Of a stretch of DNA of 64,000 nucleotides, positions 1 through 64,000 are shown piece by piece (position 1 is the stretch's first letter; each line of letters starts with the position of its first letter). Made by a program: the position numbers and the translations under genes. The DNA comes from Candidatus Fonsibacter ubiquis (GTDB lineage: Bacteria > Pseudomonadota > Alphaproteobacteria > Pelagibacterales > Pelagibacteraceae): assembly GCF_002688585.1 (NCBI RefSeq), contig NZ_CP024034.1:921501-985500 (forward strand), written 5' to 3'. Below the pieces are notes generated by a model, which saw only the letters and a list, made by a program, of their open reading frames with translations, was not told where the DNA came from and searched no databases.

Positions 1-648
1 GTAAATCCTCAAGAAATTGTTGCTTTACTTGGTCCAAATGGAGCAGGTAAGACGACGATGTTCTCTGTGGTACTTGGAATTTTAAATCCAACCCAAGGCA
101 AAGTTATTTTTAATAATAAAGTAATTAATGAACTTCCAATCCATATGCGAGCAAAAGAAGGTATCAGCTACCTTCCGCAAGCAAGATCTATATTTAGAGG
201 GTTAACGGTTGAAGAAAATATTAGAGCAGTTGCAGAAGTTGCAATTAAAGATGAGGAAAAACAAGATGAGTTAGTAGAACACTTGCTTAATGAATTTAAA
301 ATTGCACATCTTAGAACAGCCTCGGCACTAAGTTTATCTGGTGGAGAAGCAAGAAGGGTTGAGATTGCAAGATGTCTAACAACTTCACCAAAAGTGTTAT
401 TATTAGATGAGCCATTTGCAGCTTTAGATCCTATTGCAATTATCGAACTTAAGGAGATGCTTAGACATTTAAAAGATAAAGGGATTAGTATTTTTATTAC
501 CGACCATAACGTTAAAGAAACTCTAGACATTGTTGATAGGGCTTACATCATCAATAATGGAGAATTAATTGCTGAAGGATCCCCACAAGAAATTGTTGAA
601 AATAAAAAAGCTAGACAACTTTATTTAGGTTCTCAATTTAGAATTTAA
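1..648 (+). CDS. lptB: LPS export ABC transporter ATPase LptB (5' truncated by window edge)
   Basis: ATPase that powers lipopolysaccharide transport from the inner membrane through the Lpt bridge, working with LptF/G/C. The frame is open from base 1, so only the last 215 residues are visible and roughly 25-30 N-terminal residues lie outside the window. Visible motifs are Walker A GPNGAGKTT (bases 31-57), the signature LSLSGGEARR, Walker B VLLLDEPFAALDP, and the switch histidine in FITDHN. The Q-loop stretch SYLPQARSIFRGLTVEEN fits LptB rather than an amino-acid importer ATPase. lptA and lptC would be expected just upstream. A LivF-like branched-chain amino-acid ATPase is the main alternative, but the sequence fits LptB better. 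Confidence 0.9.
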   Translation, partial: VNPQEIVALLGPNGAGKTTMFSVVLGILNPTQGKVIFNNKVINELPIHMRAKEGISYLPQARSIFRGLTVEENIRAVAEVAIKDEEKQDELVEHLLNEFKIAHLRTASALSLSGGEARRVEIARCLTTSPKVLLLDEPFAALDPIAIIELKEMLRHLKDKGISIFITDHNVKETLDIVDRAYIINNGELIAEGSPQEIVENKKARQLYLGSQFRI

Positions 649-677
649 TTATCTACTGACCAATATACAAACTTAAG

Positions 678-785
678 ATGAAAAGAAATCCGATAGCTAA
701 GGCTTTACGAACACCAAAATTTAAAAAAAAAGTTATTAAAGATAAAAAAAAATATAATAGAAAAAAAGTTAAAAAATACTTTTGA
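678..785 (+). CDS. Putative ArfA-like ribosome-rescue micro-protein (35 aa)
   Basis: A 35-codon ORF, 29 bases after the lptB stop and on the same strand. The product is very basic and begins MKRNPIAKALRTPKFKKKV, then runs into K/R/Y-rich sequence. The arrangement N-x-I-x-x-A-L-x-x-P-x-F-x-x-x-V followed by a basic tail is the pattern of the ArfA family, which rescues stalled ribosomes by recruiting RF2. It lacks the Gly-containing basic patch of the enterobacterial protein. The match was made by eye and no search was run. It is convergent with the nuclease gene, with 6 bases between stop codons. No RNase III-type hairpin inside the coding region is evident, unlike the E. coli gene. Confidence 0.5.
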   Translation: MKRNPIAKALRTPKFKKKVIKDKKKYNRKKVKKYF

Positions 786-791
786 TAAAAT

Positions 792-1262
792 TTATTTATT
801 TTTTGAAGCTTTTCTATAATCAGAGGGCATTTGAAAACTCATTGCCCAAATACCAAGCCTATTTTCCTTAGCAAATTTTTCATCCTCAACAAAATCTTTC
901 GAATACTGGCTATATGCAACTGCATAACCTTCCCTAACCATAAATCTTGATAAGCTTTCATTGCCAATAAAACATTCTGCAACAAACCTTTGATAGCGGT
1001 CTTTATCATTTGTAATACATGAGGGAATTTTATCGCCAATTTTATTTTTAAGAAAATTTTTTGCAAGAATACCACATTCAATTTTTTTATTATCTTTTTC
1101 ACAAATTTGTTTTATTTCAGGAGCATCAATACCAAAAAGGCGATATTTGATGGTTCCTATATGAATAGTATCACCATCAATTACTTTAACTTTTTTTGTA
1201 TCCGCAGATACAGTTGCTGATAAGAAAAATATTAATCCAAAAAAAATAATAATTTTTTTCAT
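792..1262 (-). CDS. Secreted thermonuclease (SNase-like) family protein
   Basis: Staphylococcal-nuclease-fold protein of 156 aa with an N-terminal signal peptide of about 20 residues (MKKIIIFFGLIFFLSATVSA). The SNase core follows: VIDGDTIHIG near residues 27-36, YRLFGIDAPE near 41-50 (holding the Arg and Glu expected in the active site), and a second basic stretch RYQRFVAECF. The family hydrolyses nucleic acids with Ca2+; here it probably acts in the periplasm or outside the cell, perhaps in scavenging phosphate or nucleotides. Many alphaproteobacterial members of this family have no proven activity. It is followed on the same strand by the PrpD gene's upstream region, not by an obvious operon partner. 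Confidence 0.85.
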   Translation of the reverse strand: MKKIIIFFGLIFFLSATVSADTKKVKVIDGDTIHIGTIKYRLFGIDAPEIKQICEKDNKKIECGILAKNFLKNKIGDKIPSCITNDKDRYQRFVAECFIGNESLSRFMVREGYAVAYSQYSKDFVEDEKFAKENRLGIWAMSFQMPSDYRKASKNK

Positions 1263-1272
1263 AAAAAATTAT

Positions 1273-2778
1273 TTAAAAAATTGCTATTTTTTTTCTTTGA
1301 ATTTTTTGAATTTTATCAAGAACTTCAATGTTCAGTTGGTCTAACTGACTACTCTTAAGATCTCTTAAATTTTGCACAGCCTTTAAAAAACGCTCTGACT
1401 CAGATTTGCTAATAAAGTCTTTAGTTAAAGATCTAAATTTTTCTATATAATTCTTTCTTTCAAAGGGTCGTTTGCCCCAAGGATTTGCATCAGCAATTCC
1501 TAACTCATCCTCAATCTTAATTCCATCTTTCATCTTGATAATTACTCTGCCTCCAAAACATTTTTTCTTTGGATCTTTATCATGATATTTTTTTGTCCAC
1601 TTTTTATCTTCAAATGTTTTAATTTTTTTCCAAAGTGCTACTGTGCTTTCTTTTTTTGCCCTTTGCGGTTTATATGAATCTTCGTGATGCCAATTTCCAT
1701 CTTCAAGGGCTACTGCAAAAATATACATAATAGAATGATCTAAGGTTTCTCTACTAGCGTTTGGATCCATTTTTTGTGGGTCGTTTGCACCTGTGCCGAT
1801 TACATAATGAGTGTGATGAGAAGTGTGAATTTCAATGCTTTCTATTTTAGAAAAATCTTTAATTTTTTTCCTCATATCGCGAGCCAAATCTATTAAAGCT
1901 TGCGCTTGATATTCTGCTGAATGTTCTTTTGTATAGGTCTCAAGAATTGCTTTTTTAGGCTCACCTTTTTCTGGTAATGGAACATAATATTCAGCATTGG
2001 GTCCTGATAAAATTCTAGCAATTACGCTATCTTCCCCCTCATATATTGGATTTGGAGCTCTCTCTCCTCTCATACAACGATCAACGGCTTCAATTGCAAG
2101 TTTACCAGCGTGAGCAGGAGCAAATGCTTTCCAACTTGAAATGTCACCTTTTCTAGATTGTCTTGTTGAAATTGTTGTATGCAAGGCTTGTTGTACAGCC
2201 TGATAAATAGTTTCTGTGTCTAATTTTAAAAGTGTGCCTAATCCTGCTGCAACACTTGGTCCTAAATGCGCAATATGATCAATTTTATGTTCATGAAGAC
2301 AAATTCCTTTAACTAAATTCACTTGAATTTCATAACCTGTCAAAATACCTTTTATTAAATCTAGACCAGTTGATTTTTTCTGTTGTGCCACTGCTAAAAT
2401 TGGGGGAATATTATCTCCTGGGTGGCTATAGTCTGCAGCCAAAAAAGTATCATGAAAATCTAATTCTCGAACTGCTGTACCGTTTGCCCAAGCGGCCCAT
2501 TCACAATCAAATTTTTTAGTAGAATTAATTCCAAAAACTGTGGCCCCATTTACTCTTGGATGGGCTAATGCCATCTCTCTTGCGGTTGTAACTGGTTGTC
2601 TTGAAAAAGATGCAATAGCAACAGAAGCATTATCTATAATTCTATTAATCACCATATCGGCTGCCTTATTATCGATAGGAGAGTTATCACTTGCAACTTT
2701 TGCAATCCTATAAGCAAGTTGATTTTCTTTTGGTAAATTTACTTTTGATGGATAGACTTTAACTTTAAATTCTTTCAA
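1273..2778 (-). CDS. prpD: MmgE/PrpD family protein, probable 2-methylcitrate dehydratase
   Basis: 501 aa, the length usual for PrpD. The family dehydrates 2-methylcitrate to 2-methyl-cis-aconitate in propionate oxidation. Diagnostic stretches are [20 protein letters not shown] (active-site region, about residues 103-122), [10 protein letters not shown], the basic patch [20 protein letters not shown], and [12 protein letters not shown] near the C-terminus. It lies 11 bases upstream of the nuclease start codon on the same strand, so the two may be cotranscribed. No prpB, prpC or acnD is nearby, so the specific reaction rests on family resemblance; members of MmgE/PrpD act on several tricarboxylates. 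Confidence 0.8.
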
Positions 2779-2821
2779 GGTGATTTCTTATAATATTCAA
2801 AATATAAAATAACAATAATTT

Positions 2822-3250
2822 TTAATTAATTCTTTTTATACTTAATATTTTATCTCCAACTTTTATATTATTCTGCTCAAACCAACCCTTATTAACCTCA
2901 AGAGCCAATACTATAGGTTGTCCAGAGCAATGCTCTGTTAAAGACAAAGGTTGCATGTCTGCTATTTTTACTATTGTGTTTGTCTTGCTAATAAAGGCGA
3001 TCGATAATGGTATCTGAGTATCTTTCATCCAAAAACAAGGTGTTGAGCCTTCTTCGAAAATAAACAACATACCATTGTCTTTTCCTAAAACCTGACGGTT
3101 CATTAAACCCTCACTTTGTTCCTCGTCAGTCTCTGCAATTTCTGCAATTAATTTTTTTGTTCCGATTTCAATTTGAACTTTAGAAAGTTGTGCAAAAGAA
3201 GTATTGATTAAAAAAAAAGTAAGAATTAATATTCTTATAATGTTTTTCAT
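2822..3250 (-). CDS. Exported DUF192 family protein
   Basis: 142 aa with a signal peptide of about 20 residues (ending NTSFA), then a DUF192 domain. Recognisable parts are the EEQSEGLMNR turn (residues about 43-52), DNGMLFIFEE, CFWMKDTQIPLSIAFI, and the closing VLALEVNKGWFEQN. The function of the family is unknown; members are small, secreted or lipid-anchored beta proteins common in alphaproteobacteria. The start codon overlaps the stop of the MazG-like gene by one base, which suggests translational coupling. Confidence 0.85.
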   Translation of the reverse strand: MKNIIRILILTFFLINTSFAQLSKVQIEIGTKKLIAEIAETDEEQSEGLMNRQVLGKDNGMLFIFEEGSTPCFWMKDTQIPLSIAFISKTNTIVKIADMQPLSLTEHCSGQPIVLALEVNKGWFEQNNIKVGDKILSIKRIN

Positions 3251-3576
3251 TATCTTTTTTGACTACTTCCTTTAGACAGAGATACTGGATATTTTATAAC
3301 ATTTTTTTTTAATTTAGCGTAAAAACTTTTCTCAATATTAATATTCATTTTTTGTGAAATTCTTAATAGATAAAATAATATATCTGCAATTTCGTCTGCT
3401 ACTTTCTCTTTATCTACTTTTTTAAAATCACTTTCTTTTAACCATTGAAAAATCTCCACTAATTCTGAAGCCTCTACTGATAAAGCCATGGATAGATTTT
3501 TAGGTGAGTGAAATTGATCCCAGTCTCTTTCTTTTACAAAGTTTTTAATTTTTTGATTAATTTTCTTTAAATCCAT
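3250..3576 (-). CDS. MazG-like nucleotide pyrophosphohydrolase
   Basis: 108 aa all-alpha NTP pyrophosphatase of the MazG / dCTPase (RS21-C6-like) superfamily. The metal-binding acidic residues sit in VEASELVEIFQWL (about residues 34-46) and DEIADILFYLL (about 62-72), the E-x-x-E and E-x-x-D arrangement of the family. The likely role is hydrolysis of non-canonical or excess (d)NTPs to monophosphates, which cleans the nucleotide pool. It overlaps the DUF192 gene by one base and is divergent from the HIT gene, with only 27 bases between the two start codons. Confidence 0.82.
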   Translation of the reverse strand: MDLKKINQKIKNFVKERDWDQFHSPKNLSMALSVEASELVEIFQWLKESDFKKVDKEKVADEIADILFYLLRISQKMNINIEKSFYAKLKKNVIKYPVSLSKGSSQKR

Positions 3577-3603
3577 AACAAAATAGCTATTTAATTTAAT
3601 TTA

Positions 3604-3999
3604 ATGTTTAAATTACACAAAAAATTACTCAAAACTACTCATTCTGTAGCTAATCTAAATTTGTGCACAGCAAGATTAATGTATAACGCGAAATTTCCTT
3701 GGCTCATTCTTATTCCGAAAAGAAAAAATGTTAAACAAATATTAGATTTAAATAAAAAGGATCAAATAAAACTTATGGAAGAAATTGATTATTGTAGTCG
3801 AGTTATGAAAAAAGCTTTTGGTGCTTTTAATTTAAATGTAGAAAAAATTGGCAATATCATACCCCAATTACACATTCACATTATTGCAAGGAAAAAAAAA
3901 GATAGTTCATGGCCACTCTCGGTTTGGGTAGTAAAAGGCAAACCTTATAAAAAAACTCACTTAAGTGAGACAATAAAAAAGATACAAAAACTTATTTAA
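3604..3999 (+). CDS. HIT (histidine triad) family protein
   Basis: 131 aa. The start fits the family: an N-terminal FKLHKKLLKTTHSVANL stretch and LMYNAKFPWLILIPKRKN near residues 26-43 resemble alphaproteobacterial HIT hydrolases. The active-site segment is PQLHIHIIARKKKD (about residues 87-100), in which the first histidine of the H-x-H-x-H triad is Gln. This QxHxH form occurs in the subfamily and leaves the catalytic middle His in place. The predicted role is hydrolysis of nucleotidyl phosphoramidates or dinucleotides; the substrate is unknown. It ends 1 base before rlmJ, so the two form an operon. Confidence 0.82.
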   Translation: MFKLHKKLLKTTHSVANLNLCTARLMYNAKFPWLILIPKRKNVKQILDLNKKDQIKLMEEIDYCSRVMKKAFGAFNLNVEKIGNIIPQLHIHIIARKKKDSSWPLSVWVVKGKPYKKTHLSETIKKIQKLI

Positions 4000-4000
4000 T

Positions 4001-4837
4001 ATGCTGAGTTATAGGCACGGATATCATGCTGGCAATGCAGCTGATGTACTAAAACATTTTATACTTACTTATGTTTTGGATTATATAAAAAAAAAGGACA
4101 AAAGTTTTATTTTTATAGACTCACATGCAGGAGCTGGAAAATATTTAATTTCTGATCCCTACATGCAAAAAAATAAAGAATACCTTCAAGGTATCAAAAA
4201 AATATTACAACTAAAAAATGATAATATTTTTTTAAAAAAATATTTAGACTTAATTAAATCTATAAATTTTAATTCTGATCTTAAAATATATCCAGGATCA
4301 TGCTATCTTGCGGCAAGAAGTTTAAGACCCAATGACAACCTTCATTTTTTTGAGTTACATCCTACAGAATTTTTAAACCTTAAAAAAAACTTCAAAAATG
4401 ATTCTAGAATTATTATTGAGAATGAAGACAGTTATCAAAAGCTTAGCAAATTACTTCCTCCAAAAGAAAAACGGGCTGTCATTTTAATAGATCCTTCGTA
4501 TGAACTTAAAGATGAATATGATCAAGTGTTTAAAATGCTATCAGATTGTTATAAAAAATTTCCTCTAGGAGTTTATATTATTTGGTATCCTATATTAAAA
4601 AGTAAGAAAGCAGTTTCATTTGCTTTAAATATTTTAAAGAGAAATTATAAAAATCTATCTCACATAGAAATGATTACGGATAATTTAAATAGCGGAATGC
4701 AAGGTAGTGGCTTATTTATACTTAATTGTCCCTGGTCTATAGAAAAAGATATAAAAAATAGTCTAGAAATTATTTTTGATTGTTTAAAAAAAAATAATAA
4801 TGTTTCTAAATTTACTTTTACAAGTAATATTAATTAA
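4001..4837 (+). CDS. rlmJ: 23S rRNA (adenine(2030)-N6)-methyltransferase RlmJ
   Basis: 278 aa, close to the 280 aa of the E. coli enzyme. It methylates A2030 in 23S rRNA during ribosome assembly. The N-terminus LSYRHGYHAGNAADVLKH is a hallmark of RlmJ (COG2961). It is followed by the SAM-binding IDSHAGAGKY (about residues 40-49), and the catalytic motif reads IDPSYELKDEYD, where Ser replaces the second Pro of the usual DPPYE. It follows the HIT gene by 1 base. Its stop overlaps the stop of the convergent mgtE gene within a shared palindromic TTAATTAA. Confidence 0.92.
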   Translation: MLSYRHGYHAGNAADVLKHFILTYVLDYIKKKDKSFIFIDSHAGAGKYLISDPYMQKNKEYLQGIKKILQLKNDNIFLKKYLDLIKSINFNSDLKIYPGSCYLAARSLRPNDNLHFFELHPTEFLNLKKNFKNDSRIIIENEDSYQKLSKLLPPKEKRAVILIDPSYELKDEYDQVFKMLSDCYKKFPLGVYIIWYPILKSKKAVSFALNILKRNYKNLSHIEMITDNLNSGMQGSGLFILNCPWSIEKDIKNSLEIIFDCLKKNNNVSKFTFTSNIN

Positions 4838-6225
4838 ACAAATAGACTTGCAATTCCAAGAAAGGCGAAAAAACCAACAACGTCAGTAACAGTTGTTACA
4901 AAAACTGTGGCAGAAATAGCTGGATCTATCTTCATTTTATTTAGAGTGACTGGAATAGCAATTCCGGCAAGGCCAGCAACGGTTAAATTAACGATCATTG
5001 CAGCACCAATAAGAATTGCAATTTTTAAATCATTAAACCAAAAATAAACAAAAACCCCTGTAATAACTGCAAATATTATCCCATTTAATAAACCAGTTAC
5101 AATTTCTCTATTTATAATTTTCATTACATTTTTTACATTCAGCTGCTGGGATGCGATCAATTGAATTGTAACTGTTAACGTTTGTGTTGCCGCATTTCCT
5201 CCCATAGATGCTACAATTGGCATTAAGACCGCAAGAGCAACAACTTTTTGTATTGTACTTTCAAAAATTCCAATAACAAATGAAGCTAGTACCGCAGTAA
5301 CTAAATTTAAAAATAGCCATAAGAATCTATTTTTAGTCGTCTCTACTGGATTATCGCTAATATCTTCTGCGGCACTAATTCCTCCTAATCTTAAGGCATC
5401 CTCAACTGCTTCTTCCTTTACAATTGTTACAACGTCATCTCCGGTAATAACTCCGATTAATTTTTGCTCTTTATCAATTACTCCAGCTGACACTAAATTA
5501 TATTGTGTGAAAATATTACCAACTTTTTCTTTATCAAGATCTGCTGGAATGAAAGTTTTATTTTCAGCAACTAAATCTTTAACTTTTATATTTGGATCTG
5601 ACCTTAAAATATTTGAAATAGAAGCATTACCGATAGGCTTTCGATCTTGATCCACAACAAAAATTTCTAAAAATTGCTCAGGTAAATCTGTTGAGTCCCT
5701 TAAAAAATCCATCGTCTGACCAACGGTCCAATCTACATCGATAGTAACAAATTCTCTCTGCATAATTCTAGCAGCAGAATCTTTAGGATATTTTAACCCT
5801 AATCTAAAAAAATTTTGATCTTTTTGTGGAAGATTATTTAATATTTGATTCTGAAATTCTTCAGGAACATTTTCGATAATTTGAAAAGCATCATCCGATT
5901 CTAATTCTTTTACAATTGAAGATATTGTATCTGGAGTAAGCTGTTCTAATATTTCTTTTTGTAATACATCAGATAATCCTAGCACAACCTCTGGATTTAA
6001 ATCTGCCGATTTATGGCTAAATAATTTTATCTGAACTTCATTTGGTAATATTTTAATTAAATCAGCAACGTCTGCTGGATGATATTTATCTAATAATTGA
6101 TGAACAGAAACGAAATTATTCTGTTTAACATTTTCAATTAGTAAATTAATTTGTTCTTCAGTAAAAATATGCCCAGTTCGAACTTTAGAAGTTTGATTAG
6201 CTTCTTGGGGCATGAAATTTCTCAC
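4834..6225 (-). CDS. mgtE: Magnesium transporter MgtE
   Basis: 463 aa inner-membrane Mg2+ channel. The order is the standard one: an MgtE N-terminal superhelical domain (residues about 20-150, with HPADVADLIKILP), paired CBS domains (about 150-275, GVITGDDVVTIV), then a C-terminal five-helix membrane domain starting near residue 300. The pore/selectivity stretch ASMGGNAATQTL and the closing TDVVGFFAFLGIA are visible. The CBS and N domains normally close the channel when cytosolic Mg2+ is high. No M-box or ykkC-type leader was seen upstream. A shorter start at Met5 is possible. Confidence 0.93.
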   Translation of the reverse strand: MRNFMPQEANQTSKVRTGHIFTEEQINLLIENVKQNNFVSVHQLLDKYHPADVADLIKILPNEVQIKLFSHKSADLNPEVVLGLSDVLQKEILEQLTPDTISSIVKELESDDAFQIIENVPEEFQNQILNNLPQKDQNFFRLGLKYPKDSAARIMQREFVTIDVDWTVGQTMDFLRDSTDLPEQFLEIFVVDQDRKPIGNASISNILRSDPNIKVKDLVAENKTFIPADLDKEKVGNIFTQYNLVSAGVIDKEQKLIGVITGDDVVTIVKEEAVEDALRLGGISAAEDISDNPVETTKNRFLWLFLNLVTAVLASFVIGIFESTIQKVVALAVLMPIVASMGGNAATQTLTVTIQLIASQQLNVKNVMKIINREIVTGLLNGIIFAVITGVFVYFWFNDLKIAILIGAAMIVNLTVAGLAGIAIPVTLNKMKIDPAISATVFVTTVTDVVGFFAFLGIASLFV

Positions 6226-6286
6226 ATATAGGTTTAGCTACTACCTATAATGAATTAAACTAAAAAAAAAGCCTAATAATGAGCTA

Positions 6287-6373
6287 CTAGTATTGTTTTC
6301 TAGATTTAGATTCTTTTGGTCCTGTGCTCTTAGGTTTTTTCTTTTCTTTTCTTGTATCGCGACTTTTTCCCAT
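6287..6373 (-). CDS. Small basic protein of unknown function (28 aa)
   Basis: Micro-ORF between mgtE and the EamA exporter: 28 codons beginning MGKSRDTRKEKKKPKSTG and ending with RKQY. It is very rich in Lys, Arg, Ser and Pro and has no hydrophobic stretch. Short basic proteins with an M-x-K-S-R/K-D-x-K-K-E opening are common in proteobacteria and have no known role, which is why this one is listed. It shares the strand of mgtE and lies 61 bases upstream of it. No strong Shine-Dalgarno is visible. It could be a chance ORF in an AT-rich spacer. Confidence 0.45.
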   Translation of the reverse strand: MGKSRDTRKEKKKPKSTGPKESKSRKQY

Positions 6374-6455
6374 AATAAAAATAAACTATATTAAATTAAA
6401 ATTAATTCTATTGAATTTATTATTTACCCAGATAATAGCCCTAAAACTTAGATAA

Positions 6456-7343
6456 ATGTTTTTACACAACAAAAATAAAGAGTTTTTAGGCATAACATAC
6501 ATGCTTTTATGTATGCTTTTTTTTTCAATTAACGATGCTTTTATAAAATACATCCTATTAATTTATAAAGACATTACTTTGCTTGGACAGGTAATCTTTA
6601 TACGAGGGCTTTGTTCTACATTTATTTTAGGCTTATATCTTTATTCTAAAAAAAAACTAACTTTGGATATAATTAAATCAAAACCTCTACATGCCAGAGG
6701 AGCTATAGAGTCAATTGCAGCGATATTCTTTTTTTTAGGGCTTATGTATTTACCATTTGGAGAACTCTATTCTTTGTTAAATTTAGCTCCGATATTAATA
6801 ACTGCATCAGGTGCCTTTATATTAGGAGAAAAAGTAGGTTGGCGAAGGTGGACTGCAGTAATTTTAGGTTTTGTTGGAGTTATGATTGTAATTAAACCTC
6901 ACGACTTACAATTTGGATATGCCTTTATTTATCCCCTGATCTCGGCAATTTTTATAGCCCAAAGAGATACTATAACCAGAAAATATTTAGAAAAATTCGA
7001 TAGTCTTCAAGTTGTTTTTATAACCTCGTTGTCTGTTACAATTTTTTTTAGCTTTGGAATGTTATTAAACTTCAAACCAATAAATCTCGAAATTTTTATT
7101 TTTATTTTTCTCTCAGCAATATTTGTGACTGCTGGATATTATTTTTCAGTACTAACTATTAAAGTTGCGAATATTTCAACAACTTCTCCATTTCGCTACA
7201 CAATAATTATTTTTGGAATTATTCTTGGATATTTTATTTTTAATGAAACACCTTCAATTAATATGATTTTTGGATCCATATTAATTATAAGTAGTGGTAT
7301 ATTTATTATTTTTAGACAAAAAAAAATTGGACTAATTAAATAA
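6456..7343 (+). CDS. EamA/DMT family transporter (first of three)
   Basis: 295 aa integral membrane protein with about ten hydrophobic helices in two EamA repeats (residues about 10-145 and 155-290). Typical family signals are the NDAFIKY start of helix 1, GEKVGWRRWTAVILGFVGVM at the end of repeat 1, and SPFRYTIIIFGIILGYFIFNE in repeat 2. Members export metabolites or amino acids by proton antiport; the substrate cannot be read from sequence. The stop overlaps the start of the next small gene by one base, so they are translationally coupled. Confidence 0.85.
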   Translation: MFLHNKNKEFLGITYMLLCMLFFSINDAFIKYILLIYKDITLLGQVIFIRGLCSTFILGLYLYSKKKLTLDIIKSKPLHARGAIESIAAIFFFLGLMYLPFGELYSLLNLAPILITASGAFILGEKVGWRRWTAVILGFVGVMIVIKPHDLQFGYAFIYPLISAIFIAQRDTITRKYLEKFDSLQVVFITSLSVTIFFSFGMLLNFKPINLEIFIFIFLSAIFVTAGYYFSVLTIKVANISTTSPFRYTIIIFGIILGYFIFNETPSINMIFGSILIISSGIFIIFRQKKIGLIK

Positions 7344-7600
7344 TGCAAAATTTAAAAACTCTAGTTGATTTACTAAAATCAAAAGCCAAAAAGACCTCTG
7401 AAGATGAAGATTTAATCGAATTTGTGAAGGGAAAATATTTTTTTGGAGTTGTTAAAGATCAGGGAGATTTTGAAGGAATTACAATTAGTCGAAAATTTGA
7501 AGCAAAATATTCAAAAAGAACAGGTTTTAAGATAATAGATACAATTGATAGTTATTCAGAAAAAAATTATTCAAGAATAATGCGATATTTAGAAGATTAA
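7343..7600 (+). CDS. Hypothetical protein (85 aa)
   Basis: Not recognised. A soluble 85-residue product with charged ends, a central beta-rich stretch (KYFFGVVKDQGDFEGITISR, about residues 30-49) and a C-terminal helix ending in MRYLED. There is no signal peptide, membrane segment or cysteine. It starts on the last base of the preceding EamA gene (ATG overlapping TAA), strong contextual evidence that it is translated and perhaps functionally tied to that exporter. Confidence 0.6.
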   Translation: MQNLKTLVDLLKSKAKKTSEDEDLIEFVKGKYFFGVVKDQGDFEGITISRKFEAKYSKRTGFKIIDTIDSYSEKNYSRIMRYLED

Positions 7601-7656
7601 TAAATATTTATTTTTGTATTTTATTTTATATGTTGTTTTGAACTAAGATCATAAAA

Positions 7657-7764
7657 ATGTGCATTTTTAAAACTTGGAGAGGATTTTGTTTACTGCTAGC
7701 TTCTTGTAAAAAAAGTTGTCACGTAAATAAAAATCTAAAAAAATCTTTAAAAGAAATAAAATAG
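7657..7764 (+). CDS. Possible tiny lipoprotein-like ORF (35 aa)
   Basis: A 35-codon ORF in the 187-base gap before yajQ. The product begins MCIFKTWRGFCLLLASC, where LLASC resembles a lipobox, and continues into a short Lys-rich tail. Known tiny lipoproteins of the entericidin type have a similar plan. The hydrophobic core before the Cys is only about seven residues, shorter than a normal lipoprotein signal, and the ORF could be chance. It ends 23 bases before yajQ. Confidence 0.22.
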   Translation: MCIFKTWRGFCLLLASCKKSCHVNKNLKKSLKEIK

Positions 7765-7787
7765 TTAGATAAATTTTTTATAAAAAT

Positions 7788-8273
7788 ATGCCATCATTTG
7801 ATGTAGTTAGTAGAATAAATTATCAAGAGTTTGATAATGCTCTAGCTAATTGTTTAAGAGAAATTGGAACACGCTATGATTTTAAGGGACTTGCAATATC
7901 AATTGAAAGAAAGGATAAAACGATTACAACTCTTGCCCCAGATAACTTAAAACTTAAACAAGTGAATGAATTATTACAAACTCATTTAATTCGACGAAAA
8001 GTAGATCCAAGAGTAATTAAAATAAAAAATTCAGAAACTGCAACAGGTGGAACCGTTAGACAAATAAGTGAATTAAAAGAGGGAATTGATCAAGAGAGTG
8101 CAAAAAAAATCATAGCGCAAGTAAAAAGTTTAAAACTTAAAATTCAAGTTAAAATTCAGGGAGAAGAGTTGCGAGCAGACGGCAAAAAGAGAGATGATTT
8201 ACAAGAGGCAATTGCGGCTATTAGAACCATTGATATTGGTCAGCCTATGGAATTTGTAAATTTTAGAGACTAA
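7788..8273 (+). CDS. yajQ: YajQ family nucleotide-binding protein
   Basis: 161 aa, the normal length for the DUF520/YajQ family. The sequence opens with MPSFDVVSRINYQEFDNAL and contains GTRYDFKG (about residues 31-38) and the closing DIGQPMEFVNFRD, all family hallmarks. Homologues bind nucleotides, including cyclic di-GMP in Xanthomonas, and can act as transcriptional co-regulators; the role in this organism is unknown. It is a single-gene unit as far as can be seen. Confidence 0.92.
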   Translation: MPSFDVVSRINYQEFDNALANCLREIGTRYDFKGLAISIERKDKTITTLAPDNLKLKQVNELLQTHLIRRKVDPRVIKIKNSETATGGTVRQISELKEGIDQESAKKIIAQVKSLKLKIQVKIQGEELRADGKKRDDLQEAIAAIRTIDIGQPMEFVNFRD

Positions 8274-8373
8274 ACTTGCTCTTTTTGATTAAAGACTTAA
8301 TTTTTTTGCTAAATTTTGGTTTCTTTTTAAAACTACGATCCTTTGATGATTTTCCACTATATCGTTTTGTCAT
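8263..8373 (-). CDS. Possible small basic protein (36 aa), antisense end overlaps yajQ
   Basis: A 36-codon ORF on the minus strand in the yajQ downstream gap, opening MTKRYSGKSSKDRSFKKKPK. It is very Lys/Ser-rich with no hydrophobic segment. Its last 11 bases overlap the 3' end of yajQ in convergent orientation. Composition resembles the 28-aa basic ORF at 6287-6373. In an AT-rich genome such A-rich ORFs arise easily by chance, so support is weak. Confidence 0.3.
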   Translation of the reverse strand: MTKRYSGKSSKDRSFKKKPKFSKKIKSLIKKSKFSL

Positions 8374-8417
8374 TTTGTCACGGAGTAATATAATAATTTA
8401 AACAATAAATTTTTAAA

Positions 8418-8867
8418 ATGAAATATATAAATATTTTTTTAATATTACTTTGTTTATTTATTTCACAAGTATCAGCTCAACATAAAGACTCCAAAAACCA
8501 TAGTCATAAAAGTATTGAGGCTAAAATGCCTTATCCATCAGTAGATATAAGAGTTATTAAAGACGCAAAGTCAGGCTACAATATTCAATTAATTACTAAA
8601 AATTTTAAATTTACTCCAGAAAAAATTAATAAAGAAAATGTCATGAATGAAGGCCATGCACATATTTATATTAACGGAGTTAAGAATAGAGTTTATTCTG
8701 AATGGTATCATGTTGAAGATGAAAAACTAACTCAGCCAATTAATCAAATTAGAGCTACTTTAAATGCAAACGATCACTCTGAATATGCAGTAAACTCAAG
8801 ACCTATTGAAGCAATTGGTGCAATTAAAAACGAAAATATTGGTAATTGGTATAATAATAAGAAATAA
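8418..8867 (+). CDS. Secreted His-rich protein of unknown function
   Basis: 149 aa with a signal peptide of about 20 residues (ending SQVSA), followed by a His-rich stretch (QHKDSKNHSHKS). The mature part contains NEGHAHIYINGVKNRVYSEW near residues 76-95, then YHV. A G-H-A-H-x-Y-I-N-G-x-K motif followed by W-Y-H recurs in small exported proteobacterial proteins and suggests a beta-sandwich with exposed histidines, perhaps metal-binding. That function is inference only. It is convergent with the rhodanese gene, with adjacent stop codons. Confidence 0.75.
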   Translation: MKYINIFLILLCLFISQVSAQHKDSKNHSHKSIEAKMPYPSVDIRVIKDAKSGYNIQLITKNFKFTPEKINKENVMNEGHAHIYINGVKNRVYSEWYHVEDEKLTQPINQIRATLNANDHSEYAVNSRPIEAIGAIKNENIGNWYNNKK

Positions 8868-9260
8868 TTATTTACAAGGCAAATTCGATCTCTTCCAGCC
8901 TTCTCCTGTTGCTGGATTTCCCTCAAAGCCATCTGAAATATTAATTACGTTTTTATAACCCTCTTGTTGTAATAATTTTGCAGCAGCCATTGATCTCACC
9001 CCAGACCTACAAATAACTAAAATATTATCTTTTTTAGAAATTTTTTTATCAAGAAATTCTTTTATAAAATTCTCATTTTTTATTCTATCAGGCCCCACTA
9101 ACAGTGAGATAAATAATGTTTTAGAATTTAATAATTCAGCATCAGGCTTTCCAACACTATTCCACTCCTCTTCAGTTCTTACATCAAGAACTATGTTGTT
9201 AGAATTGTCGTTTAAAAAATCTTTAACTTTTTTAGATGGGATATTAAAAATCTCAGTCAT
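8868..9260 (-). CDS. Rhodanese-like domain protein
   Basis: 130 aa single rhodanese domain. The CH2A-like start VLDVRTEEEW is near residues 24-33, and the active-site loop CRSGVRSMAAAK (about 84-95) carries the persulfide-forming Cys. The C-terminal GFEGNPATGEGWKRSNLPCK adds a second Cys near the end. The likely role is sulfur transfer or thiosulfate:cyanide-type chemistry, acceptor unknown. It is 4 bases downstream of the aldehyde dehydrogenase gene on the same strand, so it is probably cotranscribed with it. Confidence 0.88.
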   Translation of the reverse strand: MTEIFNIPSKKVKDFLNDNSNNIVLDVRTEEEWNSVGKPDAELLNSKTLFISLLVGPDRIKNENFIKEFLDKKISKKDNILVICRSGVRSMAAAKLLQQEGYKNVINISDGFEGNPATGEGWKRSNLPCK

Positions 9261-9264
9261 AAAA

Positions 9265-10713
9265 TTATTTTATATTTCCAAATGACAAAGTTTTTAGTTC
9301 TAAATATTCTTCCATTCCATATTTTGCACCTTCTCTACCAATTCCAGACTGTTTAATTCCTCCAAATGGCATATAGGCACTTGCAAAAATTCCTGTGTTA
9401 ATTCCAACCATTCCAACTTCAATAGCCTCTGCTACTCTCCAAATTCTTGCAATATCCTTTGAAAAAAAATATGCGGCAAGCCCGAACTCAGTGTTATTTG
9501 CAAACTCAATAACTTCCTCCTCCGTTTTGAATTTAAAAAAAGGGGCCACAGGTCCAAATGTTTCTTCGTTTGCAAGTTTCATACTTTTATTAACATTCGC
9601 TAAAACTGTGGGCTCGTAAAATCTACCACCTAGCATATGACGTTTTCCACCAAGTTCAATTTTAGCTCCCTTTTGAACAGCGTCTTTAATATGCTCTTCA
9701 ACTTTTGCAATCGCCGCATCATCAATTAATGGTCCAAGTTGAGTATCACCTTTTAATCCATCTCCCATTTTTAATTTTTTAACAACATCAACTACTTTTT
9801 TTACAAAAACATCATAAATCTTTTCTTGAACGTAAATTCGATTTGGAGAAACACAGACTTGTCCTGTGTTTCTAAATTTCCCTAGCATTAATCCCTCAAC
9901 TGCAGCATCAAGATCGCAATCATCAAATACGATAAATGGAGCATTTCCTCCAAGCTCTAATGAAAGCTTTTTTACAGTGCTTGCACTTTGCTCCATTAAA
10001 ATTCTTCCAACTGCTGTACTTCCGGTAAATGAGATTTTTCTAACTTTTGGATTTGAAGTAATTTCTTTTCCAATTTCTTCAGGATCACCTGTGATAATAT
10101 TTATAACCCCTTTTGGAAAACCTGCTTTTTCAGCAAGGACTACGAATGCAATTGCTGTAAGAGGAGTTTGTTCCGCAGGTTTAATTACAAAAGTACATCC
10201 CGCAGCAAGTCCTGGCGCACATTTTCTTGTAATCATTGCTGCTGGAAAATTCCAAGGTGTAATAGCAGCACAAACTCCAATTGGCTGCTTAAGAGTTATC
10301 ATTCGTTTATCTTTTATTGGATCCGGAAGAACATCTCCGTAAACTCTTTTTGCTTCTTCAGCAAACCATTCTATAAAATTTGCAGCATAAACAATTTCAC
10401 CTTTTGCTTCACTTAAAGGTTTTCCTTGTTCAGTGGTCATGATTATTGCAAGATCATCTTGGTTTTCAATAACCAAGTCATACCACTTCTTTAAAATTTT
10501 TGATCTTTCATGAGCAGTTAATTTTGACCAACTTCTAAATGCAACTTCAGCAGCATTAATTGCATCTGATGTTTCCTTCTTTCCAAAATTTGGAACTTCC
10601 GCCAATAATTTACCGGTTGCAGGATTAATAATTTTTATTTTTTTTTCTAAACCAACCCAAGACCCATTTACGTAGCATTTGTAAATTAACAAACTTTGAT
10701 TTTTTATATTCAT
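9265..10713 (-). CDS. gabD: NAD(P)-dependent succinate-semialdehyde dehydrogenase family protein
   Basis: Aldehyde dehydrogenase of 482 aa with the start taken at 10713 (MNIKNQSLLIYKCYVNGSW), which matches GabD length; the frame stays open 17 codons further upstream but that extension looks spurious. Motifs are the cofactor region ITPWNFPAAMITRKCAPGLA, FTGSTAVGR, the general base in LELGGNAPFIVFDD, and the catalytic Cys in FRNTGQVCVSPNR. The Ser-Pro after the Cys differs from the usual GabD CxxANR, so a related semialdehyde could be the substrate. It is divergent from dctP and shares the upstream region with it, which suggests a link to the imported compound. Confidence 0.82.
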   Translation of the reverse strand: MNIKNQSLLIYKCYVNGSWVGLEKKIKIINPATGKLLAEVPNFGKKETSDAINAAEVAFRSWSKLTAHERSKILKKWYDLVIENQDDLAIIMTTEQGKPLSEAKGEIVYAANFIEWFAEEAKRVYGDVLPDPIKDKRMITLKQPIGVCAAITPWNFPAAMITRKCAPGLAAGCTFVIKPAEQTPLTAIAFVVLAEKAGFPKGVINIITGDPEEIGKEITSNPKVRKISFTGSTAVGRILMEQSASTVKKLSLELGGNAPFIVFDDCDLDAAVEGLMLGKFRNTGQVCVSPNRIYVQEKIYDVFVKKVVDVVKKLKMGDGLKGDTQLGPLIDDAAIAKVEEHIKDAVQKGAKIELGGKRHMLGGRFYEPTVLANVNKSMKLANEETFGPVAPFFKFKTEEEVIEFANNTEFGLAAYFFSKDIARIWRVAEAIEVGMVGINTGIFASAYMPFGGIKQSGIGREGAKYGMEEYLELKTLSFGNIK

Positions 10714-10865
10714 TTTTAAGTATATTTTGGGCTTAAATTGAGCTTTTTTTAATATTATATGCAAACGAATTGAAACTCAAACCTTAGTATATTTAAACTT
10801 GTCAATATTATTAGCCTATATAAACTGAAATACTTTTAAATTAACAAAATAAGGGAAATAACTAA

Positions 10866-11873
10866 ATGTTTAAAAAAATAACAAGTTTATTTACTGCAAT
10901 AACTTTTATTGCTGTAACTTCACTATTTGGTTTATCTGCATCTGCTCAAACTCCAATGGTAATTAAATTGAGTCACGTAGTTGCTGAAAATACACCAAAA
11001 GGTCTTGCTTCTTTAAAATTTAAAGAACTTGCTGAAAAAAAACTACCTGGAAAAGTACAAGTTCAAGTGTTTCCAAGTTCACAATTATTTGGTGATGCTA
11101 AAGAACTTGAGGCTCTTTTACTGAATGACGTACAAATTATAAATCCTTCACTTTCAAAATTTGATCGTTATACAAAGAAAATTTCTGTATTTGATTTACC
11201 ATTCTTATTTAAAGATGCTAAAGCGGCAGCAGATTTTCAAAAATCAAAAGAGGGTCAAGCTTTACTTAAATCGATGGAAGATAAAGGTTTAATTGGACTT
11301 GCTTACTGGCATAACGGTATGAAACATTTTTCTACCAATAAAGATTTTAGAGTTCCAGCTGATGTCAAAGGTTTAAAATTTAGAATTCAACCTTCTGATG
11401 TTTATGAATCTTTTATAAAATCAATTGGGGGCAGTGCTCAAAAAATGGCATTTGCAGAAGTTTATCAAGGCTTACAAACTGGAGTAGTTGATGGTCAAGA
11501 AAATACCTTTTCTAACATCTACTCACAAAAATTCCATGAAGTTCAAAAAACAATAGTTGAAACAAATCATGGAATTTTAGATTACATGGTCGTTGTAAAT
11601 GCTAAATGGTGGAATAGTTTGCCAGCTGATATCAAAAAAGGTTTGTCCGAAGCAATGGCAGAGGCAACAATTTATAATAATCAAATTGGTCAACAGAAAA
11701 ATGATGAGGCTAGAAAATTAATCGTTGATTCTGGAAAAGCAAAAGTAGTTAAGTTGACTGATGCACAATTGGCTGAATGGAGAAAAGCTGTTGCGCCTGT
11801 TTATGCTCAATTTGAAAAAGATATCGGGGCAGATTTAATCAAAGCTGCTCAAAGTCATAGTTTAAAAAAATAA
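10866..11873 (+). CDS. dctP: TRAP transporter substrate-binding protein, DctP family
   Basis: 335 aa periplasmic binding protein with a signal peptide of about 27 residues (ending ASA). Conserved DctP features are KLSHVVAENTPKG at the mature N-terminus, the ligand-contacting Arg in GLKFRIQPSDVYESF (about residues 172-186), and FAEVYQGLQTGVVDGQENTF (about 199-218). These resemble C4-dicarboxylate-type DctP proteins, but ligand assignments in this family from sequence are unreliable. A good Shine-Dalgarno (AAGGGA) lies about 10 bases before the ATG. A strong terminator follows the gene, so dctP is probably made in excess over dctQM. Confidence 0.9.
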   Translation: MFKKITSLFTAITFIAVTSLFGLSASAQTPMVIKLSHVVAENTPKGLASLKFKELAEKKLPGKVQVQVFPSSQLFGDAKELEALLLNDVQIINPSLSKFDRYTKKISVFDLPFLFKDAKAAADFQKSKEGQALLKSMEDKGLIGLAYWHNGMKHFSTNKDFRVPADVKGLKFRIQPSDVYESFIKSIGGSAQKMAFAEVYQGLQTGVVDGQENTFSNIYSQKFHEVQKTIVETNHGILDYMVVVNAKWWNSLPADIKKGLSEAMAEATIYNNQIGQQKNDEARKLIVDSGKAKVVKLTDAQLAEWRKAVAPVYAQFEKDIGADLIKAAQSHSLKK

Positions 11874-11883
11874 TTTTTTATTA

Positions 11884-11919
11884 ATCCAGCGCAGCTAAAG
11901 TCTGCGCTGGATTTTTTTT
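11884..11919 (+). terminator. Intrinsic terminator/attenuator between dctP and dctQ
   Basis: A perfect 11-bp GC-containing stem (arms 11884-11894 and 11902-11912, 7-base loop) is followed directly by a run of eight T, the classical intrinsic terminator layout. It lies between the dctP stop and the dctQ start. Since dctQ has only 8 bases after the T run, dctQM must rely on read-through or on a promoter inside this hairpin region. Confidence 0.9.
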
Positions 11920-11927
11920 AATACTTT

Positions 11928-12470
11928 ATGAAAAAATTTTACGAAAACTTTGAACAATATTTTGTAGCTTGTTTATTGGCTGGAATGACACTTTTAGCTG
12001 TCGTTAATGTTTTTGTAAGATACGTTCTAAAAGGAAATATTACATGGGCAATGGAGGCAAAAATCTTCATGTTTGCTTGGCTTATATTTTTTGGAGCAAG
12101 TTGGGGCATTAGAATTGGTGCTCATATTGGCATGGAGTCTTTTGTAAATTTATTTTCAAGTAAAATTAAAAGATTATTTGCATTATTTGCTGTTTTATTA
12201 TGTTTAACATATGCAGTTATAATTTTAATTGGCAGTTACAATTATGTTGAAAAAATCTACTCAATTGGAATTCTTTCGCAAGATATAAAATGGTTACCAC
12301 AGTGGGTGCCAAGATTAATTATGCCTATCGGATATGGCCTTATCATTTTTAGATTAGTTGAAATTTTAATAAGAATTATTCTTGGTAAACAAGATAACCT
12401 TAATTTATTAGATGAAGCAAAGGATGCTATAAAATCTTTTAAATTTGATAATAACAATCCAAAACAATGA
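11928..12470 (+). CDS. dctQ: TRAP transporter small permease, DctQ family
   Basis: 180 aa with four predicted membrane helices (about residues 13-33, 47-65, 84-106, 126-146). DctQ features are NVFVRYVLKGNITWAMEAKI (about residues 27-46) and FMFAWLIFFGASWGIR, followed by AHIGMESFV. It partners DctM to form the membrane part of the Na+-driven TRAP importer fed by DctP. Its stop overlaps the dctM start by four bases (ATGA). Confidence 0.92.
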   Translation: MKKFYENFEQYFVACLLAGMTLLAVVNVFVRYVLKGNITWAMEAKIFMFAWLIFFGASWGIRIGAHIGMESFVNLFSSKIKRLFALFAVLLCLTYAVIILIGSYNYVEKIYSIGILSQDIKWLPQWVPRLIMPIGYGLIIFRLVEILIRIILGKQDNLNLLDEAKDAIKSFKFDNNNPKQ

Positions 12471-13777
12471 CAACATTAACATTATTCTCAGTTTTATTTG
12501 TTTGTATTCTTATTGGAGTGCCAATCGCAGTTTCTTTAGGTTTATCAAGTCTTATTGCAATATTATTATTTGGTAAAGATTCTCTTGCCTCCTTATCACT
12601 TAAACTTTTTGATACCTCAGAACATTACACCTTAATGGCAATTCCTTTTTTTATTTTAGGAGGGGCTTTAATGAGTACTGGAGGAGTTGCAAAAAGACTA
12701 GTTAGATTTGCTGTTGCGTGCGTTGGACACATAAGAGGAGGTCTTGCGATATCTGCAGTTCTCGCTTGTACATTTTTTGCTGCAGTATCAGGATCTTCGC
12801 CTGCAACAGTTGTTGCTGTAGGCAGTATCATGATTGCGGGTATGGTTAGCGCTGGTTATACAAAAGAATTTGCGGCTGGAGTGATGTGCAATGCAGGAAC
12901 TCTTGGAATTTTAATGCCTCCATCTATTGTGATGGTTGTATATTGTGCAGTCACTGAACAATCAGTTGGAAGATTATTTTTAGCAGGAATTATTCCTGCA
13001 TTATTACTTGCAAGTTCACTAATGCTTGCAATCTATATACGAGCGCGCATGATAGGTTTGCCTTCTCAACCTAAAGCATCAACCAAAGAACTTATCGATA
13101 GTGCTAAAGATGCTGTATGGGGATTTTTTCTTTTATTTATAATTATGGGTGGAATTTATGGAGGAATTTTTACACCAACAGAGGCAGCGGCCGTTGCAGC
13201 CGTTTATGCAGTACTCGTTTCATTATTTATTTACAAAGATATTACTTTTAAAACTCTTCCCCACGTTTTTGTTGATGCATCCAAAACAACAGTGATGCTG
13301 ATGTTTATAATTGCAAATGCTATTTTATTTGCACATATTTTAACTACAGAAAGAATACCACAACTCATAACTGAACAAATCACAAGCATGGGTCTTTCAC
13401 CTATAGTATTTTTAATTATCGTAAATCTTATTTTATTAGTTGCTGGTAATTTTATGGAACCAACAGCAATTTTATTAATTTTAGCACCAATATTTTTTCC
13501 AATTGCAGTCGCACTAGGAATAGATCCAATTCATCTTGGAATTATAATGGTGGTTAATATGGAAATTGGAATGATTACACCGCCTGTGGGGCTAAACCTT
13601 TTTGTAACATCTGGCATAACCGGTATGCCTTTATTGAGTGTAGTTAAAGCGGCTTTTCCTTGGCTAAGTGTTTTGTTGGTTTTTTTAGTTATTATCACTT
13701 ACTTTCCAAAAATATCAACTATTCTTCCTGATATGATTATGGGGCCTCAGGATAAAATAATCTTAAAACAAAGATAA
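12467..13777 (+). CDS. dctM: TRAP transporter large permease, DctM family
   Basis: 436 aa integral membrane protein with about 12-13 hydrophobic segments, the usual DctM length. Signature stretches include GSSPATVVAVGSIM (about residues 109-122), GTLGILMPPSIVMVVY, FTPTEAAAVAAVYA, GNFMEPTAILLILAP and GMITPPVGLNLFV. It forms the transport channel with DctQ, using a Na+ gradient. It overlaps dctQ by four bases and is followed after 6 bases by a hydratase gene, so import and first catabolic step are likely coexpressed. Confidence 0.94.
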   Translation: MTTLTLFSVLFVCILIGVPIAVSLGLSSLIAILLFGKDSLASLSLKLFDTSEHYTLMAIPFFILGGALMSTGGVAKRLVRFAVACVGHIRGGLAISAVLACTFFAAVSGSSPATVVAVGSIMIAGMVSAGYTKEFAAGVMCNAGTLGILMPPSIVMVVYCAVTEQSVGRLFLAGIIPALLLASSLMLAIYIRARMIGLPSQPKASTKELIDSAKDAVWGFFLLFIIMGGIYGGIFTPTEAAAVAAVYAVLVSLFIYKDITFKTLPHVFVDASKTTVMLMFIIANAILFAHILTTERIPQLITEQITSMGLSPIVFLIIVNLILLVAGNFMEPTAILLILAPIFFPIAVALGIDPIHLGIIMVVNMEIGMITPPVGLNLFVTSGITGMPLLSVVKAAFPWLSVLLVFLVIITYFPKISTILPDMIMGPQDKIILKQR

Positions 13778-13783
13778 TTCAAA

Positions 13784-14560
13784 ATGAAAGCAAAACTAAT
13801 AAAAAATATTTCTGAAAAAATAGCTTACGCTAGATATAAAAAAAATTTTTTACCAAAAATTTCTAAAAATTTAATTAGCAATCCTAATACCGCAACTCAA
13901 ATCTGTCGAGATGCTGAGATGGAATTACTATGGAATCCAATTGGTTTTAAAGCTGGAGCTACAAATAAAAGTATGTGGAATAAATTAAAAGCAAAAAAAC
14001 CTTTCTTTTCTTATTTATATGAAGAAAGCACATACAAAAATAATGGTAAAGTGCCATTTCAAAAAAACCTATTAGGAGCAGAACTTGAGGTTGCTTTTAA
14101 AATTAAGAATGAAGTTTTTAATTTTAATAAAAAAATTACTAAATCAAACATAAGTAAATTTATTATTGGGATAGCTCCTGCAATTGAAGTTGTAGGATTT
14201 AGACAAAAATTAAAAGCAATAGATTGTCTTGGTCGAATGATTTCAGATTTTGGCTTAAACGTTGCCTTTGTTGCTGGGAAATTAAAAAAATATAGTTTAA
14301 AAAAAATAACTTCAGTCCCAACTACTTTAATAAATAAAACTGCCAAAAAAAATTACCCAGGTAATACAAAAATTGTCCTTGGCAATCCAATTAATTCTCT
14401 AATTTGGCTTCTTAATGAGATTAAGAAAAATAATATGATATTAAGTTTTGATTTTTGGGTAACTTCAGGATCATCTACTCCTATTATTCCTATAAAAAAA
14501 GGTGATCTTTTTTACGGAAATATTAAAGGTCTTGGTAGTGTATCTGTCAAAATAAGTTAA
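13784..14560 (+). CDS. MhpD-like 2-oxo-hydratase / FAH-superfamily protein
   Basis: 258 aa protein of the 2-keto-4-pentenoate hydratase (COG3971) group. Visible features are GFKAGATNKSMWNKL (about residues 44-58), LGAELEVAFKI (metal-binding Glu pair region, about 92-102), GIAPAIEVVGFR and the C-terminal GDLFYGNIKGLGSVSV. Relatives hydrate 2-oxo-4-enoates or decarboxylate oxo-acids with a divalent metal. Since it closes the dctPQM operon, it may act on the compound imported by that transporter or a product of it. The substrate is unknown. Confidence 0.72.
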   Translation: MKAKLIKNISEKIAYARYKKNFLPKISKNLISNPNTATQICRDAEMELLWNPIGFKAGATNKSMWNKLKAKKPFFSYLYEESTYKNNGKVPFQKNLLGAELEVAFKIKNEVFNFNKKITKSNISKFIIGIAPAIEVVGFRQKLKAIDCLGRMISDFGLNVAFVAGKLKKYSLKKITSVPTTLINKTAKKNYPGNTKIVLGNPINSLIWLLNEIKKNNMILSFDFWVTSGSSTPIIPIKKGDLFYGNIKGLGSVSVKIS

Positions 14561-14561
14561 A

Positions 14562-15482
14562 TTATTTTTTAGAAACTGCAGTTTTTTTTGAAAGATAAAT
14601 TAACAAAATAATTGCAACTGAAAAAATAATTGTAAGGAAATCCAAATTTTCTCCAAGAATATAAATTGAAAATGCAAAAGTAAAAAAAGGCATCAGTAAC
14701 TGAATCTGACTGACACGAACAGCTCCTCCTAAATCCAGCCCCTTATACCAGGCAAAAAATCCTATCCACTGCGAAAATATTGCAACATATAAAAAACCAA
14801 TCCATGAAATAATATTAATTTCAGTTTTTGGAAAATAATAAATTGCAAAACCGAAATGAAATGGCATGGCAAGAACAAGCGCCCATGAAATAACCTCTGG
14901 TGCAGCCATAACTTTAGTAAGTTTAGCTCCAAAATTATAACCCACAGCTGCAGCAATTACAGCAATACAAAAAAGTATATCATAATGGGATATTTCAAAT
15001 GTAGTATTTGAATTTTCGTTATGAAGCAGGATGTAAATAACAACAATAATACTTCCAAAAAAAGCACATAACCAAAAACTTTTAGATGCCTTTTGTTTAA
15101 AATAAAATGATGCAAAAATCGCTGTTGCAAGAGGTAAGAAAGCTAAGATAACACCTGCGTGAATTGAGGTAGAATAAATTAAACCAAAAGATAGTGTCAA
15201 AGGAAACGTAACGGACAGGCATAAAGCAATTACAGAAAAATTTAGTAGATCTTTTTTCTGAGGGATCTTTTTTTTTAAAGTAAGTAAATATAAGAGTGAT
15301 AAAAAACCAGCAAGCGTTGATCTTCCAAAGGTAATAAATTCTGCAGAAAGTTGGCTATTACTTGGTCCTAATGCAATTTTCGTTGCAACTGGAGTAATTG
15401 AAAATATTAATATTCCAACGAATCCATAAATAAATCCCCTACTTTCATTACTTAAATTGAGGAAAAAATTATTAAAAGGCAT
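14562..15482 (-). CDS. EamA/DMT family transporter (second of three)
   Basis: 306 aa with about ten hydrophobic helices in two EamA repeats. Family signals are IFSITPVATKIALGPSNSQL near residues 22-41 and FLYVAIFSQWIGFFAWYKGL in the second half, then LDLGGAVRVSQIQLLMPFF. The substrate is unknown; relatives export amino acids and related metabolites. It is convergent with the hydratase gene, with one base between the stop codons. Confidence 0.85.
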   Translation of the reverse strand: MPFNNFFLNLSNESRGFIYGFVGILIFSITPVATKIALGPSNSQLSAEFITFGRSTLAGFLSLLYLLTLKKKIPQKKDLLNFSVIALCLSVTFPLTLSFGLIYSTSIHAGVILAFLPLATAIFASFYFKQKASKSFWLCAFFGSIIVVIYILLHNENSNTTFEISHYDILFCIAVIAAAVGYNFGAKLTKVMAAPEVISWALVLAMPFHFGFAIYYFPKTEINIISWIGFLYVAIFSQWIGFFAWYKGLDLGGAVRVSQIQLLMPFFTFAFSIYILGENLDFLTIIFSVAIILLIYLSKKTAVSKK

Positions 15483-15671
15483 TAATCAGTAAGTTGTATC
15501 TTAAAAAAAAAAAAAAGTGACAAAAAAGCAACAATAAAACTCAATAAAATCAGTATTTTTAAACAACTAATAATAACGTACTTCATTTATATGTATATAT
15601 AAGGTGTAAGTTTCTCAATATTAATTATAAAGGTTCTTAAGTTTAATTAAACAATTAATAAGGTTATTATA

Positions 15672-16367
15672 ATGAATAAAACAAAAACTTTGTTGGCAAC
15701 AACAATACTAGCTACTTCATTTTCCACAGCTGCATATTCTCAAAATATTAATGTGGGTATTTCTGGTGCATTCGGAAAAATGGATGCTGAAGGAACAGAA
15801 ACTAACGTTACTGCAAAAGCAAAAAAATCAGGAGATGCAAATTTCCCATTTGCTTCAATATTTGCAGAATACAATTTAGTAGTTGATAAATCTTTGACTA
15901 TGGTACTTGGCTTGGATTATGTCCCGCTTAGCACTGAGATTGAAGATACATCAAGAGCTGATACAAATTTAGGCGGTGGTGGAGCTGGTAGCGGAAGTAA
16001 CCCTACAACAACTTCTACAAAAAAAGCAAAGTTAGAATTAGAAAATCACGCGACACTATATTTACAACCAACTTATAGTTTAGGTGGTGGTCTTTCTGTT
16101 TTTGGAAAAGTTGGATACTCTCATGCAGATTTGCAAGTTACATCGAATAACGCTGCAACAGGATCCACTCTAAATAAGAAAGATGATCTAGAAGGTTACC
16201 TTGTTGGTGTTGGTGTTCAAAAGAATATTGATAAAAGTACTTTTGTTAGATTTGAAGCAAACTACACTGACTACGATACTGTGACTTATACAAATAGTAA
16301 TGGTACAAGATTTACTGCAGATCCAAAGTTATATGCTGCAAAAATTTCGGTTGGAAAGAGTTTCTAA
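15672..16367 (+). CDS. Outer-membrane beta-barrel protein (OmpA/porin-like)
   Basis: 231 aa with a signal peptide of about 23 residues (ending TAAYS). The mature part alternates short amphipathic strands and polar loops: NINVGISGAFGKMD, FASIFAEYNLVVDKSL, ATLYLQPTYSLGGGLSVFGK, VGVGVQKNIDKSTFVRFEAN. It ends LYAAKISVGKSF with the C-terminal Phe typical of outer-membrane barrels. There is a Gly/Ser/Thr-rich loop (GGGGAGSGSNPTTTS, about residues 99-113). The size suggests an 8-stranded barrel. Its role, pore or structural, is unknown. It is flanked by a 189-base upstream gap and a terminator, so it is monocistronic. Confidence 0.8.
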   Translation: MNKTKTLLATTILATSFSTAAYSQNINVGISGAFGKMDAEGTETNVTAKAKKSGDANFPFASIFAEYNLVVDKSLTMVLGLDYVPLSTEIEDTSRADTNLGGGGAGSGSNPTTTSTKKAKLELENHATLYLQPTYSLGGGLSVFGKVGYSHADLQVTSNNAATGSTLNKKDDLEGYLVGVGVQKNIDKSTFVRFEANYTDYDTVTYTNSNGTRFTADPKLYAAKISVGKSF

Positions 16368-16383
16368 TTAAAAAAATTTTATA

Positions 16384-16418
16384 AAAGCCTCAGATAACTT
16401 TTTATCTGGGGCTTTTTT
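16384..16418 (+). terminator. Bidirectional intrinsic terminator
   Basis: A 13-bp stem with one G-T pair (arms 16384-16396 and 16403-16415, 6-base loop) is flanked by A-rich sequence on the left and a T run on the right. It ends the outer-membrane protein gene and, read on the other strand, sits just past the stop of the convergent lysine-rich gene, so it can serve both. Confidence 0.85.
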
Positions 16419-17667
16419 ATTTCTTAACTAATCTTTCCTTTTCAAATAATAAAGCTAAACGATCAATAATATAATCAGAAGCCTCAAAAACATTTTTTGG
16501 ATTAAATACTTTTGTCTCAACAGTATCGGTTCTATCTTCTAATGTAATATCATTTATTAAACGCTCTGATGCATTCTCTCCTTTGATATAAAGCAAAAAT
16601 AAATAGTCATTATCAGGTGTGTCTTGATTTTTTATAAAACACTCACCACTTTCAGCAATATTGTCAATAAAAGCGAGTGGTGGTCTTTTTTTAGTTAAGT
16701 ATCTTTTGTTAACTTGAAATACAATTGATTTCATATTTCTAGAATATTTTTCTAATCGTTCAACAACTTGTTGTTTAATTTCATTCTCTCGCTTTTGTGC
16801 ATCTAATATAGCTCTGGCCTCTTCTCTCGTTCTTCTTTGTATTTCGAGCTCTGCTAACTTTGCTTCTCTTCTTTTAAGCTTAATCTCTTTTATTTTATCT
16901 CTAAAAACTTTTAGTCGTTCTTCAATACCTCTTAATTGATTTTTTAATTGATATATTTTTTCTTTTTCTTGTCGTTTATGATCCTTAAGTTGTAAATCTA
17001 ATCGTTTTTCTAATGCTTTTTGCTCAATAATAATTCTTTTTTCTAAAGCCTTCTGTTCTCTTTCTAGATGACGAAGCTCTAGTTGCTTTGCTCTGAGTAA
17101 TTCCTTATTAAATTGATGTTTCTTTTTTTTTAGCTCAATAATTTCACGTAAATTTTTTTTTTTTAATAATTCAAGCTCTCGCTTTCTCAAGATAGCCTGT
17201 TGCTTGGCAATCTTAAGTTGTTTTTTTTGTCTATTTTCTTTCCAAGAAACAATCTTATTTTGAAAATAAGATTTTAATCCAAAAAAATTATTTAATTGAT
17301 CTTTAATATAAAGGCTAAATTTATTTAGGAGATTATTTTTATATTTTACTATTTTTTTATTTTTTAATCTTTTTTTAGTAATTTTTATTTTTTTTAAAGA
17401 TTTTCTTTTTTTTCTTGTTTTTTTAGTTTTACGTTTTTTAATAAAAATCTTTTTTTTTATTTTATTCTTATTTATTTTTTTAATTTTTATTATTTTTTTT
17501 TTATAAAATTTTTTCTTGACGATAAATTTTTTAATTATTTTTTTTTTTAAAGGTTTATTTTTTCTTGATATTTTTTTTCTAAATATTTTTTTTTTAAATA
17601 ACTTTTTTTTTGAAATTATTTTATTTTTTTTAGATGACGCTTTTTTATTATTTTTCTTTTTTTTCAT
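16417..17667 (-). CDS. Lysine-rich coiled-coil protein of unknown function
   Basis: 416 aa, not recognised as a whole. Residues 1 to about 115 are an extreme low-complexity basic domain built almost only of Lys, Ile, Asn, Arg and Phe. Residues about 140-315 form a long charged heptad-rich coiled coil that includes a duplicated EQKALEKR motif (about residues 207-225). Residues about 316-416 look globular, with FIDNIAESGECFIKNQ and DNDYLFLLYIKGENASERL. The basic N-terminus could bind DNA, RNA or polyphosphate and the C-terminal domain could be a partner-binding module; both are guesses. The first ATG was kept, but the true start could lie further in. There is no signal peptide. Confidence 0.7.
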   Translation of the reverse strand: MKKKKNNKKASSKKNKIISKKKLFKKKIFRKKISRKNKPLKKKIIKKFIVKKKFYKKKIIKIKKINKNKIKKKIFIKKRKTKKTRKKRKSLKKIKITKKRLKNKKIVKYKNNLLNKFSLYIKDQLNNFFGLKSYFQNKIVSWKENRQKKQLKIAKQQAILRKRELELLKKKNLREIIELKKKKHQFNKELLRAKQLELRHLEREQKALEKRIIIEQKALEKRLDLQLKDHKRQEKEKIYQLKNQLRGIEERLKVFRDKIKEIKLKRREAKLAELEIQRRTREEARAILDAQKRENEIKQQVVERLEKYSRNMKSIVFQVNKRYLTKKRPPLAFIDNIAESGECFIKNQDTPDNDYLFLLYIKGENASERLINDITLEDRTDTVETKVFNPKNVFEASDYIIDRLALLFEKERLVKK

Positions 17668-17748
17668 TACTAATAAGCAAAAATATTATGTCAAATAAGA
17701 ATAATTATAACTAACATTAAAATGAAAAAATAATAGATAATTAATTAT

Positions 17749-18621
17749 CTACAAAAAATTTACGTCTTTCAGATCTTGTGTTAAATTTAATCTTTGCTGA
17801 TCACTGAGAGCAACCAAAGGTGGTCTAAGGCTAGACCAATTAATATGTTCTTTAATTTTCGTAGCTTTTAAAGCTGCAATTACAGGATATTTTTCAAAAA
17901 CATCTCTGACAGCTTTTATTTTTTTGTTAATTACTTGTCCTTCTGGTTTATCAAAAGAATTTATTAATTTTGACGCTTCGATATTTACATTGGTAGTAGC
18001 GCTAATGCAGCCAGAGCAGCCAATATGAAGTCCATCGTAAAGAAATTTTTCACTTCCAGGGTAAACAATAAAATTTTTTATTTCTTTATACTTTTTTGTA
18101 TTTTCGAAATTTCCTGAGCTATCTTTTATTCCCATAATAATATCTGAAAACTCATTTTTAAGTCTGTTAACAAGATCTATGGAAATAGTTACACCACTTA
18201 CTTGGGGAATATTATAAAGAAATATACGAAGATTTTTTGATTTTACTCCACTGATAATCTCTTTGTAATATTGATAAACGCCTTCATCTGAAACATTTTT
18301 ATAGTAAAATGGTGGAAGTAGTAATACTGAGTATATTCCATTTTCTACAGCAACCTTAGTAAGTAAACTGGCATCTACAAAAGAAGTATTTCCAGTTCCA
18401 ATAATTACCTTTTCTTTGGGCAAATCACTGTTTGCTAAGACTTTAATTAAATCTATCTTCTCAGATACAGAAATAGAGTTTGCTTCTCCTGTTGTTCCTA
18501 ATGGCGCTAAACTAATATTATTATTTAGTAAAAATTCACAATGCGAGATGAATAATTTAGTATCGATACTGAAATCCTTTTTAAAAGGGGTCAAGACTGC
18601 TGAATAAACTGCTTTTTCCAT
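17749..18621 (-). CDS. Dihydrodipicolinate synthase/N-acetylneuraminate lyase family protein
   Basis: 290 aa TIM-barrel class I aldolase. The carboxylate-binding GTTGEANSIS is near residues 42-51, the catalytic Tyr is in FLYNIPQVSGVTIS (about 132-145), and the Schiff-base Lys is in MGIKDSSGNF (about 161-170). These residues are shared by DapA and by several sugar-acid lyases. Divergence from typical DapA (for example LLPPFYYKNVSDEGVYQYY) suggests a paralogue working on another 2-oxo acid rather than the lysine-pathway enzyme. No partner gene indicates the substrate. Confidence 0.8.
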   Translation of the reverse strand: MEKAVYSAVLTPFKKDFSIDTKLFISHCEFLLNNNISLAPLGTTGEANSISVSEKIDLIKVLANSDLPKEKVIIGTGNTSFVDASLLTKVAVENGIYSVLLLPPFYYKNVSDEGVYQYYKEIISGVKSKNLRIFLYNIPQVSGVTISIDLVNRLKNEFSDIIMGIKDSSGNFENTKKYKEIKNFIVYPGSEKFLYDGLHIGCSGCISATTNVNIEASKLINSFDKPEGQVINKKIKAVRDVFEKYPVIAALKATKIKEHINWSSLRPPLVALSDQQRLNLTQDLKDVNFL

Positions 18622-18718
18622 AATATAATTTTTTAATTAGAACGGTTGTAGATATTATCTATAAAAAAACAATAATTTAAAATAAATATCAACAAGTAAT
18701 TTATCTTTTAAAAATTTA

Positions 18719-19648
18719 ATGAATAAAGGCTTAATAGTTCAAACCAGACCAGGCATTGGAGATTTGTGTATGTTTCTTCCATACATACAACAAATTAAAG
18801 AACATAATAAAGATTGTGAGTTTACTTTGATCACTAAAAAAAGAACCGCAGCAAAACAAATATTAAAATATGAACAGTCCATTAAACATATTATTTTTTT
18901 GGAGGATGAAATTTTAGAAATAACCAAATCAAAAATTAATAATTTTTTTAAACTACTCAGTTTTATAAAAAAAAATAATTTTTCTAAAATTTATATTATG
19001 CACTTTAGTCTTTTTTGGTTTTTATTAGCTAAAATATCAAGAATAAAAAATATTTATAAATATGGAATAATAAAAAAGAATGTAGATATTTATTTAAATG
19101 CTCTAGAGCAAAATAAACGATGGTTAAACAATAATAATCTATCTAGTCAAACGAAAATAGCTTACCCACATAATAATAACAAAAATAATAATCAAATTAT
19201 TATTGGGATAGGATCTTCGGGTCCAACCAAAAAATGGCCAACAGAAAACTATATTGAGCTAATAAAAAGAATTAATAATAAAAACATAAAATTTTTTTTA
19301 GCTGGAGGAAATAATGAGATTGAAAATCAAATTGCTAATAAAATTATTTGCGAGATAAAAGAAAATTCAGTTGTATCTTTATGTTCTTTAACTATTGAGG
19401 ACATTATTCCGGTTATTAATTCCAGTAAGTTATATGTCGGGAATGATACTGGATTTATGCATTTAAGTGCCGGTTTGGATATACCAGCGATTGGTCTTTT
19501 TGGAGACACGCCATTGTCTTATGCAAATTATAATAAAAATATTTTTCCAATTATTCCAAAAAATTTTAAAACTGTGGGGCACAACTCTTTTGCCATGAAA
19601 CAAATAACAGTGGATCAAGTCCTAAAAGAAGTTAAAAAATTTATCTAA
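18719..19648 (+). CDS. Glycosyltransferase family 9 (heptosyltransferase-like)
   Basis: 309 aa GT-B fold enzyme of the LPS heptosyltransferase family. The N-terminal RPGIGDLCMFLPYIQQIKEH is near residues 10-29, and the donor-binding half contains GIGSSGPTKKWPTENYIELI (about 161-180). The family motif SKLYVGNDTGFMHLSAGLDI (about 237-256) is followed by PAIGLFG. The likely role is transfer of a sugar in LPS core or surface glycan synthesis at the cytoplasmic face. Its end overlaps the convergent AsmA-like gene by 8 bases. Confidence 0.85.
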   Translation: MNKGLIVQTRPGIGDLCMFLPYIQQIKEHNKDCEFTLITKKRTAAKQILKYEQSIKHIIFLEDEILEITKSKINNFFKLLSFIKKNNFSKIYIMHFSLFWFLLAKISRIKNIYKYGIIKKNVDIYLNALEQNKRWLNNNNLSSQTKIAYPHNNNKNNNQIIIGIGSSGPTKKWPTENYIELIKRINNKNIKFFLAGGNNEIENQIANKIICEIKENSVVSLCSLTIEDIIPVINSSKLYVGNDTGFMHLSAGLDIPAIGLFGDTPLSYANYNKNIFPIIPKNFKTVGHNSFAMKQITVDQVLKEVKKFI

Positions 19649-20423
19649 AAGTTCTTTCTAACTTTTTTAAAGACTCTGAAGAGATTTTATTTCTTAAGTT
19701 TTTTAGTTTATCTTTTATCTTATTTTTCAAATCACCCTGTATAATTTCATTGTTAATATTTAACAAAACATTTGAAAAAATCATCTGAAGTACTTCTTTG
19801 AACTTTGTTGCCTGCTCAACAGTACCCACATTATTAAATGACATTTTGCTGAGATTAATATCTTTTTTAATATCTAAAAATTCAGAGGAAGCATTTATTG
19901 TAGAATTATTGATAGTTAGCTGATTAACTAAAAAGTCTTTATTTTTTTTCTGAGATTGTTTGCTATTTTCTTGTTCTTTACTGCTATCTGATGTTTTAAC
20001 TGACGAAGAGACTGTATTTTTAGTAGCAGGTTTAAATGAACTTACATTATCCTTAACCTCTCTATTACTAATTAACACCTCATAATACAAAGTAGCGCCT
20101 TCAATATTTATATTCTTAATAACGATAGTATCTTTAAATAAACTAGTGAATAAAAAATCTGCATTAATATTTTTAATTTGAATAATATTCTTATTCTTAA
20201 AACCCTCTAAATTTTTTATTTCAATATTACTAATTTTAACAGACGAACCCAATATACTGGTATCTATCTGCCCAACAGACACTTGTTGACCTAAAGTTTG
20301 ACTTCCTTGATTGATAATTAAATTTTTTACTATTTTGTTAACTCTGTAACTTAAAAAATCAAAGATTAAAAATATTATTCCAAAAAAAAGTAGAGAAAAA
20401 ATAATTATTTTTTTTTTATTCAT
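19641..20423 (-). CDS. AsmA-like membrane-anchored protein (short)
   Basis: 260 aa with one N-terminal membrane helix (residues about 5-25). An AsmA/DUF748-like beta stretch follows: QTLGQQVSVGQIDTSILGSS (about residues 42-61), KISNIEIKNLEGF and FKDTIVIKNINIEGATLYYE. A Ser/Lys/Gln-rich linker (about 130-160) and a helical C-terminus with KNKIKDKLKNLRNKISSESL complete it. AsmA-like proteins bridge lipids between membranes, but this one is far shorter than canonical AsmA, so function is only inferred. Its ATG overlaps the stop of a 37-codon upstream ORF (ATGA). Confidence 0.65.
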   Translation of the reverse strand: MNKKKIIIFSLLFFGIIFLIFDFLSYRVNKIVKNLIINQGSQTLGQQVSVGQIDTSILGSSVKISNIEIKNLEGFKNKNIIQIKNINADFLFTSLFKDTIVIKNINIEGATLYYEVLISNREVKDNVSSFKPATKNTVSSSVKTSDSSKEQENSKQSQKKNKDFLVNQLTINNSTINASSEFLDIKKDINLSKMSFNNVGTVEQATKFKEVLQMIFSNVLLNINNEIIQGDLKNKIKDKLKNLRNKISSESLKKLERTFR

Positions 20424-20533
20424 AAAGTAAAAAATAAAATCATTAAAATTATAGGAAATAGCAAAATAAAGCCTATTAATTTATTCTTAACAAAAAAATA
20501 TTTTATTACTTCTAAAAAATCTTTAATGACCAT
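20420..20533 (-). CDS. Small single-helix membrane protein (37 aa), coupled to the AsmA-like gene
   Basis: 37-codon ORF whose TGA overlaps the ATG of the AsmA-like gene in the arrangement ATGA (bases 20420-20423). The product opens MVIKDFLEVIKYFFVKNKL and then has one hydrophobic helix (about residues 20-37). The plan, F-L-x-x-x-K-x-x-x-x-K-x-K-L before one helix, recalls the small DUF5989 proteins, though this one is shorter and lacks their C-terminal PFIY-type end. The four-base overlap makes translation likely. Confidence 0.5.
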   Translation of the reverse strand: MVIKDFLEVIKYFFVKNKLIGFILLFPIILMILFFTL

Positions 20534-20581
20534 TGTAATATATCCATATATAAAATTAAAATTATAGCAATACACATTTAG

Positions 20582-22657
20582 ATGAATTCATTAGGGCCAA
20601 AATTAAATAAAGTTTCAAAAATAATAAAAATACATAACGAAGAATTAATTGACAATTACTCTTGGATAAAACAAAAAAATTGGAAAGAAGTAATATTAGA
20701 TCCCAAAAAATTAAGCGCCGAAGTTAAAAAATATTTAGATGAAGAAAATTTATATAAAGAAAATCAACTAGAAGACATCAAAAATATAGAAAATAAACTT
20801 TTTCAAGAGTTAAAATCTAAAATAAAAAATGAGGATAATTCAGTTCCAAAAAAAGATGGAAGTTATTTTTATGCTTATAAATATAACAAAGATAGCGAAT
20901 ATCCCATCTATTACAGAAAAAACATTAAAAATAATTATGAGGAAATTATTTTAGATTGTGAAAAAAAATCTAAATTACACTCTTACTTTAATGTGGGATC
21001 GATATCCCATAGTCACGATCATAAATATATCGCATATAATATTGATACAAATGGCTCTGAGTATTTTTCTATATATATTGAGAATATTGAAACAAAAGAA
21101 ATACTAGGTTCAGAGATAAAAAATACTACTGGAAATATTATTTGGTCTTTAGATAATAATTATATTTTCTACGTTAGATTAGATCAAAATCATCGACCTA
21201 CAAAAGTTTTTAGGCACAAAATTGGAACACGTGATGTGAATGATCTTTTGATTTACGAGGAGAAAGATCCATCTTTTTTTTGTTCACTTAGTTTATCTAA
21301 AACAAAAAAATATCTTTTTATTAGAACAGCAGATCACGAAACTTCGGAATATCTTTTTATCAATCTAAAGCTAAATGAAACAATACCAACTCTTTTTAAG
21401 AAAAGAGAAAAAAAAATTGAATATGATCTAGAGCATCATGAAAATTTTTTTTTAATACACACCAACATAAACTTTGCGAAAAATTTTAAAATAATGAAGA
21501 GTCATGAGCAATCTTTTCAAAAATGGGAAGACTTTATTTTATATAAAAAAAATAACTTAATTCTAGATTTTATTTTGTTAAAAGACTGGCTAATTAGATT
21601 AGAAAGAACAGAAGGCTGTGAAAATATAATTATATTGAATCTAGATAGTAATATTGAACATAAGATTACCTTTGATGAAGAGGCATATCATCTTTCATTA
21701 GATCATGGCTATGAATACGAAACAGATATATTTAGATATACTTATTCCTCCCCTACAACGCCAAAAAGTATTTTTGATTATGATTGTAAATCAAAAAGGC
21801 AAGAATTAAAAAAAACTCAAGAGGTTCCCTCTGGTCATAATAAGGATGATTATATTTGTAAAAAAATATTTGCAGTCGCTCACGATGGTGAAAAAATTCC
21901 AATTACACTTCTTTATAAAAAAGGAATTAAGTTAGACTCAAATAGTTATTTATTACTTTATGGATATGGATCTTATGGAATATCCATACCAAGTAGTTTT
22001 TCCACTAATCGACTAAGTTTAGTTGATAGGGGAATTATCTATGCCATTGCTCATATACGGGGGGGTAAAGAAAAAGGATATGAGTGGTATGAAAATGGAA
22101 AACTATTAAGTAAAAAAAATACTTTTTTAGATTTTATAAGTTGTGCAGAAAAATTATGTGAAGAAAAATATACATCTTACAAAAAAATTATTGCTCAAGG
22201 TGGTTCTGCTGGTGGGTTATTAATGGGATTTATTGCAAATGAACGACCAGATTTATTTCTTGGAATAATTGCACAAGTACCTTTCGTTGATATTTGCAAT
22301 ACAATGCTTGATGAAGATTTGCCCTTAACAGTTACCGAAATTCCAGAATGGGGAGATATTAAGAATGACAAAAAATCTTTTCTCTACGTAAAAAGTTACT
22401 CTCCTTACGATAACGTAAAAAAACAAGACTATCCGCACATGTTAATTACTGGAGGAATTTCTGACCCAAGAGTTACCTACTGGGAAATGACGAAATGGGT
22501 TGCAAAACTAAGGGAAAATAAAACAGACAATAATCTACTATTGCTTCATATGAATATGACCGCCGGCCACAGTGGTGCTAGTGGTAGGTTTGATTATCTT
22601 AAAGAGATTGCAATGGAATATGGATTTATTTTGAAAATTTGTAAAATATTATCTTAA
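20582..22657 (+). CDS. ptrB: Oligopeptidase B-type S9 peptidase
   Basis: 691 aa, the usual size for oligopeptidase B (protease II). An N-terminal seven-blade beta-propeller covers about residues 70-400 and a C-terminal alpha/beta-hydrolase domain follows. The nucleophile Ser sits in AQGGSAGGLLMGF (about residues 538-550), the Asp in GGISDPRVTYWEM, and the His in TAGHSGASGRFD. LLYGYGSYG and AHIRGGKEKGYEWYENGK are family hallmarks. It cleaves short peptides after basic residues in the cytoplasm and may recycle imported peptides. Its 3' end overlaps convergent gshB by 9 bases. Confidence 0.9.
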   Translation: MNSLGPKLNKVSKIIKIHNEELIDNYSWIKQKNWKEVILDPKKLSAEVKKYLDEENLYKENQLEDIKNIENKLFQELKSKIKNEDNSVPKKDGSYFYAYKYNKDSEYPIYYRKNIKNNYEEIILDCEKKSKLHSYFNVGSISHSHDHKYIAYNIDTNGSEYFSIYIENIETKEILGSEIKNTTGNIIWSLDNNYIFYVRLDQNHRPTKVFRHKIGTRDVNDLLIYEEKDPSFFCSLSLSKTKKYLFIRTADHETSEYLFINLKLNETIPTLFKKREKKIEYDLEHHENFFLIHTNINFAKNFKIMKSHEQSFQKWEDFILYKKNNLILDFILLKDWLIRLERTEGCENIIILNLDSNIEHKITFDEEAYHLSLDHGYEYETDIFRYTYSSPTTPKSIFDYDCKSKRQELKKTQEVPSGHNKDDYICKKIFAVAHDGEKIPITLLYKKGIKLDSNSYLLLYGYGSYGISIPSSFSTNRLSLVDRGIIYAIAHIRGGKEKGYEWYENGKLLSKKNTFLDFISCAEKLCEEKYTSYKKIIAQGGSAGGLLMGFIANERPDLFLGIIAQVPFVDICNTMLDEDLPLTVTEIPEWGDIKNDKKSFLYVKSYSPYDNVKKQDYPHMLITGGISDPRVTYWEMTKWVAKLRENKTDNNLLLLHMNMTAGHSGASGRFDYLKEIAMEYGFILKICKILS

Positions 22658-23599
22658 TTTTTTTTCAACTCGGTCCCAGAAAAACTTTTCTAATCTTACT
22701 CCATTTAATCTATTAATTTCTTGGATTCCAGTAGGAGAAGTTACATTAATCTCCGTTAAATAATTTCCAATCACATCTATTCCTGAAAAAAATAATTTAT
22801 TTTTTTTTAAGAAAGGTTTTAAAGTATTACAAATCTTTTTATCTCTTCTAACTAAACCAACTTTTTTAGCAATCCCACCTGTATGAAAATTAGCAGTCAC
22901 GCTTCCTTTTTTTGGTATTCTTGCAACTGAACCTACATATTCTCCATCTATTAAAATAATTCTTCTATCCCCATCTTTAATTTCGTTTAAGTATTTTTGT
23001 ACTACTATTGGCTGTTTGTATTTATCTATTAATTTAAAAATTTTTTTACTTAGAGTAGTACTTGTTCCTTCTAACTTAGAAATTCCCTCCCCACCATTAC
23101 CATAAAGTGGTTTAATAATTGTTCTTTTATATTTTTTTTGAAAATTGAAACACTGTTCAATGTTTTTAGAAATAACAGTTGGCGGTATAATATTTTTAAA
23201 ATTAAACATTGATAATTTTTCTGGATGATCTCTAATTGATCTTGGATCGTTTAAAATCAGTGTTTTATTAGAAACCATCTCTAGTAGATAGGTTGCTGTA
23301 ATATAACTCATATTAAATGGCGGGTCTTGCCTAACTAAAACAACATCATAATCTTCAAGAAATATTTTGATCATTTTAGATTTTTTAAAAAATTTTTTTT
23401 GACTCGGAAATAATTTAAAACTATTGCCTATTGCAGATACTCTTCCATTTTCGTAGTTCAAATTTTCGGGTAAATAATGAAATAAAGAGTATCCTCTTTT
23501 CTGTGCTTCTAAAGCTAAAATATAAGTGCTGTCTGATTTAATATTGATGGATTCTAATGGATCCATTTGAATTGCTATCTTAAAATGCTTCTTCATCAA
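22649..23599 (-). CDS. gshB: Glutathione synthase
   Basis: 316 aa ATP-grasp enzyme that joins gamma-glutamylcysteine and glycine. Visible signals are AIQMDPLESINIKSDSTYIL at the N-terminus, VLVRQDPPFNMSYITATYLL (about residues 86-105), the glycine-rich KPLYGNGGEGI (ATP-grasp loop) and EINVTSPTGIQEINR near the C-terminus, which holds metal- and substrate-binding residues. It overlaps the upstream gshA gene by 20 bases, so the two steps of glutathione synthesis are translationally linked. Confidence 0.95.
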   Translation of the reverse strand: MMKKHFKIAIQMDPLESINIKSDSTYILALEAQKRGYSLFHYLPENLNYENGRVSAIGNSFKLFPSQKKFFKKSKMIKIFLEDYDVVLVRQDPPFNMSYITATYLLEMVSNKTLILNDPRSIRDHPEKLSMFNFKNIIPPTVISKNIEQCFNFQKKYKRTIIKPLYGNGGEGISKLEGTSTTLSKKIFKLIDKYKQPIVVQKYLNEIKDGDRRIILIDGEYVGSVARIPKKGSVTANFHTGGIAKKVGLVRRDKKICNTLKPFLKKNKLFFSGIDVIGNYLTEINVTSPTGIQEINRLNGVRLEKFFWDRVEKKLR

Positions 23600-24920
23600 A
23601 TATCTTAAATATATCCTGTTTCCATCGAGTATTATACTTTTCTATAAGAGATTGAGCTGGTGATTTTTTATCTTTAATAAAATTATGAATATCTTTAAGG
23701 AAAATATTTTCATCCATTCCTTTACTGTTTAACTGCTTTCTATTCTTTAATCCCAAAGCTGAAAATTCTATTAATTTTTTAGCATGCTCAAATATTTTTT
23801 TATTTTTAATTTCAGTATCAAAACCTTTTTTTGGAACTTCTAAATATCCATTATAAATATCTTTATAATTCCAGTTTTTTACATATTCTAAAGCCTGATC
23901 TAAGGAGTTTTCGTCATACAATAGTCCTGTCCAAAACGCAGGAATTGAACATATGCCGGCAGAGGAACATGAATCTGCTGACCTAATTTCTAAGTATTTT
24001 TTTAATCTTAATTCAGTAAAAATTGTTGATACATGATTTTCCCAATCCTTGATGGTTGGTTTTTTATTTGGATAATTTTTTAATTTTCCAGAAATAAAAT
24101 CATTAAAACTTTCACCGGCACAATCAATATATTCATCATTTTTTATAATAAAATACATCGGCACTTTTAGTGCAAAATCCACATACCGTTCGAAACTATT
24201 TTCCTCTTGTAAAAAAAATTCAGGAATCCCAGATCTATTTTTGTCAGTATTTTGCCAAATATGAGTTCTGTAAGATAAATATCCATTCAATTCTTTTTCT
24301 TTAAATGGTGAATTTGAAAATAAAGAAACAGCTACGGGAGTGATTGCAGCTATTAATTTAGATTTTTTTTTATAATCAGCCTCATCTAAATAATCTAAAT
24401 TTACTTGGGTAGCACATGTTCTATGCATCATATCAAGTCCATTTTTTCCAACACTTGGCATATACTTTCTCATAATTTCATATCTTTTTTTTGGGGATTT
24501 AAAAATATCATTTAATTTTGCAATAGGAGCAAATCCATTTCCAAGCAACCCTATTCCCAATTTAGCACAAACAATTTTTAATTCTTTTAGATAGGAGTTA
24601 ATTTCATTACAGGTTTGATGAATATTTTTGACTGCATCACCTGATAATTCAAACTGTAAACCAGGCTCTAAAGTTATATTTTTTTTATCCTTAATTAATC
24701 CTAGAATATTTTTTCCTTCATTAATAGGTGTCCAATTATTTTTTATGAGCTCTGAAAAGATTTTTAAAATACTAATATCACCATCATAAGGAATGGAATT
24801 CTTATTTTTTAAATTAAATAAAAATTTTTCGTGCTCCGTCCCGATTCTCCATTCTGTCTTTGACTTTGAGCCTTCTATAAAATAATTTATTAGCTGGGTT
24901 TTATTTTCTATATATTTCAA
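23580..24920 (-). CDS. gshA: Glutamate-cysteine ligase (plant/alphaproteobacterial GCS2 type)
   Basis: 446 aa, first enzyme of glutathione synthesis, making gamma-glutamylcysteine. It belongs to the class shared by alphaproteobacteria and plants: RIGTEHEKFLF near residues 21-31, LEPGLQFELSGD (about 76-87), MRKYMPSVGKNGLDMMHRTC (about 145-164), ATQVNLDY, and LEIRSADSC (about 305-313). The Cys residues that give redox control in plants are not assessable here. It is followed by gshB with a 20-base overlap. Confidence 0.95.
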   Translation of the reverse strand: MKYIENKTQLINYFIEGSKSKTEWRIGTEHEKFLFNLKNKNSIPYDGDISILKIFSELIKNNWTPINEGKNILGLIKDKKNITLEPGLQFELSGDAVKNIHQTCNEINSYLKELKIVCAKLGIGLLGNGFAPIAKLNDIFKSPKKRYEIMRKYMPSVGKNGLDMMHRTCATQVNLDYLDEADYKKKSKLIAAITPVAVSLFSNSPFKEKELNGYLSYRTHIWQNTDKNRSGIPEFFLQEENSFERYVDFALKVPMYFIIKNDEYIDCAGESFNDFISGKLKNYPNKKPTIKDWENHVSTIFTELRLKKYLEIRSADSCSSAGICSIPAFWTGLLYDENSLDQALEYVKNWNYKDIYNGYLEVPKKGFDTEIKNKKIFEHAKKLIEFSALGLKNRKQLNSKGMDENIFLKDIHNFIKDKKSPAQSLIEKYNTRWKQDIFKIFDEEAF

Positions 24921-25008
24921 TTTTATATTTTAATTTAGATCTAAAATTAATTTAAAATTAATAATATCTATGTTAGCGTAATTATAAAGTAATAATTAAT
25001 AAAATTTA

Positions 25009-25899
25009 ATGAAAATAATTGACTGCTTCATGTTTTTTGATGAAGAAATGCTTTTAGATCTAAGATTAAATATTTTAGATAAATTTGTAGATCAGTTTGT
25101 AATTGTTGAAAGTTCATATACTCATAGTGGTAAAGAAAAAAAACTAATTTTCGATATAAATAAATACTCAAAATTCAAAGAAAAAATAAATTATATTATT
25201 TTAAAAGACCCTCCAGAGGGGATAGAAGTGATTAATAGTCATGATAGTGAAGGTGAAATATCAAGAAAAGAAATTTTAAATGCTTTAAAGCGGGAAAACC
25301 TACAGCGAAATACAATTTTTAATGGTTTAAAAAATGCAGATAGTAATGATTGGATTATTGTATCAGATCTTGATGAAATACCAGATCTAACAAAATTAAA
25401 TTTTAATAATATTAAGAATAAAATAATTTTTTTTAAGCAAAAAGTTTTTTACTATAAATTGAATTTAGAACTTAAAACACTTAGATGGATTGGAACAAAA
25501 GCTTGTAGAAAAAAACATTTAAAATCTCCTCAGTGGTTAAGAAACATTAAAGATAAAATTTATCCTAAATGGAGGATAGATATTTTATTTTCGGAAAAAA
25601 AATATAATGATATATTTTTCGTAGAAAACGGAGGCTGGCATTTTTCTTTTGTAAAAAAACCTAAAGATATAGAAAAAAAATTAAGATCTTATCTACATCA
25701 TAGAGAGTATGATATTGAACCTATAGGTATAGAAAAAATTCAAAATTTGATAAATTCCAAATCAGTCATTTATGATCATAGAGTTGATCAAACTCGGTAT
25801 AAATTTGGAGGCGGACAAAAACTTGAAAAAATCGATTTAGAATTATTGCCAAAATATATAAGTTCTAACAAAGAAAAATATTTAGATTGGTTAGAATAA
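25009..25899 (+). CDS. Glycosyltransferase family 17 protein
   Basis: 296 aa. The opening MKIIDCFMFFDEEMLLDLRL followed by FVIVESSYTHSGKEK (about residues 33-47) and the acidic VSDLDEIPDL (about 116-125) are hallmarks of GT17. That family is best known from the eukaryotic bisecting GlcNAc-transferase MGAT3, but it also occurs in bacteria. The C-terminal GGWHFSFV and YDHRVDQTRYKFGGGQKLE stretches also fit. The acceptor and donor in bacteria are unknown; a surface polysaccharide is likely. It stands alone, with DUF1330 14 bases downstream. Confidence 0.85.
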   Translation: MKIIDCFMFFDEEMLLDLRLNILDKFVDQFVIVESSYTHSGKEKKLIFDINKYSKFKEKINYIILKDPPEGIEVINSHDSEGEISRKEILNALKRENLQRNTIFNGLKNADSNDWIIVSDLDEIPDLTKLNFNNIKNKIIFFKQKVFYYKLNLELKTLRWIGTKACRKKHLKSPQWLRNIKDKIYPKWRIDILFSEKKYNDIFFVENGGWHFSFVKKPKDIEKKLRSYLHHREYDIEPIGIEKIQNLINSKSVIYDHRVDQTRYKFGGGQKLEKIDLELLPKYISSNKEKYLDWLE

Positions 25900-25913
25900 T
25901 AATTATCTAAAAA

Positions 25914-26204
25914 ATGAAAAAAGCATATTGGATTGCAAAATATAAAAAAATCAACGATCCTGAGGCCCTTGGTAAATATGCCGAAAGAGCAAAAAAAGTT
26001 ATAGAAGCATTTGGGGGGAGATCATTAGTAAGAGGAGGAAAATATATCACTTTTGAGGGAGAAGATTTTATTAGAACAGTAATTTGGGAATTCGAAAATA
26101 TTGATGTTGCAACAAAATGTCATAATTCAAAGGATTATCAGGAGGCCTGGGATCTTGCAAAAAATACCATTGTTAGAGATCTTATGATTGTTGAAGGAGT
26201 CTAA
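25914..26204 (+). CDS. DUF1330 domain protein
   Basis: 96 aa dimeric alpha-beta-barrel-type protein. It opens MKKAYWIAKYKKINDPEAL, has a central GGRSLVRGGKYITFEGE, and then FIRTVIWEFENIDVATKCHN, which is the DUF1330 pattern. No function is established for the family; the fold is that of small monooxygenases and stress-responsive barrels. It lies 14 bases after the GT17 gene and its last 4 bases overlap the convergent glycosylase gene. Confidence 0.85.
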   Translation: MKKAYWIAKYKKINDPEALGKYAERAKKVIEAFGGRSLVRGGKYITFEGEDFIRTVIWEFENIDVATKCHNSKDYQEAWDLAKNTIVRDLMIVEGV

Positions 26205-26827
26205 TATTCCACTGGTACAGGATCTATACTTCTCCACATGTACCAAGTAGCAACCGTTGAATAAGGGTGCCACTTATTTTTAAAATAATCTAACTCCTCT
26301 TTTTTTAACGGATATTCTTTTTTATAATTTTTAGAAATTGCTTTAATTAATCCAATATCTGAAAATGGAAAAATATTTGAACGCTTAAGATTAAAAATAA
26401 GAAACATTTGCGCAGTCCAGACTCCTATGCCTTTGATTCTCACCAAGCTCTTAATGGCTTCATCATCTGACATTTTTTGCAAATTTTTTATATCTAACGT
26501 TTTATTAAAAAATTCTTTTGCTATTATTTTTAAATATAAAATTTTTTGACGTGATAATCCTATTGATGCAAGTTTTGCTTTTGGTAATTTTATTAAATTA
26601 ATAGGTTTGATTTTTTTTATAATTTTTTCAAATTTTAACCATATTGAATCTGCAGCTTTAACTGAAATTTGCTGACCTATAATAGACCTGCATAATGAGT
26701 AGAAAGGGTCATCTCTTGAGACTAAATATCCATCATACTGATTAATAATTTTTGCTAATTTTTTATCTTTTTTTGATAAAAATTTCTTTGCTTCATGCCA
26801 ATAATGTGGCGGTTTTGTTTTTTTCAT
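26201..26827 (-). CDS. DNA-3-methyladenine glycosylase II family (AlkA-like, HhH-GPD)
   Basis: 208 aa base-excision repair glycosylase. The helix-hairpin-helix is VRIKGIGVWTAQMFLIF (about residues 128-144), and the catalytic Asp follows in PFSDIGLIKAI (about 153-163). SIIGQQISVKAADSIWLKFE (about 48-67) matches the AlkA/Mag group. It removes alkylated purines from DNA. There is no FeS cluster motif, so it is not a MutY or Nth. The E. coli AlkA N-terminal domain is absent, as in many short bacterial homologues. It follows an EamA gene by 6 bases. Confidence 0.88.
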   Translation of the reverse strand: MKKTKPPHYWHEAKKFLSKKDKKLAKIINQYDGYLVSRDDPFYSLCRSIIGQQISVKAADSIWLKFEKIIKKIKPINLIKLPKAKLASIGLSRQKILYLKIIAKEFFNKTLDIKNLQKMSDDEAIKSLVRIKGIGVWTAQMFLIFNLKRSNIFPFSDIGLIKAISKNYKKEYPLKKEELDYFKNKWHPYSTVATWYMWRSIDPVPVEY

Positions 26828-26833
26828 CAGAAA

Positions 26834-27703
26834 CTAGGAATTTTTATTTTTTACTTGCTCACGCTTAAATATAACAAAAGTACTTATAATTATTATTATT
26901 GCTCCAATAATAGTGGTTACCGATGGAATTTCATAAAAAATTAAATAACCAAAAACAATTGCGGATAGTACACTTAAATATTTAAGTGGAGTTATTAAAG
27001 ATGCGTCAGCTTTTCTATAAGCTGTAGTCATAAATAAGTTTGCAATAGATCCGCAAATGCCAATCATAAATAAATAAAAAAAATCTAAGATATTTGGCAT
27101 CTTCCATTCTTCAAAAAAAAAAGCTGTAGAACTGACAATTATTAATAGAGCAGTAAAATAAAAAGCAATTAAATAATCTGGTTCAGTTTTTGATAATCTT
27201 TTTATTGAAACTGCAACAATACTAAAGCCAATACAGAAAAAAATTGGAAAAATGCTATATACATTAAAAACACTTGTTCCAGGTTTTGTAATAAACAAAA
27301 CGCCGATTAAACCAGCTATAACTGATAACCATCTTCGATATCCAACAACTTCTTTTAAAAAAATTATAGAAAAAATTGTTACAAACACTGGTGTTGCTTG
27401 AGCAATAGAAACAACGTCTGCTAATTGCATATATTTTACGCCAATAAACGTTGAAATCATTGCAAATGTTCCAGCAAAAGCTCTAACAAAATGTAATGTA
27501 GGTTTATCAGTTTTAAAAAAAGTAAAAATTTTATTTTTAGGAATTAAAAAAAAAATAGGTATCAATCCAAATAGTCCTCTAAAAAAAGCAATTTCTCCAA
27601 TTGGATAATCTTTAGTTGTTAATTTCACTAAAATGTCCATCATAGAAAAGCAGATAACACTCAACAGCATATAATATGAACCAGTTCTATTAGATGATGG
27701 CAT
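26834..27703 (-). CDS. EamA/DMT family transporter (third of three)
   Basis: 289 aa with ten hydrophobic segments in two EamA repeats. Recognisable are ICFSMMDILVKLTTKDYPIG near residues 16-35, then EIAFFRGLFGLIPIF, and EVVGYRRWLSVIAGLIGVLF (about 117-136), followed by ITKPGTSVFN. Members of this RhaT/EamA group are widespread in SAR11-like genomes. The substrate is unknown. It lies 6 bases upstream of the glycosylase gene on the same strand and is divergent from msrA with 59 bases between starts. Confidence 0.85.
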   Translation of the reverse strand: MPSSNRTGSYYMLLSVICFSMMDILVKLTTKDYPIGEIAFFRGLFGLIPIFFLIPKNKIFTFFKTDKPTLHFVRAFAGTFAMISTFIGVKYMQLADVVSIAQATPVFVTIFSIIFLKEVVGYRRWLSVIAGLIGVLFITKPGTSVFNVYSIFPIFFCIGFSIVAVSIKRLSKTEPDYLIAFYFTALLIIVSSTAFFFEEWKMPNILDFFYLFMIGICGSIANLFMTTAYRKADASLITPLKYLSVLSAIVFGYLIFYEIPSVTTIIGAIIIIISTFVIFKREQVKNKNS

Positions 27704-27762
27704 GAATATATTTTACCTAAATCTTTTCATAACATATAAAAATAACTTTAGTATAACATTTT

Positions 27763-28218
27763 ATGAATATTGCTATTTTTGCAGCTGGTTGCTTTTGGGG
27801 TGTTGAAAAAAAATTTGATCTTACAAAGGGCGTAACTAAAGTTGAGGTTGGATATACAGGTGGCAAAACTCAAAATCCAACTTATGAGCAGGTTTGTTAT
27901 GAAGATACGGGTCATGCTGAGGCAGTGAGAATAAATTTCGATGATAAAATTATAACTTATAAAGAACTACTTAATGTTTTTTGGTCATGTCATAACCCCA
28001 CCACTTTAAATAGACAAGGTCCTGATATTGGTGAACAATATCGCTCTGCAATATTTTATTTAGATGAGAAACAAAGAACTGAAGCTGAAGAGTCTAAAAA
28101 AAAAATGAATGAAACAATCTTTAATAATAATATTGTGACTGAAATTACAAAATTTGATGTATTTTATTTAGCGGAAGAATACCATCAAAAATATCTAAAA
28201 AAACTTGGAAAATATTAA
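27763..28218 (+). CDS. msrA: Peptide-methionine (S)-S-oxide reductase
   Basis: 151 aa, a compact MsrA without the N-terminal extension of the E. coli protein. The catalytic Cys is in AAGCFWGVEKKF (residues about 7-18). VGYTGGKTQNPTYEQVCYED and GHAEAVRI follow, then FWSCHNPTTLNRQGPDIGEQ and YRSAIF, all family hallmarks. It repairs oxidised methionine using thioredoxin. A resolving Cys near the C-terminus is not obvious, so recycling may differ from the E. coli enzyme. Its stop overlaps the start of the sulfurtransferase gene by one base. Confidence 0.95.
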   Translation: MNIAIFAAGCFWGVEKKFDLTKGVTKVEVGYTGGKTQNPTYEQVCYEDTGHAEAVRINFDDKIITYKELLNVFWSCHNPTTLNRQGPDIGEQYRSAIFYLDEKQRTEAEESKKKMNETIFNNNIVTEITKFDVFYLAEEYHQKYLKKLGKY

Positions 28219-29039
28219 TGTCTCTGGTTACAACAGATTGGTTAGAAAAAAATCTTACAAATGAAAATATTAAAGTTCTAGATTGTTCTTGGCATATGCC
28301 AAATACTAAAAGAAATGGCAAAGATGAATTTTTAAAAGAACATATTCCAGGATCAATTTTTTTTGATATTGACAAATTTTCTGATCCTTTGGCAAAATTT
28401 CCCCATACTATTCCAACTTCAGATTTATTTGAAAATCTAAGTTCCGAAATTGGAATTAAAAATTCAGATCATCTTATTGTTTATGATAGTCTTGGTATTT
28501 TCAGCGCACCTAGGGTTTGGTGGATGTTTAATTACTTTGGGCATAACAAAATATCTATTTTAGATGGAGGGTTAATAAAGTGGAAAAATGAAAATAAAAA
28601 AATAGAAAATGGACCTGAAAAAATATCTCAAAAGAGTCAATTTAAATGTACTACAAAAAATGAAATGCTTGTAAACATTGCCCAGGTAAAAGAAAATATT
28701 AACAATAAAAAATTTGAATTAGTAGATGCCAGAAGTAAAGGGAGATTTGATGGCACTGAAAATGAACCAAGGCCAGATATAAAAAGCGGATCAATCCCTA
28801 AAAGCTGTAATTTACCATGGATGGAATGTATTAATCCTATTAGCAAATGTTTTTTATCTAAAGAAGAACTTAAAAAAAAATTTGAAAAAATAAATATTAA
28901 TAAAAGTTCTACAGTTGCATTTTCTTGCGGATCAGGAGTTACCGCGTGTATTGTTGCAAAAGCTTTTGAAATTATAGATGGAAAAAATTTTTCTATTTAC
29001 GACGGTTCTTGGACAGAATGGGCTAGTCAACCAAAATAA
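28218..29039 (+). CDS. sseA: 3-mercaptopyruvate/thiosulfate sulfurtransferase
   Basis: 273 aa with tandem rhodanese domains, the first inactive and the second catalytic. The N-terminal part contains HIPGSIFFDIDKFSDP and APRVWWMFNYFGHNKISILD, then GG. In the C-terminal domain the active-site loop is SCGSGVTACIVA (about residues 237-248); CGSGVTA is the form typical of 3-mercaptopyruvate sulfurtransferases. It moves sulfur from mercaptopyruvate to thiols or cyanide in the cytoplasm. It is coupled to msrA by a one-base overlap, suggesting a shared role in sulfur and redox homeostasis. Confidence 0.92.
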   Translation: MSLVTTDWLEKNLTNENIKVLDCSWHMPNTKRNGKDEFLKEHIPGSIFFDIDKFSDPLAKFPHTIPTSDLFENLSSEIGIKNSDHLIVYDSLGIFSAPRVWWMFNYFGHNKISILDGGLIKWKNENKKIENGPEKISQKSQFKCTTKNEMLVNIAQVKENINNKKFELVDARSKGRFDGTENEPRPDIKSGSIPKSCNLPWMECINPISKCFLSKEELKKKFEKININKSSTVAFSCGSGVTACIVAKAFEIIDGKNFSIYDGSWTEWASQPK

Positions 29040-29105
29040 ATAAGCAATTATCGTATAAAATATAAATTTTTTTTTAATATTAAAGCATGATATTAAATCT
29101 GCTCA

Positions 29106-29978
29106 ATGAGTACATATAAAAAAATTGCCCTTGTATTTGGAATTATAATTTTATTAGTCGTTGGAATTATTGTGGGGCGAATAGTTTTGAATAATGTAAT
29201 TCAAAAAAAAATTAATCAGGTTAATCCAACAGAAGTTGTTGCAATAAATGTAAAGAAAAGTGAGTTTTATGAAAAAATCGAAACTTTCGGTACCGCACTA
29301 GCAAATCAGTCTTTTTCAATAAGAATTAGAAAAGAGGATTTAATAAGTTCACTAGACTTTGATAAAAATTTATTAGTAACAAAAGGACAGCTTATAGCTC
29401 AACTTAAAAATGAAAAAATTATTGCACCCTTTTCTGGAAAATTAGGGATAAGAGAAATATCACCAGGCATTTTGCAAGGTGCAGACTCAATCATAGCAAC
29501 ACTGGATGATATTTCTGTAATTAAAATCGATGTTAGAATTCCTGAGATTTATTTAAATATTTTAAAAAAAAATTTAAAAGTAAGGGTTACAACTGAAAAC
29601 CTTAATGAAACTTTTGATGGGAGTATAGAAACTGTTAGCTCAAGAGTAGATCCTTCTTCAAGATCAGTATTGGCACAAATAAAAATTAAAAATTCTAATA
29701 ATAAACTAACACCTGGAATGCTTCTAAATACAGAAATTATTTATAATGAAGTTACTTCTTTAGGTGTGCCAGAGGAGTCTGTGGTGCAGCAAGGAAATAC
29801 TGCCATTGTCTATAAAATAATCGATAATCAAACAGTTGCAAGAACAGAAGTTAAAACAGGTGTCAGAAACTTGGGGTATGTCCAAATTATTTCTGGACTA
29901 ACAGAGGGTGACCAAATTGTTGTTCAAGGTGTTTCTAAAGTTAGAGATAAATCGAAAATAAAATTAATTAGTAAATAA
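29106..29978 (+). CDS. RND efflux periplasmic adaptor (membrane fusion protein)
   Basis: 290 aa, shorter than AcrA or MexA. One N-terminal membrane anchor spans residues about 7-27. The lipoyl halves (VTKGQLIAQLKNEKIIAPFS, about residues 80-99, then GKLGIREISPG) lie close together, so the alpha-helical hairpin is essentially missing. A beta-barrel follows (RVDPSSRSVLAQIKIKN) and then a membrane-proximal domain (GYVQIISGLTEGDQIVVQGV). It links the inner-membrane RND pump directly downstream (7-base gap) to an outer-membrane channel. No TolC gene is in the window. Confidence 0.88.
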   Translation: MSTYKKIALVFGIIILLVVGIIVGRIVLNNVIQKKINQVNPTEVVAINVKKSEFYEKIETFGTALANQSFSIRIRKEDLISSLDFDKNLLVTKGQLIAQLKNEKIIAPFSGKLGIREISPGILQGADSIIATLDDISVIKIDVRIPEIYLNILKKNLKVRVTTENLNETFDGSIETVSSRVDPSSRSVLAQIKIKNSNNKLTPGMLLNTEIIYNEVTSLGVPEESVVQQGNTAIVYKIIDNQTVARTEVKTGVRNLGYVQIISGLTEGDQIVVQGVSKVRDKSKIKLISK

Positions 29979-29985
29979 TTTTTAA

Positions 29986-32900
29986 ATGTTTCTAACCGAT
30001 ATAAGTATAAAACGTCCAGTTTTTGCAACTGTGATGTCCATCGTTTTAGTTATATTCGGTCTTGTTGTTTTTAATAGAATTGCAGTAAGAGAACTTCCAG
30101 ATATTGATCCGAGCATAGTTACAATTAGAACTCTTTATAAAGGTGCCTCTGCTGAAATTGTAGACTCGCAAATTACACAAAAAATTGAAGATATAGTTGG
30201 TGGAACGCCGGGTCTTGCAACAATTTCCTCTAAAAGTGAAGACGGAAGATCAGTGGTAACCGTAGAATTTGAACCGGGTGTGATAGTGGACGAAGCCGCA
30301 AATGATATTAGAGATAGAGTTTCTAGAATAATAGATAATCTTCCAGATAATGCTACTAGGCCAGAAATATTTAAAACTTCTGAAGGAAATCAAGTTGCTA
30401 TTTGGTTGAGATTAAGAAGTGAACGATTAAGCGCCCTAGAGTTAAGTGATTATGCATCAAGATATTTAAAGGACTATTTTTCAAGTGTAGATGGCGTTGG
30501 AAATATAATTTTATCTGGAGAAAAAGAACTATCATTAAGAATATGGCTAAATCCTACTGCTCTTGCAGCTAGGGACGTTACGGTTGGTGAAATTGAAAAT
30601 ATCTTATTGAAAGAGAATATAGAATTTCCATCTGGTAAATTAGAGTCTAAAAAAATAGATCTAATATTAAAGTTAGACAAAAGTTATAAAAATCTCGAGG
30701 ACTATAAAAATCTAGTAATTAAAAAAGGAAGAGATGGATCTATCACAAAACTTAAAGATGTTGCAAAGGTTGAGTTTGGCCCTTTAAACGTAAATACTTT
30801 ATTTAAAGGAAATGGATTTCCAGTTCTCGGCATTGGTCTTTATCAACAATCTAACGCTAATACCATTGCAGTTGTGGATGGGGTTAAAAAAAGATTAGAA
30901 GAAGTTAAGAAAAGTCTACCGGAGGGTATTCAGTTAGAGGTGGCCTTTGACCGATCAAGCTACATAAGAGTGGCGGTTAAAGAAGTTTATATTGCTCTTT
31001 TTTTATCAGTGGCCTTAGTTGTTGGAATTATTTATCTTTTTTTAGGAAATTTAACTTCGGTAATTATACCAACTCTTGCAATTCCTGTTTCTATAATTTC
31101 TACTTTTTTATTAATTTATGCTGCTAACTTCAGTTTAAATTTATTTACTCTAATGGCATTAGTCATAGCCATTGGTCTCGTTGTTGATGATGCCATTGTA
31201 ATGTTAGAAAATATTTATAGGAGGATGGAAACAGGAGAAACAGCTCTTGTTGGTTCATATAAAGGAGCGAGTCAAGTTTCTTTTGCAATTATCTCAACGA
31301 CTGTTGTCTTAGTGGCTGTGTTTGTGCCCTTAATATTTATAAAAGGAATTGTTGGAAAATTATTTACAGAATTAGCTTTAACTTTATCTTTTTCTGTCAT
31401 CATTTCTGCATTTGTTGCTCTAACTTTGTCTCCGATGCTTGCGTCAAAATACTTAAAAGTAACTCACGAAAAGCCAAAATTTTTAAAAAAATTTGATCAT
31501 TATTTAGATAAGTTCTCAAATTTTTATTTTGAAAGTTTACTTTTGCTTCTTTATAAAAAAAAAGAAGTAATTATATTTTTAAGTGCAGTTCTTATTTCGG
31601 TAATTGTTTTATTTAAAATTACTCCAAAAGAATTAATACCCCCTGAAGATCGAGGTGTTTTTTTTGTTATTATTCAAGCCCCCGATGGATCAGGTTTTGA
31701 ATATACAAAGGAACAGAGCGAAAATATTGAAAAAATATTCTTATCAGAATTAGGTAAAGGCACTTATCGAGAAGTTTTGACAAGGATTCCGGGGTTTGGT
31801 TCAGGTCCTGATCAGGTAAATAACGGATTTATAATAGTTCTGCTTGAAAATTGGGCTAAAAGAAAAAAATTTGGTGGCCAAGATTTAGGTGAAATATTCC
31901 AAAAACTTAATTCTTTCCCAGCAGTAAAAGCTTTTCCAATCATGCCTCAAAGTTTAAGAGGTGGAGCTGCGGACAAACCTGTTCAATTCGTTCTTAAAGG
32001 AAATACCTATGAGGAGCTAATTAAATGGAAAGAAATTATTAAAGCTGAGATTATAAATAACAAAAATTTTGTAAATGTGGACGATGATCTTGATCTTACT
32101 AAACCACAATTAAAAATTAAAGTTAATACAGATAAAGCAGCAGATTTAGGCGTGCCAATTGATGCTATTGGTAAAAGCTTAGAAACATTATTTGGCTCAA
32201 AGGAAGTTACTAAGTATACGCGTGATGGAAGAGAATATTCTGTCATATTACAAACTGACATTAGTAATAGGCAGCAACCATCAAATTTAAATAAAGTCTC
32301 GGTAAGATCTAACACTGGTAAATTAGTTCCACTTGCAAACTTGGTTACTTATATCCCTGAATCAACTTACACCGGTTTAAATAGATACAACAGACAGAGA
32401 GCAGTTACTATAAGTGCTAGAATTACTTCAGGTTACAGCATTAATGAAGCTCTTCTATATTTAGAAAGTATTGTTAAACAAAAATTACCCTCTTATGCAG
32501 GTATTGATTACAAAGGAGAGTCTTTGGAGTTTAAAAATACAAGTTCAGATATTTATTTTATATTTTTGCTTGCAATATTTACTGCATACCTTTCTCTAGC
32601 TGCTCAATTTGAAAGTTGGCGGCACCCATTAACAATTATGTTAACTGTACCGCTTGCTATCTTAGGTGGAATTATTGGGCTTTGGACAATTGGTAGCTCT
32701 TTAAATATTTACAGTCAAATTGCACTGATTGTTCTTATTGGGTTAGCTGCAAAAAATGGAATTTTGATAGTTGAGTTTGCAAATCAACTTAGAGCTGAAG
32801 GAATGAAAATTAAAGAGGCAATTATTACTTCTTGTAAAGTTCGACTTAGACCAATTCTAATGACATCTGCCTCGACAGTAATGGGAGTTGTGCCTTTAGT

Positions 32901-33093
32901 TATTGCAACTGGTGCTGGATCTGCAAGTAGAGAAACTGTGGGAATAGTTATTTTTATGGGCGTTATATTTTCAACTTTTTTTACATTATACGTGATCCCA
33001 ACCATGTATTTACTTATTGGGCAAAAAACAGAAAGAATAGATGCTGTTGAAATTGAACTTGAGAAGCAGCTAAAAGAAAGTTCTAATAAATAA
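29986..33093 (+). CDS. RND efflux transporter permease (HAE1/AcrB-like)
   Basis: 1035 aa, the normal RND length, with 12 membrane helices. The start MFLTDISIKRPVFATVMSIV is typical of AcrB/MexB-like pumps. Proton-relay acidic residues lie in AIGLVVDDAIVMLENIYRRM of helix 4 (about residues 392-411), and the helix 10-11 region reads GLAAKNGILIVEFANQLRAE. Pore-domain repeats GGTPGLATISSKS and GGAADKPVQFVL are visible. It exports hydrophobic or amphipathic compounds by proton antiport with the adaptor upstream. The substrate is unknown. Confidence 0.95.
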   Translation: MFLTDISIKRPVFATVMSIVLVIFGLVVFNRIAVRELPDIDPSIVTIRTLYKGASAEIVDSQITQKIEDIVGGTPGLATISSKSEDGRSVVTVEFEPGVIVDEAANDIRDRVSRIIDNLPDNATRPEIFKTSEGNQVAIWLRLRSERLSALELSDYASRYLKDYFSSVDGVGNIILSGEKELSLRIWLNPTALAARDVTVGEIENILLKENIEFPSGKLESKKIDLILKLDKSYKNLEDYKNLVIKKGRDGSITKLKDVAKVEFGPLNVNTLFKGNGFPVLGIGLYQQSNANTIAVVDGVKKRLEEVKKSLPEGIQLEVAFDRSSYIRVAVKEVYIALFLSVALVVGIIYLFLGNLTSVIIPTLAIPVSIISTFLLIYAANFSLNLFTLMALVIAIGLVVDDAIVMLENIYRRMETGETALVGSYKGASQVSFAIISTTVVLVAVFVPLIFIKGIVGKLFTELALTLSFSVIISAFVALTLSPMLASKYLKVTHEKPKFLKKFDHYLDKFSNFYFESLLLLLYKKKEVIIFLSAVLISVIVLFKITPKELIPPEDRGVFFVIIQAPDGSGFEYTKEQSENIEKIFLSELGKGTYREVLTRIPGFGSGPDQVNNGFIIVLLENWAKRKKFGGQDLGEIFQKLNSFPAVKAFPIMPQSLRGGAADKPVQFVLKGNTYEELIKWKEIIKAEIINNKNFVNVDDDLDLTKPQLKIKVNTDKAADLGVPIDAIGKSLETLFGSKEVTKYTRDGREYSVILQTDISNRQQPSNLNKVSVRSNTGKLVPLANLVTYIPESTYTGLNRYNRQRAVTISARITSGYSINEALLYLESIVKQKLPSYAGIDYKGESLEFKNTSSDIYFIFLLAIFTAYLSLAAQFESWRHPLTIMLTVPLAILGGIIGLWTIGSSLNIYSQIALIVLIGLAAKNGILIVEFANQLRAEGMKIKEAIITSCKVRLRPILMTSASTVMGVVPLVIATGAGSASRETVGIVIFMGVIFSTFFTLYVIPTMYLLIGQKTERIDAVEIELEKQLKESSNK

Positions 33094-33685
33094 AATACTT
33101 ATTCGTCGTTAGCTGATTTTTACACTGGTTGAGTTGTGCTTTATATTTTTTAGCAACTCTATCAACTTCTCTTGCATAAGGAATAACTTTAGGTGATTTT
33201 TTATAATTTTTAAAATTCCCCCAACCCTCATGATAGGCAATGTATTGTTTAAAATAATCATCTTTTGGTATTTTCAATAATTGACTGCTTTTATTAATGT
33301 ACCAACCAATAAAATCTACTGAGTCGTTAAAGCTTATTCTAAGTGCAAGGGGTTGATCAGTTTCCGTTTTAAATTGCTCCCAAGTTTTATTAATTGCTTG
33401 CGAATATCCAAATGCACTAGATTTTCTTTTATAGGGAATAACTTTAAATAATTTATCCCACTCTGGTGCAGCTAACCAATCAAAGTCAGATTCTCTTTGA
33501 ATAATTGCCATTTGTAACTCCACTGGAGCTCCCCATTTTTTCTCTGAATTTTTTACAAATTTGTACCAAAAATAATTATCAGTAAACATTAAGCATGTAT
33601 TAGAAGTATCCCTTGGGGCTGAAATACAAGAAGTGACAATAAGAAGTGATAAATATAATAAAAATTTAAATCTATTTCGAATCAT
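33083..33685 (-). CDS. Lytic transglycosylase-like lipoprotein (SLT fold)
   Basis: 200 aa with a lipoprotein signal (LLIVTSC, Cys at about residue 19). The lysozyme-like domain carries the putative catalytic Glu in IIQRESDFDW (about residues 62-71). AFGYSQAINKTWEQFKTET and YIAYHEGWGNFKNY follow, and these resemble small SLT proteins. It probably cleaves or binds peptidoglycan from an outer-membrane anchor. It overlaps the convergent RND pump gene by 11 bases. Activity depends on the active-site assignment. Confidence 0.75.
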   Translation of the reverse strand: MIRNRFKFLLYLSLLIVTSCISAPRDTSNTCLMFTDNYFWYKFVKNSEKKWGAPVELQMAIIQRESDFDWLAAPEWDKLFKVIPYKRKSSAFGYSQAINKTWEQFKTETDQPLALRISFNDSVDFIGWYINKSSQLLKIPKDDYFKQYIAYHEGWGNFKNYKKSPKVIPYAREVDRVAKKYKAQLNQCKNQLTTNKYFIY

Positions 33686-33710
33686 TAAACTAAACTTAGT
33701 TTAAATAATT

Positions 33711-34031
33711 TTATTTGGTAGAGCTTTTAATCCAACTTAAAAAATCTTTATTACCGTTCTTAATATCTACAAAGACAACGCACGGACAATCGTAGGAGCT
33801 AATTTTTTTTACATATAAAATAATTTTATTAATATTTTTTTTTACGGTTTTTCCAATAAGAACGCTTTCTTTTATAATGTTAACTTCTTTATTATTCCAT
33901 TTAAAATAAGATTTTATATTTGGGATAATATTTGCACAGGCAACTAGATCTTTTTTTACTAGAGCATAAGCGATTTTATTTGCTTCAACTTTATTCTTAC
34001 AAGTCATATAAAATAATTTATAATCACTCAT
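33711..34031 (-). CDS. cutA: Divalent-cation tolerance protein CutA
   Basis: 106 aa trimeric ferredoxin-like protein. YMTCKNKVEANKIAYALVKK (about residues 8-27), LVACANIIPNIKSYFKWNNK (about 30-49) and DYPC-like SSYDCPCVVFVDIKNG near the C-terminus fit CutA. Roles proposed for the family include copper tolerance and membrane anchoring in eukaryotes, none certain in this lineage. It is divergent from gpmA, with 33 bases between the two start codons. Confidence 0.88.
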   Translation of the reverse strand: MSDYKLFYMTCKNKVEANKIAYALVKKDLVACANIIPNIKSYFKWNNKEVNIIKESVLIGKTVKKNINKIILYVKKISSYDCPCVVFVDIKNGNKDFLSWIKSSTK

Positions 34032-34064
34032 AATTTTTTAGTATCACAATTTAAAAAATAAAAA

Positions 34065-34784
34065 ATGTATAATTTAATTTTAGTAAGACACGGTCAAAGT
34101 CAATGGAATTTAGAAAACAGATTTACAGGATGGTATGACGCTGAACTTACTAAACAAGGAGTAGAGGAAGCTAAACAAGCAGGTTCTTTAATTAAAAACC
34201 TCAAACTTGATTTTAATTTTGCTTTCACTTCTTTTCAAAAAAGAGCGATTTTAACACTGGAAGAAATAAACAAAAAACTTAATTTAAGTATTAAAAATAT
34301 ATTTAAAGCTTGGGAATTAAATGAAAGACACTATGGAGCTTTACAAGGGCTCAATAAGGAAGAAACAGCAAAAAAACACGGTGAACAACAAGTAAAAATT
34401 TGGCGAAGAAGTTATGATATCCCTCCTCCACCCATGGATAAAAGCAATCCTAATCACCCTATTCATTACCCAATTTATAAAAATATTAATCAAAATTTAA
34501 TTCCTGACACAGAGTCCCTTAAGGATACTTTTAAAAGAGTTATTCCTTATTATGAAAAAAATATTTTGCCAGTTTTAAAAAAAGAAAAAAATATAATTAT
34601 CTCAGCTCATGGAAATAGCTTAAGATCTCTTTGTAAAAAAATATTTAATATTACAGACAGCTCAATTATTGAACTTGAAATTCCAACAGGAAATCCAATT
34701 CATATTATATTTAAAGATGATATGAGTTTATCAAAGTATTTATATTTAGATCAAAAACGAGCCAAAAAAATCTTAATTAACTAA
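34065..34784 (+). CDS. gpmA: 2,3-bisphosphoglycerate-dependent phosphoglycerate mutase
   Basis: 239 aa dPGM. It interconverts 2- and 3-phosphoglycerate. The phosphohistidine loop is LVRHGQSQWNLENRFTGWYD (about residues 5-24), and the catalytic Glu is in WELNERHYGALQGLNKEETA (about 85-104). IRRSYDIPPPP-like WRRSYDIPPPP and the second His in SAHGNSLRSL complete the active site. It is a single-gene unit and its end overlaps the convergent nucleotidyltransferase gene by 8 bases. Confidence 0.95.
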   Translation: MYNLILVRHGQSQWNLENRFTGWYDAELTKQGVEEAKQAGSLIKNLKLDFNFAFTSFQKRAILTLEEINKKLNLSIKNIFKAWELNERHYGALQGLNKEETAKKHGEQQVKIWRRSYDIPPPPMDKSNPNHPIHYPIYKNINQNLIPDTESLKDTFKRVIPYYEKNILPVLKKEKNIIISAHGNSLRSLCKKIFNITDSSIIELEIPTGNPIHIIFKDDMSLSKYLYLDQKRAKKILIN

Positions 34785-35481
34785 TAAGATCTAACTTTTT
34801 TAACTTCTCGTAAATATTTAAGTCAGTTACGTGATAAAATATATTTTGTGCAACTTCGCCAACCATTTTCTTATCAACAATTGCTTCATCCCAAACAGGT
34901 TGAATTGAAAAATTTTCATTCTTTTTATCTTTTAATAAAATAGGATTAATAATCTGACAGCCTGTAAAAATTAAATTATTAGTATCGCCAGCTTGTCTAA
35001 ACAAAAAAGGATTTGATTTTATGGTAAAATCTCCCTTTAAAGTTTCATCGAAACTATTTTCTCTTTTAATCATTAAAAGACCTGAATTTGCGTTAAATTT
35101 AGTAAAATTTTTATATAAATTTTTTAGAGGTGATAAATATTCATCAGACCAAATAGTATCGCTATTAATAGAGATAAATGGTTTGTCTAAAAAAAATGAT
35201 AAAGCATTTCTAATGCCGCCTCCTGTCCCTAAGATTTCTTTTTCTTTAAAAATTTTAATATCGTAAATACCTTTATTAGTTTCTGCAAAATTTTCTATTT
35301 GTTCACCAAGGTGATGAGTATTAATTGCAAAATTTTTAACTCCAAATTTTTTTAGAAAATTTAAAGTGTTTGCAAGTAAGCTTACATTATTAATTTTTAG
35401 TAGTGGTTTTGGCGTAGTATTAGTAAGGGGAAGAACTCTTTTTCCAAAGCCTGCAGCTAAAACGATTGCTCTTTCAATCAT
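34777..35481 (-). CDS. Sugar-phosphate nucleotidyltransferase (MurU-like)
   Basis: 234 aa GT-A fold nucleotidyltransferase. The activation loop is LAAGFGKRVLPLTNTTPKPL (about residues 8-27), and the metal site lies near SINSDTIW (about 108-115). NTHHLGEQIENF and GTGGGIRNAL fit the MurNAc-1-phosphate uridylyltransferase (MurU) group, though mannose-1-phosphate and other sugar donors are possible. The usual alphaproteobacterial kinase partner (AmgK-like) is not adjacent. Its start overlaps the argF stop by 4 bases. Confidence 0.78.
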   Translation of the reverse strand: MIERAIVLAAGFGKRVLPLTNTTPKPLLKINNVSLLANTLNFLKKFGVKNFAINTHHLGEQIENFAETNKGIYDIKIFKEKEILGTGGGIRNALSFFLDKPFISINSDTIWSDEYLSPLKNLYKNFTKFNANSGLLMIKRENSFDETLKGDFTIKSNPFLFRQAGDTNNLIFTGCQIINPILLKDKKNENFSIQPVWDEAIVDKKMVGEVAQNIFYHVTDLNIYEKLKKLDLIS

Positions 35482-36407
35482 TTACCTTTTAGGCACCACT
35501 CAATAATTCCTTTTTGACAGTGCAGTCTATTTTCAGCTTGCTGCCAAACAACTGATTGTTTGCCATCAATCACTCCAGCACTTACCTCTTCTCCTCTTTG
35601 TGCAGGTAAATCATGCATAAAAATTGCATCTTTCTTTGCAACTTTCATTAATTTCTCATTAACTTGAAAGTGTTTAAAAGCTTTTCTTTTTTTACTTAAA
35701 TTTCCCTTATCTCCCATGGAAATCCATTTATCCGTCATAATACAGTCTGCATTAACTGCTGCATCTTTTGCATCGTGTAATATTTCAAAATCTGCCTTTT
35801 TCTTTTTGGCCCAAGCTATAACTTTTTTAGAAGGCATGTAACCTTTTGGACAAGCAATTTTTAATTCAAAATCAAATTGTGCAGCAGCTTCTATTAAAGA
35901 GTTAGTAACGTTATTACCGTCACCAACCCAAGCAATTTTTTTGCCTACAATAGATCCTTTGATTTCTTCAAAAGTCATAACGTCACTTAAAATCTGACAA
36001 GGATGACTATCATTGGTTAACCCATTAATAATTGGAACGGTTAAAAGTTTAGAAAATTTTAATAAAGTATTATGTTCAAAAGTTCTAAGCATAATAATAT
36101 CAGAAAAAACAGAGAATATTCTTGCAGTGTCCTCGATGGTCTCACCACCAATACCCACATGCAAATTTTCTGAATTAATAACAATTGTTTGACCACCTAA
36201 CTGTCTCATTGCTAAATCGAAAGAAAGTCTTGTTCTTGTTGATGGTTTTTCAAAAACCATAAGTAACATTTTTCCCTCTAAAGGATTATCTTTATCAACT
36301 AGAACTTTACCTTTGTTGTTTCTATTCTTTTTTCTTGTCTTAGAATTTTCAACAATCTGTCTTAATTCTTTTTTTTCAATCAAACTTAAGTCTAAAAAAT
36401 GTTTCAT
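35478..36407 (-). CDS. argF: Ornithine carbamoyltransferase
   Basis: 309 aa. It makes citrulline from ornithine and carbamoyl phosphate in arginine synthesis. The carbamoyl-phosphate loop FEKPSTRTRLSFDLAM is near residues 54-69, with GGQTIVI and the HPCQILSDVMT histidine (about 136-146). The ornithine loop reads MHDLPAQRGEEV where most family members have HCLP, so the Cys that contacts the substrate is Asp. The overall fit to OTC is still strong and the neighbour argD supports the assignment. It follows argD by 2 bases. Confidence 0.92.
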   Translation of the reverse strand: MKHFLDLSLIEKKELRQIVENSKTRKKNRNNKGKVLVDKDNPLEGKMLLMVFEKPSTRTRLSFDLAMRQLGGQTIVINSENLHVGIGGETIEDTARIFSVFSDIIMLRTFEHNTLLKFSKLLTVPIINGLTNDSHPCQILSDVMTFEEIKGSIVGKKIAWVGDGNNVTNSLIEAAAQFDFELKIACPKGYMPSKKVIAWAKKKKADFEILHDAKDAAVNADCIMTDKWISMGDKGNLSKKRKAFKHFQVNEKLMKVAKKDAIFMHDLPAQRGEEVSAGVIDGKQSVVWQQAENRLHCQKGIIEWCLKGK

Positions 36408-36409
36408 AA

Positions 36410-37573
36410 TTAAAATTCAGAGCAAGTTTTTGCGATTATTCTTATCGCTTTATCAATATCCTTTTTTTCAACAATAAGTGGGGGTAATAATCTTACAACG
36501 TTATCGCCAGCTTTAACTGCTAGCATCTTATTTTGAAATAAATGATCTAAAAACTTATTATTATCTATTTTTAACTTAATTCCTCTTAAAAGACCAATCC
36601 CTCTGACCTGTTCAATGACATTACTATATTTTTTTTGCAGCTCTTTTAATTCCTTTTCAAAATAATTACCAACTTCTTGAACATTTTCTAAAAATCCTTT
36701 TTTTAAAATTATATCCAACACAGCATTACCAATGCTCATTGCTAAAGGGTTTCCTCCAAAAGTACTTCCGTGTGTTCCAGGTTTCATTCCAATTGCAACT
36801 TTTTTATTTACTAAACATGCGCCTATAGGAAAACCTCCACCAATTCCTTTTGCGATAGGAACAATATCTGGATCAACATTTGCCCATTCAAATGCAAATA
36901 GTTTTCCAGTTCTTCCAATTCCACACTGAACCTCATCTAAAATAAGTAAAATTCCACTATCATCACAAAGTTTTCTTAAAGGCTTTAGACAATAATCCGG
37001 AACAACTCTAACTCCACCCTCGCCTTGAACTGTTTCAAGCATGATTGCGGCGGTATTTTTTGTAATGGCTTTTTTTAAAGCCTCATGATCACCAAATGGA
37101 ACTTGATCAAAACCATCCACTCTAGGCCCAAATCCTAGAGTATGCTCTTTATTATTGGCTGCAAATAATGCAGCTAAAGTTCTTCCATGAAAGGCTCCTT
37201 CAAAAGTAATAATTCTGTTTCTTTCAGGTTGGCCAATTTCAAAAAAATATTTTCTTGCCACTTTTATACTTGCCTCTGTTGCCTCTGCTCCAGAATTTAC
37301 AAAAATAACAAAATCTGCAAAACTATTATCCGTTAATCTTTTAGCTAATCTCTCCTGTTCCGGAATTGTAAAAACATTTGATACATGCCACAACTTCTCA
37401 GATTGTTTTTTTATAGCTTCTACTAAATAAGGATGACAGTGGCCCAATGAATTTACTGCGATGCCCGATACAAAATCTAAATATTTCTCACCTGCAGTTG
37501 AAGTAAGGTAAACTCCCTTTCCTTCAGAAAAAGAAACATCTCTCCTTTTATATGTGCCTAATATTGAACTCAT
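36410..37573 (-). CDS. argD: Acetylornithine aminotransferase
   Basis: 387 aa PLP-dependent class III transaminase. It makes N-acetylornithine from acetylglutamate semialdehyde and may also serve lysine synthesis (DapC activity). Features are FVNSGAEATEASIKVARKY (about residues 95-113), TFEGAFHGRT, VQGEGGVRVV, ILDEVQCGIGRTGKLFAFE (about 213-231) and the PLP-Lys in IAKGIGGGFPIG. It heads an argD-argF pair, and with argB at 52470 shows arginine genes split over the chromosome. It lies 5 bases after the ABC permease gene. Confidence 0.94.
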   Translation of the reverse strand: MSSILGTYKRRDVSFSEGKGVYLTSTAGEKYLDFVSGIAVNSLGHCHPYLVEAIKKQSEKLWHVSNVFTIPEQERLAKRLTDNSFADFVIFVNSGAEATEASIKVARKYFFEIGQPERNRIITFEGAFHGRTLAALFAANNKEHTLGFGPRVDGFDQVPFGDHEALKKAITKNTAAIMLETVQGEGGVRVVPDYCLKPLRKLCDDSGILLILDEVQCGIGRTGKLFAFEWANVDPDIVPIAKGIGGGFPIGACLVNKKVAIGMKPGTHGSTFGGNPLAMSIGNAVLDIILKKGFLENVQEVGNYFEKELKELQKKYSNVIEQVRGIGLLRGIKLKIDNNKFLDHLFQNKMLAVKAGDNVVRLLPPLIVEKKDIDKAIRIIAKTCSEF

Positions 37574-37578
37574 GAAAA

Positions 37579-38388
37579 TTAGCTTTTAATTCTATAGCCT
37601 TTTTTAAAAAGGATATAACATATTACCCATAAAGCTAAATTGATAAATGTTAAATAAAAAAATCCTAATATAACTGATCCATCAGCTTGGCCTAGAAAAC
37701 CATATCTAAATCCGTCAATGGCATAAAAGAAAGGGTTAACATGACTAATGAAATAAAATACTGAATGTAAATTTTGTATAGAATAAAAAGTACCTGACAA
37801 AAAAGATAGGGGAACAACAATAAAATTTGTAATTGTTGCCATATTATCAAACTTTTGTGCCCACAAACCTGTAATAAATCCTAAACATGCAAGCATTGAA
37901 GATCCAAGTAACGCAAATAAAATAATTATAAAGATGTTATAAATCGGGATATGAGCAAAAGGTATCATTACTAAAATTGAAAATAATCCAATAATTAATC
38001 CTCTAGTTATTGCGCCGAGCAACATCGCACATGTTACCTCCATTGCGCTTAACGGTGGATATAATATGTCAACAATATTTCCCTGTATCTTAGCGATCAT
38101 TAATGAAGAAGAAGTATTTGCAAAAGCATTTTGCAATATCTGCATACAGATAAGGCCCGGTAATATAAATACACCGTAATCATGACCTAAAACATTGTTT
38201 CTATTTAGGCCTAGAGCCACAGTGAAAACTGCTAAGAAAAGTACAAGAGTAACTATTGGAGAAAATACTGTTTGTATCCAAACATTTAAAAATCTTAAAA
38301 TTTCTTTTTTATAGAGCGTGTAAAAACCAATCCAATTTATGGACATCGCCTTAGGAACTCTAATTTTATAATCTTTAATTGCGTTCAT
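37579..38388 (-). CDS. ABC-2 type transporter permease
   Basis: 269 aa with six hydrophobic helices. Typical stretches are FLNVWIQTVFSPIVTLVLFL (about residues 33-52), ILYPPLSAMEVTCAMLLGAI and VVPLSFLSGTFYSIQNLHSV (about 192-211). It resembles YadH-type exporters that act with a separate ATPase on lipids, polysaccharides or drugs. No ATPase gene is adjacent; the partner must lie elsewhere or be shared. It precedes argD by 5 bases and is divergent from gcrA. Confidence 0.85.
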   Translation of the reverse strand: MNAIKDYKIRVPKAMSINWIGFYTLYKKEILRFLNVWIQTVFSPIVTLVLFLAVFTVALGLNRNNVLGHDYGVFILPGLICMQILQNAFANTSSSLMIAKIQGNIVDILYPPLSAMEVTCAMLLGAITRGLIIGLFSILVMIPFAHIPIYNIFIIILFALLGSSMLACLGFITGLWAQKFDNMATITNFIVVPLSFLSGTFYSIQNLHSVFYFISHVNPFFYAIDGFRYGFLGQADGSVILGFFYLTFINLALWVICYILFKKGYRIKS

Positions 38389-38420
38389 ATTTTTAAGTAT
38401 TATTAAAATATACAGATAAA

Positions 38421-38429
38421 TGTGGATAA
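38421..38429 (-). promoter_or_regulatory. Putative DnaA box upstream of gcrA
   Basis: TGTGGATAA on the plus strand, a perfect 9/9 match to the DnaA box TTATCCACA on the minus strand, in the 145-base gap between the ABC permease and gcrA. In Caulobacter, DnaA activates gcrA, so the place is meaningful. A single 9-mer in AT-rich DNA can occur by chance. Confidence 0.45.
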
Positions 38430-38454
38430 ATTTATGTAAATTAAATAAATCACT

Positions 38455-38459
38455 GATTC
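38455..38459 (+). promoter_or_regulatory. GANTC site (CcrM-type methylation motif) upstream of gcrA
   Basis: GATTC, one occurrence of GANTC, lies between the DnaA-box-like site and the likely -10 element of gcrA. CcrM methylates this motif in most alphaproteobacteria and GcrA acts through it. Short motif, so weak alone. Confidence 0.3.
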
Positions 38460-38486
38460 TTCTGCACTTTTTTAACCTATATATGG

Positions 38487-38492
38487 TATAAT
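38487..38492 (+). promoter_or_regulatory. Probable -10 element of gcrA
   Basis: A perfect TATAAT, 41 bases before the gcrA ATG. The best -35 candidate (TGCACT, 38463-38468, 18-base spacer) is weak, which suits an activated promoter. Confidence 0.5.
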
Positions 38493-38533
38493 TTACTTTA
38501 GCTTAGACTACATATAGTATTTAACACGTCTTT

Positions 38534-39049
38534 ATGGGATGGACACCAGAAAAAACTGAGCAGTTAAAAAAACTTTGGAACGAAGGGCATACTGCAAGTC
38601 AAATCGCTGCAATGCTTGGCGATGGAATTTCAAGAAATGCTGTTATTGGAAAGTCACACCGCTTAGGACTTGCTAGCAGATCTCATTCTAGAAATATTTA
38701 TATTCAAAAAAGTGAAAATAAATTTCATCACAAAAATAGTGTTCCATTAAAAAGATTAAGAAAACCTCGAGGTCTTAGAGCTATTGTAATTGAAAAAGAT
38801 TTTGAACCTGAAAATCCAACAAGCTTAGAAAATTTAAACGAAAAAACTTGTAGATGGCCAATCGGTCATCCTGATGAAGCTAATTTTTACTTCTGCGGAA
38901 GAAATCCCATGGAAGAAAGAGTTTATTGTAAATTACACGTTCTTCATGCTTACCAACCTAAAGGTTGGAAAAATGAAGAAGAGGATAAGAATACAAAAGT
39001 AACAGAAGAGCTTCCAGAGTTTTTTGAAAAGAAAATTAAGTCTGCTTAA
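38534..39049 (+). CDS. gcrA: GcrA family cell-cycle regulator
   Basis: 171 aa, close to the Caulobacter protein. The N-terminal helix-turn-helix MGWTPEKTEQLKKLWNEGHT, then ASQIAAMLGDGISRNAVIGK (residues about 21-40), is diagnostic. The C-terminal sigma-70-interacting part has CRWPIGHPDEANFYFCGRNP, then an acidic tail. GcrA is confined to alphaproteobacteria; it binds sigma-70 RNA polymerase and controls cell-cycle genes at GANTC-methylated promoters. It is a single gene, convergent with phoB. Confidence 0.95.
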   Translation: MGWTPEKTEQLKKLWNEGHTASQIAAMLGDGISRNAVIGKSHRLGLASRSHSRNIYIQKSENKFHHKNSVPLKRLRKPRGLRAIVIEKDFEPENPTSLENLNEKTCRWPIGHPDEANFYFCGRNPMEERVYCKLHVLHAYQPKGWKNEEEDKNTKVTEELPEFFEKKIKSA

Positions 39050-39050
39050 T

Positions 39051-39734
39051 TTAAATATCTAAAGAATACCCAGAAGACCTTACAGTTCTAATAAGCTCTG
39101 GCAAACCTTCAATATTAATTGCTTTTCTAAGTCTACGAATATGTACATCTACCGTTCTAGCTTCTACGTTAATTTCATTACCCCAAATATTATTTAATAG
39201 CTGCTCTCTTGAATAAACTCTTTTTGGGCTTTTTATTAAAAAATCTAATAATCTAAATTCGGTTGGCCCAACTTTTATTTCCTTATCTCCCCTAAATATT
39301 CTTTTAGTAATTCGATCAACTTTTAAATCGTGAAAAATTGAAATGTCCTCTACAAGAGTAGGTTTTGTTCTCTTTAGCAAAGATTTAACTCTTAATAAAA
39401 TTTCTTTGTAACTAAAAGGTTTTGTAACATAATCATCTACACCTGACTCAAAACCACGAACCTTATCCTCCTCTTCACTTTTAGCTGTAAGCATAATTAC
39501 TGGAATATTTTTTAATTTATTAATTTTTTTAATTTGTTTGCAAACTTCTATCCCGGAAAAATCAGGTAACATCCAATCTAAAATAACTAGATCAGGTACA
39601 TTTTTTTTTATGCTTTGAATTCCTTCTTCGCCAGTTTCGGAAAAGTTTACTTTATAACCTTCTTTTTCAAGATTGTATTGAAGAAGTGTAATAATTGGCT
39701 TTTCATCTTCAACAATAAAAATATTTGCTCCCAT
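39051..39734 (-). CDS. phoB: Phosphate regulon response regulator PhoB
   Basis: 227 aa OmpR/PhoB family regulator. The receiver domain (residues about 1-120) has VEDEKP, the phospho-acceptor Asp in VILDWMLPDFSG (about 49-60), and VTKPFSYKEIL. The winged helix DNA-binding domain (about 130-227) includes VGPTEFRLLDFLI and RTVDVHIRRLRKAI. It is the last gene of the pst-pho cluster and lies 1 base after phoU. PhoR at the other end of the cluster is its likely kinase, and the Pho box before pstS its target. Confidence 0.95.
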   Translation of the reverse strand: MGANIFIVEDEKPIITLLQYNLEKEGYKVNFSETGEEGIQSIKKNVPDLVILDWMLPDFSGIEVCKQIKKINKLKNIPVIMLTAKSEEEDKVRGFESGVDDYVTKPFSYKEILLRVKSLLKRTKPTLVEDISIFHDLKVDRITKRIFRGDKEIKVGPTEFRLLDFLIKSPKRVYSREQLLNNIWGNEINVEARTVDVHIRRLRKAINIEGLPELIRTVRSSGYSLDI

Positions 39735-39735
39735 A

Positions 39736-40437
39736 CTACTTATTTAATGAAGCAGACTTATCTCCTTTTTTTGATCTTGTTCCTTTTATTTGATCGCCTG
39801 TTATTAAAAAGTAAACGTTTTCACAAATATTTGTTACGTGATCTCCAATTCTTTCAATATGTTTTGCTGCAAAGAGTAAGTGTGTAGAAATCTCTAAATT
39901 ATTTTTATTAGCCTTCATAAATTTAATTAATTCATCCATTACAAAATTTACGAGTTGATCCACCTCTAAATCACTATTCCAGACCCTAAATGCCGTATCT
40001 TTTGTTCTTTTGGAATATGAATCTAAAACATCTTTTAAATTTTTTTGAACTACATTTGCAGCTCTTCTAAAGCTATCAGCTATTTCATTAGGGACATCGA
40101 AATTTAAATGCCTAACTCTTTTTGCAATATTTTTTGAAAGATCTCCTATTCTTTCTAATTCAGATGAAATTCTCATTGAAGACACAGTTTCTCGAAGATC
40201 AATCCCCATAGGCTGTCTTAGGGCGATTAGGTTAATTACCAAATTTTCAATTTTTATATCAAACTCATTCATTAAAAAATCTTTACCAGAAACTTTATCG
40301 GCAAGATCTTGATCTCTTTTTAGAAGTGCAATCATTGAATTAGAAAATTGGCCTTCTGCCAATCCACCCATTTTAACAATTGTATTTGTTAACTCTTGCA
40401 GCTGCCCTTCATATGATTTTACAATGTGCTCTGTCAT
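39736..40437 (-). CDS. phoU: Phosphate signalling protein PhoU
   Basis: 233 aa, two three-helix bundles. The repeated metal-binding motifs are visible as MRISSELERIGDLSKNIAKR (about residues 88-107) and LLFAAKHIERIGDHVTNICE (about 190-209). PhoU joins the PstSCAB transporter to PhoR and keeps the regulon off when phosphate is plentiful. It directly follows pstB with no spacer and precedes phoB by 1 base. Confidence 0.95.
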   Translation of the reverse strand: MTEHIVKSYEGQLQELTNTIVKMGGLAEGQFSNSMIALLKRDQDLADKVSGKDFLMNEFDIKIENLVINLIALRQPMGIDLRETVSSMRISSELERIGDLSKNIAKRVRHLNFDVPNEIADSFRRAANVVQKNLKDVLDSYSKRTKDTAFRVWNSDLEVDQLVNFVMDELIKFMKANKNNLEISTHLLFAAKHIERIGDHVTNICENVYFLITGDQIKGTRSKKGDKSASLNK

Positions 40438-41205
40438 TTAACCAAACCTTCCTGTTATGTAATCTTGGGTCATTTTATTATCTGGGTTTTTAAAAATTTT
40501 TTCAGTTAAGTTAAATTCCATTAATTTACCTAAATGAAAAAATCCTGTATTTTGCGAAACTCGAGCTGCTTGAGACATAGAATGAGTCACTATAACGATT
40601 GTATAAGATTTTTTTAATTCATCAATTAATTCTTCAATTTTTGCAGTTGCTATTGGATCTAACGCTGAACAAGGTTCATCCATTAAAATAACTTCAGGGT
40701 TAATTGATATTGCTCTTGCTATACAAAGTCTTTGTTGTTGACCTCCAGATAAACTTGTTCCTGGCTGATTTAATCGATCTTTAACTTCTTCCCATAAGGC
40801 TGCCTTTTTTAAACTATTCTCTACAATCTCATCTAGTACATTCTGACTTTCTGCTAGCCCATGAATTCTTGGGCCGTATGCAATATTATCATATATACTT
40901 TTTGGAAATGGATTTGGTTTTTGAAATACCATGCCTATTCTTTCTCGAATTTTATTAACATCTACATTTTTTTCATTTATTTCGCTTCCATCAACTTTTA
41001 TTGACCCATCTACTTTGCAAATATCAATCACATCATTCATTCGATTAAGACAACGTATAAAAGTAGATTTTCCGCAACCAGAGGGACCAATTAATGCTGT
41101 TACTTTTTTTTCCATCAAGTCCAAATTAATATTAAAGAGAGCCTGTTTTGCTCCATAATAAACATTTAAATTTCTAGTTGAGATTTTAATTTTATCGTTA
41201 TTCAT
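40438..41205 (-). CDS. pstB: Phosphate ABC transporter ATPase PstB
   Basis: 255 aa with the start placed at 41205 ([20 protein letters not shown]), one base after the pstA stop; an ATG 21 bases further upstream (41226) is also open but would overlap pstA by 20 bases. Walker A is [20 protein letters not shown], Walker B is [20 protein letters not shown], and the signature is [16 protein letters not shown]. The conserved [20 protein letters not shown] is a PstB hallmark. It drives phosphate import through PstA and PstC. Confidence 0.95.
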
Positions 41206-41206
41206 T

Positions 41207-42478
41207 CTATGACCATTTTTTCTCAAATTTATTTCTTAAATAAATTGCAAAAGAGTTCATTATTATCAAAAAGAATATCAAAATAATTATTGTTGCTGAA
41301 GTTTTTTCAACAAAACCTCTTTCTGCAGATTCTGACCATAAGTAAACTTGAACGGGCAATACCGCTGAAGGGTCTAGTGGAGTTGAAGGGACAACGTTAA
41401 TAAAAGCAACCATTCCTATTAAAAGTAAAGGAGCTGTTTCTCCAAGAGCCTGACTAAGGCCAATAATTGTTCCAGATAAGGTGCCTGGCATTGCAAGCGG
41501 CACAACATTATGCATCACTGTCTGTACCTTAGAGGCGCCAAGAGCAAGTGCTCCCTCCCTAATTGATGGGGGAACCGCTTTTAAAGCTGCGCGGCATGGA
41601 ATAATTATTCTAGGTAATGTCATTAAAGCAAGCACCATCCCTCCAACTAATGGAGTTGATCTTGGCAAATAAAAATAATTTAAAAATACTCCAAGGCCCA
41701 AAAGTCCAAATACAATTGATGGAACTGCTGCAAGATTATTAACATTTACCTCTATGATTTCAGTTATCTTATTTTTAGGAGCAAATTCTTCTAAATAGAT
41801 TGCCGCTAAAATTCCAAGTGGGAAGGATAAAAGCAAACATACGAATAATGTAAAAAAGGACCCAACCAATGAGGATGCCACTCCAGCAAGTTCTGGCTCT
41901 CTTGAATCTGCATTAGTTAAAAAAGACCAATTAAGTTTTGAAACAATCTTATTATTTGAAATTAATTCATCATAAATTTTTAGTTGAAAATCTGAAAATC
42001 TCCTTCTGTCCTCGGGAATATCCCTTGGAAAGTTACCCTTATAAACCTGATCTAGATCATCAGAAAGTGTTAGAGAAACTTCATAACTTTTATTTAAAAC
42101 ATCTCTATTGTTTAAAAAAAACTTTTTAATCTCAAGTTCTGCATCAATACTGACAATATCTATTAATTCAGCTTGCTTTAATTCAGGGGCAGATGGAGCA
42201 AGAGCAAGTAAAGCATCCTTTAAAATTTCATCAAAACTAGTTTCCCTAATTTCTTTCTCAGAAGAATTATTATTTAGTCCTAATTTTTTTTGGTCAAAGT
42301 TTACATTTAATAATATTTCTGTTTTTAAAAAAGCACCGGAGCCTTTGCTAAAAATATTAAAAATTAATATAAATAAAAACGAAATTGCTAAAAATATTGA
42401 TAAAATTCCATATAATTTAAATCTTTTTTCAGCGTTGTAACGTTTTTTAAGAAGCACTTCTTTTTGAATGTTATTCAT
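41207..42478 (-). CDS. pstA: Phosphate ABC transporter permease PstA (long alphaproteobacterial form)
   Basis: 423 aa if started at 42478 ([20 protein letters not shown]), an ATG that overlaps the pstC stop by 8 bases; the frame is open to 42502. The protein is far longer than E. coli PstA (about 296 aa). After helix 1 it carries a periplasmic DUF3333-type region (residues about 55-190). The permease domain follows with [20 protein letters not shown], and the EAA loop is [20 protein letters not shown]. The long form is normal for alphaproteobacteria. Confidence 0.92.
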
Positions 42479-43856
42479 ACTTCTCCCTAAATTTTTTAAC
42501 AATATTAAGTGCGATAATATTTATTATTAGTGTGAAAAAAAATAATGTAATTCCAAGAGCAAAGGCTGCCTGGGTTTTTGGATTGTTAAAAGATTGATCA
42601 CCAATTAAAATTGTTACAATTTGAGTAGTAATTGTAGTTGATGCCTCAAGAGGATTAAAGGTTAAATTTGCTGCAAGACCAGCTGCCATAACTACAATCA
42701 TTGTCTCTCCAATGGCCCTTGAGATTGCAAGCAATATAGAGCCAACGATTCCTGGCAGTGCTGCTGGTAAAACAACTTTTTTTATCGTCTCAGATTTTGT
42801 TGCACCGATTGCTAAAGATCCTTCCCTTAAGGACTTTGGAACTGCATTGATAACATCATCAGTTAATGAGGATACATAAGGGATTATCATAATTCCCATT
42901 ACAACACCTGCTGCAAGTGCACTTTCTGAGGAAACGTCTAGGCCAAAATTTTCTCCAATAAGTCTAAAAAAAGGACCAACAGTAAGTGCTGCAAAGAACC
43001 CGTAAACTACGGTTGGAATTCCAGCTAAAATTTCTATTAGTGGTTTAATAATTTTTCTTAATTTTCTTGAAGAGTACTCAGCCATGTATATTCCTGAAAA
43101 TAATCCAATTGGAACCGCAACCGACATTGCAATCATTGCAATAAAAAAAGTTCCCCAAAATAATGGTACTGCACCAAAAACATTCTCAACATCTGCAGTC
43201 TGAACAGATGCATCTCTAACAAATGCACGTCCGGGAGCCCAGTTTGTACCTGTAATAAAGTCAAAAATAGAAACAGATGTAAAAAACTTAATACTCTCAA
43301 AAAGTAAAGAAAGTACAATTCCAAGAGTTGTAAATACTGCAATCGCTGCACAAAAAAACATTAAAACTTTTATTACTTGCTCTATACTTTCTCTTGCCTT
43401 TATATTTTTTAAAATTTGTAAATATCCAAAAGTTAATGAAAATATTATTGCACTTAAAATAACTGCTAATTTAGATAATTCTAAGATTCTATTTATACTT
43501 AAAAATTTTTCAGAATAAGGAATTAAATTTTCAGGAATAGGTCCTGTAAATTTTTTTTCAGCAATTGCTTTAATTTCAGAAAATATTAAATTTAATTTAT
43601 TTTCATCCAATAAAGGATCAATTTTAAAATCTGCTAATATAAAAATTTTAACTAAGAATAACTCTGAAAAAGACCAAAAAAATAATATAATTAAAGCTGG
43701 AATTCCACACCAAGCTGCAAGATAGTAGCCATAATATTCTGGCAAAGAATGAAACTTTTTTCCACTAACTTTTGAGGTATTTAAAATCTTTGATTTTCCA
43801 AAGAAATAACAAGAAAAGCTAAAAATTACTATTAAGGTTAAAATAACTAAATTCAT
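42471..43856 (-). CDS. pstC: Phosphate ABC transporter permease PstC (long form)
   Basis: 461 aa, against about 319 in E. coli. The N-terminal half has extra membrane helices and an extracytoplasmic loop. The ABC permease core has SVAVPIGLFSGIYMAEYSSR and VVYGFFAALTVGP, and the EAA loop is REGSLAIGATKSETIKKVVL. RAIGETMIVVMAAGLAANLT, a PstC hallmark, follows. It pairs with PstA as the phosphate channel. It is separated from pstS by 97 bases holding a stable hairpin. Confidence 0.93.
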   Translation of the reverse strand: MNLVILTLIVIFSFSCYFFGKSKILNTSKVSGKKFHSLPEYYGYYLAAWCGIPALIILFFWSFSELFLVKIFILADFKIDPLLDENKLNLIFSEIKAIAEKKFTGPIPENLIPYSEKFLSINRILELSKLAVILSAIIFSLTFGYLQILKNIKARESIEQVIKVLMFFCAAIAVFTTLGIVLSLLFESIKFFTSVSIFDFITGTNWAPGRAFVRDASVQTADVENVFGAVPLFWGTFFIAMIAMSVAVPIGLFSGIYMAEYSSRKLRKIIKPLIEILAGIPTVVYGFFAALTVGPFFRLIGENFGLDVSSESALAAGVVMGIMIIPYVSSLTDDVINAVPKSLREGSLAIGATKSETIKKVVLPAALPGIVGSILLAISRAIGETMIVVMAAGLAANLTFNPLEASTTITTQIVTILIGDQSFNNPKTQAAFALGITLFFFTLIINIIALNIVKKFREKYE

Positions 43857-43905
43857 ATAAACTTTTTTTTCTCTTTTAACTTTAACCTTAACTTTTTTTA
43901 ACCTA

Positions 43906-43929
43906 GAGCCGAAAAATTAATTTCGGCTC
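43906..43929 (-). promoter_or_regulatory. Hairpin between pstS and pstC
   Basis: A perfect 9-bp stem (arms 43906-43914 and 43921-43929, 6-base loop) built on GAGCCGAAA, downstream of pstS. No T run follows in either direction, so it does not look like an intrinsic terminator. It may instead protect the 3' end of pstS mRNA and let pstS accumulate over the permease genes. Confidence 0.6.
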
Positions 43930-43953
43930 CAAGTTCAATTAATTAACTAAAAT

Positions 43954-44958
43954 TTAGTTCTTCATCGCTACTAAATTAGTTGCAACATCTCTAACTTTTT
44001 CCTCTGTTTCTTTAGCATTTGGAACTAAACCAACTTTAAAAAGATAACCCGTTGCACCAACTGCTGTTTTTCCTGTGTATTCAGCCAAGAATTCTCTAAA
44101 TCCAGGAATTACAGTAGCGTGAGCTTTTTTGGCATACAAAAATAATGGCCTCGCGACAGGATAAGTATACTTTTGTATTCCTTCAATTGTTGGTGCAATT
44201 CCATCTATTTTTGCAGCCTTAATTTTATCTTTGTTTGCAGCAAGGTAACTGTATCCAAAATAACCAAAAGCATTCGGAGAAGAGCCAAGTTTTTGAACGA
44301 TTAACGTATCATTCTCGCCAGCTTCAATTACAGCAGCATCCTCTCTGTATTTTGTACAATTTTTTGGATCTGTTAATTTTTTAAAAGCTTCGTCACAACC
44401 CTTGCTCATTATCAAATCATCCCACGCATCACGTGTTCCAGATGTTGGTGGAGCAACTAAAATTTCAATTTTTATAGCTGGTAAGGATTTATCAATCTCA
44501 TTCCAATTTTTATATGGATTTTTAACAAGCTTACCATCAATCACTACATCATGTGCAATTGCTTTCCATAGTTGAGCTTTTGTAAAATTAGCATCTTTAC
44601 CTTTGATTGAATGAGCAAGTGTTAAACCATCGTTACCGATAGGTAGCTCAATAATTTCTGTGACACCATTTTTAACACAAAGTTCCATTTCATCTTTTTT
44701 AATTGCTCTAGATGCTCCTGTCATATCAGGATGTTGCACGCCTACGCCGCCACAAAAAGATTTAAAGCCACCGCCTGTACCTGTGCTTTCAACTACTGGT
44801 GTTTTAAATTTTCCTTGCTTTCCAAATCTTTCTGCAACTACTGTTGTGTAGGGATATACGGTTGAAGATCCAACTATTTTTATTTGATCTCTTGCATTTG
44901 CATATGAAGTAATCATCATCACAAAAGCTGAGAGAATTATTATTTTGTTTTTAATCAT
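43954..44958 (-). CDS. pstS: Phosphate-binding protein PstS
   Basis: 334 aa periplasmic binding protein with a signal peptide of about 22 residues (ending YANA). Phosphate contacts are KIVGSSTVYPYTTVVAERFG (residues about 28-47), STGTGGGFKSFCGG (about 59-72), TGASRAI, and SGTRDAWDDLIM (about 175-186), the classical T-S-R-D loops. It feeds phosphate to PstCAB. Its promoter region has a Pho box and its ribosome binding site lies in a hairpin. Two Cys pairs suggest disulfides. Confidence 0.95.
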   Translation of the reverse strand: MIKNKIIILSAFVMMITSYANARDQIKIVGSSTVYPYTTVVAERFGKQGKFKTPVVESTGTGGGFKSFCGGVGVQHPDMTGASRAIKKDEMELCVKNGVTEIIELPIGNDGLTLAHSIKGKDANFTKAQLWKAIAHDVVIDGKLVKNPYKNWNEIDKSLPAIKIEILVAPPTSGTRDAWDDLIMSKGCDEAFKKLTDPKNCTKYREDAAVIEAGENDTLIVQKLGSSPNAFGYFGYSYLAANKDKIKAAKIDGIAPTIEGIQKYTYPVARPLFLYAKKAHATVIPGFREFLAEYTGKTAVGATGYLFKVGLVPNAKETEEKVRDVATNLVAMKN

Positions 44959-44964
44959 TTTATT

Positions 44965-44992
44965 TTCCTTAATTGTTTAATTGATTAAGGAA
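44965..44992 (-). promoter_or_regulatory. Inverted repeat enclosing the pstS ribosome binding site
   Basis: 9-bp perfect inverted repeat (arms 44965-44973 and 44984-44992, 10-base loop). The 3' arm in the mRNA contains AAGGAA, the Shine-Dalgarno, 7 bases before the pstS ATG. Folding would hide the site. It could tune translation of pstS; it might also be an operator in DNA. Confidence 0.5.
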
Positions 44993-45027
44993 GTAGTTTA
45001 TTTAAATGATTTTATTATTACATTTAG

Positions 45028-45045
45028 GTTACAGTTTTGTGACAA
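45028..45045 (-). promoter_or_regulatory. Pho box upstream of pstS
   Basis: On the minus strand it reads TTGTCACAAAACTGTAAC: two 7-base direct repeats (TTGTCAC and CTGTAAC) 4 bases apart, matching the PhoB consensus CTGTCAT-N4-CTGTCAT. An AT-rich -10 candidate (TAATAAT, 45014-45020) follows 7 bases downstream. It lies 70 bases before the pstS ATG. PhoB is in the same cluster. Confidence 0.8.
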
Positions 45046-45090
45046 AACTAACTTTTTGATTGAAAAATCTAATATTTTTCAACTATAACT

Positions 45091-46290
45091 TTAAGCAAGA
45101 GGTAGTTGCACCTCAAATTCACTGCCTTTATTCAAATTGCTGTATATTTTAAATTCACCTCTATGCTGATTAACAATGTGTTTTACTATGGCAAGCCCAA
45201 GCCCTGTGCCGCTAATTTTTAATTTTTTTATATTTTCAGCCCTAAAAAATCTTTCAGTAACTCGGTGAATGTCCTCTTGTGCTATTCCAACTCCATTATC
45301 AATTACAGAAATCGAAGTATAATTATTAAAAATTGGTTTCTTATCAGAATTTCTAATTTCAACTATTGATGAATTATGACTATATTTTATTGCATTATCT
45401 AAAAGATTTAGAAAAACAGCAGATAATTTTTCTTTATCACCAATAACAAATTTTTCATTATCATTAATTTTAAATTTTATAATTATATTTTTTTCCTTAG
45501 CCTTATTTGAATTTAATAAAATAATATTTTCAATTAATTCTATTATATTAACCTTATCTTTTGGGCGAATATGTTCTTGTAACTCAATTCTACTTAAAGA
45601 CATTAGATCATCTAATAATCTTTCCATTTTTCCTGCTTCCTCTTTCATTATATTTATAAATTTCTTTTGAGATAATGGATCATCTTTTGCTGAGTCGGAA
45701 ATAGTCTCGAGAAATCCTTTTAATGATACCAATGGTGTTCTTAATTCATGACTGGCATTTGCAATAAAGTCAGAACGCATATTATGGCTTTTTCTCATTT
45801 CAGTAAAATCTCTAATTAAAATTAAAATTTGATCAGATTTTATTATGGCAAGACTGACTTTATAAAATTTGAATAGCGGTATATTTAACTCGACTTCTAA
45901 TTTCTTTTGTTTTTTATCAATTTTAATTTGATCAATTGCTTCTAGTAATTCAGGAATTCTTATTTCGCTACCAATGTGTTTGCCTTCTAAATCAGCACCA
46001 AAGTTTTCTATGGCTACTTTATTATTATAAACAATAATATTAAATTTATTTAAAATTATTATTATATCTTCTAATTCATCAATAAAAATTTTTTGCAAAT
46101 CGTCTTTGCTTAATTCTTTTTTTGAACCAGAAATTATTGGTATGTTATTTGGTCTATTATTCTCTGTTTTATAAAAAAAAATAATTGCAAAAAAAATATT
46201 AATTAATACTAGTGCTTCAATTTGAATTGCTTCAAAATAAAATAATATAAAACTACTGGTAAAGCCAAGAATTGATAATATTTTTATCAT
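45091..46290 (-). CDS. phoR: Phosphate regulon sensor histidine kinase PhoR
   Basis: 399 aa. A short N-terminal hairpin of two membrane helices (residues about 1-40) precedes a PAS-like region (about 70-165). The HisKA domain has the phospho-His in NASHELRTPLVSLKGFLETI, and the HATPase domain has the N box LDNAIKYSHN, GVGIAQEDIHRVTERFFRAE and GTGLGLAIV. It lacks a large periplasmic sensor, as in E. coli PhoR, which senses through PstSCAB-PhoU. It lies upstream of pstS on the same strand with the Pho box in between, so the genes can be read together or apart. Confidence 0.93.
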   Translation of the reverse strand: MIKILSILGFTSSFILFYFEAIQIEALVLINIFFAIIFFYKTENNRPNNIPIISGSKKELSKDDLQKIFIDELEDIIIILNKFNIIVYNNKVAIENFGADLEGKHIGSEIRIPELLEAIDQIKIDKKQKKLEVELNIPLFKFYKVSLAIIKSDQILILIRDFTEMRKSHNMRSDFIANASHELRTPLVSLKGFLETISDSAKDDPLSQKKFINIMKEEAGKMERLLDDLMSLSRIELQEHIRPKDKVNIIELIENIILLNSNKAKEKNIIIKFKINDNEKFVIGDKEKLSAVFLNLLDNAIKYSHNSSIVEIRNSDKKPIFNNYTSISVIDNGVGIAQEDIHRVTERFFRAENIKKLKISGTGLGLAIVKHIVNQHRGEFKIYSNLNKGSEFEVQLPLA

Positions 46291-46336
46291 ATTTCTTTAT
46301 GGCCTTTTAAATAATAATTATTTGCTGAAAAATAAA

Positions 46337-46435
46337 TTAAACACACAAACTGATTAATAAAATTATAACTGCAATAAAAATTAAAAATGCAATGACTGCT
46401 TGGTTTAAAGGAAGATTATATAAATATCTAAACAC
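46337..46435 (-). CDS. Possible single-helix membrane micro-protein (32 aa, GTG start)
   Basis: A 32-codon ORF with GTG start, 3 bases after the DoxX stop on the same strand. The product begins MFRYLYNLPLNQAVIAFLIF and is one hydrophobic helix with a short basic/aromatic head. The tight spacing to the DoxX gene suggests an operon. No homologue is recognised and chance is possible in AT-rich DNA. Confidence 0.38.
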   Translation of the reverse strand: MFRYLYNLPLNQAVIAFLIFIAVIILLISLCV

Positions 46436-46438
46436 AAA

Positions 46439-46891
46439 TTAAAATTCTTTTGGTAGAGAATTATCTATTGAAACTCTGTCTCCGCCTTTAAAAAATATTG
46501 CAATCATGACGACTAGCCAAAATAATGGATACTCATATCCACCTTTAATCCAGAGAAAGCCATTTTTTAAATGAATATAAAAAGTTGCAACTGCTAATAA
46601 ACCAATAAGTTGAATTGCAACAAATCGAGTTAAAAAACCTAATGCTAAAAATATTCCGCCAAAAAATTCTAAAATACCAATATAGATTGCTAATGGGTAA
46701 GCAGGCTCTAATTGAACACTTTTAAAAAAATCAACTGTGCCATTCAAATTAACAAATAGTTTACTATATCCGTGCGGCACCATCATGGCGCCAGCTACGA
46801 ATCGAATGAGTGAATAAGAATAGTATGAAGTCACTTCATAAAATTTTTCCAAATAGGGAATTATGTATTTTGAATTTCTACTTACTCTCAT
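46439..46891 (-). CDS. DoxX family membrane protein
   Basis: 150 aa with four hydrophobic helices. RFVAGAMMVPHGYSKLFVNL (about residues 30-49) and LEFFGGIFLALGFLTRFVAI (about 73-92), then WLVVMIAIFFKGGDRVSIDN near the end, fit DoxX. Members are linked to redox or oxidative-stress functions in some bacteria, but most, including this one, have no assigned role. It is the first gene of a small unit with a possible 32-aa membrane ORF downstream. Confidence 0.85.
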   Translation of the reverse strand: MRVSRNSKYIIPYLEKFYEVTSYYSYSLIRFVAGAMMVPHGYSKLFVNLNGTVDFFKSVQLEPAYPLAIYIGILEFFGGIFLALGFLTRFVAIQLIGLLAVATFYIHLKNGFLWIKGGYEYPLFWLVVMIAIFFKGGDRVSIDNSLPKEF

Positions 46892-46948
46892 AGTCGATAA
46901 TTCTTATCAAATTAACCTATTTATATCAAAGTTAAATAACCTATTGAT

Positions 46949-47025
46949 TGGTGCGCCCGGAAAGAGTCGAACTTCCAACCTCCAGATTCGTAGTCTGGCA
47001 TTCTATCCAATTGAACTACGGGCGC
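46949..47025 (-). tRNA. tRNA-Arg (anticodon ACG)
   Basis: Read on the minus strand: acceptor GCGCCCG pairs with CGGGCGC, the D-arm is GTTCAATTGGATAGAAT-like, the anticodon stem CCAGA/TCTGG encloses loop CTACGAA (anticodon ACG, A34 expected to become inosine), and the T-arm loop is TTCGACT. Discriminator A is followed by an encoded CCA (46949-46951). It decodes CGU, CGC and CGA. It sits between DoxX and an MFS gene. Confidence 0.96.
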
Positions 47026-47094
47026 TTATGCGAAAAGAAAATAATTTGATATCTTATTTTATTTTTTTAATTAAATAATCATAGGCTTTTATTC

Positions 47095-48297
47095 ATGCAA
47101 ACAAATAATTGGAGTTGGTTAAAATTTATTGCAATTGGCAGAGTATTGTCTGCTTTGACTTTTTTCATGTACGTAGGATCAATCACGCAATTGATTGACT
47201 TGTGGAAATTATCCGCAACAGAAGCAGGTTTTATTCAAACCTCACTTGTCATAGGTTTTGCGGCAGCATTATTTATAAGCTCTTACTGCTCTGATTTTTA
47301 TAATTCAAATAGAATTCTAGTCATTCATTTAATTATAAATTTTTTATCTAGTTTTATATTTTTTTTAATTGCTAAAGATTTTTGGAGCGCGACTATTATT
47401 AACTTTTTTATAGGATTTGCGCAGGGAGGGATATACGGGCCTTCTATACTTTTAATTTCTGAAAAATTTAAATCAAAAAATAAAGGCACAGCAATGGGAA
47501 TTATGCTTGGTAGTCAATCATTTGGATATGCTTTATCTTTAACGCTTAGTTATATTGTCACAACAAATTATGGATATAAAATTAGTTTTTTAAGTGCTTC
47601 TTTAATTAGTCTAATAGGAGCGGTTTTTCTTTTAATTGCAGTTTATAAAGATTGTTTTAAAAAATATTTATTTCCACAATCAAATAAAAAATTTTTACTA
47701 AATCAAAATAAAAAAACAAAATTTTTAATAACAGGATATACAGCGCATGCTGTAGAATTATTTGGGCTTTGGTCTTGGCTGCCAGTATTTTTAAGCATCA
47801 TTATCGTAAATAAGATGTCTATGACTGCTTTGAGCGTGGGTATTCTAATTGGTTTTTCCATACATTTATCAGGAGTCTTTTCATCTGTTATTGCAGGTTA
47901 TTTGTCTGATAGCTTAGGTAGAAAAAAAATATTAGTGTCTTTTTCTTTGCTAAGTGCAGGATTATCTTTTTTAATTGGATGGACAATAGAGTTAAATATA
48001 TTTTTTATTATTATCATTTCTATTCTTTATAGTTTTTTTGCAATTGGAGACTCTGGTGTATTAACAGCAGCTTTAACAGAAAGTACTCCAAAGTTTTGTG
48101 TTGGCCGAACTATTGCTTATCGTTCAATTTTAGGAATTGGATTTGGATCGGCAACTCCAGCTATTTTTGGATTTATTATTGATATTACAAATAATCATGA
48201 ACCTATTGGAGAAAATACAAATTGGATTTTAGCATTTTCTTTTTTAGGAATAGCAGGATTAATAGCTACTTTTTGCGCCTCTAAATTTAAATCTTAA
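47095..48297 (+). CDS. MFS transporter
   Basis: 400 aa with 12 hydrophobic helices. Major facilitator signals are FIQTSLVIGFAAALFISSYC (about residues 46-65) and the loop 8-9 motif GYLSDSLGRKKILVSFSLLS (about 267-286). GFAQGGIYGPSILLISEKFK (about 108-127) is typical of the family. The substrate cannot be judged from sequence. It stands alone; its 3' end overlaps the convergent nucleoside-recognition gene by 11 bases. Confidence 0.88.
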   Translation: MQTNNWSWLKFIAIGRVLSALTFFMYVGSITQLIDLWKLSATEAGFIQTSLVIGFAAALFISSYCSDFYNSNRILVIHLIINFLSSFIFFLIAKDFWSATIINFFIGFAQGGIYGPSILLISEKFKSKNKGTAMGIMLGSQSFGYALSLTLSYIVTTNYGYKISFLSASLISLIGAVFLLIAVYKDCFKKYLFPQSNKKFLLNQNKKTKFLITGYTAHAVELFGLWSWLPVFLSIIIVNKMSMTALSVGILIGFSIHLSGVFSSVIAGYLSDSLGRKKILVSFSLLSAGLSFLIGWTIELNIFFIIIISILYSFFAIGDSGVLTAALTESTPKFCVGRTIAYRSILGIGFGSATPAIFGFIIDITNNHEPIGENTNWILAFSFLGIAGLIATFCASKFKS

Positions 48298-49231
48298 CAA
48301 AGACAAATTTAAATAATCCACTAAATTTTTTATATAAATAAAGAATTAAAAAAACGATTATTAAACAAAATATAATTCTAAAAAATAAAACTCCTGAAAT
48401 ATGTCCACCAATAATCATCATTAAAATTGTATCTTCAATAATTGCATGAATTAAATTTAATAAAGACAAGGAAAGTAAAATACTCTGCTTATCAATAGTA
48501 CCGGATTTTGCCTCCTTTATTAATAATCCGCCTCCAAATTGAAGACCAATGGTTAAACCGACAATAATTATATTAATAGCACCAGACCTTATGCCCATAA
48601 GCTTTAATGGGTTTTCAAGGATTTTTTTTATAAATTGCTCAACACCAATTTTTTTTAAGATATTTAACGAGAAAACTAAAATACAAATTATAAAAAATAT
48701 ATAAATAAGGTTTTCAATTTGCCCTAAGAACCAAGAATAATAATCTGTTGCAATTGTTCTCTGCTCCAAAACTAAACTAAACTTTTCCTGTAGATATCCT
48801 ATATGAAAATAAATTTTATTAAGAATAAATCCTGCTAAAAAAGCAATCCCAATTCGTAAAAACGATGCATAAAAAAATGATACTCCAGCAGCTCTTGAAA
48901 TTGCACTTTCAATTAAAATGTTATGAGCAATTAAAATAATTAAAGTTAAAACTGTAACTTGTGCAACTGTTAAATCTAAAGTTGGTACAATATTGATAAA
49001 TAAAATAATGGCAGCATAAACATTTACAATAATAGCTGTGACCCAAATAATACCAAACTCAGCAGGTAGACCCATTAATTGAACAATGGGCTCAAAGAAA
49101 TTTGAAATAACTTTTACAATTCCAATCTCTTCTAAAATTTTGATGATGAAAATAAAAGGAATTAATATTTTATATAAAGGTAAACAAATGTCTTTAATGT
49201 CTAAAAAACTATTTTTAAAAAATGTATTCAA
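48287..49231 (-). CDS. Nucleoside-recognition (Gate) domain membrane protein
   Basis: 314 aa with about eight hydrophobic segments and two Gate-domain halves. Features are LPLYKILIPFIFIIKILEEI near residues 17-36, VKVISNFFEPIVQLMGLPAE (about 39-58), and in the second half GLQFGGGLLIKEAKSG with a short IIEDTILMMIIGGH. Relatives include YjiH, SpmA/B and CNT-like proteins. Transport of a nucleoside or similar solute is possible but unproven. It is followed by a TVP38 gene with a 4-base overlap. Confidence 0.75.
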   Translation of the reverse strand: MNTFFKNSFLDIKDICLPLYKILIPFIFIIKILEEIGIVKVISNFFEPIVQLMGLPAEFGIIWVTAIIVNVYAAIILFINIVPTLDLTVAQVTVLTLIILIAHNILIESAISRAAGVSFFYASFLRIGIAFLAGFILNKIYFHIGYLQEKFSLVLEQRTIATDYYSWFLGQIENLIYIFFIICILVFSLNILKKIGVEQFIKKILENPLKLMGIRSGAINIIIVGLTIGLQFGGGLLIKEAKSGTIDKQSILLSLSLLNLIHAIIEDTILMMIIGGHISGVLFFRIIFCLIIVFLILYLYKKFSGLFKFVFVKI

Positions 49232-49944
49232 ATTTTACTCTTAAAAAATTTCTGCTTTATAAAATTAACCACTAAAACCATTACACCGAGAGCTGTTAAG
49301 GGCACTGAGACTTTTGGATCCGAGAGTAAATCTAAATTAAATTGTGCCCCCTCCTCAATTTTAGAACTAATTCCAGAGACTAAACTCACAGAAATAAAAA
49401 TACTAGGCGCTACTCCAAAAATATTTGAAAGAAATATTTTTTTAAGTTTCATATTAAATAATATTGGAATCAGTGTTCCTGCTTGCGATGGGATACCTGG
49501 AACTAGTCTTAAAAATAATAAATATGCAAAATCATTATTTTTAAAGTGACTATCTAAACTTTTATATTTACTTGAAAAATACTTAAATACTAAATCTTTG
49601 AAATAATGATTTGCAAAAATATATAAAGCTGTTGAGCCGATAGCAAAACCCATGAGTAATAGCACTGATCCTAAAAACGAACCAAAAAGAAAACCCGCCG
49701 CAATTACAAGTGGAAAACCGAAACCAAGTAAAAAAAACCAAATAGAAGAAAATAAAAAAAATAAAAAAGAGTAAGTAAAAATATTTTTTTCAATAAAAGT
49801 AATAATTACTTTTCGATCATTCTTTATAAAATCAGAACTTACATAATTGTAAATTTCATAATAAAAAAATAAGTATGTAACGAAAGCTACAATTAAAAGA
49901 TAAATTAATCCTAAAATAATTTTAAGCTTTGATAATTGCGTCAT
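49228..49944 (-). CDS. TVP38/TMEM64 family (DedA-like) membrane protein
   Basis: 238 aa with five or six hydrophobic segments. The VTT domain shows FGFPLVIAAGFLFGSFLGSV (about residues 74-93), ANHYFKDLVFKYFSSKYKSL, and LLFLRLVPGIPSQAGTLIPI (about 142-161). The latter holds the conserved Arg and Pro-Gly. Relatives are DedA-like lipid scramblases and putative transporters. The role here is unassigned. Its stop overlaps the downstream Gate-domain gene start by 4 bases, which points to an operon. It is divergent from rpmH. Confidence 0.88.
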   Translation of the reverse strand: MTQLSKLKIILGLIYLLIVAFVTYLFFYYEIYNYVSSDFIKNDRKVIITFIEKNIFTYSFLFFLFSSIWFFLLGFGFPLVIAAGFLFGSFLGSVLLLMGFAIGSTALYIFANHYFKDLVFKYFSSKYKSLDSHFKNNDFAYLLFLRLVPGIPSQAGTLIPILFNMKLKKIFLSNIFGVAPSIFISVSLVSGISSKIEEGAQFNLDLLSDPKVSVPLTALGVMVLVVNFIKQKFFKSKI

Positions 49945-49974
49945 TTTTAAAACTTATTAAATAAAAACTTTTAC

Positions 49975-50003
49975 TGTACATGATTTAACAATTTACTTAT
50001 AAA
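49975..50003 (+). promoter_or_regulatory. Likely sigma-70 promoter of the rpmH operon
   Basis: -35 TGTACA (49975-49980) and -10 TATAAA (49998-50003) with an exact 17-base spacer, 22 bases upstream of the rpmH ATG. It is the best promoter-like match in this gap. Confidence 0.55.
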
Positions 50004-50025
50004 TAGCCAAATTCTAATTATCACA

Positions 50026-50160
50026 ATGAAAAGAACCTATCAGCCAAGTAAATTAGTAAGAAAACGAAGACACGGTTTTAGATCACGTATGGCAACTAAA
50101 GGTGGTCGAAAAGTTATTGCGCGAAGAAGATTTAAGGGAAGAAAATCTGTATCCGCTTAA
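50026..50160 (+). CDS. rpmH: 50S ribosomal protein L34
   Basis: 44 aa, the normal length of bacterial L34. It opens [20 protein letters not shown] and continues with [15 protein letters not shown], the family signature, then ends in a short SVSA tail. It is a structural component of the large ribosomal subunit. It heads the conserved rpmH-rnpA-yidD-yidC block, and rnpA starts 3 bases after its stop. No clear Shine-Dalgarno precedes the ATG. Confidence 0.97.
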
Positions 50161-50163
50161 GTC

Positions 50164-50517
50164 ATGCCCAAGACTCTAAAATTTGAAAGTCTTAAAGGCA
50201 ATTCTGAATTTAAAAAAATTCTTTCAGCAAAAAAAGTAAGCTCTGATTTATTTACTATTTATTATGCTAACAAAGAAACTGCTCCTGAAATAAATAAAAT
50301 TCATATAAGTTTTGTTTCAGCTAAAAAGCTCGGAAATGCAGTAAAAAGAAATAAAATTAGAAGAAGATTAAAAATGGCTGCACGTAAAGCGATTACTGAG
50401 ATTGATTCATTTAACAATAAATATAAGTATGCTGTTTTTGCAAAATCAAAAATATATGATGTTGATTTTAATAAAATAGTTCAAGAACTTGGATATAAAT
50501 TTGGCTCGTTAAAATAA
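50164..50517 (+). CDS. rnpA: Ribonuclease P protein component
   Basis: 117 aa basic RNA-binding protein that assists the RNase P RNA in 5' trimming of tRNAs. The family RNR motif region is visible as GNAVKRNKIRRRLKMAARKA (about residues 57-76). The N-terminus LESLKGNSEFKKILSAKKVS and the central FTIYYA also fit. It lies between rpmH and yidD, and its stop overlaps the yidD start by one base. Confidence 0.93.
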   Translation: MPKTLKFESLKGNSEFKKILSAKKVSSDLFTIYYANKETAPEINKIHISFVSAKKLGNAVKRNKIRRRLKMAARKAITEIDSFNNKYKYAVFAKSKIYDVDFNKIVQELGYKFGSLK

Positions 50518-50786
50518 TGATAAAAAAAATTGATAAACTTTTTTCTTTAATTCTAACAGGCTTTATTAAACTTTATAAATTTTTAATATCACCCTTTTTT
50601 CATAACGCATGTCATTATGATCCAACCTGTTCAGAATATTTTATACAATCTTTAAAAGAATTTGGATTTATCAAAGGAAGTTTAAAAGGAATTCTTAGGA
50701 TCTTAAGATGTCACCCTATTAAATTTTTAGGCGGTGGATTTGGTTATGATCCAGTAATCAATAGAAAAATTAAAGATGGAAAATAA
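50517..50786 (+). CDS. yidD: Membrane protein insertion efficiency factor YidD
   Basis: 89 aa. The family signature is CHYDPTCSEYFIQSLKEFGF (about residues 37-56) followed by KGILRILRCHPIKFLGGGFG (about 59-78). YidD assists YidC-dependent insertion of membrane proteins. It overlaps rnpA by one base and yidC by 11 bases, the standard arrangement of this cluster. Confidence 0.95.
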   Translation: MIKKIDKLFSLILTGFIKLYKFLISPFFHNACHYDPTCSEYFIQSLKEFGFIKGSLKGILRILRCHPIKFLGGGFGYDPVINRKIKDGK

Positions 50787-52470
50787 AAACGTTCTTCTAG
50801 CTGTAATATTGTCTACTGCAATCTTAATTGGTTGGTCATTCTATTTTGAAAATCCTGAAGAGGCTCAAAGAAAAAGAGCCGAAATTCAGGGAAAAACAGA
50901 AACTCAAACAAATATTCAAAAGCCAGAAGCGCCTCAACCCTCAAAAGCAAATCCAGCCAAATCTATTTCTAGAAATGAAGCTTTAAAAGAAAGCGATAGA
51001 GTATTAATCGAGAATAAGAATTTATCTGGCTCTATATCTTTAAGAGGCGCATTAATTGATGACATTATTCTAAAAAATTACAGAGAAACATTAGATCCTA
51101 ATAGCAAACCTATTGTTCTGCTTAGTCCAAAAAAATATGAACAAGGTTATTTTGTAGAGTCGGGCTGGGCAACCACTAAATCTGATATCAAAGTTCCAGA
51201 CAATAATAGTCTTTGGCAAATTAAAGAGGGTAAAAAATTAACACCAAATTCTCCAATTACTTTAGAGTGGAATAGTAGAGAAGGATTAATTTTTTCAAAA
51301 AAAATTGAAATTGATGACAAATATTTATTTAAAATTACTGAAACAGTAAGAAATGATAAAAATAGAGCGGTTGATTTATTCCATTACGGACAGATCACTA
51401 AGAATGCAAAGCCTACTACAGAAAATTTTTATATTCTTCATGAAGGACTAATTGGTGTTGTTGATAAAAACCTAAAAGAAGAAACTTATTCAGCGGTAGA
51501 AAAAGAAAAGAAAACTTATAATGGTAAAAGTGGTTGGTTTGGAATTACTGATAAATATTGGATGTCAGCTATTATTCCAGAAAGCGGTAAATCATTTAAA
51601 GGGGAGTACTCTTTTACCAATAATTATAAAGCAAATTTTATAATATCAGAACCTAATACAATTAGCCCTCAAAAGAGTGCCGCGGGAAATATCAAAATCT
51701 TTATTGGAGCTAAAGAAGTTTATCCCATCGACAGTTATGCTGAAAAAGAAAAAATTGACCGATTTGATTTAGCTATAGATTGGGGTTGGTTTTACTTTAT
51801 TACTAAACCTTTATTTTTCGTAATAGACTATATTTTTAAAGTTGTTGGAAACTTTGGGGTGGCTATTATTATATTAACAGCGCTTGTAAGAAGCGTTTTC
51901 TTTCCCCTTTCTAACTACTCATTTAAGTCCATGGCAAAAATGAAAGTTCTTCAGCCAGAAATGTTAAGAATAAAAGAACTTTATAAAGATGATGTAAGAA
52001 GAACTCAGCAAGAGATAATGGCTCTTTATAAAAGAGAGAAAGTTAATCCATTATCGGGGTGTCTGCCGATCTTAGTACAAATTCCAATATTTTTTGCTGT
52101 GTATAAAATGCTTTTTGTAACCCTTGAAATGCGTCATGCGCCTTTTTTTGGTTGGATCAAAGATTTATCAGCTGCCGATCCAACAACTATTTTTAATTTA
52201 TTTGGTCTAATTCCTTGGGAGCCGCCTACATTCTTAATGATTGGGATTTGGCCAATTTTAATGGGCATCACCATGTACCTTCAGCAAAAATTAAATCCAG
52301 CGCCTCCAGATCCAATTCAAGCTAAAATATTTGCCTGGTTTCCTTTCATTATCACAATTATGTTGGCAAGTTTTCCATCGGGACTTGTCATTTATTGGAC
52401 TGCTAGTAATATTTTAACAATGGCGCAGCAGTATTACATCATGAGAAAAACTACGGTTAAGACTGTTTGA
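50776..52470 (+). CDS. yidC: Membrane protein insertase YidC
   Basis: 564 aa with the long gram-negative form: an N-terminal helix (residues about 5-22), a large periplasmic domain (about 60-330), and a five-helix insertase core. Core signals are RSVFFPLSNYSFKSMAKMKV (about residues 375-394), the LQPEMLRIKELYKDD helix, NPLSGCLPILVQIPIFFAVY (about 426-445), and LVIYWTASNILTMAQQYYIM (about 538-557). It inserts membrane proteins alone or with SecYEG. Its TGA stop shares a base with the argB ATG. The alphaproteobacterial neighbour engB does not follow here. Confidence 0.96.
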   Translation: MENKNVLLAVILSTAILIGWSFYFENPEEAQRKRAEIQGKTETQTNIQKPEAPQPSKANPAKSISRNEALKESDRVLIENKNLSGSISLRGALIDDIILKNYRETLDPNSKPIVLLSPKKYEQGYFVESGWATTKSDIKVPDNNSLWQIKEGKKLTPNSPITLEWNSREGLIFSKKIEIDDKYLFKITETVRNDKNRAVDLFHYGQITKNAKPTTENFYILHEGLIGVVDKNLKEETYSAVEKEKKTYNGKSGWFGITDKYWMSAIIPESGKSFKGEYSFTNNYKANFIISEPNTISPQKSAAGNIKIFIGAKEVYPIDSYAEKEKIDRFDLAIDWGWFYFITKPLFFVIDYIFKVVGNFGVAIIILTALVRSVFFPLSNYSFKSMAKMKVLQPEMLRIKELYKDDVRRTQQEIMALYKREKVNPLSGCLPILVQIPIFFAVYKMLFVTLEMRHAPFFGWIKDLSAADPTTIFNLFGLIPWEPPTFLMIGIWPILMGITMYLQQKLNPAPPDPIQAKIFAWFPFIITIMLASFPSGLVIYWTASNILTMAQQYYIMRKTTVKTV

Positions 52471-53324
52471 TGGACATAAAGTCTTTTTGGCCAGAACTTG
52501 GTCCATCACTTGAAGAAGCTTCGGTTTATCTAAATAAATATAAAAATAAAAAAATAGTTCTAAAATACGGTGGGCAAGTAATGTCTGACCAAAGTTTATC
52601 AAAAGCATTTGCACAAGATGCAGCTATTTTAAGAAAATTAGATATTGATGTAACGGTCATTCACGGAGGAGGCCCACAAATCAAGACTAAGTTAGACGCT
52701 CAAAATCTAGAAAGCAAATTTATTTCAGGACTAAGAGTTACTGATAAAAATGTTATCAAAGTTGTTGAAGATGTTTTATTAAATGAAATAAATCCTGATC
52801 TAAGAGACGCTATAAATCATTATGGTGGAAAAGCAGAGTCCGTAACGGTTAGAAAAAATAATATAATTCACATTGATAAGGCGATTGATGAACAGTTGGG
52901 GTTTGTTGGTGAACCTAAGAAAATTGATATTAAAATCTTAAATAACTTGTTTAAAGAAAAAATTATTCCTGTGATAGCGCCCATGGGAATGGATGCTAAA
53001 GGACAAGTTTATAATATTAACGCAGATACAACTGCTGGAACGATTGCCAATCAAATCAAGGCTGAACGACTTTTGCTTATGACCGATGTACCGGGAGTAA
53101 ATGATAAGCAGGGAAATTTAATATCACAGCTATCCACACAACAAGCTCTTGATTTAATTAATGATGGAACAATTACCGGAGGAATGATCCCAAAAATAAA
53201 AACATGTATTAGTGCAATTGAATCTGGCGTAAATGGTGTTGTTATTATTGATGGAAGAAAATCCCATGCTGTTCTATTTGAATTATTCTCCAATCTTGGA
53301 GCTGGAACGCTTATAGTAAAATAA
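52470..53324 (+). CDS. argB: Acetylglutamate kinase
   Basis: 284 aa amino-acid kinase, second step of arginine synthesis. The ATG at 52470 overlaps the yidC TGA; an in-frame TTG three bases earlier is less likely. Signals are IVLKYGGQVMSDQSLSKAFA (about residues 26-45), VTVIHGGGPQI (about 59-69), INADTTAGTIANQIKAERLL and LMTDVPGVNDKQGNL. The C-terminal GTITGGMIPKIKTCISAIES follows. The N-terminal extension (SLEEASVYLNKYKNK) matches arginine-inhibitable hexameric kinases, so feedback control by arginine is likely. It starts the arg-dap part of the operon. Confidence 0.95.
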   Translation: MDIKSFWPELGPSLEEASVYLNKYKNKKIVLKYGGQVMSDQSLSKAFAQDAAILRKLDIDVTVIHGGGPQIKTKLDAQNLESKFISGLRVTDKNVIKVVEDVLLNEINPDLRDAINHYGGKAESVTVRKNNIIHIDKAIDEQLGFVGEPKKIDIKILNNLFKEKIIPVIAPMGMDAKGQVYNINADTTAGTIANQIKAERLLLMTDVPGVNDKQGNLISQLSTQQALDLINDGTITGGMIPKIKTCISAIESGVNGVVIIDGRKSHAVLFELFSNLGAGTLIVK

Positions 53325-53992
53325 TGAATGAAATAAAAAATGTAAAATTTTGGATTTTTGATTTAGATAATACTCTTTATCCTTCATCTACAAATTTATT
53401 TTCAAAAATTGATAAACTGATGGCAAGTTTTATAACTGAAAATTTAAATGTGAGTAATGAAGAAGCCATTCAAATAAAAAACGATTATTTTAAAAAACAC
53501 GGTACAACTTTAAATGGGTTAATGAAGTATCATAATATTGATCCCCATCACTTTTTAGAATTTGTACATAATATTGATTATAGTTTTTTAAATAAGAATG
53601 AGAAACTTAATAACGAAATAAAAAATTTACCTGGAAAAAAAATTATATTTACCAATGGCTCTAGAAAACATGCAAAAAATGTGGTGAGCAATTTACAACT
53701 GGATGAAAATCTTTTTTCAATATTTGATATTGTAGATTGTGAATTTATTCCAAAGCCAGAAAGATTTCCTTATGAAAGACTTATTAAAAAGTATGAAATT
53801 ATACCTGAACAAAGTATTTTTTTTGAGGATATTGCAAGAAATCTTAAACCTGCGCACGATCTCGGTATGAAAACAGGTTGGGTAATAAATGAGGATAATT
53901 GGGCAAAAGAAGGTCATGATCAAGACCATGTTCACTTTAAAATAAAGCAATTAGATCATTTTCTTGAACAGTGTAATTTGTTAATTAAATAA
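53324..53992 (+). CDS. HAD superfamily pyrimidine 5'-nucleotidase-like hydrolase
   Basis: 222 aa HAD-IA hydrolase of the SDT1/SSM1 group. The nucleophile Asp is in [18 protein letters not shown] (about residues 9-26), motif II in [14 protein letters not shown], and the acidic motif IV in [20 protein letters not shown] (about 165-184). The cap domain is helical (about 27-100). The group dephosphorylates pyrimidine nucleotides and small phosphates; its substrate here is unknown. It starts on the last base of argB and ends 2 bases before dapD. Confidence 0.86.
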
Positions 53993-53994
53993 TC

Positions 53995-54810
53995 ATGAGT
54001 TTTGAAAATATTATTTTACAAGCCTGGGAAGATAGAAATTCAATAAATAAAAATTCTGATAAAAAAATTATTTCAGCAATTAATGAAACTATAGAAAACT
54101 TAGACTCAGGCACTATTCGAGTTTGTGAAAAAAAAAATAATGAATGGCATACCCATCAATGGATAAAAAAAGCAATTCTTTTAAGTTTTAAAATTCAAGA
54201 TAATAAAGTTTTATCAGGTCCTTACGCCGCATGGTTTGATAAGATTGAGGGAAAGACAACTCTTTGGGATGAAAAAAAACATCTCAAAGCTGGATTTCGA
54301 GCGGTACCAAATGGAGTTATAAGAAAATCTGCGTATATTGGAAAAAATGTTGTGCTAATGCCGTCTTTTATAAATGTAGGAGCTTATGTTGATGATGGAA
54401 CAATGATCGATACTTGGTCAACAGTTGGTTCGTGTGCACAAATTGGAAAAAATTGTCATATTTCTGGAGGCGTTGGTATAGGTGGAGTATTAGAACCTCT
54501 TCAAGCAAATCCAGTTATCATTGAAGATAATTGTTTTATTGGAGCAAGATCAGAAGTGGCCGAGGGTGTTATAGTTGGCGAAGGCTCTGTAATTTCTATG
54601 GGAGTTTATCTTGGCGCTTCAACTAAAATTATAGATAGAAAAACAAATAAAATTATTTATGGAAAAGTTCCTCCTTATTCGGTGATTGTTTCAGGAACGC
54701 TTCCAAATGAAGATAAAAATAAACCAAGTTTGTATTGTGCTGTTATCGTAAAAACAGTCGATGAAAAAACTAGAAGCAAAACTTCAATAAACGACTTACT
54801 AAGAGATTAA
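53995..54810 (+). CDS. dapD: 2,3,4,5-tetrahydropyridine-2,6-dicarboxylate N-succinyltransferase
   Basis: 271 aa left-handed beta-helix enzyme of the succinylase branch of lysine/diaminopimelate synthesis. The N-terminal helical part (AWEDRNSIN) and [20 protein letters not shown] (about residues 102-121) are typical. The hexapeptide repeats [20 protein letters not shown], then [20 protein letters not shown] and [20 protein letters not shown] are all visible. It lies 2 bases after the HAD gene and 1 base before dapE, the next-but-one step in the same pathway. Confidence 0.96.
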
Positions 54811-54811
54811 T

Positions 54812-55972
54812 ATGCTAAAGACTATTAATGAAGTTTCTTTAGCAAGAGATCTTGTCAGATGCCAAAGCGTAACACCAAAAGATGATGGTGCAATTAATGT
54901 TGTTGCAAAAAATCTTAAAAAATTAGGTTTTAAGTGCCAAATTATGGAGTTTAAAGAAAGAGGAACTCCACAAATTAAAAATTTATATGCAAAAGTTGGA
55001 AAAAATTCTCCAAACTTTTGCTTTGCCGGACATACTGATGTTGTTCCAGTTGGAGATCTAAAATCATGGACTGTTAATCCTTTCGGTGGTGTTATTAAAA
55101 ATCAAAAACTAATTGGTCGTGGAGTTAGCGACATGAAAGGCTCTATTGCCTGTTTTATAGCAGCTGTTAGTGAATTTTTAAAAAAAAATAAAAAAATGAA
55201 TGGATCAATAAGTTTACTTATAACTGGTGATGAAGAAACTGTAGCTGTTAATGGCACAAAAAAAGTAATTGAGAAATTAATTCAAAAAAAAGAAAAAATT
55301 AATTTTTGTATAGTTGGAGAACCTACTAATGAAAATAAGTTGGGAGAAATGATTAAAATTGGAAGAAGGGGAAGCATAACTGGTCATTTAACAATAATTG
55401 GCACTCAAGGTCATGTTGCATATCCACATAGTTCTAATAACCCATCTACAATTATCATTGAGATTTTAAATAAAATAAAAAAATTAAAACTAGACAAGGG
55501 TAATAAAGACTTCGAACCATCAAATCTTGAAATTACAAAAATTAATATTGATAATACTGCAGATAATGTCATCCCAGCTGAAGCAAAGGCCTCATTTAAT
55601 ATAAGATTTAATAATTTGCACACATCTAGTTCTATTAAGAAAAAACTAAACAAAATTTTTTCTTCTACTTCTAAAAAGTTCAAAGCTAATTATAAAATTA
55701 GATACCATGTTTCTGGAGAATCATTTTTAACAAAACCTAATAAAACAGTTTACATGATTAAAAATGTTATAAAAAAAAGCACTAAAATTAATCCTGTACT
55801 ATCTACAACTGGAGGAACCTCTGACGCTCGTTTTATAAAAAAAATATCTCCATGTGTTGAATTTGGTTTAATTGCAAAGACAATTCACCAAGTTGATGAA
55901 ATGGCCAGGGTTGCTGATTTAAAAAAATTAAAAAATATATATCGAGACATTCTTTTTAATTATTTTAAGTGA
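54812..55972 (+). CDS. dapE: Succinyl-diaminopimelate desuccinylase
   Basis: 386 aa M20 peptidase-family enzyme. Zinc ligands and catalytic residues are in FCFAGHTDVVPVGDLKSWTV (about residues 68-87), GRGVSDMKGSIACFIAAVSE (about 103-122), and LITGDEETVAVNGTKKVIEK. The C-terminal zinc His is in KTIHQVDEMA. The dimerisation lid (GRRGSITGHLTIIG) is present. It releases succinate to give LL-diaminopimelate. It directly follows dapD, and its stop overlaps a GTG-started deacetylase gene. Confidence 0.95.
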   Translation: MLKTINEVSLARDLVRCQSVTPKDDGAINVVAKNLKKLGFKCQIMEFKERGTPQIKNLYAKVGKNSPNFCFAGHTDVVPVGDLKSWTVNPFGGVIKNQKLIGRGVSDMKGSIACFIAAVSEFLKKNKKMNGSISLLITGDEETVAVNGTKKVIEKLIQKKEKINFCIVGEPTNENKLGEMIKIGRRGSITGHLTIIGTQGHVAYPHSSNNPSTIIIEILNKIKKLKLDKGNKDFEPSNLEITKINIDNTADNVIPAEAKASFNIRFNNLHTSSSIKKKLNKIFSSTSKKFKANYKIRYHVSGESFLTKPNKTVYMIKNVIKKSTKINPVLSTTGGTSDARFIKKISPCVEFGLIAKTIHQVDEMARVADLKKLKNIYRDILFNYFK

Positions 55973-56895
55973 CAACTTGTATATTTACATCGAATTCCTT
56001 CATTAAACATGACACGGGCCCTGGTCATCCAGAATGTCCTGAAAGAATCCCAGCAATATTAACTGGTTTAAAAAAAATACAATCACAAAAATTAATCTGG
56101 AAAGAAATTGGGTCTTTTGATGAGAAATACATTGAGCTTACCCATTCAAAAAAATATTTAGAAAAAATTAGTCAATCATTTCCAAAAGAAGATCTAGTTT
56201 TTCTTGATGGAGATACAATTGTCTCTAAGGGCAGTAAAAAAGCGGCTTACGATGCTGTTGGAGCAATCATAAACGCAATCGATGCCGTAATGAATCAAGA
56301 ATTTGATAATGCCTTTTGTGTTGTAAGACCTCCTGGCCACCATGCTGAAAAAGAGCAGGCCATGGGATTTTGCATATTTAATAATGTAGCAGTGGGTGCC
56401 ACTTATTTATTAGAAAAATATAAACTAGATAAAGTAGCAATCATTGATTTTGATGTTCATCATGGAAATGGGACTCAAGATATTTTTTATAATGAAAAGA
56501 AGGTTTTATATATTTCATCCCACCAATTTCCATTCTATCCTGGCACAGGTTCTAAGGATGAAATTGGTAAATTTAACAATATTTTAAATATTCCTCTAAA
56601 GGCGGGAACGGTTTCTGAAGAGTTTTTTAATAATTATAAGAAAGTTTATGACAAACTTAATGAGTTTAGACCGCAATTTATATTATTATCAGCGGGTTTT
56701 GATGCTCACAAGAATGATCCATTAGCCAATGTAAATTTAGAGTCTAGAGACTATTACATCCTAACAAAAGAAATTATGAAAATTGCAAAAAAAATTTGTA
56801 GTAATAAAATAGTTTCAATACTCGAAGGTGGCTATAATCTTTCAGCTATTCAAGAAAGTGCTAAATATCACGTAGAGGCTTTATTAGAAGTTTAA
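55969..56895 (+). CDS. Histone deacetylase/acetylpolyamine amidohydrolase family protein
   Basis: 308 aa zinc deacetylase-fold protein. It starts with GTG at 55969, overlapping the dapE stop by 4 bases. Active-site stretches are HDTGPGHPECPERIPAI (about residues 14-30), RPPGHHAEKEQAMGFCIFNN (about 119-138), IDFDVHHGNGTQDIFY (about 153-168) and LLSAGFDAHKNDPLANVNL. These keep the His-His dyad and the Asp/His/Asp zinc ligands. Bacterial members deacetylate polyamines, acetoin-pathway proteins or small amides; the substrate is unknown. It closes the long rpmH-to-deacetylase gene run. Confidence 0.9.
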   Translation: MTTCIFTSNSFIKHDTGPGHPECPERIPAILTGLKKIQSQKLIWKEIGSFDEKYIELTHSKKYLEKISQSFPKEDLVFLDGDTIVSKGSKKAAYDAVGAIINAIDAVMNQEFDNAFCVVRPPGHHAEKEQAMGFCIFNNVAVGATYLLEKYKLDKVAIIDFDVHHGNGTQDIFYNEKKVLYISSHQFPFYPGTGSKDEIGKFNNILNIPLKAGTVSEEFFNNYKKVYDKLNEFRPQFILLSAGFDAHKNDPLANVNLESRDYYILTKEIMKIAKKICSNKIVSILEGGYNLSAIQESAKYHVEALLEV

Positions 56896-56896
56896 A

Positions 56897-57634
56897 TTAA
56901 TAAATAATATTTTCTAAATACAATCCAGCTGCAGGCGCTGGAGTAGCACATTGAGAGCGATCTTTAGAATTTAAAACATCAAGTAAATCTTTTTTTGTCC
57001 ATTTATTTTCACCTACAAGCTTTATGCATCCCATCATTGAACGAACTTGATGTTGTAAAAAAGACTCTGACTCAAAATAGCTATAAATATAGTCTTCTTT
57101 TCTAAAAATATTTATTTTCTTCATTGTCTTTATTGGAGATTTTGCTCCACAAGATGTTGATCTAAACGTTGTAAAATCATGAGTGCCTACTAAAATTTGT
57201 GCAGCATCATTCATATTTTCTTCATTAAGTTTTATTTTTAATTGCCAAGCTCGATCTTTTTCTATGGAAAGTGGTGAGTCTCGATTAATAATAACGTATT
57301 TATAAATTCGCAATTTTGCATCTCGTCTTGCATCAAAATCATCATTTATTAATTCAGTTTTTAAAATGCTAATTGAGTCATCTTTTAAATGAAAATTTAA
57401 AGCATCAGTAATTTTTTTAGCATCAATGTCTTTATTGAAATCAAAGTGAAAAACTTGATGCACAGCATGGACGCCTGTATCTGTTCTTCCTGCTCCAAAA
57501 ATTGTTATTTTTTTTTCAGCAATCTTTTCAATCGCTTGCTCAATTGCTTCTTGAATTGACCGACCATTCAACTGTCTTTGCCAGCCCACAAATCGGGTAC
57601 CATCATATTCAACGATACATTTTAATCTTGGCAT
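56897..57634 (-). CDS. truA: tRNA pseudouridine(38-40) synthase
   Basis: 245 aa. The catalytic Asp is in IFGAGRTDTGVHAVHQVFHF (about residues 45-64). The N-terminal IVEYDGTRFVGWQRQLNGRS (about 7-26) and the C-terminal SESFLQHQVRSMMGCIKLVG (about 193-212) are typical TruA parts. It makes pseudouridine in the tRNA anticodon stem. It directly follows fmt with adjacent stop and start. Confidence 0.96.
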   Translation of the reverse strand: MPRLKCIVEYDGTRFVGWQRQLNGRSIQEAIEQAIEKIAEKKITIFGAGRTDTGVHAVHQVFHFDFNKDIDAKKITDALNFHLKDDSISILKTELINDDFDARRDAKLRIYKYVIINRDSPLSIEKDRAWQLKIKLNEENMNDAAQILVGTHDFTTFRSTSCGAKSPIKTMKKINIFRKEDYIYSYFESESFLQHQVRSMMGCIKLVGENKWTKKDLLDVLNSKDRSQCATPAPAAGLYLENIIY

Positions 57635-58555
57635 TTATAATAGTTGAGATGCTTTTGGAATTTTATATCCTAATAAAAATTCTTTTACTTTTTGAATTTT
57701 TTTTCCAGGTCTTTGTATTTCTAAAACTTGAATTGCGTAATCTTTACATGCAATTAAAAGATTTTCATTAAGAGTTGTGCCAACTTTTCCTTTTTGATCT
57801 GTAACTACTGCACTCCAAATTTTAATCTTTTCATTTTTAAATTTGAAAAAAGCTCCTGGACTTGGATTTAGTGCATTGATCTGTTGCACAATTTTTTTTG
57901 CATCATTATTCCAATTAATCTCTTCATCTTCGTGTGTAATTTTTTTAGCATGGGTAGCCTTTGTATGGTCTTGTTCTACAAATTTAGCTTTATCTTCATT
58001 TATTAAATTAATTGCTTTAATAATTAGTTTTGATCCTAAAACAGATAATTGTTCACTTAATGAGCCATAATTAGATTTATGATTAATCTCTACTTTTTCA
58101 GATAACATAACCGGTCCCGTATCTAAGCCTTTTTGAATTTTCATAATTGAGACTCCAGTAAATTGATCCCCATTCATAATTGACCTTTGAATAGGCGCAG
58201 CACCTCGCCAATGAGGTAATAAAGAGGCATGAATATTAATAAAACCTTTTTTAGATAAACTTAAAAAATTTTCAGGAATAATTTGACCATACGCAACAAC
58301 AATGACCAAATCAGGATTAATTTTCCTAAAAAAATTTAATTCTTGCTCATTTTTTAATGAGCTTGGATGATGAATATTTAGATTATTTTTTTCTGCTTCT
58401 ACATGGATAGGTTTCTTTTCAATTTTTAAGCCTCTGTTAGATTTTTTTGGCGGCTGCGTATAAACATGAACAATATCAAATTTTTCTCTAATTAATTCTT
58501 TTAATGCGGGAACAGCGAACTCTGGTGTTCCCATGAAAATTATTTTTAATGACAT
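57635..58555 (-). CDS. fmt: Methionyl-tRNA formyltransferase
   Basis: 306 aa. FMGTPEFAVPALKELI is at residues about 6-21, and the formyl-transfer site is NIHASLLPHWRGAAPIQRSI (about 107-126), followed by GVSIMKIQKGLDTGPVM. A C-terminal OB-like domain (about 205-306) is present. It formylates initiator Met-tRNA, and the downstream-acting deformylase (def) lies 7 bases upstream in the operon, a very common pairing. Confidence 0.97.
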   Translation of the reverse strand: MSLKIIFMGTPEFAVPALKELIREKFDIVHVYTQPPKKSNRGLKIEKKPIHVEAEKNNLNIHHPSSLKNEQELNFFRKINPDLVIVVAYGQIIPENFLSLSKKGFINIHASLLPHWRGAAPIQRSIMNGDQFTGVSIMKIQKGLDTGPVMLSEKVEINHKSNYGSLSEQLSVLGSKLIIKAINLINEDKAKFVEQDHTKATHAKKITHEDEEINWNNDAKKIVQQINALNPSPGAFFKFKNEKIKIWSAVVTDQKGKVGTTLNENLLIACKDYAIQVLEIQRPGKKIQKVKEFLLGYKIPKASQLL

Positions 58556-58562
58556 GGATTAC

Positions 58563-59093
58563 CTAAAAATTGATCTGATCTGAAACAGCTTCCTTTTTGG
58601 CTTTTGTAAGTTTTTTTAAAATGAAAGATTTTTTTAATTTCGATAAATAATCGATAAACAAGACTCCATTCAAATGATCAATCTCGTGTTGAATACAAGT
58701 TGCAAGTAATCCCTTAGCTTTTAATAGCTGTTCTTCTCCGTTTTGGTCTAAATATTTTACATGACACTGTTCTGGTCTTTCAATTTCTGCAAACTGTTGA
58801 GGTAACGAAAGGCACCCTTCTTCAAAAGTACATTTTTTTTCTGATGTCCAGACGATTTCTGGATTTACAAAATACATTGGATTATTTGGTTCTGGGTCTT
58901 TTGCGATATCTATAACAATTACTCTTTTGTGAACTCCAATTTGAACAGCGGCAAGGCCAATGCCAGGAGCTGCATACATTGTCTCTAACATATCTTTCAT
59001 TAAATTTTTAATTTCAGCGTCAACTTTTTGAACTGTTTTTGATTTAATTCTCAGTTGTGGATCTGGTTCTGTTAAGATTTGCCTAATTGTCAT
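58563..59093 (-). CDS. def: Peptide deformylase
   Basis: 176 aa metalloenzyme that removes the formyl group from nascent proteins. The three motifs are MYAAPGIGLAAVQIGVHKRV (about residues 38-57), FEEGCLSLPQQFAEIERPEQ (about 91-110) and QHEIDHLNGVLF (about 136-147). The metal ligands are the Cys in EGCLS and both His in HEIDH. It is type I by length. It begins the def-fmt-truA operon. Confidence 0.96.
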   Translation of the reverse strand: MTIRQILTEPDPQLRIKSKTVQKVDAEIKNLMKDMLETMYAAPGIGLAAVQIGVHKRVIVIDIAKDPEPNNPMYFVNPEIVWTSEKKCTFEEGCLSLPQQFAEIERPEQCHVKYLDQNGEEQLLKAKGLLATCIQHEIDHLNGVLFIDYLSKLKKSFILKKLTKAKKEAVSDQINF

Positions 59094-59137
59094 AATGAAA
59101 AAATACTAAATCTACTTAATTAATCAAGCACTCGATA

Positions 59138-59746
59138 CTAATCACTATTTAGAGAGCTGCGATATTTAAATGCTGAAAATAATGTTCCATCATCCAAATA
59201 TTCAATCTCTCCGCCCACTGGCAAACCGTGAGCTAACTTTGTTACTTTCACATTTAGATTTTTAATACTATCTTTAATATAATGAGCTGTTGTTTGCCCT
59301 TCGATTGTTGCACTTGTTGCTAGGATCACTTCTTTTACTGAGTTTGCTTTAATCCTGCTTACTAACGAACCTATTAAAAGATCTTCAGGATTTATCCCAT
59401 TTATAGCTGATAGAGTTCCTCCTAAAATATGATACTGGCCACTATAAACATTGGTGCTCTCGAGTGCCCACATATCTGCTACATTTTCTACTACACAAAT
59501 CTGCTCATAATTATTTTTGTTACTACAATTACAGTCAATTTTATTAGTTTTAAAATTTCCACAAATATTACAACGCGCAACATTTTGATAAACTTTATCC
59601 AAAGCACCTGACAACGGTTTCATAATATTGTCTCTATTTTTAAGAAGATAAAGAGCAATACGTCTTGCAGATTTAGGTCCAAGTCCTGGTAATTTTGCAA
59701 TTAGAAACATTAGTGTTTCTAAATCTGGGTGGGAATTAGTTTTCAT
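59138..59746 (-). CDS. recR: Recombination protein RecR
   Basis: 202 aa. The N-terminal helix-hairpin-helix is LPGLGPKSARRIALYLLKNR (about residues 14-33). The zinc finger has CNICGNFKTNKIDCNC with the last Cys in EQICVVE (about 57-83). The Toprim domain contains VENVADMWALEST and HILGGTLSAINGINPEDL. RecR works with RecO/RecF at gaps. It follows ybaB by 2 bases in the dnaX operon, the classic dnaX-ybaB-recR order. Confidence 0.95.
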   Translation of the reverse strand: MKTNSHPDLETLMFLIAKLPGLGPKSARRIALYLLKNRDNIMKPLSGALDKVYQNVARCNICGNFKTNKIDCNCSNKNNYEQICVVENVADMWALESTNVYSGQYHILGGTLSAINGINPEDLLIGSLVSRIKANSVKEVILATSATIEGQTTAHYIKDSIKNLNVKVTKLAHGLPVGGEIEYLDDGTLFSAFKYRSSLNSD

Positions 59747-59748
59747 TA

Positions 59749-60066
59749 CTAAAAAGGAAGTTTAAATCCAGGAGGTAATTTTAAGCCACCAGTTATTTTT
59801 GACATCTCCTCCGATGACTTTGCATCAATTTCTTTTTTTGCATTATTAGTCGCGATAATAATTAAATCCTCTAAAACATCCTTATCTTCTGTCATTAATT
59901 TTGGATCGATATCTATCTTGATCATTTCATGATCACCATTCAAAATTACTTTCACCGCACCGTTATTTGCAACTCCTTCAGCTTGTAGGTTCTTTAATGA
60001 GGCTTTTGCTTCCATCATTTTTTGTTGCATCTCTTGGGCTTTTTTCAACATCCCACCAAAATCCAT
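59749..60066 (-). CDS. YbaB/EbfC family nucleoid-associated protein
   Basis: 105 aa. GGMLKKAQEMQQKMMEAKAS (about residues 4-23) and then LQAEGVANNGAVKVILNGDH (about 28-47) are the family signature, and the ending GGLKLPPGFKLPF is usual. Homologues bind DNA as dimers; in alphaproteobacteria the role is not firmly set. It starts on the last base of dnaX and precedes recR by 2 bases. Confidence 0.93.
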   Translation of the reverse strand: MDFGGMLKKAQEMQQKMMEAKASLKNLQAEGVANNGAVKVILNGDHEMIKIDIDPKLMTEDKDVLEDLIIIATNNAKKEIDAKSSEEMSKITGGLKLPPGFKLPF

Positions 60067-61769
60067 TATTTGACCTCCTCTACATCACTTAGTTCTGCAT
60101 CTGGAAAATTTTCTTTGATTTTTTTATAAACTTCACTCTCAAGGGCTTCATGTAATAACTTTTTTTTATAAATTTCTTTATTTTCAAATATTGTACTTTT
60201 GCCTGTTTCTTTCGATAAAGAAATAATCCATCTTTCACCTGTCCATAATTTAAGTTTTTCTGTTAAAGATCTGACAAAGTTTTTAGATAATTTTTCGTTA
60301 AATGAAATATCAATTTTTCCCTTTTCAAATTTTACAACTCTAACATTTCTTTCTAAATCAAATTTTAATTCTATTTCTTTTTTATGATTTGTAATCTCTA
60401 CCAACTTTTCAAATGAATTAATAATTTCGAAATTTTCTAATTCTTTCTTTTTTTCCAAAATTTTTGGAGTTCGATCAATTTCCTCTGTCTTTTCTTGTGT
60501 AACGCTTTTAATTTGTGTCTTGGCTGATGTTTGTTTGTTAATTATTGTTCCAGGTTTTATTTCATTAAAATCGTCTTTTTGCTCATTAGACTCTGATATT
60601 CCAACAGTGTCTGAACTTAAAACATCATCAATAAGTTGCTCTGGGCTTGGTAAATCTTTTAAATGTATCAATCTCATAATTAGCATTTGAAAAGACAGAA
60701 AATAATTAGGAACAAAACTTAACTCCTCAATTCCTTTAAGAATAAATTGCCAGATCATTGAGATATATGAAAAATCAATATCTTTAGACAAACTAAAGAT
60801 AAGATCAGACTCTGATTCTGAAACTGTCAGATCATTTTCAATTTTTCCAAAACTTTTACTTCTTGAAATTAAATAAATAACTTCAAGCATATCTTGAAGG
60901 ACTAACTTTGGATCTGCTCCTAAATCAAATATTTCTTGAGATTCTTCAAGAGCTTGTTCTTTTTTGCCATCAATGATTAAGCGTACAAGATCAATTATTC
61001 TTGATCGATCTGCTATTCCCAACATGGTTCGAACGGATACTTCAGTTATCTCTTCTCCTAAAACATTAAATGTTGAAATAGCCTGATCTAATATAGATAA
61101 AGCATCTCTTACAGAACCCTCTGAAGCTTTTGCAATTAACATTAATGCCTTATCGTTAATTTTTGCTTTTTCTTTCTCGGAAATTCTCTTTAAAAAAGAG
61201 AGCATTTCTTCAAGTTTAATTCTTCTGAGATCAAATCTTTGGCATCTTGAAATAATGGTTAGTGGTATTTTTTTAACCTCCGTGGTTGCTAAAATAAATT
61301 TAAGATGAGGAGGTGGTTCCTCTAAAGTTTTAAGCAAGCCATTAAAAGCTTGCTTTGATAACATATGGACTTCGTCAATAATGAATACTTTATACTTAGC
61401 GCTTGTTGGATAATATTTTGCTGAATCAATTAATTCTCTAATATCGTCGATACCTGTTTTAGAAGCAGCATCCATCTCTAAAACATCTATGTGATTTGAA
61501 TTTGTTATTGCTTCACAATGACAAAAGCCATCGCACTTTTTTTCTAAATTTTCTAAATTTTCTAAATTTTTACAATTAATAGCTTTGGCAATTATTCTTG
61601 CAGTTGTTGTTTTTCCAACACCCCTAATACCTGTTAATAAATAAGCATTAGGAATACGATCCATCTTGATCGCATTTTTTATAATCTGAACCATTACATC
61701 TTGACCTATGACTTCATCAAAACTTTGTGGCCGATACTTTAATGATAAACCTTTACGATTATTTTCCAT
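60066..61769 (-). CDS. dnaX: DNA polymerase III subunit gamma/tau
   Basis: 567 aa clamp-loader subunit. Walker A is TGIRGVGKTTTARIIAKAIN (about residues 46-65), Walker B is FIIDEVHMLSKQAFNGLLKT (about 129-148), and the Arg finger is in ISRCQRFDLRRI. The zinc site Cys residues (about 66-85) are split by an in-frame triple repeat coding for NLENLENLE. Residues about 430-450 contain A AAA AAG in frame, a possible frameshift site, and the C-terminal domain (about 450-567) would be tau-specific. The ATG lies 7 bases after the SRP RNA end, with no Shine-Dalgarno. Confidence 0.96.
   Translation of the reverse strand: MENNRKGLSLKYRPQSFDEVIGQDVMVQIIKNAIKMDRIPNAYLLTGIRGVGKTTTARIIAKAINCKNLENLENLEKKCDGFCHCEAITNSNHIDVLEMDAASKTGIDDIRELIDSAKYYPTSAKYKVFIIDEVHMLSKQAFNGLLKTLEEPPPHLKFILATTEVKKIPLTIISRCQRFDLRRIKLEEMLSFLKRISEKEKAKINDKALMLIAKASEGSVRDALSILDQAISTFNVLGEEITEVSVRTMLGIADRSRIIDLVRLIIDGKKEQALEESQEIFDLGADPKLVLQDMLEVIYLISRSKSFGKIENDLTVSESESDLIFSLSKDIDFSYISMIWQFILKGIEELSFVPNYFLSFQMLIMRLIHLKDLPSPEQLIDDVLSSDTVGISESNEQKDDFNEIKPGTIINKQTSAKTQIKSVTQEKTEEIDRTPKILEKKKELENFEIINSFEKLVEITNHKKEIELKFDLERNVRVVKFEKGKIDISFNEKLSKNFVRSLTEKLKLWTGERWIISLSKETGKSTIFENKEIYKKKLLHEALESEVYKKIKENFPDAELSDVEEVK
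60447..60453 (-). other. In-frame A AAA AAG slippery heptamer in dnaX
   Basis: Codons 439-441 end GAA AAA AAG, giving the heptamer A AAA AAG in the right phase for -1 frameshifting. In the -1 frame nine more codons are read before TAA, giving a product of about 450 aa. A weak AT-rich stem (GAATTA with TAATTC) begins 3 bases later. E. coli dnaX uses the same heptamer at codon 430. Confidence 0.5.
61541..61567 (+). repeat. Three tandem 9-bp repeats inside dnaX
   Basis: TTTCTAAAT three times in a row (61541-61549, 61550-61558, 61559-61567). It keeps the frame and inserts about nine residues (Asn-Leu-Glu units) between zinc-ligand cysteines of DnaX. Confidence 0.9.
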
Positions 61770-61776
61770 AAAAAAC

Positions 61777-61870
61777 GGGAGACTGAGGACAACCTGAAAA
61801 ATTATCGTTACGGCTGCTTCTTTTCAGACCTGACCGGATTAGCGTAACCTCCACCTGCCACCAATCTCCC
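61777..61870 (-). ncRNA. ffs: Signal recognition particle RNA (small bacterial 4.5S type)
   Basis: 94 nt on the minus strand. The apical domain reads GGTCAGGTCTGAAAAGAAGC, then AGCC, which matches the SRP domain IV loop with GGAA-type tetraloop region changed to GAAA. The ends GGGAGA and TCTCCC pair to close the hairpin. It binds Ffh and targets membrane proteins to SecYEG. The 3' end is followed by G and six T, terminator-like, then at once by the dnaX ATG. Confidence 0.95.
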
Positions 61871-61875
61871 AAAAT

Positions 61876-61881
61876 ATTATA
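61876..61881 (-). promoter_or_regulatory. -10 element of ffs
   Basis: TATAAT on the minus strand, separated by 5 bases from the first G of the SRP RNA. The -35 region, about 17 bases further upstream, is poor. It is the natural start of ffs and perhaps of dnaX by read-through. Confidence 0.65.
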
Positions 61882-61918
61882 ACAAGATAATTAAAAAAAA
61901 ACGACAGCTATAATAATT

Positions 61919-62755
61919 TTAATATCTAAATGAATTAGCAAAATAAACACCTAAAATATCTAATTTTTCAGTATGTTTTTTTAAAATAGAAAGAGCTTTT
62001 TTTACTGCTAAATTTTCAATATGCCCTTCAATATCTAGATAAAAACTTGCCTGCTTAAAAGAATTTCCAGTTGAAAAACTTTCAAGTTTTGTAAGATTAA
62101 CTTTATTTTCAGCAAATCCTCCTAGTGCCTTGTATAGTGCTGACGGCACGCTTTTTAAGCGAAAAATACAAGAAGTAATATATTTTTTATTTTTTTTATA
62201 TGTCTTTGGTCTTGCCGAAGCAGACATGATTAAAAATCTTGTCACATTGCCTTTTAAATCTTCAAAATTTTTCTTTAAAATCTTCAATCCGTAAATCTTT
62301 GCAGCAAGGGCTGAGGCAATGGCAGACTCTGACTCCATTTGATATTCGGAAATATACTTTGCAGAACCAGCCGTATCAGCAGCAACAATTGGCTGCAGTT
62401 TCAATTTATTAATATTCTTTTTGCATTGACCAATTGCTTGCGCATGGCTTCTTACAGTTTTTATTTGTTTAATAGAAACCTCTTTTAATCCCAATAAACA
62501 GTGTTCAACTTTTTGAAAGTGTTCACCTTCTATTTTTAACTTTGAAGAAGATAACAAATAATGAATATCCGCAACCCGGCCTGCAATAGAATTCTCTATA
62601 GGGATTAATAATTTACTATTCTTTATACTTTTAGTTTTTGCAAAAGCATCTTCGAAAGTTTTACAACATAACATTTCGGGTTTCTTAAAAATTTTGACTG
62701 CCGCTAAATGTGAATAAGCGCCCTGTTCTCCTTGTATAATTATTTTATTACCCAT
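61919..62755 (-). CDS. pheA: Prephenate dehydratase
   Basis: 278 aa monofunctional enzyme (no chorismate mutase domain). The catalytic domain opens IIQGEQGAYSHLAAVKIF (about residues 5-22), with PIENSIAGRVADIHYLL (about 52-68) and the Thr-Arg-Phe motif in KGNVTRFLIMSAS (about 168-180). An ACT domain (about 188-275) contains VPSALYKALGGFAENKVNLT, where the ESRP motif of phenylalanine-binding forms reads ESFS, so feedback inhibition may differ. It makes phenylpyruvate. It overlaps kdsB by 8 bases. Confidence 0.93.
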   Translation of the reverse strand: MGNKIIIQGEQGAYSHLAAVKIFKKPEMLCCKTFEDAFAKTKSIKNSKLLIPIENSIAGRVADIHYLLSSSKLKIEGEHFQKVEHCLLGLKEVSIKQIKTVRSHAQAIGQCKKNINKLKLQPIVAADTAGSAKYISEYQMESESAIASALAAKIYGLKILKKNFEDLKGNVTRFLIMSASARPKTYKKNKKYITSCIFRLKSVPSALYKALGGFAENKVNLTKLESFSTGNSFKQASFYLDIEGHIENLAVKKALSILKKHTEKLDILGVYFANSFRY

Positions 62756-63485
62756 TTTTCATAATATTTCTTATTTCTTCTAAATCTTCAATAGTATCTA
62801 CGCCTAAAGGATAAGAATCTGTCAGTCCTACAATTAAAGAAATATTATTATCCATAGCGCGCATTTGTTCTAGGCTTCTAGCAATTTCATTATCGCTTCT
62901 TTTTAAAGAAATAAATTTTTTTAATGTTTCATATTGATAGCCATAAATGCCAACATGGTGATAGTAAAAATTTTTTTGATTAATATCTTTCAATCTAAAA
63001 AAATCTAAAGCATTAGAAAAATTATTAATTTGCATTTCTTTTTTAGTTTCAACTTTAACAATATTTTTATTTTCTAAATCATTTTTAGAGTTTAGTTTTG
63101 TGGCAAGCGTTGCTATTTCATAAGAATTATTTTTAATAAATTTATCTAACAACTTTATTGCTAAAGGATCAATGTTGGGCATGTCTCCTTGGAGGTTAAT
63201 TATATTTTTTGGCTTTTTAGAAAAATTATTTTCTATAGCTTCATAAATTCTATCAGCGCCAGTTTTGTGCTCTTTGCTTGTCAAAATACTTTTGCCACCA
63301 ACCGCTGTTATAATTTTGGCAATCTCCTCGTCTGCAGTTGCAACGTATACATCTCCGACTTTACTTTCTACTGCTCGTTGCCAGCAATGAACGATCATAG
63401 GTTTATTGTTAATTAATAATAATGGTTTATTGGGTAATCTAGTTGCTCGTAAATGGCTTGGTATTAAAATAACTGTGTTGTCCAT
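62748..63485 (-). CDS. kdsB: 3-deoxy-manno-octulosonate cytidylyltransferase
   Basis: 245 aa. It activates KDO to CMP-KDO for LPS core synthesis, in line with lptB and GT9 elsewhere in the window. Signals are VILIPSHLRATRLPNKPLLL (about residues 5-24), then ATADEEIAKII and the SILTSKEHKTGADRIYEAIE stretch (about 75-94). NLQGDMPNIDPLAIKLLDKF (about 107-126) holds the metal-site Asp. The C-terminal LEQMRAMDNNISLIVGLTD is usual. It overlaps the downstream pheA start by 8 bases. Confidence 0.95.
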   Translation of the reverse strand: MDNTVILIPSHLRATRLPNKPLLLINNKPMIVHCWQRAVESKVGDVYVATADEEIAKIITAVGGKSILTSKEHKTGADRIYEAIENNFSKKPKNIINLQGDMPNIDPLAIKLLDKFIKNNSYEIATLATKLNSKNDLENKNIVKVETKKEMQINNFSNALDFFRLKDINQKNFYYHHVGIYGYQYETLKKFISLKRSDNEIARSLEQMRAMDNNISLIVGLTDSYPLGVDTIEDLEEIRNIMKNG

Positions 63486-63493
63486 AATTAAAA

Positions 63494-63516
63494 TTATGCG
63501 ACCGTAAGACGCATAA
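63494..63516 (-). promoter_or_regulatory. Inverted repeat before kdsB
   Basis: TTATGCG and CGCATAA form a perfect 7-bp inverted repeat around a 9-base loop in the 106-base gap between kdsB and the cytochrome gene, starting 9 bases upstream of the kdsB ATG. It might be an operator or a 5'-leader hairpin of kdsB. No T run fits a terminator well. Confidence 0.35.
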
Positions 63517-63591
63517 ATTAGATTTTAAAAAAAATTTTTTACTTTAAAGATTATGATGTTATACAATTTAGTTTATAAAAATCACTAGAAT

Positions 63592-64000
63592 ATGGATAGT
63601 TTTGAATTTAATAAAATTGCTGCAGCGGTACTAATTGTTGCTTTATTATTAATTGGTTTAAATCAAATTACAGATTTTATTTATCAGGTAAAAAAACCTC
63701 AAACTCCAGGCTACAAAGTTGAAGGAGTGGTTGAGGAGGCGAAAACTGCTAGCAAAGAAGAAAATAAAAAAGAAGAAAAACTTGCGGATATAAAAGTTTT
63801 ATTAGCTTCTGCAAATGTTGCCGCTGGAGAAAACACTTTTAAAAAATGTGCTGCTTGTCATACTAATGTAAGCGGTGGGGCTGTAAAAATTGGACCTCCA
63901 ATGTGGGGGATTGTCGGAAAAAAATCAGCTTCACATCCTGATTTTAAATATTCCTCTGCTTTAGTTGCTTTTGGAAAAACTTGGACAGTTGATGAACTTA
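63592..64000 (+). CDS. Membrane-anchored class I cytochrome c (3' truncated by window edge)
   Basis: The first 136 codons are visible. An N-terminal uncleaved-looking helix (residues about 9-25) anchors the protein and is followed by a charged Lys/Glu linker (about 45-67). The heme-binding CAACH is at residues 86-90, then KIGPPMWGIVGKKSASHPDF (about 99-118) as in CycM/c552-type cytochromes. It probably carries electrons between the bc1 complex and terminal oxidase in the periplasm. The axial Met lies beyond the window. It is divergent from kdsB. Confidence 0.9.
   Translation, partial: MDSFEFNKIAAAVLIVALLLIGLNQITDFIYQVKKPQTPGYKVEGVVEEAKTASKEENKKEEKLADIKVLLASANVAAGENTFKKCAACHTNVSGGAVKIGPPMWGIVGKKSASHPDFKYSSALVAFGKTWTVDEL

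Follow-up and report, generated by a model that had tools for sequence, protein, structure and literature searches.

The described proteins that come closest in layout to the one analyzed here act on storage granules. AlgP of Pseudomonas aeruginosa is a histone H1-like protein that spaces polyphosphate granules, and PhaF is a phasin with an H1-like tail that works on PHA granules. The lysine-rich tails of both proteins are reported to bind DNA and the proteins to space granules, the basic tail of PhaF-type phasins serving as one end of the tether (PMC9239181). We analyzed a 64,000-nucleotide stretch (the window) from the single 1,160,202-bp contig of 'Ca. Fonsibacter ubiquis', the name given to the freshwater SAR11 bacterium LSUCC0530 (PMC6018831). 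Like AlgP, a protein encoded in this window combines a lysine-rich, low-complexity tail with a helical domain, and its tail has the lysine-rich, nearly acid-free composition of AlgP and H1-like proteins (58 Lys and no Asp or Glu in residues 1 to 122), as do the tails of 20 homologues. Unlike in AlgP, the tail is N terminal, there is an additional alpha/beta head, and the home genome lacks PPK1 and PPK2. KPAA repeats of the AlgP/PhaF kind are missing from the window protein; one relative (L054) does share tandem basic repeats with AlgP, but these differ in sequence. The tail of the window protein would, like that of PhaF, bind DNA, but the gene is kept in relatives without detected PhaC and no phasin was found among the Pfam matches of 20 members. 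Crescentin, a coiled-coil scaffold, offers a further comparison: the window protein is likewise a long helical protein of a curved alphaproteobacterium, but its heptads cover only a short stretch, its basic tail is very long, and it has a globular head.

As judged from sequence, the protein has three parts, namely a basic tail, a rod, and a head, with a charge bias, conservation, and selection. The open reading frame (ORF) named in the original prediction is real, and its features are listed in Table 1.

Table 1. Positions, in window numbering, of the gene, the parts of its product, and an adjoining hairpin
Feature	Position	Strand	Basis
Whole ORF, 416 aa plus stop	16417..17667	-	Homologues in relatives; ATG start
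N-terminal basic segment (residues 1-122), free of Asp/Glu, net charge +64	17302..17667	-	Low-confidence prediction
Distal rod, residues 131-225, predicted to be helical but heptad-free; EQKALEKR twice	16993..17277	-	AlphaFold2 and heptad test
Proximal rod, residues 226-300, putative heptad coiled coil	16768..16992	-	z 4.7
C-terminal head, residues 301-416, predicted end of long helix, five strands, and C-terminal helix; most conserved part	16420..16767	-	
Terminator-like hairpin between the ORF and the convergent beta-barrel gene	16383..16416	+	Consensus scan only: 1 found, 0.3 expected

The 5' neighbor of the ORF is a dihydrodipicolinate-synthase-family gene on the same strand, separated from it by 81 nt, and the convergent neighbor is an outer membrane beta-barrel gene (PF13505; 15672-16367, + strand). 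In the gene-order table, the same-genus loci L044, L045, and L046 have no counterpart of the beta-barrel gene at this place. Among 20 loci, the gene just upstream is a CMAS-type (cyclopropane-synthase-like) methyltransferase in 9, a dihydrodipicolinate-synthase type in 5 (including the window), a third gene cluster in 4, and something else in 2, and we rejected a functional link to this gene because its identity varies. Where the methyltransferase is present (L049, L050, L051, L053, L056, L057, L060, L061, and L062), it lies 24 to 33 nt upstream of the homologue, a gap that suggests co-transcription in those 9 loci; the best methyltransferase match in the home genome lies elsewhere. Glycosyltransferase-9, DnaJ-domain, and prolyl-oligopeptidase genes are close by in most of the 20 loci. 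Genomic position is conserved, but the immediate partner gene is not, and the neighbors vary by clade and indicate no pathway. A 260-aa ORF at 19641-20423 (- strand), with a below-cutoff match to DUF748 (which we take to be AsmA-like), is conserved near the homologue in several relatives. An Rfam search over positions 15000 to 19000 returned nothing useful.

The first 115 residues had been described as almost exclusively K, I, N, R, and F, and these amino acids indeed make up 82% of that stretch, which contains 56 Lys and no Asp or Glu and has a net charge of +62. The window contains 68 ORFs that are 100 aa or longer, and no other product among them is as basic (K+R of 59% over 80 aa; runner-up, 31%). 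The basic segments of 20 homologues range from 51 to 181 residues in length and from +30 to +87 in net charge, their low acid content being partly a matter of definition since the segments were delimited by low acid density. In gene-start stretches of fixed length from these homologues, we found 3 Asp+Glu residues versus 47.8 expected from dinucleotide shuffles, a comparison in which the homologues are not independent and L044, L056, and L057 (each with fewer than 1 expected) add nothing. Shuffles of the window tail already yield 52 K+R, versus the 62 seen. Base composition accounts for much of the tail lysine but not for the missing acid. The window tail is no closer in identity to the tails of L044, L055, L050, and L062 than to shuffles of them, whereas its identity to that of the same-genus L045 is above every shuffle. 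On these comparisons, conservation of the basic domain is partial: its charge is kept in 20 of 20 homologues, while its sequence and length change fast. The hydrophobic content of the tail start varies from 8% to 29% across homologues, which argues against a conserved amphipathic membrane anchor. In L054, a 105-nt unit encoding a 35-residue basic repeat is present five times at 7139-7599; the copies are at least 98% alike over a 41-nt core and appear to be a recent tandem expansion of the tail.

Next to the tail, AlphaFold2 run on the full protein predicted one continuous helix from residue 131 to 323 (~190 residues), with a pLDDT above 90 for most of residues 170 to 270 and low confidence before residue 140. 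A heptad signal was absent over the whole rod (residues 131 to 305; z = -0.9), and a single uniform coiled coil was rejected on this ground. When the rod was analyzed by part, residues 226 to 300 gave a z of 4.7 and residues 131 to 225 a z of 0.1. The "long coiled coil" of the original prediction is thus borne out as a long predicted helix with heptads at about residues 226 to 300, and fails for residues 131 to 225. The proximal signal exceeded a z of 3.5 in 8 of the 13 homologues on which periodicity was run (out of 20 rows) and was weak or absent in L049, L050, L052, L053, and L061. Both copies of the EQKALEKR unit were found (residues 204 and 215); their 11-residue spacing misfits a 7-residue heptad. 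We also looked for a single charged helix with i+4 salt bridges, for which the signal was weak (z = 1.5).

The head model, built from alignment A1 (which, like A2, combines the window with 19 of 20 retrieved loci), contains a helix (2 to 46), five strands, and a C-terminal helix in an alpha-beta5-alpha arrangement, predicted confidently with a pLDDT of 88 and a pTM of 0.79. L063 was left out of both alignments because its protein contains an X, and L048 lacks the gene start at a contig end. Twelve residues are invariant in 20 rows (L305, E306, R310, S314, Q318, N320, K321, E342, L358, F394, D398, and R412 in window numbering). The last ~110 to 140 residues have no trusted match in Pfam or NCBIfam, in agreement with the earlier description of a C-terminal domain of no recognized family, and a search of PDB sequences found no relative. 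The best PHROGs match (0.0058, to an ssDNA-binding family, in 3 of 20 members) was taken as chance. Foldseek with the head model found nothing below an E value of 0.5 in the PDB and nothing below 0.1 among viral models. In a structural comparison, the best match was CapZ alpha (Z = 8.5; rmsd = 4.1; 101 aligned), followed by plant frataxin (Z = 7.5; rmsd = 4.2 over 96) and Med17 (Z of about 7), Z values that by the tool's own note are common between unrelated folds; the ranking was the same with the full-length model. These folds share with the head a layout of helix, antiparallel sheet, and helix, but their identity to it is just 5 to 6%. We read the resemblance in the models as a generic helix-sheet-helix layout with no convincing structural match.

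In a full-length search of 41 relatives, the gene was found in 16, with none in the sister family (0/16). A search with the last 127 residues found it in 260 of 297 family genomes and in 124 of the 127 of high quality (completeness of 90% or more, contamination of 5% or less), with one match per genome among the matches listed. Across the order, a profile from A1 matched 230 of 297 genomes; all of the matches listed were in the gene's own family, and the sister-family genomes listed had none. The profile matched 5 of 385 genomes in a class sample, all from the same family, and 2 of 398 in a phylum sample; one additional weak match in each (E = 0.008 over 49 positions with an internal stop, and E = 0.0055 over 30 positions, respectively) was taken as chance. 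A search of a collection of named genomes gave 560 confirmed related stretches, of which 80 were kept; titles naming a family or genus read Pelagibacteraceae, Pelagibacter, Pelagibacterales, or Fonsibacter, and the others read "alphaproteobacterium." Of the relatives with names, the nearest are Fonsibacter and SCGC single cells, the latter of which we take to be LD12. A phage search found no relative, and none of 61 pattern matches in viral contigs was confirmed as one. We also looked in the sister family for a diverged version of the gene and rejected this idea, as no ORF is rich in Lys/Arg (maximum, 0.24 over 80 aa) in six stretches from four genomes around methyltransferase or oligopeptidase genes; this is weak evidence since the Pelagibacteraceae neighbor set is not conserved there. 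Collectively, no credible relative appeared outside the family in the sister family, the class and phylum samples, phages, Pfam, NCBIfam, or PDB sequences, and no paper on this protein was found in a literature search judged partly by titles and the starts of abstracts.

Within the genus, the gene is present and unbroken in 7 of 12 drafts; of the 5 without a match, four are 70 to 78% complete and one (G007) is 94% complete. Neither of the two outcomes that would have spoken against the original description was seen, the tail belonging to no recognized family and the gene being intact wherever it was found. Between the window and L045 and L046, dN/dS is 0.06 to 0.07 for the head, 0.15 to 0.17 for the rod, and 0.30 to 0.39 for the basic segment. 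The corresponding ranges over six pairs are 0 to 0.07, 0.07 to 0.17, and 0.27 to 0.39, some of these ratios being rough because synonymous distances above about 1 are saturated. The gene is under purifying selection, the reading frame is kept in all three parts, and constraint increases toward the head. The conservation in 260 of 297 genomes, together with dN/dS, speaks against a chance ORF in A-rich DNA, a reading that we rejected. The original suggestion that the protein is "probably useful" is well supported by its near-universality in the family, its single match per genome, and this selection.

A charge-conserved tail, a short coil that would oligomerize, and a conserved head common to all carriers make a multivalent tether the simplest reading. 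We tentatively propose a family-specific oligomeric tether, in which the tail would attach to nucleic acid (most likely the nucleoid) and the head to a partner. The disordered lysine tail would bind by charge, with no sequence specificity; the proximal coiled coil would bring two or more chains together and thereby multiply the number of tails; the rod of about 190 residues, ~28 nm long if it is one straight helix, would space the head from the nucleic acid; and the conserved alpha/beta head may bind a partner that all members of the family share. Exclusion of acid from the tail beyond base composition, retention of charge in a fast-changing tail, proximal heptads in 8/13 homologues, the strongest constraint on the head, and near-universal presence in the family favor the tether. 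Against it, AT-rich DNA favors Lys, heptads are weak or absent in 5/13 homologues, and the neighbors point to no pathway. The home genome also has three genes of the HU/IHF type, presumably encoding nucleoid proteins, so it is not short of such proteins. Our preference for the nucleoid over RNA is a weak argument, made mainly by analogy with lysine-rich H1-like tails. Conservation of charge only would suit any polyanion, whether DNA or RNA. In an alternative reading, the tail would contact mRNA or rRNA, and the head would bind a protein of the ribosome or of RNA processing. This we consider unlikely, as no RNA-binding family or fold gave a trusted match (only weak, low-ranked lines) and ribosomal genes are absent from the neighbors scanned. 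The most interesting rival to the tether is a crescentin-like cell-shape or cytoskeletal scaffold that would maintain the curved-rod form which SAR11 cells share. It would fit the long predicted helix and near-universal presence in the family, and the far-apart LSUCC0530 and HTCC1062 are both small curved rods (PMC6018831). MreB, present in 20/20 high-quality relatives, also fits but does not discriminate, because the sister family, which is without the gene, has it just as widely. A continuous heptad rod is not what we found (heptads cover about 75 residues only), and crescentin, to our knowledge, has neither an acid-free tail of 122 residues nor a globular head; we consider a scaffold role improbable. 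The nucleoid, RNA, and scaffold roles originally guessed at are each possible.

A tail rich in Lys, Ile, and Phe, as in the window protein, could also belong to a membrane or envelope adaptor that binds acidic lipids, a reading made quite improbable by a hydrophobic share that is unconserved and as low as 8%. The layout shared with AlgP and PhaF raises a granule tether, with the tail on DNA and the other end on polyphosphate or PHA. We took it as a serious candidate because LSUCC0530 makes a polar PHB granule (PMC12113158), but its pha locus has its own phasin (PMC12113158). Neither PPK1 (PF13090) nor PPK2 (PF03976) was found in the home genome (G000), and among 41 relatives PPK1 occurs in 13 and PPK2 in none; polyphosphate synthesis is patchily lost in SAR11. 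Four same-genus drafts (G001, G003, G009, and G010) do have PPK1. PhaC was found in G000; over the 41 relatives it was found in only 10, and it was not found in six carriers of the gene outside the genus (G013, G014, G015, G016, G021, and G024), and a Pfam search of 20 members at an E value of 0.1 found no phasin domain. With PPK1 and PPK2 missing at home and PhaC missing from these carriers, a granule role cannot be the shared one, and we rejected it as such, which also makes the polyphosphate binding of the original prediction unlikely as a shared role. Granule tethering, which may occur in some clades, is overall very improbable.

SAR11 bacteria are hugely abundant in water and have shed most dispensable genes. 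In a broader reading, which we regard as rather doubtful, the tether would be a core architectural protein confined to the SAR11 family (Pelagibacteraceae), with an H1-like tail, a rod, and an undescribed head fold, that adds to the usual nucleoid or cell-shape machinery of these bacteria, the most streamlined of those that live freely, and is perhaps needed by all members. A 416-residue protein kept in 124 of 127 high-quality genomes, for which no credible relative was found in other lineages, is a good candidate to meet a structural requirement particular to this lineage, be it DNA packing, maintenance of shape, or the positioning of components in a very small, streamlined cell. Its distribution and its separable tail, rod, and head make this question testable.
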